The notes beneath the pieces were generated by a model. It did not search any database and was not told where the DNA came from. It saw only the letters and a program-made list of their open reading frames with translations. A stretch of 64,000 bases of DNA, from positions 8,987,001 through 9,051,000 of the forward strand of contig OX387197.1 in the NCBI GenBank assembly GCA_947561715.1. The letters are read 5' to 3'. The stretch comes from Ascidia mentula. Its lineage: Eukaryota; Chordata; Ascidiacea; Phlebobranchia; Ascidiidae. Each line of letters opens with the position of its first letter. Position 1 is the stretch's first letter. This document shows, piece after piece, positions 1-64,000 of this stretch. Position numbers and translations under genes: made by a program.

Positions 1-39
1 AACCACTCTACTAGGGGCTCAAAATAATTTCACACATAC

Positions 40-2077
40 CAAAGTTCAATTTTGTCATAGGCTGCTTGAGTGTTGCGTGGAGGGCACATCTTCCTACATG
101 CAGCCAAAAGTGTTATCTGATTTGTTTTTCTCAATGTTTAAATAAATCTAAACTTGGTACCTGATCGTGACGTAACATGTTGTTTAAATCTTGCACTTCT
201 CAACATTACTCTTTTGCACCATGGGCAATGAAAATGAGTTTTGAAACTTTGTAGTTTTGAGCTGAGGCAATTTCTTTTGCATGGAAGACAGCAGTCTAAT
301 AAATAAAATATTTGTCCTCGTAAAAAGTCTAATCTAATAAGCATCCACTAAACAAAATAAAAAACAATTTTGAAATAAGTCTAATAAAAAATTTGCACTT
401 TTTTATGACAAAAATTGTCCTGAATGGGTTTCAAAAAAACTGTGAACACATGCAGCAATAAAACAGATTAAGGGTATTACACTTTTGTTACACTTTCAAA
501 CAAAAATACAGTGGAATAAATGAGAAACAAATATTCAGATACTTAGTAATGTTGTGATACCAACATGTACAACGAAATGAAAGACTTTATAATGTTAACT
601 CACAAGTAGTTTCTCCACAAATGAACCACACAGAATAGTTAAGATGAATAGTCTGAAGATGTCTAACCAGCTGGGATGGAATGGAACTTTGATGCTTGCA
701 CAAAGGACAACTGGTGACTGCAGCAAATTGGTCAACATACTCATCAAATGTTTGATCACAAAAGTATGTTAGTTTTTCATCCTTTAATATATTGTGTTTG
801 TCCAAGTCAAAAGAAACGTTCCCATTTTCAGAGACATCCCCATCTATACAAATTGTACATGTTTTTCTTGTTTTATGAACTGTTTTTAACAATGACAATA
901 ATTTTAACAGAAACAAGACAATTTTGTTCACTTATTAGTTTTTTTATACATTTTTGCATGTTAAAAAAAGTCCTACTTGCTACAGCATTACATTGAAAAT
1001 AATGCTTCACTATATACAAAAGAAAAGCTAACACAACGGATAAAAGTAACATACCACTGAGTTTAGTGAAAGAGTTTTGGGTTTTTAACTTTTTTGTCTT
1101 TGTAGGATGGTCTTTATTGCAAATAGTTCTCTGTGGTCGCTTTTTTCCTGGCTTGTTGTCTAAAAGTTTATGTCTTGTTTCCTTTACCATGTTAAAAAAA
1201 TTTAGCAAATAAAGACGAAGCTCAGCAAAGAAAAACAAATTATTATAATTAACATTTAACACCAAATGATTAGCTTCAAACAAACTACAATGCAATGACT
1301 AAAGTTGAGTATGAATAAGTTATTATTGGGAATAAAACATGTATCCAGAACTACACATGTATATGGCCTATAGCTACACGTTATTGGTATTACTTACATT
1401 TGGATGACTTTACTTTTTTGACAGTTGTTTCTTCTGTACAATGAAGCTCTGCACAAATACACTAAATTATTCGCAAATCTGTTTTGCTATATATATATAC
1501 CATTGTTGTTTATTTGTAGTTGTGTTTTCATGCAAACATGTTCATTGTGTTAAAAATTAAATTTGCATTGTGAATTTGAATCCTATGCTTTTGTGTATGG
1601 AGTCTGATTTAACTGAGCAACATTTTAATGATGAAAAGAATTTTTTATTGAAAACCTGTCATACCACCAATGTGCCTTCGTAAGGTAAAGCCCCTGGAAA
1701 ATGATTTAGAACAACCAGGACAATGGAAATGTCCATGTTCCTCTGAATGCATGCCACAGGAAAGTTTGCAGAGCAGGGAATAACCTGAACCACAAGAATG
1801 CCATTTGCAAGCAAATAAAAACAAAGTGAAAAATTTAAGTTAAAAGATGAAATTTCCAGACAATGGAAAACCTATGCAATCTAGCATGATAATTCTAAAA
1901 CTTTTTTAAAGCTACAATGATACCTTCTTCATGATTCCACACACAAACAACTCCTCTTTTTAAATGGTTTCTTCTCACATGATATGGCATATCTTGTATA
2001 CCTTCAGCAGTACAAAGCAGGCATTTCTCCCAACTCAGGATTACTTCATTGATGTTTTCACTTAGCTTCACAAACAT
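40..2077 (-). CDS. C2H2 zinc-finger protein, seven exons, incomplete at the left edge
   Basis: Exons on the minus strand: 2077-1924 (ATG at 2077), 1784-1665, 1448-1398, 1159-1055, 879-604, 295-161 and 93-40. Every junction is GT-AG and every intron is phase 1, so the frame stays open for about 298 codons and continues beyond base 1. Four C-x2-C...H fingers are visible: CLLC...HVRRNH in exon 1, CPGC...HIGELH split between exons 2 and 3, CPLC...HLQTIH in exon 5, and CPWC...H in exon 6. Exon 4 is a Lys/Arg-rich linker that could act as a nuclear localisation signal. Fingers 1 and 3 are each followed by an aromatic stretch (VVCVW, SVWFIC), suggesting a repeated module larger than a standard finger. 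Nucleic-acid binding is inferred from the fingers. I do not recognise a specific orthologue. Confidence 0.65.
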
Positions 2078-2477
2078 ATTTAAACACCACAAAACCTAAT
2101 TGCAAATTCAGCTTGAATAGACAACAAAAACATTTTTAAAAGTTTTACGTGTTGGTATAGGCAGATTTTCACCAGATCTGCTTTTCACAAGGGCTGTTGG
2201 AAGTTTTTTCCGGCTATTGTTTACACGCACTTTCACAAAACCTAGTTGCACAATTTGTTGCACATTATGTACCAGCACATACCGTTCAAAGTCAGCGTTG
2301 GCCTTGTCTGGCGTCGGCGGCCTTCACCAGATTCCCACAATTCTCTGCGGCCTATGGCAGATCAGGAGTCATTGAAAAAAATGGATGCTTACTTTGAAAC
2401 GGGAAAAAGCAAGATTTTTAATTTGAATAGAAAGGCCAAAGCTAATATCCTACTCATTGAGCAGACGTTTCAAACAC

Positions 2478-2526
2478 CACTGGGGTCGATCGGCGCAAGC
2501 TCACTGGGTCGATCGGCGCAAGCTCA
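2478..2526. repeat. Tandem duplication of a 24-bp unit
   Basis: The unit ACTGGGTCGATCGGCGCAAG plus four further bases occurs twice in a row, the first copy differing slightly. It is GC-rich compared with its surroundings and lies in a stretch without a recognisable gene. Confidence 0.5.
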
Positions 2527-3479
2527 TTTTGCATCCCAGGAAAATTTTAGTTTTTCGCCCCATTGGACCACTTTCTACCACCAAATTGGCTGATTAATTA
2601 ATTGCTATTGTAGAATACACGGTTTTGTTAGACAAATCGGTATATGGGTCGCACGTTTTTTTTTACGAAGTGATGTGCACCCCCAACAGTTTGCGCCCCA
2701 GGTGGTTGAAAGTTCGCCTCATGGACGCGCCGGCCCTGTCCATGTACTCTTTCACGTGTTAAACATAGCGAAGGAATACTTGATGATCAGACATATGAGA
2801 ATAACTTACCACGCCCTAGCAATGGTTTCGAAGAATTAGCTGCCATGGTTGCACTTCTTAACCATTAATTCACGCGTAACCAATTATGAATTATATCAAA
2901 AAAAACTTGGTGACTGAGCACGAAACTATGATTTGGGCAGTAGGTGAATTAAAAAGCCGCTCAGTGATTTACTTACGAGCTGTGCGCTCAAATGTAAGCC
3001 TATACTGGTAAATTTAAAAAAGCGACTTATTTTCAAACCGCAGATTGATGCATCACTCTCTCCATAATAACACTGCGTGTCAATAAAATGCATAATATCC
3101 TATCCGATGCTGTTTCTTTTAACATAAAAAAACGTCGCTGTACCCAAGTGTGTTCTGCACAACAAATGAAAATACTACAAGTAAGCAACAGTACCAGATG
3201 TATTAATCTGCAAATAAATGGTTGGAAAAGCATTTTTATCCTAAAAACGGACAAACATTCCTCAAATTGCTCGTTTTTGGGATCCTGTAGTCTGTGATAC
3301 TCGCCGACTTCCAATTTTTCTGTTGTTTGTTATTAAGTTTTTTTGTGACGTGTTATACCATATTAATAAATATTTGTTCCACTTATGATAAGCTAACCTT
3401 AACGTAGCATTCTGTTTGACAATTACACATTTTGCCATACCGATAAACTACACGAATCGGTGTTAACAAACTGCCGGAT

Positions 3480-3541
3480 CCAAATTATCCGGCCGGATTT
3501 GTGTGATAACTATCCGGATCCGGTCGGGCCGGATAATTTGG
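3480..3541. repeat. Foldback hairpin with 15-bp perfect arms
   Basis: The arm CCAAATTATCCGGCC (3480-3494) is exactly complementary to GGCCGGATAATTTGG (3527-3541). The loop between them is also rich in CCGG and GGATCC. It looks like a small foldback MITE or its terminal part. Confidence 0.55.
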
Positions 3542-3601
3542 AACTGGGAACATCACTAGTAAATCATACCACCTACCTGTCTTGCAACAGCATCACTGGA
3601 G

Positions 3602-3877
3602 CAGTGGTTCCCAACAGGCGTGATTGGGCCCTTTTGGAGTGCCAATTGTAACCTTTAGGGATGTCGCGAGCTTTACATGCTTACTCTGGTGATTTTTTAA
3701 ACATATCATTTATTGCTAGCATAATGCCATATAGAGGGCGCAATTCTTTTAGAGTTTTGATGATATTAGCTCTCCCATGCGTGGCGGACTCTTAATTGTT
3801 TGTCGCCATTAGGTGCCGCAATATATTTACAAATTCCGAAGGGTTGGCTTGAGCCAAGAAAGGTTTGGGAACCACTG
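3602..3877. mobile_element. hAT-type MITE remnant
   Basis: It starts with CAGTGGTTCCCAA and ends with TTTGGGAACCACTG, the classic hAT-style terminal inverted repeat. Its length is about 276 bp with no coding capacity. I could not find a matching 8-bp target-site duplication, so the insertion is old, rearranged or nested. Confidence 0.55.
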
Positions 3878-4310
3878 GACTTAATTTATCTCCAACGGCA
3901 TAAATATATACAGCGATTCCATCCATACGAAGTCACAATTACCTGATGCAGTGAATATGAAATTTTTTAGGGGCCGCAAAAAAATAAATATGAAACCTTC
4001 TGCGTGGGGTCGCAAAACCGACGCACTTTGACAAGTTGTTGTTTGTGCTTAAATTTGTGTAAGGTTCAATGTACATACAGTATGTTGCCAATACTCAAGA
4101 GAGTTGCTAGAAGTATGTTGTTTTGTTGTCACACATTGATTTTGCTAATGTTCGATTCTTATGTTACAGTTATATCGTGTTTGCCGCGGGCGTAGCTGAT
4201 GGTAGTGAAACCGCATCTATGGCTCTGATTTTAGTCGTAGTACCTTAAGGAGGTTGTTACCTCACAATACGAGTATGTACAATGACCATTGTGACGTAAA
4301 AATTTTATCA

Positions 4311-4542
4311 CAGAGTTTCTCAAACTGTGTATGACTGCAATTGTCGTTTTTATCGAAGACACCAATCAAGAACAAACAGCGTTTGGAACCAAAAGTAGCC
4401 TCGAATCAAAGCAATTCGTTTACCTAACCAGGGTCACCTGTTCTTTCCTTTTTTACTCAAACTGGCTTCAAAGTTTGTTGTGCCGCATTCAAATTGGGAG
4501 AATGGAAGTGTGTCGTAAGCCTAAAAAGTTTGAGAACCTTTA
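4311..4542. mobile_element. Possible hAT-type MITE
   Basis: The left end CAGAGTTTCTCAAACT is roughly complementary to the right end AGTTTGAGAACCTTT. This matches the terminal style of nonautonomous hAT elements. The duplication flanks are unclear. Confidence 0.35.
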
Positions 4543-4766
4543 AACTATTCCATACTATTGCTTTATTTTCCATAAAAATCCACATGTGAGCTTTTTATTG
4601 CATCCACCACGAATGCCAGTTCAAAACGTGGTATTTTCAAGTAAACAAACCATGATGCAGTTGGGCCGTGCACTTATGGAACATGGCTTGTTTGCGAAAA
4701 CTCACGAACACTTCGACCAAGATGTTAATCACGTCCCGTACTTTTATCAGATGATCAATAATGTAA

Positions 4767-4850
4767 TCGTTGATGTATATTGTGCATATATAGATAATCG
4801 TTGATGTTTATTATGTATATATGGATAGGCGTTAATGTATATTGTGTATG
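4767..4850. repeat. Imperfect minisatellite, 31-bp unit, about 2.7 copies
   Basis: A unit beginning GTTGATGTATATTGTG and ending near GATAATC recurs with substitutions at about 31-bp spacing. It is AT-rich and non-coding. Confidence 0.5.
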
Positions 4851-5262
4851 CACATAAAATCTTTAGGTAAGTTATATGTAGCAGAAGAAGGACGAGTAAC
4901 CGGACAGCCTATTGCTTATACCGCATATCTTACGAAAGCCACTCAGAAAACCATTGATGCCAAAAAATGTTACAAAAACAACAAACGTTAATCACAGCCA
5001 AATTGCATGCCACAGTTCCTGTCTGTATAAAAATCGATTAAATAACTTACTAGGGAAATAGATCATTACCCTGAAAGATTCCCACACAAAGGCTATATGT
5101 CAACAGTTTATTGCAACATCCTGTTAATAATATACCACACAGCGACACAGATTATAGTAAATCACCAATCCAACGTCAATAAACTTTCAACGTAAATCAA
5201 CAAGGTATTTTCCTACACCCATGCCCAACCAACGAAGTTTCATCACCAAGTATCACGTTCAT

Positions 5263-6433
5263 TTACTTGTTTTGCGTGTTTGTTATCATCCTTATTTCAG
5301 AGACATCGACGTGCGCCGGTGCTTTCAAAGCGAACAACACGGCCTCCGCGGCATCTTCGGTCTGCAACCATTTTAAATCCTCGTACCAACCTTTGCCGTT
5401 GTTGAGTGGCGTTCTGTTCAGCCTAATAAAACTTGTGTGTCATACAGAGTAAAACCATGTTAGTAATACGAAATTTGACAAAAAAAAACAAATTTATCAA
5501 TGTTTGGCTTTATATGAAGTTTTCGTGCGTATGAAAATGCACAAATTAACCTTGTGTGGGGGGTTCATGATTATTATTTTGGCTTACAGACGTTTTTAAA
5601 AATTGTGTAAGCTGCATACAGATTCCACCTATATATGGTCTCATCAGTGCAGCTGGCGGGACTATCAGACGCTTTTAACATGTTAACATCAACGTTGCCA
5701 ACCCTTGCTCTCGTGTGCTTTAAGAACTGAAAAATAAAATGTTAATCTCGAGTACAAAAATTGTGGGAAGAACCTTGGAGAGAATTCACTTTCAGTCCTT
5801 CCTGGTGAAATGGCCGTGCATCGTATGTGGGTTTTTGCTTCGATCAACTCATTTCTTAAACACTGCGTTATTGCGGACACGGCGAACTTGGTAGCAGAGT
5901 ACATCGACAAATGTATGACTCGGTATCCGGACATGCCAACAATATTGATCACGTGACCGTCGTCGACCCCGCTTTCTCTCATAAGCTTCACAGACTCCCG
6001 GCAGCCAATGGCAACAGCAACCATATTCACATCGATCATCTCCCTCCATTCCTGCGGTAAAAACAAGAACTTTACTTTTGTTTTTGAGTTTAGTTTGTAT
6101 ATAGAGTACCTCTGTACTTCCGGAGAGAAGGGGGGCGTGGTGTGCAAGCGCGGCGTTGTTCACACAAACATGCATGGTACCAAATGTCGAGCGAATGAAC
6201 TCAAACATTTTTAGCACTTGCGATTCGTCTTTGACGTCACAGCGGTAAGGATGTACTAGCCCAGTTCCCATCTCATTTACGTCATCAGCTAACCTATTCA
6301 GCTGTTTTTCGTTTCTTGCACAAGCCACAACTTTCATTCCATTTTCCGCAAGCTTTTTGGTGATTGCATTTCCAATGCCGACAGAAGCCCCCGTCACTAA
6401 AGCAATCTTACCAAACCAACGATCCATTTGCAA
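5263..6433 (-). CDS. DHRS11: Short-chain dehydrogenase/reductase, DHRS11 type, complete
   Basis: Three exons: 6433-6110, 6051-5774 and 5422-5263, all GT-AG, joining in phase into 253 aa (DHRS11 proteins are about 260 aa). An NAD(P)-binding Rossmann fold is shown by TGASVGIG near residues 15-22, the CDV segment, and NNAA in place of NNAG. The active site has Ser149, Tyr159 and Lys163 (YSATK). The Ser-Tyr spacing is three residues shorter than in human DHRS11. The stretches PYRCD, LLSGST and VDDGH, and the C-terminal EDAAEAV...APAHV...IRM, are typical of DHRS11, which reduces keto groups of steroids and small carbonyls in the cytosol. The start is the first ATG of the open frame. A read-through of the second intron gives a false C-terminus; the true last exon lies 350 bp further on. 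A possible AATAAA on the minus strand lies at 5107-5112. Confidence 0.87.
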
Positions 6434-9400
6434 TTAAAGTTAAAAAACACAGTTTCCACCTATACTGCAATTGGAATGAATGATTGATAGGTGCGTTCTA
6501 ATTTATTATGCGTACACAGTTTTGCCAGTAAAGTAAATGTCCACTTCATTTAGTCTCCCGTAAAAATTTGATAAACAATGCAAACAACGGATTGGACAAT
6601 TTTAAAATAAAACAGTTCTGTTAACGTCTACTGAAAGATAAAATGCGAAACCGGTATCTGGTAACCACGTTGCCATTTGCCGAGCCTTTTTTCTAAACAT
6701 GTTGGGAAATCCGGTGAATGAAGCTCAGACTTTTTTGTTTTGGACATAGCATTGTAGGCAGTAACATATTTAACTTCGAAAAACTTGTTACTGTATCGGC
6801 TACTGTTAAATTTAAATACAGCAACTGTTTCACAAATAGTTGAACGGTTAAGTGCATTCCACCCCAAGCAACCGATACGCTCATACAGTAATTAGTCATG
6901 TGGTTTAGCGCACTTGCCGTGATAAATGCACAACAAAGCTGACCAAACCAGTAGAGCCACCCTTCTACAGCGAATAACCTTTTTCTTCTTCCTCAATTAA
7001 GGTCACCCCACGCAGTCGAGGTTAACATAGCAAACTTAATTATCCTTTTTTCCCAAGTCAGGCAACCAATACCATGATACTTTTCGTAACAATTGAAAAA
7101 TTATGGATGACAATCAACGGCCAGAGCAGTTGAGAAATTCCTTGTTCAAATAAGATTTATCAACAATAGTGCATTCACTGCATGCTATAAGATGCGACGT
7201 GAACTACATTTACATTTGAGGGCCGCACCGAGTTTACATTTGGGACTTGCCGCTAAAATTCTAGCAAAAGGTTATAACGCTGTGCGAGAATAAATTCGCC
7301 GAGCAAGATATACATTGACAGGATTGCCAGCCATCTGGAAATATAAGATAGGTGACTGGGAAATTTTTATCATCCCAAACAAATTTACTGATTGATGTTG
7401 ATGTTGTAGTATTACGATATTATAACAACAGAAATAATTAAATGATAGTTATTTTAGAAGTTGACCTTCCGGATAACCTTAGAAATAAAGGTGGTATGGC
7501 ACCTCTGGCTATGCACACTATCTTGGACAGAATACTGAACAGTTTTTAGTGCATATTTTGCGGTGTCTCTAACACATGTTTTAGTGTCATCACTTAGGCA
7601 TGCAAAGGCAACAAAGCAGTGACATTTTCCGGAATCTAACTGCATGTAAAGTTGTTGGCAGCCGCAAAATCATTTTTCACTTTACTGTTGGCAAAAGTCG
7701 CATCGAAATCCACGAATCTGTACCACGGCATGACAGCACCGGAGAAAACATCGATCACCACCACAAGTAAGCTGAGCAACTTCCCAGTAAGTGCACTGTG
7801 TAATCGATTGATAACGTGACGACTACACAGCTTCTCTGACTTTTGCGCAGAGGTTTGTTATCGTTATTTCGGTTCTCCATATCATACTTGCAAACTGAGG
7901 CTGTTAATCGAATAAACTATCTTTGCCTTTGGTATTTCTCCAAAGTCGACAGCTTTCCTATACGAGTATACAGCCCAAACACATCAACATTCTGAGGTTA
8001 CAACAATTTAAAACCAAAAATAAACGTGAAGGCGAATAGTTATTCTGCAACAACAAAAAACATTGCTTGTTTTTGCTTCGATTCAATTTCCTGTTGCAAA
8101 AACGATAATTCAAACTGATCATTTCATTTTGCACGGAAACCTGCAACACCATATAACAACAAACATCAAAAATAAAAACGCATGTCCACCTATAACACCA
8201 TACATGGCATAAATTATAAATCAAATAATAAATCAACCTCAAAAACGCGAAATGGTTGGCAGCGAATTCGGTTTAACTTTTCGCCAAAATTAAATCATAA
8301 TTAAGTCCATCTCGTATCTAAAACTTCGTTCCCGTCACAATATTTTCGTTTCAATTCAAGCTAAATTAAGGGAGGTGGTAGGGGTCCAAATAATAAAGGC
8401 TGTGGGAAAAAAAAACGAATCAAACCCGAAGTTGATGAATTTGAATGTAATACATAGCCAGAGAGAGTGCAGTTAATTGGGTTCATGTTAAAAGAAGACT
8501 ACTTTAAAAATGACGCTGGTGTTAAAGGTTATGACACGATTGGTGTCGAACGCAGTGGTGGAATTCAGCCGGATCGCACCGGTTCTATAGAAGCGTCCCA
8601 CAAAATTTTATGTGATCAGCGAATCAGTTAGCATCACTGAGCAGTGTTTCTTTTGGCCTCTTAGTACACCTTAGATATACAATTGTTCCCGAAAGCCACC
8701 TTTGTGATTTGGTTAAATCGTAATGGAACCCGATCGATGGTAGCACTTAGTTGTGCTTCCCAAAATGGCCATGAAGTCCTGTTGTTGTTTTTGAATATTT
8801 GTTACAGATACTCACCCAGAAAAGCAAACAGGGATTTATTAGTACCTTTATTCTTTTCAACCAACCATTAAGTTAACCAGTACTAGCAGTTCATGGAAAA
8901 TAACTTTGAGATAATTTTGTCATGGGGCGGCCTCCATATATGTGCTGAAAATACAGACTGTTAAGTTCCCGCAAACCAGCAAACACAGACAGATATTAAT
9001 TAAAGTGCATCACGACAGAGGATCACACGACACTACTTGAGCGACAATTTTGGTTGCTGTGAATAATGGACAACCACAGCATCTAAACTACGAGAAGTTT
9101 TCAATTTGGAGATTTCGTTTGAGTGACAATCTTCCATGTGTTTTGGTATTTTTTGGTTTAAATCACATAAACCTCGTAAAATGCTTTTTGTGTGAAAATC
9201 AAATTGTTCTATTGGTCGTACTGTTTCTTTTGCCATGTTGCTTCGTCCTGGTATGTGGCCTTTAGCCAAATTGCTCTGGTCCCATATGTTATTTAAACCA
9301 CATACGCTTTAACGTAAAGTGGGGTGTGCAAAAGGCCTTGACTAAGATGGGACAAGAAGGCGCTCTTATGTGCGGTATGAAATCGTTGTTTTTGCGATTA

Positions 9401-9560
9401 TTGTTGCCTGTTATTAGTCGCAAACTATATTTTGACTGGTGAACTTGTTTTAGTGTTTGCCTTTGTTGGAATATAGGTGTTATATGCAGAGTATTTCAGC
9501 GTGTATTGCTGTGTTATTGTGAAATCTAATTGTCAAAAACCTGCCGTAATATATTCGCAC
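6434..9560. other. Gene-poor intergenic stretch
   Basis: I see no exon with family-level similarity here. Short ORFs on both strands (under 95 codons) look random. One end of a MITE family also found at 17891 sits at 8553-8595. Confidence 0.55.
8553..8595. mobile_element. Solo end of the CAGTGGTGG MITE family
   Basis: It begins CAGTGGTGGAATTCAGCC and continues with CGCACCGGTTCTATAGAA. This closely matches the inverted right end of the MITE at 17891-18077. The other end is missing. Confidence 0.5.
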
Positions 9561-9569
9561 ATTTAACGT

Positions 9570-9583
9570 GCTGTCATGGCGAC
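9570..9583. promoter_or_regulatory. X-box-like RFX site in a diverged copy of the CFAP141 promoter
   Basis: GCTGTCATGGCGAC fits the palindromic RFX-site form (GYTRCC-AT-GGYRAC) with one deviation. About 100 bp around it resembles 10580-10680, including the following AAGCTT, GTTGTTTATTTG and AGTTTGACT blocks. It is therefore probably a decayed duplicate of the promoter of CFAP141. No ciliary ORF follows it directly. Confidence 0.4.
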
Positions 9584-10590
9584 ATAAAGCTTCCAAAAAA
9601 TTTCTAAACAAGTGTTGTTTATTTGCCGGTGTACAGTTTGACTCAGTCAACATGCGAAAATACCAAACAAGTTGCAAAACCATGGGCGTGACGGACATTT
9701 GGCATTGTTAAGCATTTACAACAACTAAACCTCAATATCAGCACTCCGCAGCGCTACTGGCGAGAATCAACAACGGGCACATTTTTAATGGCGCGCTTGA
9801 AATGAATACTGTATTCATTTTTTTTCAGTATTCCAAAGTTAATTATTAATAATTTTTTTTATGTATTGGTGACTATCATGTTAGGGTCCATGGCTTTGCA
9901 GTTGCGAAATATTCCGAACGTCTAATTCCATAGTCATAATAGGCAATTGATGATGTAATAATAATATGAGATGTTTAATCTTAAAGACACTATGTTTGAG
10001 CGGGCAATCCCGTTTAATATCAAGTATTAGGCCTACGTTCCCTGTTGAGACGAGATGTATTGTGTTTGTATTGGTTGATGCCACCGAGTTTACACAAGAA
10101 TGTATACGCCTGTGCCCTAAAGGACCATCGTGGTGCAACGATTATTTTTTTTTTGAAACAAAATTAAAATTTAAAATGGCACGAAACGTAAGAAACACGA
10201 TGAGCATAATGTGCGCTAATACAACAACACACCATTGACAGAGATTCATCAAAAAAAGTAGCCTAGATTATTCCATGTTGTTTTGCATTCATTACTTTTA
10301 AGTATTAATAAGCTGGTTCAATAACATTCAAGAATTTTTTTTTTCTTTTTTTGGGCCTTTTAAGGTTTTTTGCCATTTTGTGGCGTGTTTTTTTTGAGAT
10401 CAGGTAAAATAAATTGCGACTTTACAGTTAATAAAAATAGCCCCATTCCATTTTTTGGCTTTCTTTCTTATGAAAAAATAGTCTCGCGAGATTACCCACG
10501 TACCAAACCACAATATTCCAAAACGCAGTCTTTACATAGAAATCTACAACTCTGCCGGAAGGTGGCAGTAAGATAGCGCACATATGACGT

Positions 10591-10604
10591 GCTGCCATGA
10601 CGAC
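10591..10604. promoter_or_regulatory. X-box (RFX binding site) upstream of CFAP141
   Basis: GCTGCCATGACGAC matches the X-box half-sites separated by AT with one deviation. It lies 121 bp before the CFAP141 start codon. RFX factors drive ciliary genes in animals, so the position next to a ciliary gene is meaningful. Binding itself is inferred. Confidence 0.5.
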
Positions 10605-10694
10605 ATGAAGCTTGATTTTAAGGTCTGAATATCCACTGTTGTTTATTTGAAGCAGAAGTTTGACTTACTTGTGAGAGAAAAACATAACTTCTAA

Positions 10695-11087
<393 letters not shown>

Positions 11088-11311
11088 GTTTACAAAATTG
11101 CACATATTTTTCATTGAATTTGTTGCATTGTTTGCGTTTGCAATATAATACTGCACACTTGTATTTGGTCATTTTCGAGTGTTTATTGATAATGAAAGCA
11201 TTTGTTGTTCAGTTGGTGTAACTGTTTGACATTGTGTGTTACAGTGTAACACATTCCATTAAACACATGTGTGTTTTCAGACATTAGTATTTTTGATTTA
11301 AAATAACAAGT

Positions 11312-14300
11312 ATGTCCATTAAACCACCAAAACTTCCTCCAATCCAAAGTAATTTGGCCAAATCAGAAACAACAACCCAGGGGATATCACAGACAGAGAT
11401 GTTGAAATCTGTTACATCATACACAATAACTGGTGACAACATGAAAGTCAGTAAATCATGTTTGTCATCTTGTTCTTTCTAACAACTTTGCTTTACAGCA
11501 CATCATTCCTAAACAAAGCAACCTCAGACCAGGGCAAGACACCAAATCTGGTGACATAGAGACATGGCCTGCTTATGCCAGTCGTTCATTGTTAAATGCT
11601 GAAGCAACTTCATCGAGCCTTCAAAATGACGGAGTCAGAAAAGTACAAGTGGGTTGATGTTATAAGGGTTATTTCTGAAAAACACCATGTGTGCATGCAG
11701 AAGTTATTTCACAGCGGGCAATACCACACAAGCCTAAGTTCCTTGCTGCCTTGGAGGCATTTGTGAAGAAGGAAATTGTGCAATTGAAATGCACAGACTC
11801 AAAACCCAGTGAGCTAAGACTACAAGCTTACAGAGAAGTTTTTGAATACCTCATCGAAGATTTTAAAACATACAGACCTTTGCTGTCCCAGGTAGGCATT
11901 TGCTGCTTTTGTTTATTTATTGGTTGCTATCCATGTTTTGTTTATATATGATGTCACGAGTGCTGATTTTTATTGAATAAATTCATAATTTTTACTGTGA
12001 AATCAACTGTTACTCCAAATATTAGTGTGTCTATAATGCAGATTAAAGATGAATATGAAAAAATGCTCAGTCATTATCGACAAAAAATTAGGGAACTTGA
12101 GCCACTGAAGTCAATGCTTATAACGGTATCAGAACAATGTGACCAGAAAATCCTAAAAATAAGGGAACAGGTATGTGGTAGCGTGTATCAGTATTAACCA
12201 GTACTTAACTTGACGAATTTAAAGGAACGTCAAGAGATCATATCATTGCGACAAAATAAATTGGAACTTTTAAAATATATTGACAGCATGAGAGAAAATG
12301 AGACGTCACTGCAAGCTCAGGTTGCAAAGCTTCAAGAAGAATTAGCCACTGAATATAAGAGGTTGTACAAACAAGCTACAACCTTTTAAAGTCAATGGTT
12401 GTGTTAATCAACCATACTGGTGTAACTTTTGGTTAAAGTGGTGTTTGGGATGTTCAGATATCGCAATGAATGTGACATGCGGAAACTGCTGATTTCTGAC
12501 ATGAATGACTTGCGGCATCAGCAGGAGGATTTAAAAAGGGCGGCTGGCCAAGGATACATGGATGCAGATGATGATCCTGTTAGGCTAAAACTATCTTTGC
12601 AGGTCGTTATTGGTTACATTTTAAATATTTTGATCAGAATTTACTTCTTGACTGATTTTTGTAGGTTGCTCGGGAAGACTTGACAAGACAGGCTGAGCAA
12701 CTTACCCGCATTCAGGCTGATTACGGAGATGTAGTTCCAAGAAGAGACTTTGAGCAACTGGAAGCTAAACACAAAGAGCTGGATGAGGCACAAGATCAAC
12801 TTAAGTCTGATTTCAAACAACTCAAAGATGAACATGAGACGATCCTTGATGTACACAAACAGGTTTGAGAGCTGGTTAACTGCAAGAATTGTTGGAGAAT
12901 AATGTGGACATGTTAAAGGTTCTCGATCAACGAGACGAGTTTTACACAGAGATGGAAAATCTAAGGGAAAGTGCAACACCCCGACCAAGCTGGGAGTTGT
13001 GCTCAGATGTCATACCTGGTTGGTTTTTGGTGACATCGTCCATTATTTGTTTCAGTTTTTAAGCTGTGCCAATCACTTTTTTACAGCTGGAGCTGATCAT
13101 TGGGCAGAAGTGACATCAGGAAAACGAAGTCAACAAATTTTGGAAGCTCTGTTAAAAGAATTAAAGTCTGGTGGATCACAGGGTCCTGATACATTCGAAG
13201 GAAAAGGATTGGGAGATGATGTTCCGAAGTACGATTAGGCTTTTAAATGTTTTTTTTTGTTGTTTTCTAAAACTATATGAACGAAAATAAAGTCAGTTAG
13301 ACAGGAAAGTGTTATAGTAAGGAAGTCAGTGAAAGTGTGCAGCAAAGCTACTTACCCTCAGCACCATATATCTCAGGGAGCTTGTAAGGTACGCACTATG
13401 AGTTTTCATACAGATTTTTTGTAAAATATATTTGTAGAAGAATCTTATTTTGGTTGCAGGTTCCTTCGATTTGAGGGAGACATTCGGAATCGTAAAATGC
13501 GAAAGTCAGAGTTATCGGCTCTTCTCAAAGAAATTTGGGCTAAAAAGGTGCAAAGTGATGCTGTGTTGGGAAGTCGGCAAGAAATGACGGAGTATCTCCA
13601 CACATTCTTTCTGGTATGCTGAATTAAACACCATCCAGAGCTTACATAATATCAATTTCATTTACCTTCAATACATAAACTAGAGCTTTGACTTAAAATG
13701 AATATTTAAGCCTTCCCGAAGGGGGCAAATATTTCCCAACTTATGGAATCCCTTACCTGGTTTGGCATCTTTTTTGTATGTAATTTTTACTGACATTTCT
13801 TGAGACACACTAACCTTTTGTATGTAGGAAAGATTTAACAACATGGAAGACATGGCCGGGGAATGGGGATACTCCCTTAATGACGCATTGAATAAATATA
13901 AAGAAGAGTCCCACGTAGAAGTGTTTTTAAATGTTGTCAATGGTGAAGGTATGATTGTTGCAAGGAACAGTGTTAAAATTGTGTATTGTTGGGTTATGAA
14001 AGTCTGATATGTATGTTGCTGCAACAGGAGTCAGTGATTTTTCTGACAATTGTTTTCATAAGTTTGCAACAGGTCTATCCTTTTTGGCAGGAACTGAGGA
14101 CTTGTATTACCGACAAATGGATCTCATTCAAAAAGTTATGGAGGAGTTAAAGAGAGTTGATTCAGAATCAACAGGTTTTTAATGAAGAAACAAATGTTTC
14201 AAGTGTTCAAGTTTATGTTCTGCTTTACAGGCAAAGTTACCTTGGAACAGTTAAACTCTGCATTGGTTTCTGCATTCCCGCTCAAAACTGAAAAGAGCAT

Positions 14301-14919
14301 TCAGGCCTTGCTAAAATCAGCAGCAGATGAACTGGAAGTCACACTTGACAATCAACCTGTGTTCGAATACATGGCAAGTGGTTAACTAGACATTGTCTGA
14401 TGGAACTATACAAATTGTGACCCCAAAATCTTACAGCAGTTGTTTTAATTAATTCTTTCTTGCATAATGTTAGGATACAAGTGCCATTGTTTTGAGCAGA
14501 TTTATTTTCTATAATGGAAAATGTGCAATGCAGGCCTTATTTACTGAGGATGAAGAAGGGCATACAGGTCCATTTGTCAATGCCATTAAAATTCAAGAAA
14601 GTGAAGAGAGGGACATTTACATTGGCCAATTATCTGAACAACTCGATGGCGAACAGGTATATAACAGGGAATGTTTATTGAAATATATTTAGTGTTGCAA
14701 TAATTTTATTTTACAATTGCACAGGTATCTGCCACAGACCTCCGCAGCACATTTATGATGATCGACCCGGCTATTGAACCAGGCCAATTGTCCAGTTACT
14801 TGCAGATTGCCTTTAAAGCAGCAGTAACTGACCTTGATGACATAACACCAGTAAACAAAGAAATAATTTTTGATAGACTCAGAAAAGGTGGTGTACACAG
14901 AGTGGGAATGGTTTACTGA
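11312..14919 (+). CDS. TSNAXIP1: Translin-associated factor X-interacting protein 1 homologue, 15 exons
   Basis: Exons: 11312-11446, 11499-11652, 11701-11891, 12042-12170, 12225-12361, 12458-12602, 12665-12862, about 12880-13018, 13087-13228, 13460-13613, 13828-13948, 14073-14174, 14231-14373, 14534-14656 and 14725-14919, giving about 735 aa. The TSNAXIP1 N-terminal domain is recognisable in exons 3-4 (PKFLAALEAF, YREVFEYLIEDFKTYRPLLS, KDEYEKML). Long coiled coils follow in exons 4-8, then the C-terminal helical region (VPKFLRFEG, LFTEDEEGHTGPF, ERDIYI). Vertebrate TSNAXIP1 binds translin-associated factor X and is testis-rich; a ciliary or sperm role is likely. Oddities: the intron after exon 13 uses a GC donor (ATG/GCAAGT); exon 2 ends at a weak donor (GG/GTTGAT); and exons 7 and 8 cannot be joined in frame by normal splicing (see findings). 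Confidence 0.82.
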
Positions 14920-14995
14920 TGTGTTTTTCGAATCAACTTTTTATGAAACAGACTGCACCCTTCAAAGTAAATCACAAATCATGTAACCAAATGCA

Positions 14996-15001
14996 TTTAT
15001 T
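14996..15001 (-). other. Polyadenylation signal candidate for the RRM gene
   Basis: AATAAA on the minus strand, about 585 bp after the stop of the RRM gene and 77 bp from the end of the convergent TSNAXIP1 CDS. It implies a long 3' UTR and nearly touching convergent transcripts. Confidence 0.35.
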
Positions 15002-15584
15002 CAGACTCAGTTTTAGGGAAAAAATCGAGAAAAGACTGTTTGGATGAGCGAAGGCAACACAAGAAATGTAGCTGTGTCTTCTGGAGAGTTGGCATAAATT
15101 CAAAGAAAAAAGGAAGACCGAATATAAACGATAATGGTTTTGGTGTACTTGCCATAAAAACAGAGTTCTTTTTCTTACGAGGTTATATACAGTATGGTGA
15201 GTAAACCAAAACCATTTGCAAGAGCCAACCAGGGATTAAAGTATTACTGTGCTGTACAATGCTTCACAGGATTTATGCCAAACACAGAGATTAGTAATAC
15301 TCTTGTGGGCTAAGGGAATTACTATAAAATGGCTACATAGTGCAAAAGGACTAGAACTTCCATTTTGGTCCTAACCAATCTTTTAATGACTGTGGCAGGG
15401 CACAGGCAATGATATATAATTAATTTAAACAAACTTTGTTAATACCATGATGTCCTGTTTCAATTTGCTCGTTGCTCGGAATTACATCAGGAAACCTTAA
15501 GGGGCCTGCACAAAGTACCAACAAAGTCACCCTAATTAGAGTGCGGACTGCAATACCTCGTGTTTCTAGACTGGGAAGATTCTA

Positions 15585-16169
15585 TCAATATCCCCCAGAT
15601 CCATTGTACGACATATTGCTGCTGCTATATTGTTGGTTTTGTGGGTAACCATTACCAGAACCCTGGTTACCAGAAGACTGCTGCCCCCATTGCTGGGCTT
15701 GCTGATTCCATTGACCATATTGAGGCCAATAGGGCTGGCCTTGTTGCTGCCAGCCATAGCCTTGCTGGTTCCATCCACCATAGCCTGCTTGGCCCTGGTA
15801 ATAGTTCTGTTGTTGTTGTTGTTGTTGTTGGCCATAGTAAGACTGACTCTGTCCACCAGGTGCTCCCCCATAGCTGGTTGGTGGTTTGCTTCCTGCACTG
15901 GCAGATTTTTTCTCTGCATAATTAACCACTATGGGCCTTCCTCTGATTAATTTGTTGTTCATTCCTTGAATGGCATCTTCAACAGACTTCTTTTCCTTGA
16001 ATGTGATAAAACCAAATCCACGGGATTTATTAGTCTCCTTGTCACGCAAAATAACGGTGTTGGTAATTTCTCCAAAGGGTTGGAAAGCCTCAGTGACCTC
16101 CTGTTCTGAGGCATTAAAGTCTATACTTCCGACGAAGACTTTATAGCTGCAGTCATCATTATAACTCAT
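15585..16169 (-). CDS. Single-RRM, Gln/Gly/Tyr-rich RNA-binding protein (CIRBP/hnRNP-like)
   Basis: An uninterrupted 194-aa frame from ATG 16169 to the stop at 15585; a slightly longer frame would need GTG as start. An RRM occupies about residues 8-85: RNP2 is KVFVGSID and RNP1 is SRGFGFITF. The rest is a low-complexity tail rich in Gln, Gly, Tyr and Asn, with a run of eight Gln encoded by a CAA repeat and YGQ/WNQQ/GYGW repeats. This is prion-like composition. Single RRM plus low-complexity tail is the plan of CIRBP/RBM3 and of small hnRNPs, which bind mRNA in nucleus and cytoplasm. The lack of coding introns suggests a retrocopy or an ancient intronless gene. Exact orthology is not settled. 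Confidence 0.75.
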   Translation of the reverse strand: MSYNDDCSYKVFVGSIDFNASEQEVTEAFQPFGEITNTVILRDKETNKSRGFGFITFKEKKSVEDAIQGMNNKLIRGRPIVVNYAEKKSASAGSKPPTSYGGAPGGQSQSYYGQQQQQQQQNYYQGQAGYGGWNQQGYGWQQQGQPYWPQYGQWNQQAQQWGQQSSGNQGSGNGYPQNQQYSSSNMSYNGSGGY

Positions 16170-16303
16170 GTTTGTCACGAGCAGCAGTAGAGTTACTAAA
16201 TCAATAAAATTATTTCTTGCTACTGTGATTTCTTCCTATATAAAACACAAGAAACAATTGTTCATGCATATAATATTTTTTTAGCAAAAAAACACGCACA
16301 TGT

Positions 16304-16748
16304 GAAAATTTAGACTATATATATATATATATATATATGGTTTTACTCCAGTTACACACGAAAAGTCAAATTTCAAGGTGCAACAAATTATTCGCGACCG
16401 TAACAGATCAGGGGTGTAACTTAACATTGTCTGATGGAACTATACAAAATGTGACCCCAAAATCTTACAGCAGCTGTTTTAATTAATTCTTTTCTTACAT
16501 AATGTTAGGATACAAGTGCCATTGTTTTAAGCAGATTTATTTTCTATAATGAAAAATGTGCAATGTAGGCCCTGTTTACTGAGGATGAAGAAGGGCATGC
16601 AGGTCCATTTGTTAATGCCATCAAAAGTCAAGAAAGTGAAGAGAAAATTATAGACTATATATGTATATGGTTTTACTTCAGTTACACACGAAAAGTCAAA
16701 TTTCAAGGTGCAACAAATTATTCGTGACTGTAACAGATCAGGGGTGTC
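16304..16748. repeat. 105-bp direct repeats flanking a duplicated piece of TSNAXIP1
   Basis: The segment at 16304-16417 recurs at 16645-16748, sharing GGTTTTAC, CAGTTACACACGAAAAGTC and GATCAGGGGTGT. Between them, 16418-16644 is a diverged copy of TSNAXIP1 intron 13 plus the first part of exon 14 (14386-14615). The left copy contains a (TA)n run at 16317-16337. Confidence 0.75.
16418..16644 (+). pseudogene. Duplicated TSNAXIP1 exon-14 fragment
   Basis: It matches the GC-AG intron and the start of exon 14 of TSNAXIP1 with scattered substitutions. The acceptor CAG has become TAG, still usable. The copy ends abruptly inside the exon after GAAGAGA. It has no promoter or other exons, so it is a dead fragment about 1.9 kb from its source. 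Confidence 0.75.
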
Positions 16749-16749
16749 A

Positions 16750-17880
16750 AACCCAAATTAAGTGCAACATAAACTTTTACATACATTGAAAAAAACACTC
16801 TAATAAAGAGTTTATATTTAACAAAGACAATAGAGTTCGTCAAAACAGAACATCTTACTTTATTAAATAATACAGAGATATACAACTTTTTGATTAACCA
16901 TGTTTTCAATCATAGTTTAGTTGGGAGCAAAAACAATTCGCTAATGCATAAACATACAAAATACATCCTCTGCACAAATTACAACCTTTCAATTTGGAAT
17001 CAATGCAGGTCAATGTCAGAACGTTTGCTAATAGTTTTAAAAAACAAACAAAGATCAAATGTTTATAGTTTTGTTTAAGTGAGGGGGGTTAACGCCCTTA
17101 CAATAACGTGATCTTGTATTTACTTTTGAAAAACCATGAAACGGTAGAACAAAGTATATTTACCATATATGCTAGAGATAACCAAAGTCGTTAGATTTAT
17201 CTTTTTCTACAACATTGGAATGTGCTAATTGAAAACCATGAAACGGTACAACAAATATTGCCTGTATAAATTACCTGGGACGTACTGGTAGTACCGTGAG
17301 TCCATGACTACATCCATAACGATTAAACTATAGAATGAAATCCATTGAACATTTATAACAGCCTTAATAACGATTGCGACCCAGCGCAAAAGTTTACGAT
17401 ACTGTTAACATATATTTGATATACGTGTCCACAAATGGCGGAAACAGAAGTATTGTAAAAACGAAAACCTCACCAAATAAAAAAACAAGAAAGCCGCCGT
17501 TGGTAATCGAGGAGTATTTTCCGTCGTGTTTTTTGAATTACGGATGAGATGTAGGTAAAGGGTAGTTTCAATCACCAGGATACATTAGAAATAATAGGTT
17601 TTTAAATTGTTTTACAGATGAAACATAACAAAACATACAGCTTTTCTTAGTATTTTCGGGTGTTTAGTTTGTATAGAAAACAAAGGTTTCTGCAGAAAAC
17701 AAACGTAGAGAACGTTGTGGGGTTGCCAATCTTTGGAATTTTTTCAGACATGTCCGGGATTTGTTGAAATCTGCATTAGAATTAAAAAAATGTGCTTAAA
17801 TGTTTATAATGTTCATTATCACATTTGTTTAGGTGTTACCGTCCGTGACTCCTGATTACTTGATGGCATAATTCACATAA
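16750..17880. other. Intergenic, nothing recognised
   Basis: About 1.1 kb of AT-rich DNA. Two short repeats of AAAACCATGAAACGGTA occur near 17130 and 17231. No coding signal is seen. Confidence 0.5.
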
Positions 17881-17890
17881 TTACTGGAAG

Positions 17891-18077
17891 CAGTGGTGGG
17901 ATTTCAATTTTTTGTCAGCCGGTTCTATCACAAAAGTCATATTTTTCAGCCGGTTCGTTACAAAAAGTCATATAATCCATTGACAGTAACCAGTAATGCT
18001 AACCGGTTCGCTGATCTCATAAAATTTCGGGAGACGGTTCTACAGAACCGGTGCGAACCGGCTGAATCCCACTACTG
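17891..18077. mobile_element. hAT-like MITE with near-matching 8-bp flanks
   Basis: It starts CAGTGGTGGGATTTCAA and ends GAATCCCACTACTG, a terminal inverted repeat of about 13 bp followed by inverted CCGGTT-rich subterminal blocks. The flanks are ACTGGAAG (17883-17890) and GGTGGAAG (18078-18085), agreeing in six of eight bases as expected for an aged hAT target duplication. Length 187 bp, non-coding. Confidence 0.65.
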
Positions 18078-18551
18078 GGTGGAAGTGCTTTTACGAACAG
18101 GGGCAATGAGCTAATAAACGGGTGTATCGCAAAAATAAAAACACGTGACTGACACGAATGAAATGAGTCAGGGATTATACCTTAACAGATATAGTATCCT
18201 TAACATATCTGCGTCGTTTTATTGATGTATCACCTCTGTGGACGACATAGACCTTACGTTCGAATCAACGGCAGAGGTGTACGGAAGCTGGAGTCCGGAA
18301 TTCGTTTATTATAGCTGGCGTTAAAAACATTTCATATTACCCCGAGTGATTTCAATTGTAACTGATCTGAAATTAAATATTTTCCAGAGTCAAAACATTG
18401 CGAGCATTTCCAGGACTATAGGTGTGGAGTTGGATGGGTGCTGACACCGAATGTACCGAACCGAGGTGTAATGAGCTAACGGTAATTTAAGCTGGTTTTA
18501 AAATCGGTGCGAACAACCACAAATGACCAAACATAAAGCATGAAAAAATAC

Positions 18552-18557
18552 TTTATT
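18552..18557 (-). other. Polyadenylation signal candidate for the GTPase-kinase gene
   Basis: AATAAA on the minus strand, 94 bp past the stop codon at 18651. Confidence 0.5.
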
Positions 18558-18650
18558 GCAATGCATATGAACAGCGAGTGATAAAATATCTCTTGCATAG
18601 CCATGATACATGAAGAAAGGCCAATTACACGAACAAAACTGCTGCAACAT

Positions 18651-21600
18651 TTATTTTCGGACAGGTAGAGGGAAGAGTGACTGCTTATCAAAGTCTTGAC
18701 GTTTAAGTTGAAGAATCTGGACGGCTTGCAGAACTTGTTCTAAGCACTTGATCCTGTCCATCTTTGCCATAAGCTCGTATAATTTGTCCCGGACAATCAG
18801 CATCGGTGGTCTTTCCGAGGGTTCTTGCTTCCAGCAACTCTCTACTATCTCTTGCAACAATTGGTGGGTTCTCCCACTTTCATTCGTTCTGTTTTCTTTG
18901 TGTGAAAAAGAGGGCCTGCGTCCATCTATAATATGTCCGACGAATTCCTTTCGTCTCCACTGATCCAATGGCCCTTCTAGGATGCAGTATCCTGTCAAAC
19001 CGTAGCTGTATACATCCGATGCTTTCGTTAGCTTCTCAATCTTTGAAAGGCGTTCAGGCGATGCAAAAAGCGGCGTAAATTCGGACCCTTTGTGTCGCGT
19101 AGCATCGGGCACCAAATCAGTCCTCATTGAAAGATCGGCTCCACCAAAATCAGAAATTTTGCAAATAAGTTCGTATGTCATCAAAACGTTTTGCGGCTTG
19201 ATGTCGTTGTGCGAAATTCGACGCTCTTCGAATATGTTATGCAAGTACGCAATGCCAGACGCAACGTCGGCGAACATCCGCAGCCTCAAGTCGGGAAGGT
19301 CCATCTTCTTGAAATCTTTCCTAAATATGAGTTGTGACAAAGAACCGCCAGGCATGTACTCCATCACTAGACCAAGAGTGCAATCAGATATTTCAGTAAC
19401 ACCGAACACTTTGACCACGTTTTGGTGTGTGGCGAGTTGCGCAATGTAACTTTCATTAAGACACCTCAAAACAAACAAAAGTCGAGTTAGATAGGATTGC
19501 AGATCATACCAAACTTAGGCTTCGACAAAATTTTCATTTAAAAGCTTAATGATATGGGCTATTATTTCACGAAAAAAAATTATATCTGAGCAATAGAGAA
19601 AATGTCTATACTTCTCCAAAGACTTTCCATCTCCATATTCAAGTTCTTTGATCGCCACCCAACCGAGTGAATCATGAAATGCAAGTCGTACAGAAGCAAA
19701 GCCTCCCTTACCAAGAAGGTTTTCCTGATTGCACAAAAATTGACTTGGCCTGTACTTTATAAGCCCTGCCTAAAAAATATTGAGATAATTTTTTTTAATG
19801 TGCCTGCTTAATTATTAATGAACCTATGCAATATGACATACTTTTTGAGCTGGTTGGTAGAGTTGCTCAATAAGTTTTTGAAGCTTGCAGAAATGTTTTT
19901 CAAAGCCTGACTTGATTTCTTTTGCTGTTGTTGTGTCCAAGCAGCCAAGTATAGAATCCAACTGTTGAAAATCTACATTGGTTTTTAATTTAAGGTTTTT
20001 GAGAGGCCTGTTCTGTATTTCTCCTGCAAACTAACCAAACACAGTTTTTATGTTGGCAAGCATGAAAATATATGCATATTACCTTCATTGCTTCCGCCAT
20101 GGAGATTTCTAAACACTCCATAAATAAATTACAAGTTTTAATGGACAACTCGTGTTGTTGAACCTGGCACCAACAGTATTACAAGTAGCTTTTCAAGTTT
20201 CCCCATTTAGGCAAGTCATTATTAACCTGTGCTGCTGCTTTTAATTTATTTGTTGTCAATCTGTAAGATGCTATGATTTGTTGAAAATGTTCCTGAAGCC
20301 TTTTTCTCTTGATTGGACTGGAATTTTGTAATTTTTTTGCCAGGTTGGCCATCATCTCCTCTTCCACCTCTGGTTTCAACAAATTGGATTCCTTTGACAA
20401 CAATTCACAGTGTCTGATAATGCACAAGTTTATTTTGTAGTATTGTATCCAAATTTACATAAAAAAAAATTAAGTCACATTAAAAAAAAGCAAATACCTC
20501 AATGTATTTTTCATTAAATTCCTTGATAGACTCAAACAGAATGACTAATATATCATCATCAAACGATAACTGTAATTCAGGAGCTTTTAAATTAAATACA
20601 GTGAATTCTTGTTTTAACTTTAACAAACCTGATTTTGATTTTTTCTGGGTTTTGCCTTCTGAGTTTGTGGTGGTGAATAAATATTTTGCTGAGCTACTTT
20701 TGAAGTTTTGGGAGAATTCTGCAAAAACTAGTCTTTCACACATGCCAATGTTAACAAACATACAATGTATGCTCACTTACATCATATGAATTCGGCAAGC
20801 GGGGAATCAGTTCACAGATGACCTGCAAAGGCAAAAAACACATAAATATCACAAACACTTACACTATCAGGATACAAACCTTTTTTATAGATGCTTTGTC
20901 GCCTTCCTGCACTTCAAAGAATATACATCCACCAGTCATAGCAAACTAAATTGATTTTTTAAAATTAACCATAGCTTAACAAAATAAATTATAAAATTTG
21001 CCTAATTTACTCACTTTTTTGGCATCTTGCAATGTAACCACACATTTCTGTTTTCTGTTGTGATACCACACCATTTTTACAACCTTTTGATTACAGTTCT
21101 AGCAAAAAGCATAAGAAAGAACATTCATATAAATCAAAAAAGTAATACCTATCATGAGCAAACATTTTCTCATGTAAATATACCTGATTTACATCATCCA
21201 GCCAGCGTTTAAGATTTTTGAAAGACTTAAGATCATCATAAATCAGAGCTACTGCCTGCATAAAAGTAAAAACAGAATTGTATGTTTTTGCAAAAAATCA
21301 TTTTGCAGTTATTGGAGTCTTTTTTTGGTAATTAGTTGAGAAATGTAACTGGAAAAAATTTTAAGAGGCTACCACTTACATCTACATCTTTGTATGATCC
21401 AGTAATAAGTTTAGCAGAACTTTCTGTTCCATTAGTATCACTATGAAACAAAGTAAAAGTTTTAAGTTGCTATGTCACAAAACATTGCTCTTCTGGCAAT
21501 GGCAAGATTTAAACCCTGGTGAATCAAATAAATAGACTAACCACAGCACCACTTTAAATTTCCTCCCGCTAATGTCAATTTCATCTTTGCAACTTTCAAC

Positions 21601-21806
21601 ACCTTAAATAACATCAATAATCCATCAATTGCAATATTGCAATACAAATTGCAATACAACCATAAAAACGTATTAATGTTTATCTTACCTACGACAGAAG
21701 TGGAATATTTGTGGCCACCATCTTTAGCAAAAGCAACGATAATCTGACGTTTACCTACCCTGTTATCTCCAATCAACAAAACTTTTATGTCTTTCGCATT
21801 AGGCAT
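18651..21806 (-). CDS. Rab-like pseudo-GTPase fused to a TKL/RIPK-like protein kinase, 14 exons
   Basis: Exons: 21806-21689, 21602-21542, 21440-21380, 21255-21184, 21098-21015, 20945-20880, 20822-20781, 20718-20629, 20569-20498, 20391-20227 (start less certain, 20413 possible), 20163-20083, 20012-19842, 19769-19612 and 19464-18651, about 684 aa in frame. Residues 1-168 resemble a Rab/Ras fold: KVLLIGDNRVGKR (P-loop with Arg instead of Ser/Thr), DTNG in place of DTAG, IYDDLKSFKNLKRWLDD, and FFEV before a terminal helix. The NKxD and SAK boxes are missing, so GTP binding is doubtful. Residues 169-360 are a linker with helices. The kinase covers about 375-650: GKGGFASV (381-388), AIK Lys402, helix-C Glu418, HND at 499-501 instead of HRD, and DFG at 519. 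Catalysis looks possible. MEYMPGGSL and the C-lobe recall RIPK/TKL kinases, which act in signalling. I know no named orthologue. Confidence 0.75.
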
Positions 21807-23648
21807 TGTTTTCTCCTCCAAGAATCAAAACAAGTTTAGGTGGAATTCACGCAAACACGGTGTGAATATGAATTCAACAAAATGGCATTGTAATGATCGA
21901 ACGCTTATATGAATAGGCTACAGAACTTGTTGACTTGATTTCCAGTTTGCTTCCGAAAACACTCTAGTTTACTTTACGCATGACTTACTTTGCGGGGAAT
22001 GCCCGGCTTTCATGTGCAGATCGAAAAATGTCGTAGTGGACATGTATTTTTAAACGTACGCCCGAATCCGAATACCGACAACATACAATGCGCCTAAACG
22101 AAAATGGGACTGCACGTTGTCACGTTTGTAGCGTTGTATGTATTTAAAAAATGGATAAGAAATAGAATTTTTTTTTCATGTAGGGCAATAATAAGAAATA
22201 TAGGCAGCGGTCATATGGATACCTTAATTCTGATCAAAAAGTTGCTGTTTTCTAATCTAATCAAAAACATTCGCATCACACTTCCTTTCTTGGGGATCAC
22301 ATAAAATCATAGGACCCAGGAAAAAAGTACTGTGTTCAAAAGCCCGGATTTGCTAATTATGATCCCCCTTGACTGGCGGGCCCGGGTTCACCTCATTTAA
22401 TGGGGGCCGTGGCACAAATCGCACAAGAAAGTGTATGAAGCGTCAGAAAATGAAGAAAATAGCGTTTAATATGCCACAAAGACAGCGAGACCTCATTATT
22501 AACAAATTGGGGAAATTAACATTGTTTGTATCTGATATGACAAAAAATTGAGTTGCAATCCGGACCTGGATGTTAAAGCACTGTTTCATTCATAATCACA
22601 GAATTTTGCAGAATTTCAAAGAAGGTTTTTACAGGTTTGGCCAGAGATTACAGAGCACCTATTACATTTTTATGCATTTTCATGCTATATCTATATACAT
22701 TCTGGCACTAATGAATCATACCAAGAAAAAAACAATGGGTTCATTTCCTGATAAACTAAACAATCGTACGGCGCAAGAGTAGGAATGAACGCATTGTTCA
22801 GAGAAACACACTTGCGACGGTTTATTTGAATAATACAACTGCGATGAGGTGTTTTTGTTAAATATGGAAATGGATTTTACAAAAAACAAAAAGGAGTGCT
22901 GGTGGCTGCAATGCGTACCTACAAGAAGTTTTCTGTGACGTGAGAAAATATGATGTAATACAATTCTTTGCTTTTTCTTTTGAGAACGATCGCTTTAGCA
23001 CACGTGAGAAAAATACAAATATTGGTTACGCGAGGTTTCGCCGTAAAATGACATGTGTTGATTGTTTGCGGATAATTGAGTTTTTGAGGTTATCGATTTG
23101 TATTTATTCTCCTTGTATTCGAACAGAACTAATGGTGTCGCAATAATGGTCTGAACCGAACGTTGAAAATTACAATTTTGCTTAAATGTGAAGTTTCCAC
23201 CTGTGCCACGCACAACAAGTTGCGTTGGAAAAAGATTGATTCCAGGAAGAAAATATTAAATGTTGTTGCCGAACGTTCAAAATACGTGACCATACGATAA
23301 AGCTACATCCTGCAAGAATTTACAAGCATAATTTCAAGTTTCAGAAAATTTAACCTGGCCACACTGGGTTTAACTCATTCATTCAGACTTAATTTATATA
23401 ACAGCAGGTAAAATTATATTGAAATACCATACTTTCTTAACCATTGGCGGGGACGCAGGGAACTGGTAACCCCAATATTTTGGTTGGTGGAGACATCCCA
23501 CAAAAGTCGTTCCTTTGTGAGGGTGCAACGCGTAACCCTGAATAGCCTATATAATAAGTTTAAATAAGTTTGAATACTTGTTAAAGCGCTTTTGTGAAAT
23601 TCTGGTCAATGATGCGGAATGTTTTTCACAAAACTTTTATTCACACAG
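21807..23648. other. Intergenic stretch between the kinase gene and the giant element
   Basis: It includes the presumed promoter of the GTPase-kinase gene next to 21806. Beyond that only short random ORFs are seen. Confidence 0.5.
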
Positions 23649-23656
23649 AAGGTAGT
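23649..23656. other. Left target-site duplication AAGGTAGT
   Basis: Eight bases identical to 44574-44581, directly outside the terminal inverted repeat starting ACCACTC. They define the left boundary of the giant element. Confidence 0.85.
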
Positions 23657-23905
23657 ACCACTCTCATTCTGGCAGAATTCTGGCAGAATAATTTTGCAAA
23701 TTTGCCACATTCTACAAGGTACAACAGACATTTACTCAAAAATTGTTTTTTTTGGATTAAAATCAAATTACAGAGATGAGCAAGCAGATCAAACCTCAAA
23801 AAACATTTAAACAACATTTTCCGCAGCTGTATCAATCAAAAAAATCGCGAATTAAAAAAATCGCCTGGTTTTGCGATTCAGCATAATGGCGGCATGCGAA
23901 AAACT
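23657..23905 (+). repeat. Left outer terminal inverted repeat
   Basis: Single-copy outer part of the arm, the reverse complement of 44325-44573. The tip holds a direct doublet, ATTCTGGCAGA twice in a row. The inner part grades into the 205-bp unit (GCATGCGAAAAACT shared). Confidence 0.85.
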
Positions 23906-26900
23906 AGTCTAATACAAAGAATTCTGCTCGGCGTTCTTGCAATAGGTGCCAATATTGACCAATATCAAGAGAACGGAAATTTAATTCTCTACAACATGCA
24001 ATTAACAAATTTGAAATTAAGGTGCCGGATGACCTTCAAATCGCCGATTGAAGACGACCCGCTTTGAGCGAATCAGCAGCGTAATGGCGTAATGTCGGCA
24101 TGCGAAAAACTTCCCTATTAAAACAATTCTGCTCGGCGTTCTGGCAATAGGTGCCAATATTGACCAATATCAAGAGAACGGAAATTTAATTCTCTACAAC
24201 ATGCAATTAACAAATTTGAAATTAAGGTGCCGGATGACCTTCAAATCGCCGATTGAAGACGACCCGCTTTGAGCGAATCAGCAGCGTAATGGCGTAATGT
24301 CGGCATGCGAAAAACTTCCCTATTAAAACAATTCTGCTCGGCGTTCTGGCAATAGGTGCCAATATTGACCAATATCAAGAGAACGGAAATTTAATTCTCT
24401 ACAACATGCAATTAACAAATTTGAAATTAAGGTGCCGGATGACCTTCAAATCGCCGATTGAAGACGACCCGCTTTGAGCGAATCAGCAGCGTAATGGCGT
24501 AATGTCGGCATGCGAAAAACTTCCCTATTAAAACAATTCTGCTCGGCGTTCTGGCAATAGGTGCCAATATTGACCAATATCAAGAGAACGGAAATTTAAT
24601 TCTCTACAACATGCAATTAACAAATTTGAAATTAAGGTGCCGGATGACCTTCAAATCGCCGATTGAAGACGACCCGCTTTGAGCGAATCAGCAGCGTAAT
24701 GGCGTAATGTCGGCATGCGAAAAACTTCCCTATTAAAACAATTCTGCTCGGCGTTCTGGCAATAGGTGCCAATATTGACCAATATCAAGAGAACGGAAAT
24801 TTAATTCTCTACAACATGCAATTAACAAATTTGAAATTAAGGTGCCGGATGACCTTCAAATCGCCGATTGAAGACGACCCGCTTTGAGCGAATCAGCAGC
24901 GTAATGGCGTAATGTCGGCATGCGAAAAACTTCCCTATTAAAACAATTCTGCTCGGCGTTCTGGCAATAGGTGCCAATATTGACCAATATCAAGAGAACG
25001 GAAATTTAATTCTCTACAACATGCAATTAACAAATTTGAAATTAAGGTGCCGGATGACCTTCAAATCGCCGATTGAAGACGACCCGCTTTGAGCGAATCA
25101 GCAGCGTAATGGCGTAATGTCGGCATGCGAAAAACTTCCCTATTAAAACAATTCTGCTCGGCGTTCTGGCAATAGGTGCCAATATTGACCAATATCAAGA
25201 GAACGGAAATTTAATTCTCTACAACATGCAATTAACAAATTTGAAATTAAGGTGCCGGATGACCTTCAAATCGCCGATTGAAGACGACCCGCTTTGAGCG
25301 AATCAGCAGCGTAATGGCGTAATGTCGGCATGCGAAAAACTTCCCTATTAAAACAATTCTGCTCGGCCTTCTGGCAATAGGTGCCAATATTGACCAATAT
25401 CAAGAGAACGGAAATTTAATTCTCTACAACATGCAATTAACAAATTTGAAATTAAGGTGCCGGATGACCTTCAAATCGCCGATTGAAGACGACCCGCTTT
25501 GAGCGAATCAGCAGCGTAATGGCGTAATGTCGGCATGCGAAAAACTTCCCTATTAAAACAATTCTGCTCGGCGTTCTGGCAATAGGTGCCAATATTGACC
25601 AATATCAAGAGAACGGAAATTTAATTCTCTACAACATGCAATTAACAAATTTGAAATTAAGGTGCCGGATGACTTTCAAATCGCCGATTGAAGACGACCC
25701 GCTTTGAGCGAATCAGCAGCGTAATGGCGTAATGTCGGCATGCGAAAAACTTCCCTATTAAAACAATTCTGCTCGGCCTTCTGGCAATAGGTGCCAATAT
25801 TGACCAATATCAAGAGAACGGAAATTTAATTCTCTACAACATGCAATTAACAAATTTGAAATTAAGGTGCCGGATGACCTTCAAATCGCCGATTGAAGAC
25901 GACCCGCTTTGAGCGAATCAGCAGCGTAATGGCGTAATGTCGGCATGCGAAAAACTTCCCTATTAAAACAATTCTGCTCGGCGTTCTGGCAATAGGTGCC
26001 AATATTGACCAATATCAAGAGAACGGAAATTTAATTCTCTACAACATGCAATTAACAAATTTGAAATTAAGGTGCCGGATGACCTTCAAATCGCCGATTG
26101 AAGACGACCCGCTTTGAGCGAATCAGCAGCGTAATGGCGTAATGTCGGCATGCGAAAAACTTCCCTATTAAAACAATTCTGCTCGGCGTTCTGGCAATAG
26201 GTGCCAATATTGACCAATATCAAGAGAACGGAAATTTAATTCTCTACAACATGCAATTAACAAATTTGAAATTAAGGTGCCGGATGACCTTCAAATCGCC
26301 GATTGAAGACGACCCGCTTTGAGCGAGTCAGCAGCGTAATGGCGTAATGTCGGCATGCGAAAAACTTCCATATTAAAACAATTCTGCTCGGCGTTCTGGC
26401 AATAGGTGCCAATATTGACCAATATCAAGAGAACGGAAATTTAATTCTCTACAACATGCAATTAACAAATTTGAAATTAAGGTGCCGGATGACCTTCAAA
26501 TCGCCGATTGAAGACGACCCGCTTTGAGCGAGTCAGCAGCGTAATGGCGTAATGTCGGCATGCGAAAAACTTCCCTATTAAAACAATTCTGCTCGGCGTT
26601 CTGGCAATAGGTGCCAATATTGACCAATATCAAGAGAACGGAAATTTAATTCTCTACAACATGCAATTAACAAATTTGAAATTAAGGTGCCGGATGACCT
26701 TCAAATCGCCGATTGAAGACGACCCGCTTTGAGCGAGTCAGCAGCGTAATGGCGTAATGTCGGCATGCGAAAAACTTCCCTATTAAAACAATTCTGCTCG
26801 GCGTTCTGGCAATAGGTGCCAATATTGACCAATATCAAGAGAACGGAAATTTAATTCTCTACAACATGCAATTAACAAATTTGAAATTAAGGTGCCGGAT

Positions 26901-29900
26901 GACCTTCAAATCGCCGATTGAAGACGACCCGCTTTGAGCGAGTCAGCAGCGTAATGGCGTAATGTCGGCATGCGAAAAACTTCCCTATTAAAACAATTCT
27001 GCTCGGCGTTCTGGCAATAGGTGCCAATATTGACCAATATCAAGAGAACGGAAATTTAATTCTCTACAACATGCAATTAACAAATTTGAAATTAAGGTGC
27101 CGGATGACCTTCAAATCGCCGATTGAAGACGACCCGCTTTGAGCGAGTCAGCAGCGTAATGGCGTAATGTCGGCATGCGAAAAACTTCCCTATTAAAACA
27201 ATTCTGCTCGGCGTTCTGGCAATAGGTGCCAATATTGACCAATATCAAGAGAACGGAAATTTAATTCTCTACAACATGCAATTAACAAATTTGAAATTAA
27301 GGTGCCGGATGACCTTCAAATCGCCGATTGAAGACGACCCGCTTTGAGCGAGTCAGCAGCGTAATGGCGTAATGTCGGCATGCGAAAAACTTCCCTATTA
27401 AAACAATTCTGCTCGGCGTTCTGGCAATAGGTGCCAATATTGACCAATATCAAGAGAACGGAAATTTAATTCTCTACAACATGCAATTAACAAATTTGAA
27501 ATTAAGGTGCCGGATGACCTTCAAATCGCCGATTGAAGACGACCCGCTTTGAGCGAGTCAGCAGCGTAATGGCGTAATGTCGGCATGCGAAAAACTTCCC
27601 TATTAAAACAATTCTGCTCGGCGTTCTGGCAATAGGTGCCAATATTGACCAATATCAAGAGAACGGAAATTTAATTCTCTACAACATGCAATTAACAAAT
27701 TTGAAATTAAGGTGCCGGATGACCTTCAAATCGCCGATTGAAGACGACCCGCTTTGAGCGAGTCAGCAGCGTAATGGCGTAATGTCGGCATGCGAAAAAC
27801 TTCCCTATTAAAACAATTCTGCTCGGCGTTCTGGCAATAGGTGCCAATATTGACCAATATCAAGAGAACGGAAATTTAATTCTCTACAACATGCAATTAA
27901 CAAATTTGAAATTAAGGTGCCGGATGACCTTCAAATCGCCGATTGAAGACGACCCGCTTTGAGCGAGTCAGCAGCATAATGGCGTAATGTCGGCATGCGA
28001 AAAACTTCCCTATTAAAACAATTCTGCTCGGCGTTCTGGCAATAGGTGCCAATATTGACCAATATCAAGAGAACGGAAATTTAATTCTCTACAACATGCA
28101 ATTAACAAATTTGAAATTAAGGTGCCGGATGACCTTCAAATCGCCGATTGAAGACGACCCGCTTTGAGCGAATCAGCAGCGTAATGGCGTAATGTCGGCA
28201 TGCGAAAAACTTCCCTATTAAAACAATTCTGCTCGGCCTTCTGGCAATAGGTGCCAATATTGACCAATATCAAGAGAACGGAAATTTAATTCTCTACAAC
28301 ATGCAATTAACAAATTTGAAATTAAGGTGCCGGATGACCTTCAAATCGCCGATTGAAGACGACCCGCTTTGAGCGAGTCAGCAGCGTAATGGCGTAATGT
28401 CGGCATGCGAAAAACTTCCATATTAAAACAATTCTGCTCGGCGTTCTGGCAATAGGTGCCAATATTGACCAATATCAAGAGAACGGAAATTTAATTCTCT
28501 ACAACATGCAATTAACAAATTTGAAATTAAGGTGCCGGATGACCTTCAAATCGCCGATTGAAGACGACCCGCTTTGAGCGAGTCAGCAGCGTAATGGCGT
28601 AATGTCGGCATGCGAAAAACTTCCCTATTAAAACAATTCTGCTTGGCGTTCTGGCAATAGGTGCCAATATTGACCAATATCAAGAGAACGGAAATTTAAT
28701 TCTCTACAACATGCAATTAACAAATTTGAAATTAAGGTGCCGGATGACCTTCAAATCGCCGATTGAAGACGACCCGCTTTGAGCGAGTCAGCAGCGTAAT
28801 GGCGTAATGTCGGCATGCGAAAAACTTCCCTATTAAAACAATTCTGCTCGGCGTTCTGGCAATAGGTGCCAATATTGACCAATATCAAGAGAACGGAAAT
28901 TTAATTCTCTACAACATGCAATTAACAAATTTGAAATTAAGGTGCCGGATGACCTTCAAATCGCCGATTGAAGACGACCCGCTTTGAGCGAGTCAGCAGC
29001 GTAATGGCGTAATGTCGGCATGCGAAAAACTTCCCTATTAAAACAATTCTGCTCGGCGTTCTGGCAATAGGTGCCAATATTGACCAATATCAAGAGAACG
29101 GAAATTTAATTCTCTACAACATGCAATTAACAAATTTGAAATTAAGGTGCCGGATGACCTTCAAATCGCCGATTGAAGACGACCCGCTTTGAGCGAGTCA
29201 GCAGCATAATGGCGTAATGTCGGCATGCGAAAAACTTCCCTATTAAAACAATTCTGCTCGGCGTTCTGGCAATAGGTGCCAATATTGACCAATATCAAGA
29301 GAACGGAAATTTAATTCTCTACAACATGCAATTAACAAATTTGAAATTAAGGTGCCGGATGACCTTCAAATCGCCGATTGAAGACGACCCGCTTTGAGCG
29401 AATCAGCAGCGTAATGGCGTAATGTCGGCATGCGAAAAACTTCCCTATTAAAACAATTCTGCTCGGCCTTCTGGCAATAGGTGCCAATATTGACCAATAT
29501 CAAGAGAACGGAAATTTAATTCTCTACAACATGCAATTAACAAATTTGAAATTAAGGTGCCGGATGACCTTCAAATCGCCGATTGAAGACGACCCGCTTT
29601 GAGCGAGTCAGCAGCGTAATGGCGTAATGTCGGCATGCGAAAAACTTCCATATTAAAACAATTCTGCTCGGCGTTCTGGCAATAGGTGCCAATATTGACC
29701 AATATCAAGAGAACGGAAATTTAATTCTCTACAACATGCAATTAACAAATTTGAAATTAAGGTGCCGGATGACCTTCAAATCGCCGATTGAAGACGACCC
29801 GCTTTGAGCGAGTCAGCAGCGTAATGGCGTAATGTCGGCATGCGAAAAACTTCCCTATTAAAACAATTCTGCTCGGCGTTCTGGCAATAGGTGCCAATAT

Positions 29901-32900
29901 TGACCAATATCAAGAGAACGGAAATTTAATTCTCTACAACATGCAATTAACAAATTTGAAATTAAGGTGCCGGATGACCTTCAAATCGCCGATTGAAGAC
30001 GACCCGCTTTGAGCGAGTCAGCAGCGTAATGGCGTAATGTCGGCATGCGAAAAACTTCCCTATTAAAACAATTCTGCTCGGCGTTCTGGCAATAGGTGCC
30101 AATATTGACCAATATCAAGAGAACGGAAATTTAATTCTCTACAACATGCAATTAACAAATTTGAAATTAAGGTGCCGGATGACCTTCAAATCGCCGATTG
30201 AAGACGACCCGCTTTGAGCGAGTCAGCAGCGTAATGGCGTAATGTCGGCATGCGAAAAACTTCCCTATTAAAACAATTCTGCTCGGCGTTCTGGCAATAG
30301 GTGCCAATATTGACCAATATCAAGAGAACGGAAATTTAATTCTCTACAACATGCAATTAACAAATTTGAAATTAAGGTGCCGGATGACCTTCAAATCGCC
30401 GATTGAAGACGACCCGCTTTGAGCGAGTCAGCAGCGTAATGGCGTAATGTCGGCATGCGAAAAACTTCCCTATTAAAACAATTCTGCTCGGCGTTCTGGC
30501 AATAGGTGCCAATATTGACCAATATCAAGAGAACGGAAATTTAATTCTCTACAACATGCAATTAACAAATTTGAAATTAAGGTGCCGGATGACCTTCAAA
30601 TCGCCGATTGAAGACGACCCGCTTTGAGCGAGTCAGCAGCGTAATGGCGTAATGTCGGCATGCGAAAAACTTCCCTATTAAAACAATTCTGCTCGGCGTT
30701 CTGGCAATAGGTGCCAATATTGACCAATATCAAGAGAACGGAAATTTAATTCTCTACAACATGCAATTAACAAATTTGAAATTAAGGTGCCGGATGACCT
30801 TCAAATCGCCGATTGAAGACGACCCGCTTTGAGCGAGTCAGCAGCGTAATGGCGTAATGTCGGCATGCGAAAAACTTCCCTATTAAAACAATTCTGCTCG
30901 GCGTTCTGGCAATAGGTGCCAATATTGACCAATATCAAGAGAACGGAAATTTAATTCTCTACAACATGCAATTAACAAATTTGAAATTAAGGTGCCGGAT
31001 GACCTTCAAATCGCCGATTGAAGACGACCCGCTTTGAGCGAGTCAGCAGCGTAATGGCGTAATGTCGGCATGCGAAAAACTTCCCTATTAAAACAATTCT
31101 GCTCGGCGTTCTGGCAATAGGTGCCAATATTGACCAATATCAAGAGAACGGAAATTTAATTCTCTACAACATGCAATTAACAAATTTGAAATTAAGGTGC
31201 CGGATGACCTTCAAATCGCCGATTGAAGACGACCCGCTTTGAGCGAGTCAGCAGCATAATGGCGTAATGTCGGCATGCGAAAAACTTCCCTATTAAAACA
31301 ATTCTGCTCGGCGTTCTGGCAATAGGTGCCAATATTGACCAATATCAAGAGAACGGAAATTTAATTCTCTACAACATGCAATTAACAAATTTGAAATTAA
31401 GGTGCCGGATGACCTTCAAATCGCCGATTGAAGACGACCCGCTTTGAGCGAATCAGCAGCGTAATGGCGTAATGTCGGCATGCGAAAAACTTCCCTATTA
31501 AAACAATTCTGCTCGGCCTTCTGGCAATAGGTGCCAATATTGACCAATATCAAGAGAACGGAAATTTAATTCTCTACAACATGCAATTAACAAATTTGAA
31601 ATTAAGGTGCCGGATGACCTTCAAATCGCCGATTGAAGACGACCCGCTTTGAGCGAGTCAGCAGCGTAATGGCGTAATGTCGGCATGCGAAAAACTTCCA
31701 TATTAAAACAATTCTGCTCGGCGTTCTGGCAATAGGTGCCAATATTGACCAATATCAAGAGAACGGAAATTTAATTCTCTACAACATGCAATTAACAAAT
31801 TTGAAATTAAGGTGCCGGATGACCTTCAAATCGCCGATTGAAGACGACCCGCTTTGAGCGAGTCAGCAGCGTAATGGCGTAATGTCGGCATGCGAAAAAC
31901 TTCCCTATTAAAACAATTCTGCTCGGCGTTCTGGCAATAGGTGCCAATATTGACCAATATCAAGAGAACGGAAATTTAATTCTCTACAACATGCAATTAA
32001 CAAATTTGAAATTAAGGTGCCGGATGACCTTCAAATCGCCGATTGAAGACGACCCGCTTTGAGCGAGTCAGCAGCGTAATGGCGTAATGTCGGCATGCGA
32101 AAAACTTCCCTATTAAAACAATTCTGCTCGGCGTTCTGGCAATAGGTGCCAATATTGACCAATATCAAGAGAACGGAAATTTAATTCTCTACAACATGCA
32201 ATTAACAAATTTGAAATTAAGGTGCCGGATGACCTTCAAATCGCCGATTGAAGACGACCCGCTTTGAGCGAGTCAGCAGCGTAATGGCGTAATGTCGGCA
32301 TGCGAAAAACTTCCCTATTAAAACAATTCTGCTCGGCGTTCTGGCAATAGGTGCCAATATTGACCAATATCAAGAGAACGGAAATTTAATTCTCTACAAC
32401 ATGCAATTAACAAATTTGAAATTAAGGTGCCGGATGACCTTCAAATCGCCGATTGAAGACGACCCGCTTTGAGCGAGTCAGCAGCGTAATGGCGTAATGT
32501 CGGCATGCGAAAAACTTCCCTATTAAAACAATTCTGCTCGGCGTTCTGGCAATAGGTGCCAATATTGACCAATATCAAGAGAACGGAAATTTAATTCTCT
32601 ACAACATGCAATTAACAAATTTGAAATTAAGGTGCCGGATGACCTTCAAATCGCCGATTGAAGACGACCCGCTTTGAGCGAGTCAGCAGCGTAATGGCGT
32701 AATGTCGGCATGCGAAAAACTTCCCTATTAAAACAATTCTGCTCGGCGTTCTGGCAATAGGTGCCAATATTGACCAATATCAAGAGAACGGAAATTTAAT
32801 TCTCTACAACATGCAATTAACAAATTTGAAATTAAGGTGCCGGATGACCTTCAAATCGCCGATTGAAGACGACCCGCTTTGAGCGAGTCAGCAGCGTAAT

Positions 32901-35900
32901 GGCGTAATGTCGGCATGCGAAAAACTTCCCTATTAAAACAATTCTGCTCGGCGTTCTGGCAATAGGTGCCAATATTGACCAATATCAAGAGAACGGAAAT
33001 TTAATTCTCTACAACATGCAATTAACAAATTTGAAATTAAGGTGCCGGATGACCTTCAAATCGCCGATTGAAGACGACCCGCTTTGAGCGAGTCAGCAGC
33101 GTAATGGCGTAATGTCGGCATGCGAAAAACTTCCCTATTAAAACAATTCTGCTCGGCGTTCTGGCAATAGGTGCCAATATTGACCAATATCAAGAGAACG
33201 GAAATTTAATTCTCTACAACATGCAATTAACAAATTTGAAATTAAGGTGCCGGATGACCTTCAAATCGCCGATTGAAGACGACCCGCTTTGAGCGAGTCA
33301 GCAGCATAATGGCGTAATGTCGGCATGCGAAAAACTTCCCTATTAAAACAATTCTGCTCGGCGTTCTGGCAATAGGTGCCAATATTGACCAATATCAAGA
33401 GAACGGAAATTTAATTCTCTACAACATGCAATTAACAAATTTGAAATTAAGGTGCCGGATGACCTTCAAATCGCCGATTGAAGACGACCCGCTTTGAGCG
33501 AGTCAGCAGCGTAATGGCGTAATGTCGGCATGCGAAAAACTTCCCTATTAAAACAATTCTGCTCGGCGTTCTGGCAATAGGTGCCAATATTGACCAATAT
33601 CAAGAGAACGGAAATTTAATTCTCTACAACATGCAATTAACAAATTTGAAATTAAGGTGCCGGATGACCTTCAAATCGCCGATTGAAGACGACCCGCTTT
33701 GAGCGAGTCAGCAGCATAATGGCGTAATGTCGGCATGCGAAAAACTTCCCTATTAAAACAATTCTGCTCGGCGTTCTGGCAATAGGTGCCAATATTGACC
33801 AATATCAAGAGAACGGAAATTTAATTCTCTACAACATGCAATTAACAAATTTGAAATTAAGGTGCCGGATGACCTTCAAATCGCCGATTGAAGACGACCC
33901 GCTTTGAGCGAATCAGCAGCGTAATGGCGTAATGTCGGCATGCGAAAAACTTCCCTATTAAAACAATTCTGCTCGGCCTTCTGGCAATAGGTGCCAATAT
34001 TGACCAATATCAAGAGAACGGAAATTTAATTCTCTACAACATGCAATTAACAAATTTGAAATTAAGGTGCCGGATGACCTTCAAATCGCCGATTGAAGAC
34101 GACCCGCTTTGAGCGAGTCAGCAGCGTAATGGCGTAATGTCGGCATGCGAAAAACTTCCATATTAAAACAATTCTGCTCGGCGTTCTGGCAATAGGTGCC
34201 AATATTGACCAATATCAAGAGAACGGAAATTTAATTCTCTACAACATGCAATTAACAAATTTGAAATTAAGGTGCCGGATGACCTTCAAATCGCCGATTG
34301 AAGACGACCCGCTTTGAGCGAGTCAGCAGCGTAATGGCGTAATGTCGGCATGCGAAAAACTTCCCTATTAAAACAATTCTGCTCGGCGTTCTGGCAATAG
34401 GTGCCAATATTGACCAATATCAAGAGAACGGAAATTTAATTCTCTACAACATGCAATTAACAAATTTGAAATTAAGGTGCCGGATGACCTTCAAATCGCC
34501 GATTGAAGACGACCCGCTTTGAGCGAGTCAGCAGCGTAATGGCGTAATGTCGGCATGCGAAAAACTTCCCTATTAAAACAATTCTGCTCGGCGTTCTGGC
34601 AATAGGTGCCAATATTGACCAATATCAAGAGAACGGAAATTTAATTCTCTACAACATGCAATTAACAAATTTGAAATTAAGGTGCCGGATGACCTTCAAA
34701 TCGCCGATTGAAGACGACCCGCTTTGAGCGAGTCAGCAGCGTAATGGCGTAATGTCGGCATGCGAAAAACTTCCCTATTAAAACAATTCTGCTCGGCGTT
34801 CTGGCAATAGGTGCCAATATTGACCAATATCAAGAGAACGGAAATTTAATTCTCTACAACATGCAATTAACAAATTTGAAATTAAGGTGCCGGATGACCT
34901 TCAAATCGCCGATTGAAGACGACCCGCTTTGAGCGAGTCAGCAGCGTAATGGCGTAATGTCGGCATGCGAAAAACTTCCCTATTAAAACAATTCTGCTCG
35001 GCGTTCTGGCAATAGGTGCCAATATTGACCAATATCAAGAGAACGGAAATTTAATTCTCTACAACATGCAATTAACAAATTTGAAATTAAGGTGCCGGAT
35101 GACCTTCAAATCGCCGATTGAAGACGACCCGCTTTGAGCGAGTCAGCAGCGTAATGGCGTAATGTCGGCATGCGAAAAACTTCCCTATTAAAACAATTCT
35201 GCTCGGCGTTCTGGCAATAGGTGCCAATATTGACCAATATCAAGAGAACGGAAATTTAATTCTCTACAACATGCAATTAACAAATTTGAAATTAAGGTGC
35301 CGGATGACCTTCAAATCGCCGATTGAAGACGACCCGCTTTGAGCGAGTCAGCAGCGTAATGGCGTAATGTCGGCATGCGAAAAACTTCCCTATTAAAACA
35401 ATTCTGCTCGGCGTTCTGGCAATAGGTGCCAATATTGACCAATATCAAGAGAACGGAAATTTAATTCTCTACAACATGCAATTAACAAATTTGAAATTAA
35501 GGTGCCGGATGACCTTCAAATCGCCGATTGAAGACGACCCGCTTTGAGCGAGTCAGCAGCGTAATGGCGTAATGTCGGCATGCGAAAAACTTCCCTATTA
35601 AAACAATTCTGCTCGGCGTTCTGGCAATAGGTGCCAATATTGACCAATATCAAGAGAACGGAAATTTAATTCTCTACAACATGCAATTAACAAATTTGAA
35701 ATTAAGGTGCCGGATGACCTTCAAATCGCCGATTGAAGACGACCCGCTTTGAGCGAGTCAGCAGCATAATGGCGTAATGTCGGCATGCGAAAAACTTCCC
35801 TATTAAAACAATTCTGCTCGGCGTTCTGGCAATAGGTGCCAATATTGACCAATATCAAGAGAACGGAAATTTAATTCTCTACAACATGCAATTAACAAAT

Positions 35901-36016
35901 TTGAAATTAAGGTGCCGGATGACCTTCAAATCGCCGATTGAAGACGACCCGCTTTGAGCGAATCAGCAGCGTAATGGCGTAATGTCGGCATGCGAAAAAC
36001 TTCCCTATTAAAACAA
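23906..36016 (+). repeat. Left satellite array, 205-bp unit, about 59 copies
   Basis: The junction TTCCCTATTA recurs at 24111, 24316, 24521 and onward to 36001, exactly 205 bp apart (58 intervals). Units are nearly identical and differ at a few positions: AATCAG or AGTCAG, CGGCGTT or CGGCCTT, TTCCC or TTCCA, CAGCGTAAT or CAGCATAAT. No long ORF is present. Each unit contains the inverted repeat ATATTG-AC-CAATAT. The array stops at 36016 inside a unit, where AAACAATTCTGC is replaced by core sequence. Confidence 0.95.
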
Positions 36017-36335
36017 AAAATGCACTAAAACTGCACCTAACACGCTGAAAATCGCTATACCACGTGATTTCTTGCTCATTCAACCTGAAAATTGACCCCA
36101 ATGCATCACCGGTTGCCTTGTGACGAAACTGAGAATCTCTATGACGCAGGAGTACAAGACGGGCAATCCCCGCGGGCAAAACTATTTTAATAGAGTTGCT
36201 GATATGCGGTCTTTAGTCCTATTTTCATAAAATAAAGTTTGGTCCTGGCATTGAAATTCGTTTTGGTCGAAGATTGCCTTTCTTTTTGTTTGTCCTTTAT
36301 GACGCATTGACGTTGATGAGGACATATTTCGCGCG
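36017..36335. other. Left edge of the element core
   Basis: Unique sequence between the left array and the PHD-like ORF. No coding region is recognised. Confidence 0.5.
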
Positions 36336-37050
36336 TTATCGTTTGACTGAATAATCACTCTTCTTTGGTAAAAGTGATTCAAACTTTAAATCCTCAGTTA
36401 TTGTTTTTTTGTTGCTTTCACACTCTGCTTCCACACTGTCTGATAAAGGTGGCTCTTGTAGCAAAGTTACATCTGTAGTAGAATTTTTGTGCTGACTGTC
36501 AAAAACCTTTTCAGAATATTTTTCTTTCAATACTGCAACATGCTCATGAACAAAAGTTGGCAAATTTGGAATAATATCTTCACCACACACAATGTTGGTG
36601 TTCTGCCACTCACTTTCTGTCAATAGCAATGCTGCATGGCCTTGCGGAAACACACAGGATGGATGTAACCATTCTTTGCATACACTGCACTCTATCATCA
36701 ATTCTCCCTCATACGGCTTGTGACATATGCAATATGTTTCACTTTTTACATCCCGATTTATACTGTTCATGTCATGTATTAAAGACATCACTCTTCTTCG
36801 TAAATCATGGTTACTACGCCAACTTTTGTTGAAACGCAAAACAGCTTTTTTGGATACTTTTGTCTTTTTCAATCCAAAGTATGACTTCAGGCACTTGTGA
36901 TCTATTATGTTGTCAAGTGGTTGAAAGTTGTTTGTAACAACAAACGCCCTGGCCAATGCAAAAATGTCGAAATGTATTCCATGGTTTCCATGTATTCCAT
37001 GGTTTCTAGTATTCCATGGCAGACTACTGGTAAGGATCAGTGTTTCAAAG
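36336..37050 (-). CDS. PHD-finger-like ORF inside the giant element
   Basis: The open minus-strand frame ends at 36336; the part that looks protein-coding reaches up to about 37050. It contains CICHKPYEGELMIEC followed by SVCKEWLHPSC, the Cys4-His-Cys part of a PHD zinc finger. PHD fingers usually read histone H3 tails. The last zinc pair is incomplete: only one Cys (IVC) is seen before the frame continues as EDIIPNL. N-terminal to it is a Lys/Arg-rich segment and a small duplication (HGIHGNHGIH). The upstream frame crosses a G/C homopolymer and encodes polyproline, so the true 5' end is unknown. A small exon beginning at ATG 37530 is possible. The ORF is either element-encoded or a captured host fragment. 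Confidence 0.5.
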
Positions 37051-37161
37051 AAATTAACAATACGCCTAGAAAAAGCAAACGGTAAAAAACGTCTTTCAAA
37101 CATCCACTTATAATTGGACACATCAAAAATGAAAACGAAGACAAACATAGGCGCCTGGTCC

Positions 37162-37182
37162 GGGGGGGGGGGGGGGGGGGGG
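37162..37182 (+). repeat. Run of 21 G, followed by CGGCGCCCCCC
   Basis: An uninterrupted G homopolymer followed by a C-rich block that could pair with it. It is a candidate G-quadruplex or hairpin and a likely sequencing-length uncertainty. Confidence 0.9.
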
Positions 37183-37507
37183 CGGCGCCCCCCCTCAGGT
37201 TTTCTTTTAAAAAAACCAGTGGATATTACGCGCGTCTGTCCGCACCATGTAACTCGTCGCATTCGTAACGTACGAAGAAAAAATGACCTGAAAACAAAGT
37301 GTTTCTTACACGACGCACACAAAATATGTTGACCTAACGTCAGTCTCGCATTTCTTCGGTTGTTGCAACGTCAGTCTCGCATTATCATATGCCAACAGGT
37401 AGTTATTGGTTGTGTCGTAGACCGATCTTGTGCGTTTATCGTTAACGCCGCCCTTTTGGCTAATACGCCTCATGCGTTGAAGTTTAAACACGATATTTGC
37501 TGATGTA

Positions 37508-37571
37508 ATAGTTACAAATTGTGACGCCATAGTTACAAATTATGACGTCATAGTTACAGATTATGACGTCA
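37508..37571. promoter_or_regulatory. Three 21-bp repeats carrying CRE/ATF palindromes
   Basis: The unit ATAGTTACAAATTRTGACGYC occurs three times (37508-37528, 37529-37549, 37550-37570). Two perfect TGACGTCA sites lie at 37543-37550 and 37564-37571, and TGACGCCA lies at 37522-37529. A further TGACGTCA lies at 37755-37762 and CACGTG near 37716. They sit between the minus-strand PHD-side frame and a plus-strand ORF at 37922, so they may be the element's central promoter. Confidence 0.5.
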
Positions 37572-37617
37572 TAATATAGCCGCCCCCTGGAAAAATTAAA
37601 ACTAGGCGCCTATGCGA

Positions 37618-37640
37618 ACAAACAAACAAACAAACAAACC
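37618..37640. repeat. (CAAA)n microsatellite
   Basis: Short run of CAAA units inside the element core. Confidence 0.8.
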
Positions 37641-37893
37641 AAAAACGAACCAACTTCCAATACAAAAAACATCTTCTGTGTCGTCCTGTGCGTACGTAAC
37701 ATTCAACACAGCGGGAGTCACGTGACATAAGCACATGGAAACATAGAAATGTCATGACGTCAGTCCAAACTAATTTTCGGTGGCAACAAGTAATTTCCTT
37801 GTCTATAATTAATCTGGGCACGTTTTAAACATTTTGGGACAGCGAATGGTATAGGATTGTTTCACACTAACAGGTAATTAAAACCTTTGTAAT

Positions 37894-38436
37894 TCACTGA
37901 CGAATAACGCTTATATGATTTTTGTCAGAAATGCCACAGTTTGGAGACGAGGTTATTAACTTAGAGTCAGGGCGGTCGTTTGTAATTATTGTTGCACAAC
38001 GTTTGGCTTGTCCTTTTGTACGTGGAAAACAGGTCACAAATATAAACAATGCCAATATTGCATATTTCATATTAATATACACGGTGTTCTCTGCAACAGC
38101 CTTCAACAGCCAAAAGGAAAGGTCAAGCGATAACCGTTGTTGGTATTGCATCTTGTACGGGTCAGTTTGTGGAGTCATGTATCGTCGCGAATCAAAGATT
38201 GTGATAAGACATGCATGTTTCGGTGTGATTACATGTGGGACCTTTGGTCTATTCTTTTTTATCATTGAAGAAAGAGGGAAAAAACTGTAGCGGTGAATAA
38301 TTAAAGAAAAAGGGGGCATAGGGGCAAAAAACAAACACAATGGCGCAAAAATACAAATTACTTGGGTACACGACAAACAGCTTAAACATGGTTTTATAAG
38401 ATATTCAGTTGTTTTATTTTGACCACCGATGTTCAA
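37894..38436 (-). other. Unassigned ORF region in the element core
   Basis: The minus strand is open for 180 codons and the plus strand for 122 codons (37922-38290) over the same DNA. Neither product shows a domain I recognise. The minus product has hydrophobic stretches and the plus one two possible membrane segments (near SFVIIVAQ and FGVITCGTFGLFFFII). Which strand, if any, codes is open. Confidence 0.25.
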
Positions 38437-38649
38437 TTCAATAGTTCTTGTCGATTAAAATACGAATAATTGTTGGTCGCCTATTAGCGTATTGCATCTG
38501 TACATTACATGCCAACAACAACAAAGTGCACAGTCAAAAAAACATTACAAAATAGTATGAAATTTCAGTACTGTTTCACAATATCACAATATGACTATAG
38601 TAAGAATTAAAACCGTTTCATAGGCAAAAGACGCACGATACAGTTTTGC

Positions 38650-39912
38650 TAGCTTAAATTCCTTTAATTGTTTGTTGGTCATGATAGCCATGGGGTTCGG
38701 TTTAAATTGGGAGCTTATTAGTTTCCTCTTCACTGCAGCTTTTTTTGGAGATTAGCCTCCAGGGTAACCTATCCGCTAACAAGAAGTCCCATAAACCTTG
38801 TGCTTTGGCTGGATTTGTATTACCATTCTGCTGTAACCAAGTATAGAAGGTCTTTGTGTACCCAAAGTGTTGTAAGATATTTTAGACACGTATGTTGGCT
38901 TTTTTTGTTTGCGAAGGAACTGTGTCCCACTCCTCATGTAGACTTGCTACAAGCTGCAGAAACTTGACGAAAAAATGTTGTATTTGGCTCAAAACCAAAC
39001 TCTGTAACGAATATACCAACAGGTCAACAAGAGCAAATACTCACTCTTCGTGAAAATTTTCTAAAAAATGGTTTACTGCGCTTTTTTATAATTTTGTCCA
39101 AGCTGTTGCGCATGTGGTTGGATTTTTGGCTGAGAATTGACATCGCCATACTTTTGACACAATGTAAGGTTTTCAAAGAAATAAGAGTCTTCAATATTTT
39201 GCTATGGAACAACCGACGAATTTAAGAGCACCTCAAATCTGTTTTGGTGCAGAAATCGTGTTTGGAGATTGGTTTTGTTTGGTTAAAAGGTTTGGATAAC
39301 AGCGCTTTAAATTAAGAGGCAACATATGATTCTCATTATCTATCATACCCCCGCCCATGCAAAATTTAAGATATGGTAACGCTTTTATTTCTTTCCTATT
39401 ATGGCTATAGTTATCTTCCCGATAAGGGTTATTCCTCTGGTCGCCCAAAGGTTCATAACTATGTTGGCTTTTTCGGGGAAGGGAGAAAGTTTAATTCAAT
39501 TATTTTTTTAAGATTTTTGAGAAATCAGTATCCGAACCTTTTGTAAAAACAATGCAAACGGGGATGATTTTTATTCATGCAGACCACGAACAAAGTTAAG
39601 GAGAGTGGGTCATCTTGTCTGAGGCCACGTTCTATGTCAAACGATTCCAAGAAATATGGTGTCGAAAATTTGCATGTAGGCCTATGTGGAAACATGGTAA
39701 TGGTCCCTAATGTCAATAATGTCGAACAGCAACCGGATATTTGACCCTATATATCGGTGCGGTTGGAAGCCGTGTCGCTCCTTCGATAGAAAACCACGTA
39801 TCTTGCGTTGACGACTTTTAAGGAGATCTTGTAGTCCATGTTTAGCAAAGGTATCGGGCGATAATTTGGGAATATAGAAAACCTTTCCCACTATTAGGAA
39901 ACAGGGTGACAA
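38650..39912 (-). pseudogene. Decayed LINE (non-LTR retrotransposon) reverse-transcriptase relic
   Basis: Minus-strand fragments in order: GFQPHRYIGSNIRLLFDII (about 39820-39730), which resembles the HRxIGxNIRLI..II block of L1/Tx1-like reverse transcriptases, and IERGLRQDDPLSLTLFVVC (about 39650-39570), matching the ERGVRQGDPLSPYLF block. The region between these blocks, where the DFEKAFD motif should lie, is missing. Further down, KEIKALPYLKF (near 39400) could be the start of the YADD region with the catalytic residues lost. Frames are broken. It is an old insertion carried inside the giant element. Confidence 0.6.
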
Positions 39913-39946
39913 CTCCTTTACATTGTGAATAGATATTCTACCTGAT

Positions 39947-42900
39947 TAAGTTTCCGTTCTCTTGATATTGGTCAATATTGGCACCTACTACAAGAACGCC
40001 GAGCAGAATTGTTGTAATAAGGAAGTTTTTATTGACATTACGCCATTACGCTGCTGATTCGCTCAAAGCGGGTCGTCTTCAATGGGCGATTTGAAGGTCA
40101 TCCGGCACCTTAATTTCAAATTTGTTAATTGCATGTTGTAGAGAATTAAATTTCCGTTCTCTTGATATTGGTCAATATTGGCACCTATTGCCAGAACGCC
40201 GAGCAGAATTGTTTTAATAGGGAAGTTTTTCGCATGCCGACATTACGCCATTACGCTGCTGATTCGCTCAAAGCGGGTCGTCTTCAATCGGCGATTTGAA
40301 GGTCATCCGGCACCTTAATTTCAAATTTGTTAATTGCATGTTGTAGAGAATTAAATTTCCGTTCTCTTGATATTGGTCAATATTGGCACCTATTGCCAGA
40401 ACGCCGAGCAGAATTGTTTTAATAGGGAAGTTTTTCGCATGCCGACATTACGCCATTACGCTGCTGATTCGCTCAAAGCGGGTCGTCTTCAATCGGCGAT
40501 TTGAAGGTCATCCGGCACCTTAATTTCAAATTTGTTAATTGCATGTTGTAGAGAATTAAATTTCCGTTCTCTTGATATTGGTCAATATTGGCACCTATTG
40601 CCAGAACGCCGAGCAGAATTGTTTTAATAGGGAAGTTTTTCGCATGCCGACATTACGCCATTACGCTGCTGATTCGCTCAAAGCGGGTCGTCTTCAATCG
40701 GCGATTTGAAGGTCATCCGGCACCTTAATTTCAAATTTGTTAATTGCATGTTGTAGAGAATTAAATTTCCGTTCTCTTGATATTGGTCAATATTGGCACC
40801 TATTGCCAGAACGCCGAGCAGAATTGTTTTAATAGGGAAGTTTTTCGCATGCCGACATTACGCCATTACGCTGCTGATTCGCTCAAAGCGGGTCGTCTTC
40901 AATCGGCGATTTGAAGGTCATCCGGCACCTTAATTTCAAATTTGTTAATTGCATGTTGTAGAGAATTAAATTTCCGTTCTCTTGATATTGGTCAATATTG
41001 GCACCTATTGCCAGAACGCCGAGCAGAATTGTTTTAATATGGAAGTTTTTCGCATGCCGACATTACGCCATTACGCTGCTGACTCGCTCAAAGCGGGTCG
41101 TCTTCAATCGGCGATTTGAAGGTCATCCGGCACCTTAATTTCAAATTTGTTAATTGCATGTTGTAGAGAATTAAATTTCCGTTCTCTTGATATTGGTCAA
41201 TATTGGCACCTATTGCCAGAAGGCCGAGCAGAATTGTTTTAATAGGGAAGTTTTTCGCATGCCGACATTACGCCATTACGCTGCTGATTCGCTCAAAGCG
41301 GGTCGTCTTCAATCGGCGATTTGAAGGTCATCCGGCACCTTAATTTCAAATTTGTTAATTGCATGTTGTAGAGAATTAAATTTCCGTTCTCTTGATATTG
41401 GTCAATATTGGCACCTATTGCCAGAACGCCGAGCAGAATTGTTTTAATAGGGAAGTTTTTCGCATGCCGACATTACGCCATTATGCTGCTGACTCGCTCA
41501 AAGCGGGTCGTCTTCAATCGGCGATTTGAAGGTCATCCGGCACCTTAATTTCAAATTTGTTAATTGCATGTTGTAGAGAATTAAATTTCCGTTCTCTTGA
41601 TATTGGTCAATATTGGCACCTATTGCCAGAACGCCGAGCAGAATTGTTTTAATAGGGAAGTTTTTCGCATGCCGACATTACGCCATTACGCTGCTGATTC
41701 GCTCAAAGCGGGTCGTCTTCAATCGGCGATTTGAAGGTCATCCGGCACCTTAATTTCAAATTTGTTAATTGCATGTTGTAGAGAATTAAATTTCCGTTCT
41801 CTTGATATTGGTCAATATTGGCACCTATTGCCAGAACGCCGAGCAGAATTGTTTTAATAGGGAAGTTTTTCGCATGCCGACATTACGCCATTACGCTGCT
41901 GATTCGCTCAAAGCGGGTCGTCTTCAATCGGCGATTTGAAGGTCATCCGGCACCTTAATTTCAAATTTGTTAATTGCATGTTGTAGAGAATTAAATTTCC
42001 GTTCTCTTGATATTGGTCAATATTGGCACCTATTGCCAGAACGCCGAGCAGAATTGTTTTAATAGGGAAGTTTTTCGCATGCCGACATTACGCCATTACG
42101 CTGCTGATTCGCTCAAAGCGGGTCGTCTTCAATCGGCGATTTGAAGGTCATCCGGCACCTTAATTTCAAATTTGTTAATTGCATGTTGTAGAGAATTAAA
42201 TTTCCGTTCTCTTGATATTGGTCAATATTGGCACCTATTGCCAGAACGCCGAGCAGAATTGTTTTAATAGGGAAGTTTTTCGCATGCCGACATTACGCCA
42301 TTACGCTGCTGATTCGCTCAAAGCGGGTCGTCTTCAATCGGCGATTTGAAGGTCATCCGGCACCTTAATTTCAAATTTGTTAATTGCATGTTGTAGAGAA
42401 TTAAATTTCCGTTCTCTTGATATTGGTCAATATTGGCACCTATTGCCAGAACGCCGAGCAGAATTGTTTTAATAGGGAAGTTTTTCGCATGCCGACATTA
42501 CGCCATTACGCTGCTGATTCGCTCAAAGCGGGTCGTCTTCAATCGGCGATTTGAAGGTCATCCGGCACCTTAATTTCAAATTTGTTAATTGCATGTTGTA
42601 GAGAATTAAATTTCCGTTCTCTTGATATTGGTCAATATTGGCACCTATTGCCAGAAGGCCGAGCAGAATTGTTTTAATAGGGAAGTTTTTCGCATGCCGA
42701 CATTACGCCATTACGCTGCTGATTCGCTCAAAGCGGGTCGTCTTCAATCGGCGATTTGAAGGTCATCCGGCACCTTAATTTCAAATTTGTTAATTGCATG
42801 TTGTAGAGAATTAAATTTCCGTTCTCTTGATATTGGTCAATATTGGCACCTATTGCCAGAACGCCGAGCAGAATTGTTTTAATAGGGAAGTTTTTCGCAT

Positions 42901-44324
42901 GCCGACATTACGCCATTACGCTGCTGATTCGCTCAAAGCGGGTCGTCTTCAATCGGCGATTTGAAGGTCATCCGGCACCTTAATTTCAAATTTGTTAATT
43001 GCATGTTGTAGAGAATTAAATTTCCGTTCTCTTGATATTGGTCAATATTGGCACCTATTGCCAGAAGGCCGAGCAGAATTGTTTTAATAGGGAAGTTTTT
43101 CGCATGCCGACATTACGCCATTACGCTGCTGATTCGCTCAAAGCGGGTCGTCTTCAATCGGCGATTTGAAGGTCATCCGGCACCTTAATTTCAAATTTGT
43201 TAATTGCATGTTGTAGAGAATTAAATTTCCGTTCTCTTGATATTGGTCAATATTGGCACCTATTGCCAGAACGCCGAGCAGAATTGTTTTAATAGGGAAG
43301 TTTTTCGCATGCCGACATTACGCCATTACGCTGCTGATTCGCTCAAAGCGGGTCGTCTTCAATCGGCGATTTGAAGGTCATCCGGCACCTTAATTTCAAA
43401 TTTGTTAATTGCATGTTGTAGAGAATTAAATTTCCGTTCTCTTGATATTGGTCAATATTGGCACCTATTGCCAGAACGCCGAGCAGAATTGTTTTAATAG
43501 GGAAGTTTTTCGCATGCCGACATTACGCCATTACGCTGCTGATTCGCTCAAAGCGGGTCGTCTTCAATCGGCGATTTGAAGGTCATCCGGCACCTTAATT
43601 TCAAATTTGTTAATTGCATGTTGTAGAGAATTAAATTTCCGTTCTCTTGATATTGGTCAATATTGGCACCTATTGCCAGAACGCCGAGCAGAATTGTTTT
43701 AATAGGGAAGTTTTTCGCATGCCGACATTACGCCATTACGCTGCTGATTCGCTCAAAGCGGGTCGTCTTCAATCGGCGATTTGAAGGTCATCCGGCACCT
43801 TAATTTCAAATTTGTTAATTGCATGTTGTAGAGAATTAAATTTCCGTTCTCTTGATATTGGTCAGTATTGGCACCTATTGCCAGAACGCCGAGCAGAATT
43901 GTTTTAATAGGGAAGTTTTTCGCATGCCGACATTACGCCATTACGCTGCTGATTCGCTCAAAGCGGGTCGTCTTCAATCGGCGATTTGAAGGTCATCCGG
44001 CACCTTAATTTCAAATTTGTTAATTGCATGTTGTAGAGAATTAAATTTCCGTTCTCTTGATATTGGTCAATATTGGCACCTATTGCCAGAAGGCCGAGCA
44101 GAATTGTTTTAATAGGGAAGTTTTTCGCATGCCGACATTACGCCATTACGCTGCTGATTCGCTCAAAGCGGGTCGTCTTCAATCGGCGATTTGAAGGTCA
44201 TCCGGCACCTTAATTTCAAATTTGTTAATTGCATGTTGTAGAGAATTAAATTTCCGTTCTCTTGATATTGGTCAATATTGGCACCTATTGCAAGAACGCC
44301 GAGCAGAATTCTTTGTATTAGACT
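39947..44324 (-). repeat. Right satellite array, 205-bp unit, about 21 copies, inverted
   Basis: The reverse complement of the left unit repeats every 205 bp (GTTTTAATAG at 40211, 40416 and so on). The innermost copy (39947-40150) is clearly more diverged (CTACTACAAG, GTAATAAGG, CAATGGGCG) than the rest. It carries the same variant positions as the left array. Confidence 0.95.
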
Positions 44325-44573
44325 AGTTTTTCGCATGCCGCCATTATGCTGAATCGCAAAACTAGGCGATTTTTTTAATTCGCGATTTTTTTGATTGATA
44401 CAGCTGCGGAAAATGTTGTTTAAATGTTTTTTGAGGTTTGATCTGCTTGCTCATCTCTGTAATTTGATTCTAATCCAAAAAAAACAATTTTTGAGTAAAT
44501 GTCTGTTGTACCTTGTAGAATGTGGCAAATTTGCAAAATTATTCTGCCAGAATTCTGCCAGAATGAGAGTGGT
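44325..44573 (-). repeat. Right outer terminal inverted repeat
   Basis: Reverse complement of 23657-23905, with only two substitutions seen by eye. It ends GAGAGTGGT next to the duplication AAGGTAGT. Confidence 0.85.
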
Positions 44574-44581
44574 AAGGTAGT
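44574..44581. other. Right target-site duplication AAGGTAGT
   Basis: Identical to 23649-23656. It marks the right boundary of the giant element, 520 bp before the PAIP1 start codon. Confidence 0.85.
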
Positions 44582-45101
44582 TGTTTTGTTGCACGCATGA
44601 GCACTTTATCGGAGAGTTAAGAAAATTTGCGACAAGTCCTTAACATACTATTATTTTTTGCGTTCGGGGAATTTTGCTGGGCCAATTTGTATTTCAACAA
44701 AGAGGTTTAATCAAATCGTATTTGGTTAACCATGAATATTGAAGCAACATGCTGCTGCAGAGCTAACATGTGTTTGTTTTGTATTAAAAAGTGATAACTA
44801 GGACTGGCCTAGATGGCTATTGGCTACCTAATCATCCAACCAAGATGTTTTTTTTGAATATATATATTTCGCCTATGCGACATCCTCAGTATTCTAAAAG
44901 CAACACTTTTTGAAAGAATTTTAGCGCTTTTATCCCAAAACCAATCCAAGTAGTCAGTGGGAGATCTACGCTTTTTTACAAACATTTTTTTATTTTGTAT
45001 CAAAATATATGTATTTTCATAGAGAGAGTTTGTGTATATTTTACTATTGATCAAAAAAAATAGTTGTAACTGTTCCTAACTCTAACTTGCTGAAGACAAT
45101 C

Positions 45102-48100
45102 ATGTCAAATCAAGCTCACCACTCAGACACCGGAGTATGGGATCCAAACTCTAAAATTGATATGTGGGACCCAAGTTGCATCGGGACATCTAATGCACAA
45201 CAACACACAAATCCAGCAAGCACGGATGATGGCTTTTCTGCCCCTGCTCAAACTAGCTGGTATAGCCAAACCAGCAGCTTGGACACAAACTACAATATGT
45301 CATCAATGAGGGAATCACTTAGGTATCCAAACCAACAGCCACCACAGGCACCAGTGGATAGAACTTATTCAGACATTTACTATCAACCTAGTAGCCAAAC
45401 AAGTGGATATAATTCACCCCAGAATCCTGTGCAACAGTTGAATGTATCCGGTAACAACATGCATAATCCTCCCCAATCGTATAGCCAAGTGCAACAACCA
45501 CATGCCAACTATCCTTCAAGCAACTTTACTGCAGGACCATCACAAAACTGGAATACCTTTGTGAATCCTCTAAACACAAATGACAATTCAGAATCAGCTG
45601 GTAAAAATATGCAAATATTTTTTTGTGAAATGTAAAACTTGTGTAAAATACATTAACATCGGTATTGACAAGGGATTAACACCCGCACTCGCTTTAACAT
45701 CCCATGTATAAGTGAAAAAAGTTGTTAAATTTTTTTACAGATGTTAAAGTTGACAGAATGAAAAAAGCTGCTGAAAAAGCCAAAGAAATTGAAACAGATA
45801 TAATGAGAAAACCAACCACTATCTCAAAAGGAGCATTGGCAGCAGTGCAACAAGGTAAGCAAAGGTTTTTAGTCCCAAAGTGTTTGCATTTGTCTATTAT
45901 TATGGTTTTAAATCATCCTTTATGTATTTTCTTCAACATTGAGCAAAGCATTTTTTACTTAAATTTGCTTCAACTATAGATCTTACTAAAGCTGCTGCTC
46001 CTTTTCAATCTGCTGAAACATTAAAACTTTATCGTGATAAACAACTTGGAATATTGTCTCAGGAGACTGAAGATAAAGCAGGTTGGTTTTATATATATTG
46101 TTTTGTTTTGAGCTGCAGTTCATCGTAAAGCTTTTTTTCTCAAAACAGTGACAAAATCATCTGAAATCCTGGAAAAATCAAATTTGTCTGCTACTGCCAC
46201 AGAGTTTGTTCCTCGGTCTTTCAACGTAAGTTGGCTCTTACCTTAGATATAGCTTATGCACATTTCCTGCTAATATACCTTCTTATGGTGCTGTATTATT
46301 TATTATACTAAATGTGAGACCCATTGTAAGATAGTTTGAAATATATATATGTGTGTTTCAAGGTGAGAGTGGAAGTAGGTGTTGAAGGTGGGGAAGCAGT
46401 TCTCATTCCTAAGCTTAATCTGCCTTTAAGCCCTGACTCAGAACGAGCTGAGAGTAATATTAGATCAATACAAGAAATCAGTGTTTCAAATACAGCTGAA
46501 AGAAAGCAGGACAGTGGCCAAAGCTGGATGTCACCATTTTGGCTCCATGTTTCCGAGGATAGCATTATTGACCCTTTTGAAACAAACATTTGGCAAAATC
46601 CTATGGATGGACCTAGTCTAAAGCCAAGTCCAAACAAAACTAAACCACTACCTAGAATTAGCACACCAGTTAAAATGATGTCTTCAGCAAGGAAGTACCA
46701 TGTTGACAAGAGTACCAATGATCACAAAAATAAAATACCCAGCTTATCTGACCAGTTTGATAATACCATTAGAAGTGAGGAATTGGAAAGTTTGGTGTTG
46801 TCTTCAATTCCATTCGGTGAAATAAACCAGATGAAGCATTTTCTCATACCAGGTCTTTGCACACTAAATGACCTTGGTTTTCAGTCTGAACAGGATTCAT
46901 TAGCTCGGCTGAAACAAAAGGTTGAGTATAATGTACTAAATTTGTTAGAATTTTTATTGTAAAAAGTATAGTTAAGAGCACAGACTATAGACTTTAAAAC
47001 AGCAATTGTTTGACAAAAAGAATCATTTATTGGTTTGTGGTGATTCGTTTCTTACCTACAAATATTTAGTGTGTGAAGCTCCAACCATTACCTTGCTTTA
47101 AAAAGCATTTCTGCTGTGCTACATGCTAATAAGTTAATGTAGGTTGGTTATGAGCACTCCAAAATCACAATAAAAAATCAGTTAACTTACCTGTTTGCAA
47201 TATAGGTGAAGAAAGCACAGACACGGCCATCAATTGATGAAGAAGGTAAAAAATGCGGTTGGGTAAATTAATTTGTTTTGTTTAATTTTTTTTCTTGTAT
47301 CAGATGCAGTGATCCGTGTCACAGAATGCATCAACAACCTTATTATTTACCCTGCATGCTTTGATAGCACTGTACCCAGTTTGCTGAAATCCCTGAAAGG
47401 ATATGCAATGCCTGAAACGACAGTGGAAAAGATTGTTGATGCGATATATGAGACCGTATGATGTTTTGTTAATTTGACTTTTTAACGACATGTGCATTGA
47501 CACAGATACGCCATTTTTTAGTGTGTTGTTGAGCCAAACTTTCGCTACCTTGGTGCTCAGTTGTGTGACACTTTAGCTCGAAGTGAAACCGGGCTTCCTA
47601 AGTTTCGAAGCATATTGCTGAGTAAAGCACAAAATGAGTTCAAAAGTATGGATGATGCTCTTAAAGGTGAAGCAACAGCAATTGAGCGGTAAACACCAGT
47701 CGACTAAATCGTAGACTTCTTGTTAATTTTGTTGTTATTTAGAGCTAGGGGATTCACGCAATTTGTGGCAGAACTCTTTTTGAGCCTGATGATGGAACGC
47801 AAGTCTGGAGTTCTCGAAAGATTTGCAATCTTGGGACGAGCGATCCTAGGTGTAATTGGCAATCTGATCAAATATCCTGTCAATGACAACATACAATGTG
47901 CTGTCAGAGTTCTAAAGGTTGGGAAATTTTTTGTTGTATTCAATGCAAAGTGACATGCTAGGTTTAAACATAACTTTTTGCTTTACAAACATTTTTTGTT
48001 GCATTGTGACCACATGTGGGTTTAATCATGGTCTTTAGGGAGGGGGCAATGTGGCATTTGTCCCCCAGAAAATTAGAAAACAACTGGTAACATAGGGGCA

Positions 48101-49080
48101 GCTCTTCAATTGAAAAAACATAGAGACATAAAAATGACCCCCGTCAAATGCTAGATAAAAAGTGTAGTATACAAACACAATGCAGGTTCTGTGCAAACAT
48201 CAATTTTTTTGCAGTTGACTGTCGTCAGTATGGAAGATTCATTAAAAGATGATGGAAAAGGATCCATTGACAAATTGGAAAATACACTGAATGATTTAAT
48301 TTCGTTTTTGGACGATAAAAAAGAACTATCCAAAACTACATGTAGTTTGCTGAGTGGTTTAAAAACGTTAAGAAGTCAAAACTGGGGTAGAGTTCCAAAG
48401 GATGAAGCTCAATCCGCAGACTGGCCCTCATCAAGTACAAAGCAGTATTATCCTGCCAAACAAGGAAGTCCAACGGAAGAAACCTTTATGACTGTATGTT
48501 AATCAGTTTGTAGTTTTTAAAATTTATTTAGAAAAAAGTTAGCCGTTGTGTTTAACTAAACACGTTGTTTCATGTTAATCTATTATTAGAATGAACCGGT
48601 ATTCTTTACACCTGAGGGTGTTCAATACACCACCGCCGATGCTGCGGATCCTGAATTTTACAACAAACATTTGGCCAAGTTTGATTCTTATAACCCTGCT
48701 GATGTAAGGAATTGTTTTTTTTTTGTGTATAAATCATATGTAATTTAATAAGCCACGGCTTATGAATGGCAATAGTAGATTGTCACTATTTTTTGTACTA
48801 AATTTTAATTTATAACACACAAACATTGCCATTTCAGCCACAAGACGAACAGTTTTCAGTGAATCCTTTGGATGAAGCGCAGTACACGATGAACCCCCTC
48901 AGCAATACGGGGTATGATTTAAATTTTGACCCACAGGGCAGCGGAGACTACTCTGGCTGGTCTCCAGCCGATGAAGACCAGTTTGATTCAGCTTCAGCAG
49001 AAGATATTTACAACAATGTAGACGATTACGACGCGGAATTGGAACAGTTTATTAAGAATATGGGAGGGATGTCAACTTAA
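45102..49080 (+). CDS. PAIP1: Poly(A)-binding protein-interacting protein 1, complete, 12 exons
   Basis: Exons: 45102-45600, 45741-45854, 45980-46081, 46149-46225, 46363-46920, 47206-47245, 47304-47455, 47522-47688, 47743-47917, 48215-48493, 48590-48703 and 48838-49080, all GT-AG and in phase, 839 aa. A PAM2 motif (LSATATEFVPRSF, exon 4) would bind the MLLE domain of PABP. A MIF4G fold spans exons 7-10 (VTECINNLIIYP, NFRYLGAQLCD, FTQFVAELFLSL, NIQCAVRVLK, NWGRV). The segment NEPVFFTPEG..YTTAD and an acidic C-terminus with YDAELEQF are typical of PAIP1, which bridges PABP and the eIF4 complex to stimulate translation. The protein is far longer than human PAIP1 (479 aa) because of a Gln/Ser/Pro-rich N-terminus (exon 1) and a 186-residue exon 5. 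The ATG at 45102 is the first in the frame. Confidence 0.85.
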
Positions 49081-51020
49081 TGTCACCAGGCTCGCACAAC
49101 ATGCGATAAAAATGAAAAAATGGCGGTACTGCGAGGGGTCAGCGTCGAAATGTGACATTCCGAGTTATCGTTCCTGTTCACTTCTTAACGTTCCGCGACC
49201 AAATTCAAGACCAAGTTGCACATACTGCAGGCTCAGAAGGGCAATGTTTTTGTACAAGTGTTCTTTAGCAATGTTTCTTCACAATACAAGTGGTGGGACG
49301 GAACGGTGTTACTGTTTTTGTGATGACAAGTGGTGCATTGTACACGGGTATAGTAAAAAAACGTTTGATTTAGTTTAATGGTTTGGTTTGAGAATGCTAG
49401 CAAGAATCAGGAAAATCCATCCTAATCCGGATTAACATGCAGGCCGTCTAAAGCAACTTTTATTTGAAATTGGCGAAGATCCGGAATAACAGAAAGAGAT
49501 ACGGATCATTTGTAGCTCCAAGTTTGCACAAATTAGGCAAATTTCCCGATAAGCCGAATCTAGATTAACCGAGTTCCACTGTATTTTCAAATTGAACGTC
49601 GCCGAAAGTTACAAAACTGACGTATGGTATGAACGCCATTATTACCTGAAGACTATAGGCTATTACGTGAATAAAACGTTGACATTTGTCGAACATGGTG
49701 TTTACGACTAATCTCAACATTAATATGCTACGTATAAAGGACCTGAATGTGACTACCTTTACACGTCGATCTTAACGTAACTATAGGCTAAGATTTTTTT
49801 TAAGTTACAGGTTTTTGGAAAACCCGTCTCAATCTAACTATACTTTCTTATAGAATATGATGGCATTTTTGCAAGCGCCATAAATTACCAATGAAGTAAC
49901 TCAACAGGGAACATGAAGTCGATTAAAGTTTCCTGGTTATTGACACTTTTGATCGTCTGCTTTCTGCATTTTAATTTACCTCACGCAGAGTCTCGCCCTT
50001 GATTTGGCAATCCACTAACTTCATATACTTATTCATCGCCTTCGCTTCGGTTCCAGTCAGCGTATCGTTTTTTTTTATTGTCTGATAAAGCGTATTCGTT
50101 GGAACAAGCAAAACTTCAGAACAATTCATACTATTTTAAACATAGTTGTTTATTTAGTTGTTGTTTGCCGTTAGAACGAAGATATCCGCGAAATAATGTC
50201 CAAGGAAACCCAGTGTAGGAATAATTAGTCTCAGCTTAGTTGGCAAGATTGTCACACATAGTTCAATAGTGTGAAAATTTAATTTATTGATGGTTATAAA
50301 ACATTATTTACATATGGAGCGAGAGGTGCTTTTGTTGATACAGTGGTTTCCAATCTTTTTCGGTTTGCAGCTCGGCATAAACTTGCATACTAAAAAAGTT
50401 AAGGAATATAGAGAAACTGTTCGCGACAAATTGGTGCATTTGAAAATGCGTCCCAAGATAGCACTCGATCAAAAATAACCACCTAAATAAAATAACACAG
50501 ATACACTTTGCCCCTTTTGTGCATAAAAAACATACATTTTTTAAAAGTTCCGCGAGTGGCGCCGTTGCACCTCTTCCCGGGAAAAAAACGTGTTCTTTCT
50601 TTTCCGATCGAAGTTGTTTGGACAAAGGCGGTAGTTACATCGTCTGTGGACATTCAAAACTACTTTGCAAATAGTCATTTAAACACTTCCTTTTAAGGTA
50701 CAGTCCATGTTTTTGATGTGGTGGTATTTTTTTGTGATACTCTTGTATTTCTCTAAAATGCTTCTGTAGTTTGATTTGCGTCATCTGTAAATTTACGGAG
50801 ACCAATGCCTGCATGTGTATGTTACAAACTTACATCATTCCCATAAGTACCAGATTTTTTCCCATAAATGTGAAGGTCCTTTATCCACAAAAATATTTCA
50901 TGCAAATTACAAATTTTCCAATCTGGGCAGCAGTCATCAATGGACAAAATATAAGTTGGCAAAATTTTTTGATCCTTTTCTGGCAACATCCCAACTATGC
51001 GGGGAATTAATTCATAGTTT
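49081..51020. other. Intergenic stretch between PAIP1 and vasa
   Basis: No gene recognised. Around 49560-49582 the sequence AACCGAGTTCCACTGTA resembles the terminal repeat and TA flank of a pogo/Tigger-like element, but the partner end was not found. Confidence 0.45.
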
Positions 51021-51028
51021 TTTTGCAG
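51018..51028 (+). promoter_or_regulatory. Splice-acceptor-like site just before the vasa start codon
   Basis: TTTTTTTGCAG ends 22 bp before the vasa ATG. It fits either the end of a 5' UTR intron or a spliced-leader trans-splice acceptor, which tunicates use widely. Confidence 0.4.
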
Positions 51029-51050
51029 TTTTTGTATTTTAAATTTAATC

Positions 51051-57891
<6,841 letters not shown>

Positions 57892-59001
57892 GCATTGTAT
57901 TTCTCCCTTCCCGAAACAGCGTTCACCTTCTTTTCATGTCACTTTTTGTTTCACTCGTGTACAGCACATTCGTTTCTTCCGTGTTATGTTCCTTAGTGTT
58001 AGGCGTGATTTTTGCTTCTCACACAACAAAAAACAACCGCACATACCACTGTCGCAATGCTCTGAATACTGCAACGTACATTGGCCCTATGTGGCATGAT
58101 GCGCTGTGATTTGCTCTACACAGCGACGTGTTTACTTTTGGCAGCACTGGACTGGCTCTATTCCGCGATTTCACTGTGACAAACATCACCCTCAACTGCA
58201 GCCGAAGGCTTCGCATTATTCAAGTGCAATAAACGTTAGAATGCTCGCTTTCTAAAAGTTTATCTGCCTTCAAATGCGAGCCTTTGGCTGCATCTCCTTA
58301 TATCACAGCGGAGGAAAAACAAAATCGCGCCAAGTGGGAGCAGTTCGGTGCAGCCAAAGGCTTGCATTTGGAGGTAGAGTTCGCATTATTCCTGTGTTCA
58401 ACATTTCTTTTTAATAAACAACAAAACTGGTGGATATTTGGTTAAGATGCCTGCAAATGAAACGACAGTTTCCTTTCGTTGGTGATGAATGGGAAAGAAG
58501 TAAAAAACAAAATTTTACCATGCTAACCAGCAAAAGATAAAACCCAAAATTGGACAACTCTTTAAAAAACAGAAAGACGTGACTATTTTGTGGAAGCATT
58601 ATTATCCCCGAAGCAAACGTTCGCACAGCAAGGTAAACCCAATTTCGGCAACAGCGACCATTTGCAGAATTTCGAGTATTTCCGATTGGCAACGGCGAGT
58701 GCACGAGGAAACCGAAGTGTCTCCCGTTGCAACTTTGCATAATGACACTTAACGCTTTCCACGTAGGGAGGCATGCGGTAAACAGTAACATTTAATCTGG
58801 AGCAGCGTTGCTTCAGTAACACCGATGGATGAAAAGGCGCATAATTAATCCCTGTGATTTTCGGGAGTATACAGTGAAGGATGAACAATTGAACTATTAA
58901 GGAAGTAATCTCACGTTAAACATACAGTGGCCTTCGCGAATTAAACACAAGTAACATATTGTCATGGCTTGTAGTTCATCAACTTAATGAGGGCAGTAGG
59001 T
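57892..59001. other. Vasa 3' region and intergenic spacer
   Basis: Presumed vasa 3' UTR, with AATAAA at 58228-58233 (337 bp past the stop) and a second one near 58412. No gene is recognised before the CIMAP2 stop at 59002. Two related blocks with GCAGCCRAAGGCTT lie at 58198 and about 58349. Confidence 0.45.
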
Positions 59002-61269
59002 TTAGGCAGAAGAAGGGGCTCCATTGTTGGCTCGCTGCTTGCGTGGTCTTGCAGAACCGACAAGAAATACACGATCAGATAAAGGAACATCCTTTGCTCG
59101 AACCCTTTCCCTGAAATTAATGTGAAGCGTTTGCGTCAATTATTATCGGGCATTAGGACACGACCGTGAATCAAAACGACTTCATTCTTACTTCATGTAA
59201 AAATCTTTCTCTCGCGAATAAAATCTCGGTTGGGTCGAATTAAACACGTGACAACTTCCGTAACGATGCTGGGCTTCGGACCAGCGTTGGACATTGTACC
59301 GACCAGCTCCAACCGGATTCTAAACAATAAGCTTGTGAAAGCATTTTAATCAACGACTGTGTCTTGTTGGCATGTTATGACACAGGAATACGATACATGC
59401 GTATCAGTACTGTGATGTGGAATGAAACATAAGACGAACGACGCACACGCACATAACACGATTAATATTAAACGGACCGTGTTTCCAGTGAAGAACTTGT
59501 TGGCACGTTTGTCTGATCGTTCTGCCGACGAAAGAAAGGGCGGCAAATTTCGCATTTCTTTCGACTTTTTATCGGTAGAATAGCTGTTGGGGGCTGGACT
59601 CGTTGGTCGCCTGGGACACTGTGAAAGTGTGCAGCAATACACTCTCTCAGGCGGCTGGTCGGGATATTGTCTCACCTGCGGGGAGTTAAATCTTTGGTAA
59701 TTTTGTCATTGATGTCATTGATTCAGTACTTTAACGTCAAAGTGATTAGCAAAGTCAAGCCCACAACAATAGTATTACACATACATCTGAAATTGTTGAT
59801 TTAAACATTGACAAACCTTTCCGAATTGTCCGTGTTTTTTCCTGTGCTCATTATCCCAAACGTTCAGAAATGATGATAGGTTATACTCACCTGGGCCCAG
59901 GTCATTAGCAGTCTAAAAAATTTCCATTGTTAAACAACGAATGTATCCTTAAAAATTGTGCCTATAAATATTTTGCACTTACCACAACAGCATAATGGCC
60001 AGTCTTGTGTGCTTTGTTTCTTTCACCAGTGAACAGATCATAAGGCCCTCGTTTGCTGACTACTTTGTTGAGAATTTGCTCAGTAAAGCTCTCTTTTTCA
60101 TATCGGCCAGGAGCGAGTTCACATCCAACAGTAGGCAGTGAGCGTGGTGTAGATGACCCTAGAACACAATAACCAAACATAAATTTCAGCAAGAAAAGCA
60201 TCATTCAGCTAAGGTACAGACAGATTAATATGTGTTTTTTTCCAATTAAAGCATTATCGTTGTTTTAATGTACTGGATTCCAAGTTAACCAACCTGAACA
60301 AAATTTATCAACAGGCTGGGTATCAGTTAACTGCTTATACCTGCATCTAACATTCCCACAATGCTAGCTGATTTTGCTTGTTTTTCCTCCAATAGTGCTG
60401 ATGGTGCACCACCTTTACCATAAGTCCCTGGCCCTGGTGTTTCACTCTGAAAAATATTTCGATAAAAAAGCTTTTGATGTTTTACATGAAAAAGAAGCTG
60501 CTTACAGAAAAACGATTGCGAAATCTTTGTTCACGAGTTGCACAAATTCCTCTTGTACTTGAAGGTTTTCTTTCCAATGAATCAATAAAATCTAGCTGGT
60601 TTACATTGTATGTACCAGGGCCCAACTTTCGCTTTTGTTCTTTTTTCTTCAACCATTGTTCACTAAAAACATGATACAAACAGAAAATAATTGGCGAGTT
60701 TGTTGTGTCAAGTGCTAATGACCATACTTACCGGTACAGTAAGTGTGGTATGCTTGCCAAACGCATTGTTTCATAGGCTTGCTGCCATCCAGGTCCTGAC
60801 GAACGCTCTTCAACAGACTTTTCATTAAATCCACCAACATCAACATGATATGTCCCAGGTGCCAACCTGAAACACAATTATCTTGCAAAAAAAATTTCGT
60901 GCAAATAATTTGCAAAGCTAAGGAAAGATCCACATTATTCTAAGTTATTACTTTCTTTGAAGGTCATCAGTGGACTTTTTGCAATATGGCACTTGTGTAA
61001 ATGTTCCAGGAGCTTTGTTTTGAGGATGAACTCCAGACACATCAAACCTGCATGAAAAGCATATTACAGAATTTAAGTGAAATTCCCAGTGTGAGTTGAT
61101 TTAATGTCATATGATGGAAAATATTAGTGGAATTTATTGCCACACCAACTAAAGTAATTTTACCACAGGAAATTGTACAAATCATTTAGACAAAATTAAA
61201 ATTGAAAACATAGGCCTACCTTGCAGTCTGTGTGCCAAAGGGAGCCCCTTGAAATAACTTAGTTGCCAT
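59002..61269 (-). CDS. CIMAP2: Ciliary microtubule-associated protein 2 / LEXM homologue with sperm-tail PG repeats, 10 exons
   Basis: Exons: 61269-61220, 61047-60952, 60866-60732, 60662-60506, 60446-60341, 60158-59983, 59912-59817, 59675-59478, 59319-59192 and 59110-59002, joining in phase to 416 aa, about the length of vertebrate LEXM (C1orf177). The start MATKLFQGAPFGTQTARFDV and the following APGTF...PYCKKS are LEXM-like. Repeated PGxY units (APGTYHVD, LGPGTYNVN, GPGTYGKG, APGRYEKE, GPGEYNLS, GAGRYNV) are the sperm-tail PG-rich (STPG) repeats shared by ODF3/SHIPPO proteins, which line axonemal or sperm-tail microtubules. An acceptor-like TTTTTAATCAG lies 6 bp before the ATG. An X-box match is 256 bp upstream. 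The gene is head-to-head with DPYD. Confidence 0.8.
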
Positions 61270-61524
61270 TCTAAACTGATTAAAAATTCTTTACCTATGG
61301 CTACATGTTTGGCAAATTTGCCTAAAATTTTGTAAATATTAGCATATTTATTGCCACTGTCTGCATAATTTATGCTTGTTTATTGCTATTTACAAGATCT
61401 ATACACCAACCTAGCGGAAAACGTTAGTTTAAAATTATTATTCAATACAGTTTCAAACAATAGCCACTGCGGTTCCTATTTGCCAACACAAGCGCAACAA
61501 AAACGGCGTTCTTGTCCAAATACT

Positions 61525-61538
61525 GTTGCAATGGCAAC
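61525..61538. promoter_or_regulatory. X-box (RFX site) between CIMAP2 and DPYD
   Basis: GTTGCAATGGCAAC differs in one base from the palindrome GTTGCCATGGCAAC. It lies 256 bp upstream of the CIMAP2 start and 319 bp upstream of DPYD. Ciliary genes are known RFX targets, so it probably serves CIMAP2. Confidence 0.6.
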
Positions 61539-61735
61539 TCGTACGCTTGGCCAGTCAAGCAACAAAAGTACATGACGTCATGAAGTGCAGTGGAGCGATA
61601 CAACATCTGATTGCTTGACGTCTACAGGAAGGAAACTTGTTTAAACATAATAGGCTTTGCGGTACTGCAAGCGATAGTAGGTGCCTGACCATCAACAAAG
61701 CTTTGCGGTGTTACTTGGAAGTCGTTTTGTGCTTC

Positions 61736-61760
61736 CGTGCACGCACGCACGCACGCACGT
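61736..61760. repeat. (ACGC)n microsatellite
   Basis: Run of CACG/ACGC units in the shared 5' region of CIMAP2 and DPYD. Confidence 0.8.
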
Positions 61761-61856
61761 GCTGTTCGGTTTGCACGAGGCAAAGTCAGCTGACTGTTCA
61801 ATTGTGTTTTTATTGTTTCAGTTTAGCTTGTAACGGAGACTGGGTAAGAATTGAAA

Positions 61857-64000
<2,144 letters not shown>

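Follow-up and report, generated by a model that had tools for sequence, protein, structure and literature searches.

A foldback-type transposon family with satellite-array arms in the sea squirt Ascidia mentula

Described elements with repeats in their inverted arms

Rehavkus elements, an outgroup of MULEs for which arthropods and annelids are named as hosts, carry a PHD finger, 9-bp target-site duplications, ends of 26-400 bp and a minisatellite (PMC6446971, Table 1), and Rehavkus-1_TC of Tribolium holds 164-bp repeats in its inverted ends (PMC10218199). Tetris of Drosophila virilis has an outer flanking domain and ~220-bp repeats in unequal arms, with 8-10-bp duplications; its authors suggested that arrays of greater size may have interfered with transposition (PMC4079207). 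Galileo, of the P superfamily, carries tandem ~210-bp repeats that vary independently between its foldback-like arms (PMC3573991), and these repeats contain transposase-binding sites (PMC3688188). The foldback Tm1 of root-knot nematodes, placed in the Phantom subclass of Mutator, has composite tandem-repeat arms and 8-10-bp duplications, and occurs in copies with and without a MULE transposase (PMC3169594). Proteases have also been found with the proteins of mobile elements. Ginger1 transposases carry a C-terminal Ulp1 domain, in one family together with a PHD finger, Ulp1 occurs in animal and plant Mutators, and a C19 peptidase accompanies a Trichomonas transposase (PMC2836005). Helitrons with deubiquitinases have been described as well (PMC9741609).

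We analyzed a window of 64,000 nucleotides of Ascidia mentula (contig OX387197.1, positions 8,987,001 to 9,051,000); the published assembly of this species was built from 74-fold HiFi reads (PMC11109543). The window holds a member of a repeat-armed family which, as far as the cited descriptions of Rehavkus extend, shares with it a PHD finger in the transposase and tandem repeats in the inverted termini, and differs in its mostly 8-bp duplications, fused protease domains and chordate host. Its unit is 205 bp long, and an arm holds up to 63 units (76 in one gapped copy), against mostly five and eight in Rehavkus. Like Tetris it has an outer domain and repeat arrays of unequal length in its inverted arms; the Tetris account reports three structurally complete copies and no transposase, whereas here there are 44 pairs of ends and one coding copy, so that a satellite-armed foldback can be tied to a coding copy, beyond what that study could do. 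Unlike what was suggested for Tetris, copies that hold dozens of units in an arm carry exact duplications, which indicates that an element is not necessarily broken up by large arrays, although growth after insertion is possible. Galileo, as described, has up to three repeats, arms of ~1.26 kb, 7-bp flanking sequences, a THAP transposase and its longest arms never in nearly complete copies (PMC3573991), whereas the coding copy here has long arms. Tm1 differs in its 13-15-bp repeats and 496-aa transposase (PMC3169594) and Ginger1 in its Gypsy-type integrase core and 4-bp duplications (PMC2836005); Zisupton shares 8-bp duplications with the family (PMC12730594). The original prediction held satellite-filled arms of this size to be uncommon. 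Tetris, Galileo, Tm1 and Rehavkus-1_TC are precedents for the plan, but the arms in the window are much longer.

The element in the window and its family

The element occupies positions 23657-44573 (20,917 bp) and is flanked on both sides by a perfect 8-bp duplication (Table 1). Tandem Repeats Finder delimited the left array at 23884-36016 (period 205, 59.2 copies, 99% match) and the right array, its reverse complement, at 39945-44346 (period 205, 21.5 copies); units are ~99% alike within these arms. Compared with each other, the arms have two differences in the first 249 bp (positions 104 and 211) and three in the first 600 bp. The original prediction of a 20.9-kb unit with inverted ends flanked by AAGGTAGT, 205-bp tandem arms of about 59 and 21 copies, and outer 250 bp differing by about two bases was borne out on each count. 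A run of 21 G lies in the interior (37162-37182), where the antisense frame reads poly-proline.

Table 1. Parts of the element, with positions in the window
Feature	Position	Strand	Basis
Left target-site duplication, AAGGTAGT	23649..23656		Sequence comparison of flanks
Left-arm outer domain, starting ACCACTCTCATTCTGG	23657..23880	+	Terminus search and arm comparison
Left array, ~59 units of 205 bp	23881..36016	+	Tandem Repeats Finder and unit comparison
Left remnant of ancestral interior	36017..36349	+	Match to C69 full-length copy
344-codon frame, N-terminal remnant of transposase-like gene	36336..37370	-	Frame list and match to C69
Deletion junction	36348..36349		Alignment to full-length copy C69
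Right part of ancestral interior	36348..39944		Colinear with L049:4584-8616 (full-length copy)
PHD finger PF00628, 26.4 bits against a cut-off of 24	36630..36731	-	Pfam search
Right array, ~21 units of 205 bp, inverted	39945..44349	-	Tandem Repeats Finder and unit comparison
Right-arm outer domain	44350..44573	-	Terminus search and arm comparison
Right target-site duplication, AAGGTAGT	44574..44581		Sequence comparison of flanks

A search of the whole genome with the 41-bp element terminus, allowing up to three mismatches, returned 100 matches (54 forward, 46 reverse), against none for the reversed terminus used as a control. These ends form 44 inward-facing pairs, 2.3-26.4 kb apart and spread over all nine large contigs; 12 of the 100 stay unpaired and are omitted from the pair tally. 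Exact duplications flank 41 of the 44 pairs, 8 bp long in 36 and 9 bp in five, one of which sits in a TG repeat and is ambiguous; three pairs have none, and mispaired flanks matched in 0 of 86,032 control comparisons. Both results against their controls show that the ends of the window element are not a product of chance. With long inverted arms made of internal tandem repeats and flanking duplications, the unit is a foldback-type mobile element in a family of dozens of copies, and the duplications around other copies with the same ends support the earlier claim of a single mobile unit; a genome search for further copies with 8-bp duplications, which had been proposed, is answered by the counts above. 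Sequence was read completely for 24 pairs and at the ends only for 20, among which one was also read over 13 kb and the full-length copy over 16 kb. All 24 complete pairs have an outer domain of similar length (~225 bp) and, inside it, 205-bp arrays that differ in length between the arms. A diverged end of the family at C1:13366003 is 72 bp away from another copy's right end, which suggests that two copies inserted side by side.

The coding copy, its deleted derivatives and its affinities

The full-length copy is a 26.4-kb pair, C69:11163300-11189706, with the duplication GTTTATAC. The 16 kb read (L090 and L049) and its two ends leave ~10 kb of arms outside, and the arms would hold ~44 and ~33 units. 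The window fragment with the PHD finger (36339-36878, minus strand) is 98% identical to C69:11178809-11179312, which lies inside an uninterrupted frame of 1871 codons. The original prediction had recognized no transposase in the window element, a statement that the 344-codon frame of Table 1 overturns, and the longer, transposase-bearing copy that it proposed to look for is this 26.4-kb copy with its transposase-like gene. The 1871-codon frame contains a PHD finger (23.1 bits, just under the cut-off of 24), a zinc domain, a putative D-D-CxxH-E core, possibly of RNase-H fold, a probable C48 protease and a clear USP-type protease. Its first Met codons are 20, 61 and 95, so the encoded protein may be slightly shorter.

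The window copy is without ~5.68 kb of the full-length interior (C69:11172907-11178583), including the catalytic and protease parts, and no catalytic-core match fell at its locus among the 74 matches of the genome search. Both sides of the interior are kept: window positions 36028-36349 are 98.8% identical to C69:11172585-11172906, and the right interior is colinear with L049:4584-8616 except for indels, the number of 99-bp repeats and ~226 bp extra in the full-length copy. The element thus retains the N-terminal PHD part and has lost the core and the proteases. The extra ~226 bp (L049:6514-6738), with an edge overlap of ~16 bp, is perhaps a small nested insertion. Three 99-bp tandem repeats lie in the transposase frame at L049:4611-4909, and the window copy aligns with one of them.

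Among the 24 fully read copies, 22 have a centre of more than 100 bp, and in the other two the arrays meet. All 22 centres match the ~10-kb full-length interior over 87-100% of their own length, with identities of 90.0-92.5% for the eight that make up a 1066-1163-bp class and mostly 92-99% for the rest. In the copy C67:9957508-9962281 the centre holds part of the interior twice in opposite orientations, which makes it a second-level foldback. When the genome was searched with the catalytic region, a single complete family copy came up, and the next match of comparable length had 42% identity; 65 of 213 candidates were scored, and these counts are lower bounds. A 54-residue fragment at C71:17323069 is 81% identical and contains a stop. 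It is highly probable, in our judgment, that the window element is a deleted, non-autonomous member of a cut-and-paste family, moved by an enzyme acting in trans, with arrays that turn over in place. The full-length copy or a sister copy would have supplied the enzyme, which would act at the ACCAC..GTGGT ends and insert the element with 8- or sometimes 9-bp duplications, a footprint seen in the flanks from which the chemistry is surmised. Repeated internal deletions would remove the gene and leave the arms.

The superfamily had been left open among P/Galileo, hAT and a relative of Mutator. The choice now falls on the Mutator side, and the family probably, with some doubt, belongs to the MULE/IS256 group and has a Rehavkus-like plan; P/Galileo and hAT are less likely. 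This plan consists of the PHD finger, the repeats in the inverted ends and the duplications, whose lengths lie within the 8-11 bp of MULEs in all 41 cases. The best match of the catalytic core is ISCth4, and the zinc domain resembles the WRKY fold. The MULE domain PF10551 did not rise above its cut-off and is missing from what a Pfam search of the full-length frame gives up to E 1, with weak matches only in one of five members of set A3 (0.073) and in P0027 (0.041); hence the label MULE/IS256-like rather than proven MULE. Genome-wide, PF10551 has 49 matches, 48 above the cut-off, and among the matches listed none lies inside the 44 pairs. A sequence-profile search of solved structures gave none at E<=10, Foldseek gave none at E<=0.001 (its top rows were meaningless), and an NCBIfam search gave none.

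That the family belongs to Rehavkus in the strict sense, within the Rehavkus-1_TC clade and with a homologous transposase, has in our view somewhat less than an even chance. The PHD finger, repeats in or beside the inverted termini and duplications near 9 bp agree with the published descriptions (PMC6446971, PMC10218199), but the duplications are mostly 8 bp, with 9 bp in five of 44, and the passages on Rehavkus in these sources mention no fused proteases. Since the duplications are mostly 8 bp and Rehavkus was compared by description rather than by protein, we call the family Rehavkus-like and not a member. A hAT or P/Galileo-type transposon is improbable: 8-bp duplications dominate and a long, largely helical stretch separates CxxH from E in the core, as such an origin would have it, but five duplications are of 9 bp (one ambiguous), the zinc domain is WRKY-like, the best core match is ISCth4, and no hAT, P or THAP domain, the hAT dimerisation domain included, appears when the full-length frame is matched to Pfam up to E 1.

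At least 16 other loci have uninterrupted frames of 1,953-2,596 codons with cores 39-42% identical to that of the window family (for example C70:19449262-19451181, C2:8739684-8741600 and C71:17164577-17166508); they make up a diverse group, perhaps an active one, within a single genome. A remoter group (C71:9944700-9945911, C71:18530027-18531238, C70:16739575-16740783) has uninterrupted frames of 942-1248 codons and 28-30% identity over part of the core. The order of parts is core, C48-like, USP in the sea squirt (L049) and core, USP, C48 in Rotaria (P0003). Homologue set A2 leaves out 4 of 26 homologues, and in viral contigs 29 stretches fit the pattern, with no relative found by tblastn. Tentatively, and with the odds against it, we suggest that tunicates and bdelloid rotifers hold a scarcely described group of transposons that joins a DDE transposase to ubiquitin/SUMO proteases, in tunicates with a PHD finger and, at least in the window family, with satellite-breeding arms; the proteases might counter host tagging or silencing, and the arrays might act as an antenna of binding sites. 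If so, those elements of the group that have arrays would be engines of new satellite DNA. A transposase with ubiquitin- and probably SUMO-type proteases offers a testable link to host control. Proteases fused to transposases have precedents. A PHD finger, C48 and USP in one protein are not named in the relevant portion of the Ginger1 and Mutator account (PMC2836005), and a literature search requiring four of five terms, transposase, UCH, Ulp1 and Zisupton among them, found no paper; the full set may nevertheless be in print.

Turnover of the 205-bp arrays

The birth of satellite arrays is an open question, and in this family array change can be read copy by copy in one genome. Across the 24 fully read copies, one arm has from 1.2 to 76 units and the other from 2.2 to 63.2; how long the longest arms are depends on the assembly, and the 76-unit arm belongs to a copy that holds 200 Ns. 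Three copies with 1357-bp centres (3, 3 and 6 base differences) have 14.6/34.2, 26.5/63.2 and 4.5/10.2 units, two with 2985-bp centres (1 base difference) have 13.2/18.5 and 18.2/22.5, and three with 2049-bp centres (4-7 base differences) have 12.7/21.6, 5.7/22.6 and 6.7/30.6. Near-identical centres with such different arrays indicate that arrays resize quickly in place. The nearest relative of the window centre, C67:6946715, is separated from it by 57 base differences and 150 gap columns.

Mean divergence between units is 2.1% within an arm, 2.3% between the two arms of one copy and 4.5% from copy to copy. In a group of about nine copies, the units of sister copies are about as close (1.0-1.4%) as a copy's own. 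Unit divergence tends to fall as arms get longer (Spearman -0.54, p=1.2e-4, across 45 arms with three or more units), as where a 50-unit arm at 0.28% stands opposite a 4-unit arm at 3.5%; counterexamples are heterogeneous arms of 30 (3.3%), 22 (3.4%) and 21 units (3.8%). In the window, the left arm has four occurrences of an ordered run of unit variants (197A, 188A, 49C, 26A), starting from units 20, 26, 36 and 48; the right arm, read inward, has one, in which one unit carries an extra variant, and a right arm devoid of the run was thereby ruled out. This pattern shows a block that is single in the right arm and was multiplied in the left. The outermost unit has the same variants in both arms, as an array edge spared by turnover should. 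Together with the differing arrays, the variant runs indicate change in place, arm by arm, in multi-unit blocks; comparison of copies shows arrays that expand and contract inside the ends, perhaps by unequal exchange or slippage of such blocks, and the family shows satellite-like arrays growing inside mobile DNA. That the ends instead captured existing satellite arrays, or that the inverted arms are an assembly artefact, is extremely improbable: long arrays can be assembled at wrong lengths, and the read copy with the longest arm has its Ns, but the rival is already largely refuted by the duplications at 41 of 44 pairs, and the same plan recurs in all 24 read pairs, short 3.5-5 kb copies included, with the common outermost unit and ordered variant run in the window arms also against it.

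A 27-mer of the unit, allowing one mismatch, has 1245 matches genome-wide, 704 within the 24 fully read copies and 88 in partly read ones (26 in the full-length copy, 62 in C69:6876728); the other 453 may sit in pairs outside those read or in single ends. These figures are undercounts, because the 27-mer misses some unit subfamilies, and three copies of 13-55 units have 0, 0 and 1 matches. On these counts, the suggestion in the original prediction that such arms might seed satellite DNA elsewhere is unproven. By analogy with Galileo, the arrays may serve as many enzyme-binding sites. The terminal motif TTCTGGCA, found twice in the outer end and once per 205-bp unit, was not supported as such an array-repeated site, since position 54, which lies within the motif, is one of the most variable positions (11 of 24 copies). 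An invariant 50-bp core of the unit (110-159) is no more than suggestive (permutation p=0.055 over 23 copies, with one copy of three units left out). In three copies (C2:4536737, C1:7522109, C67:4380590) the ratio of units between the arms stays at ~0.42-0.44 over a sixfold change in size, which may be chance.
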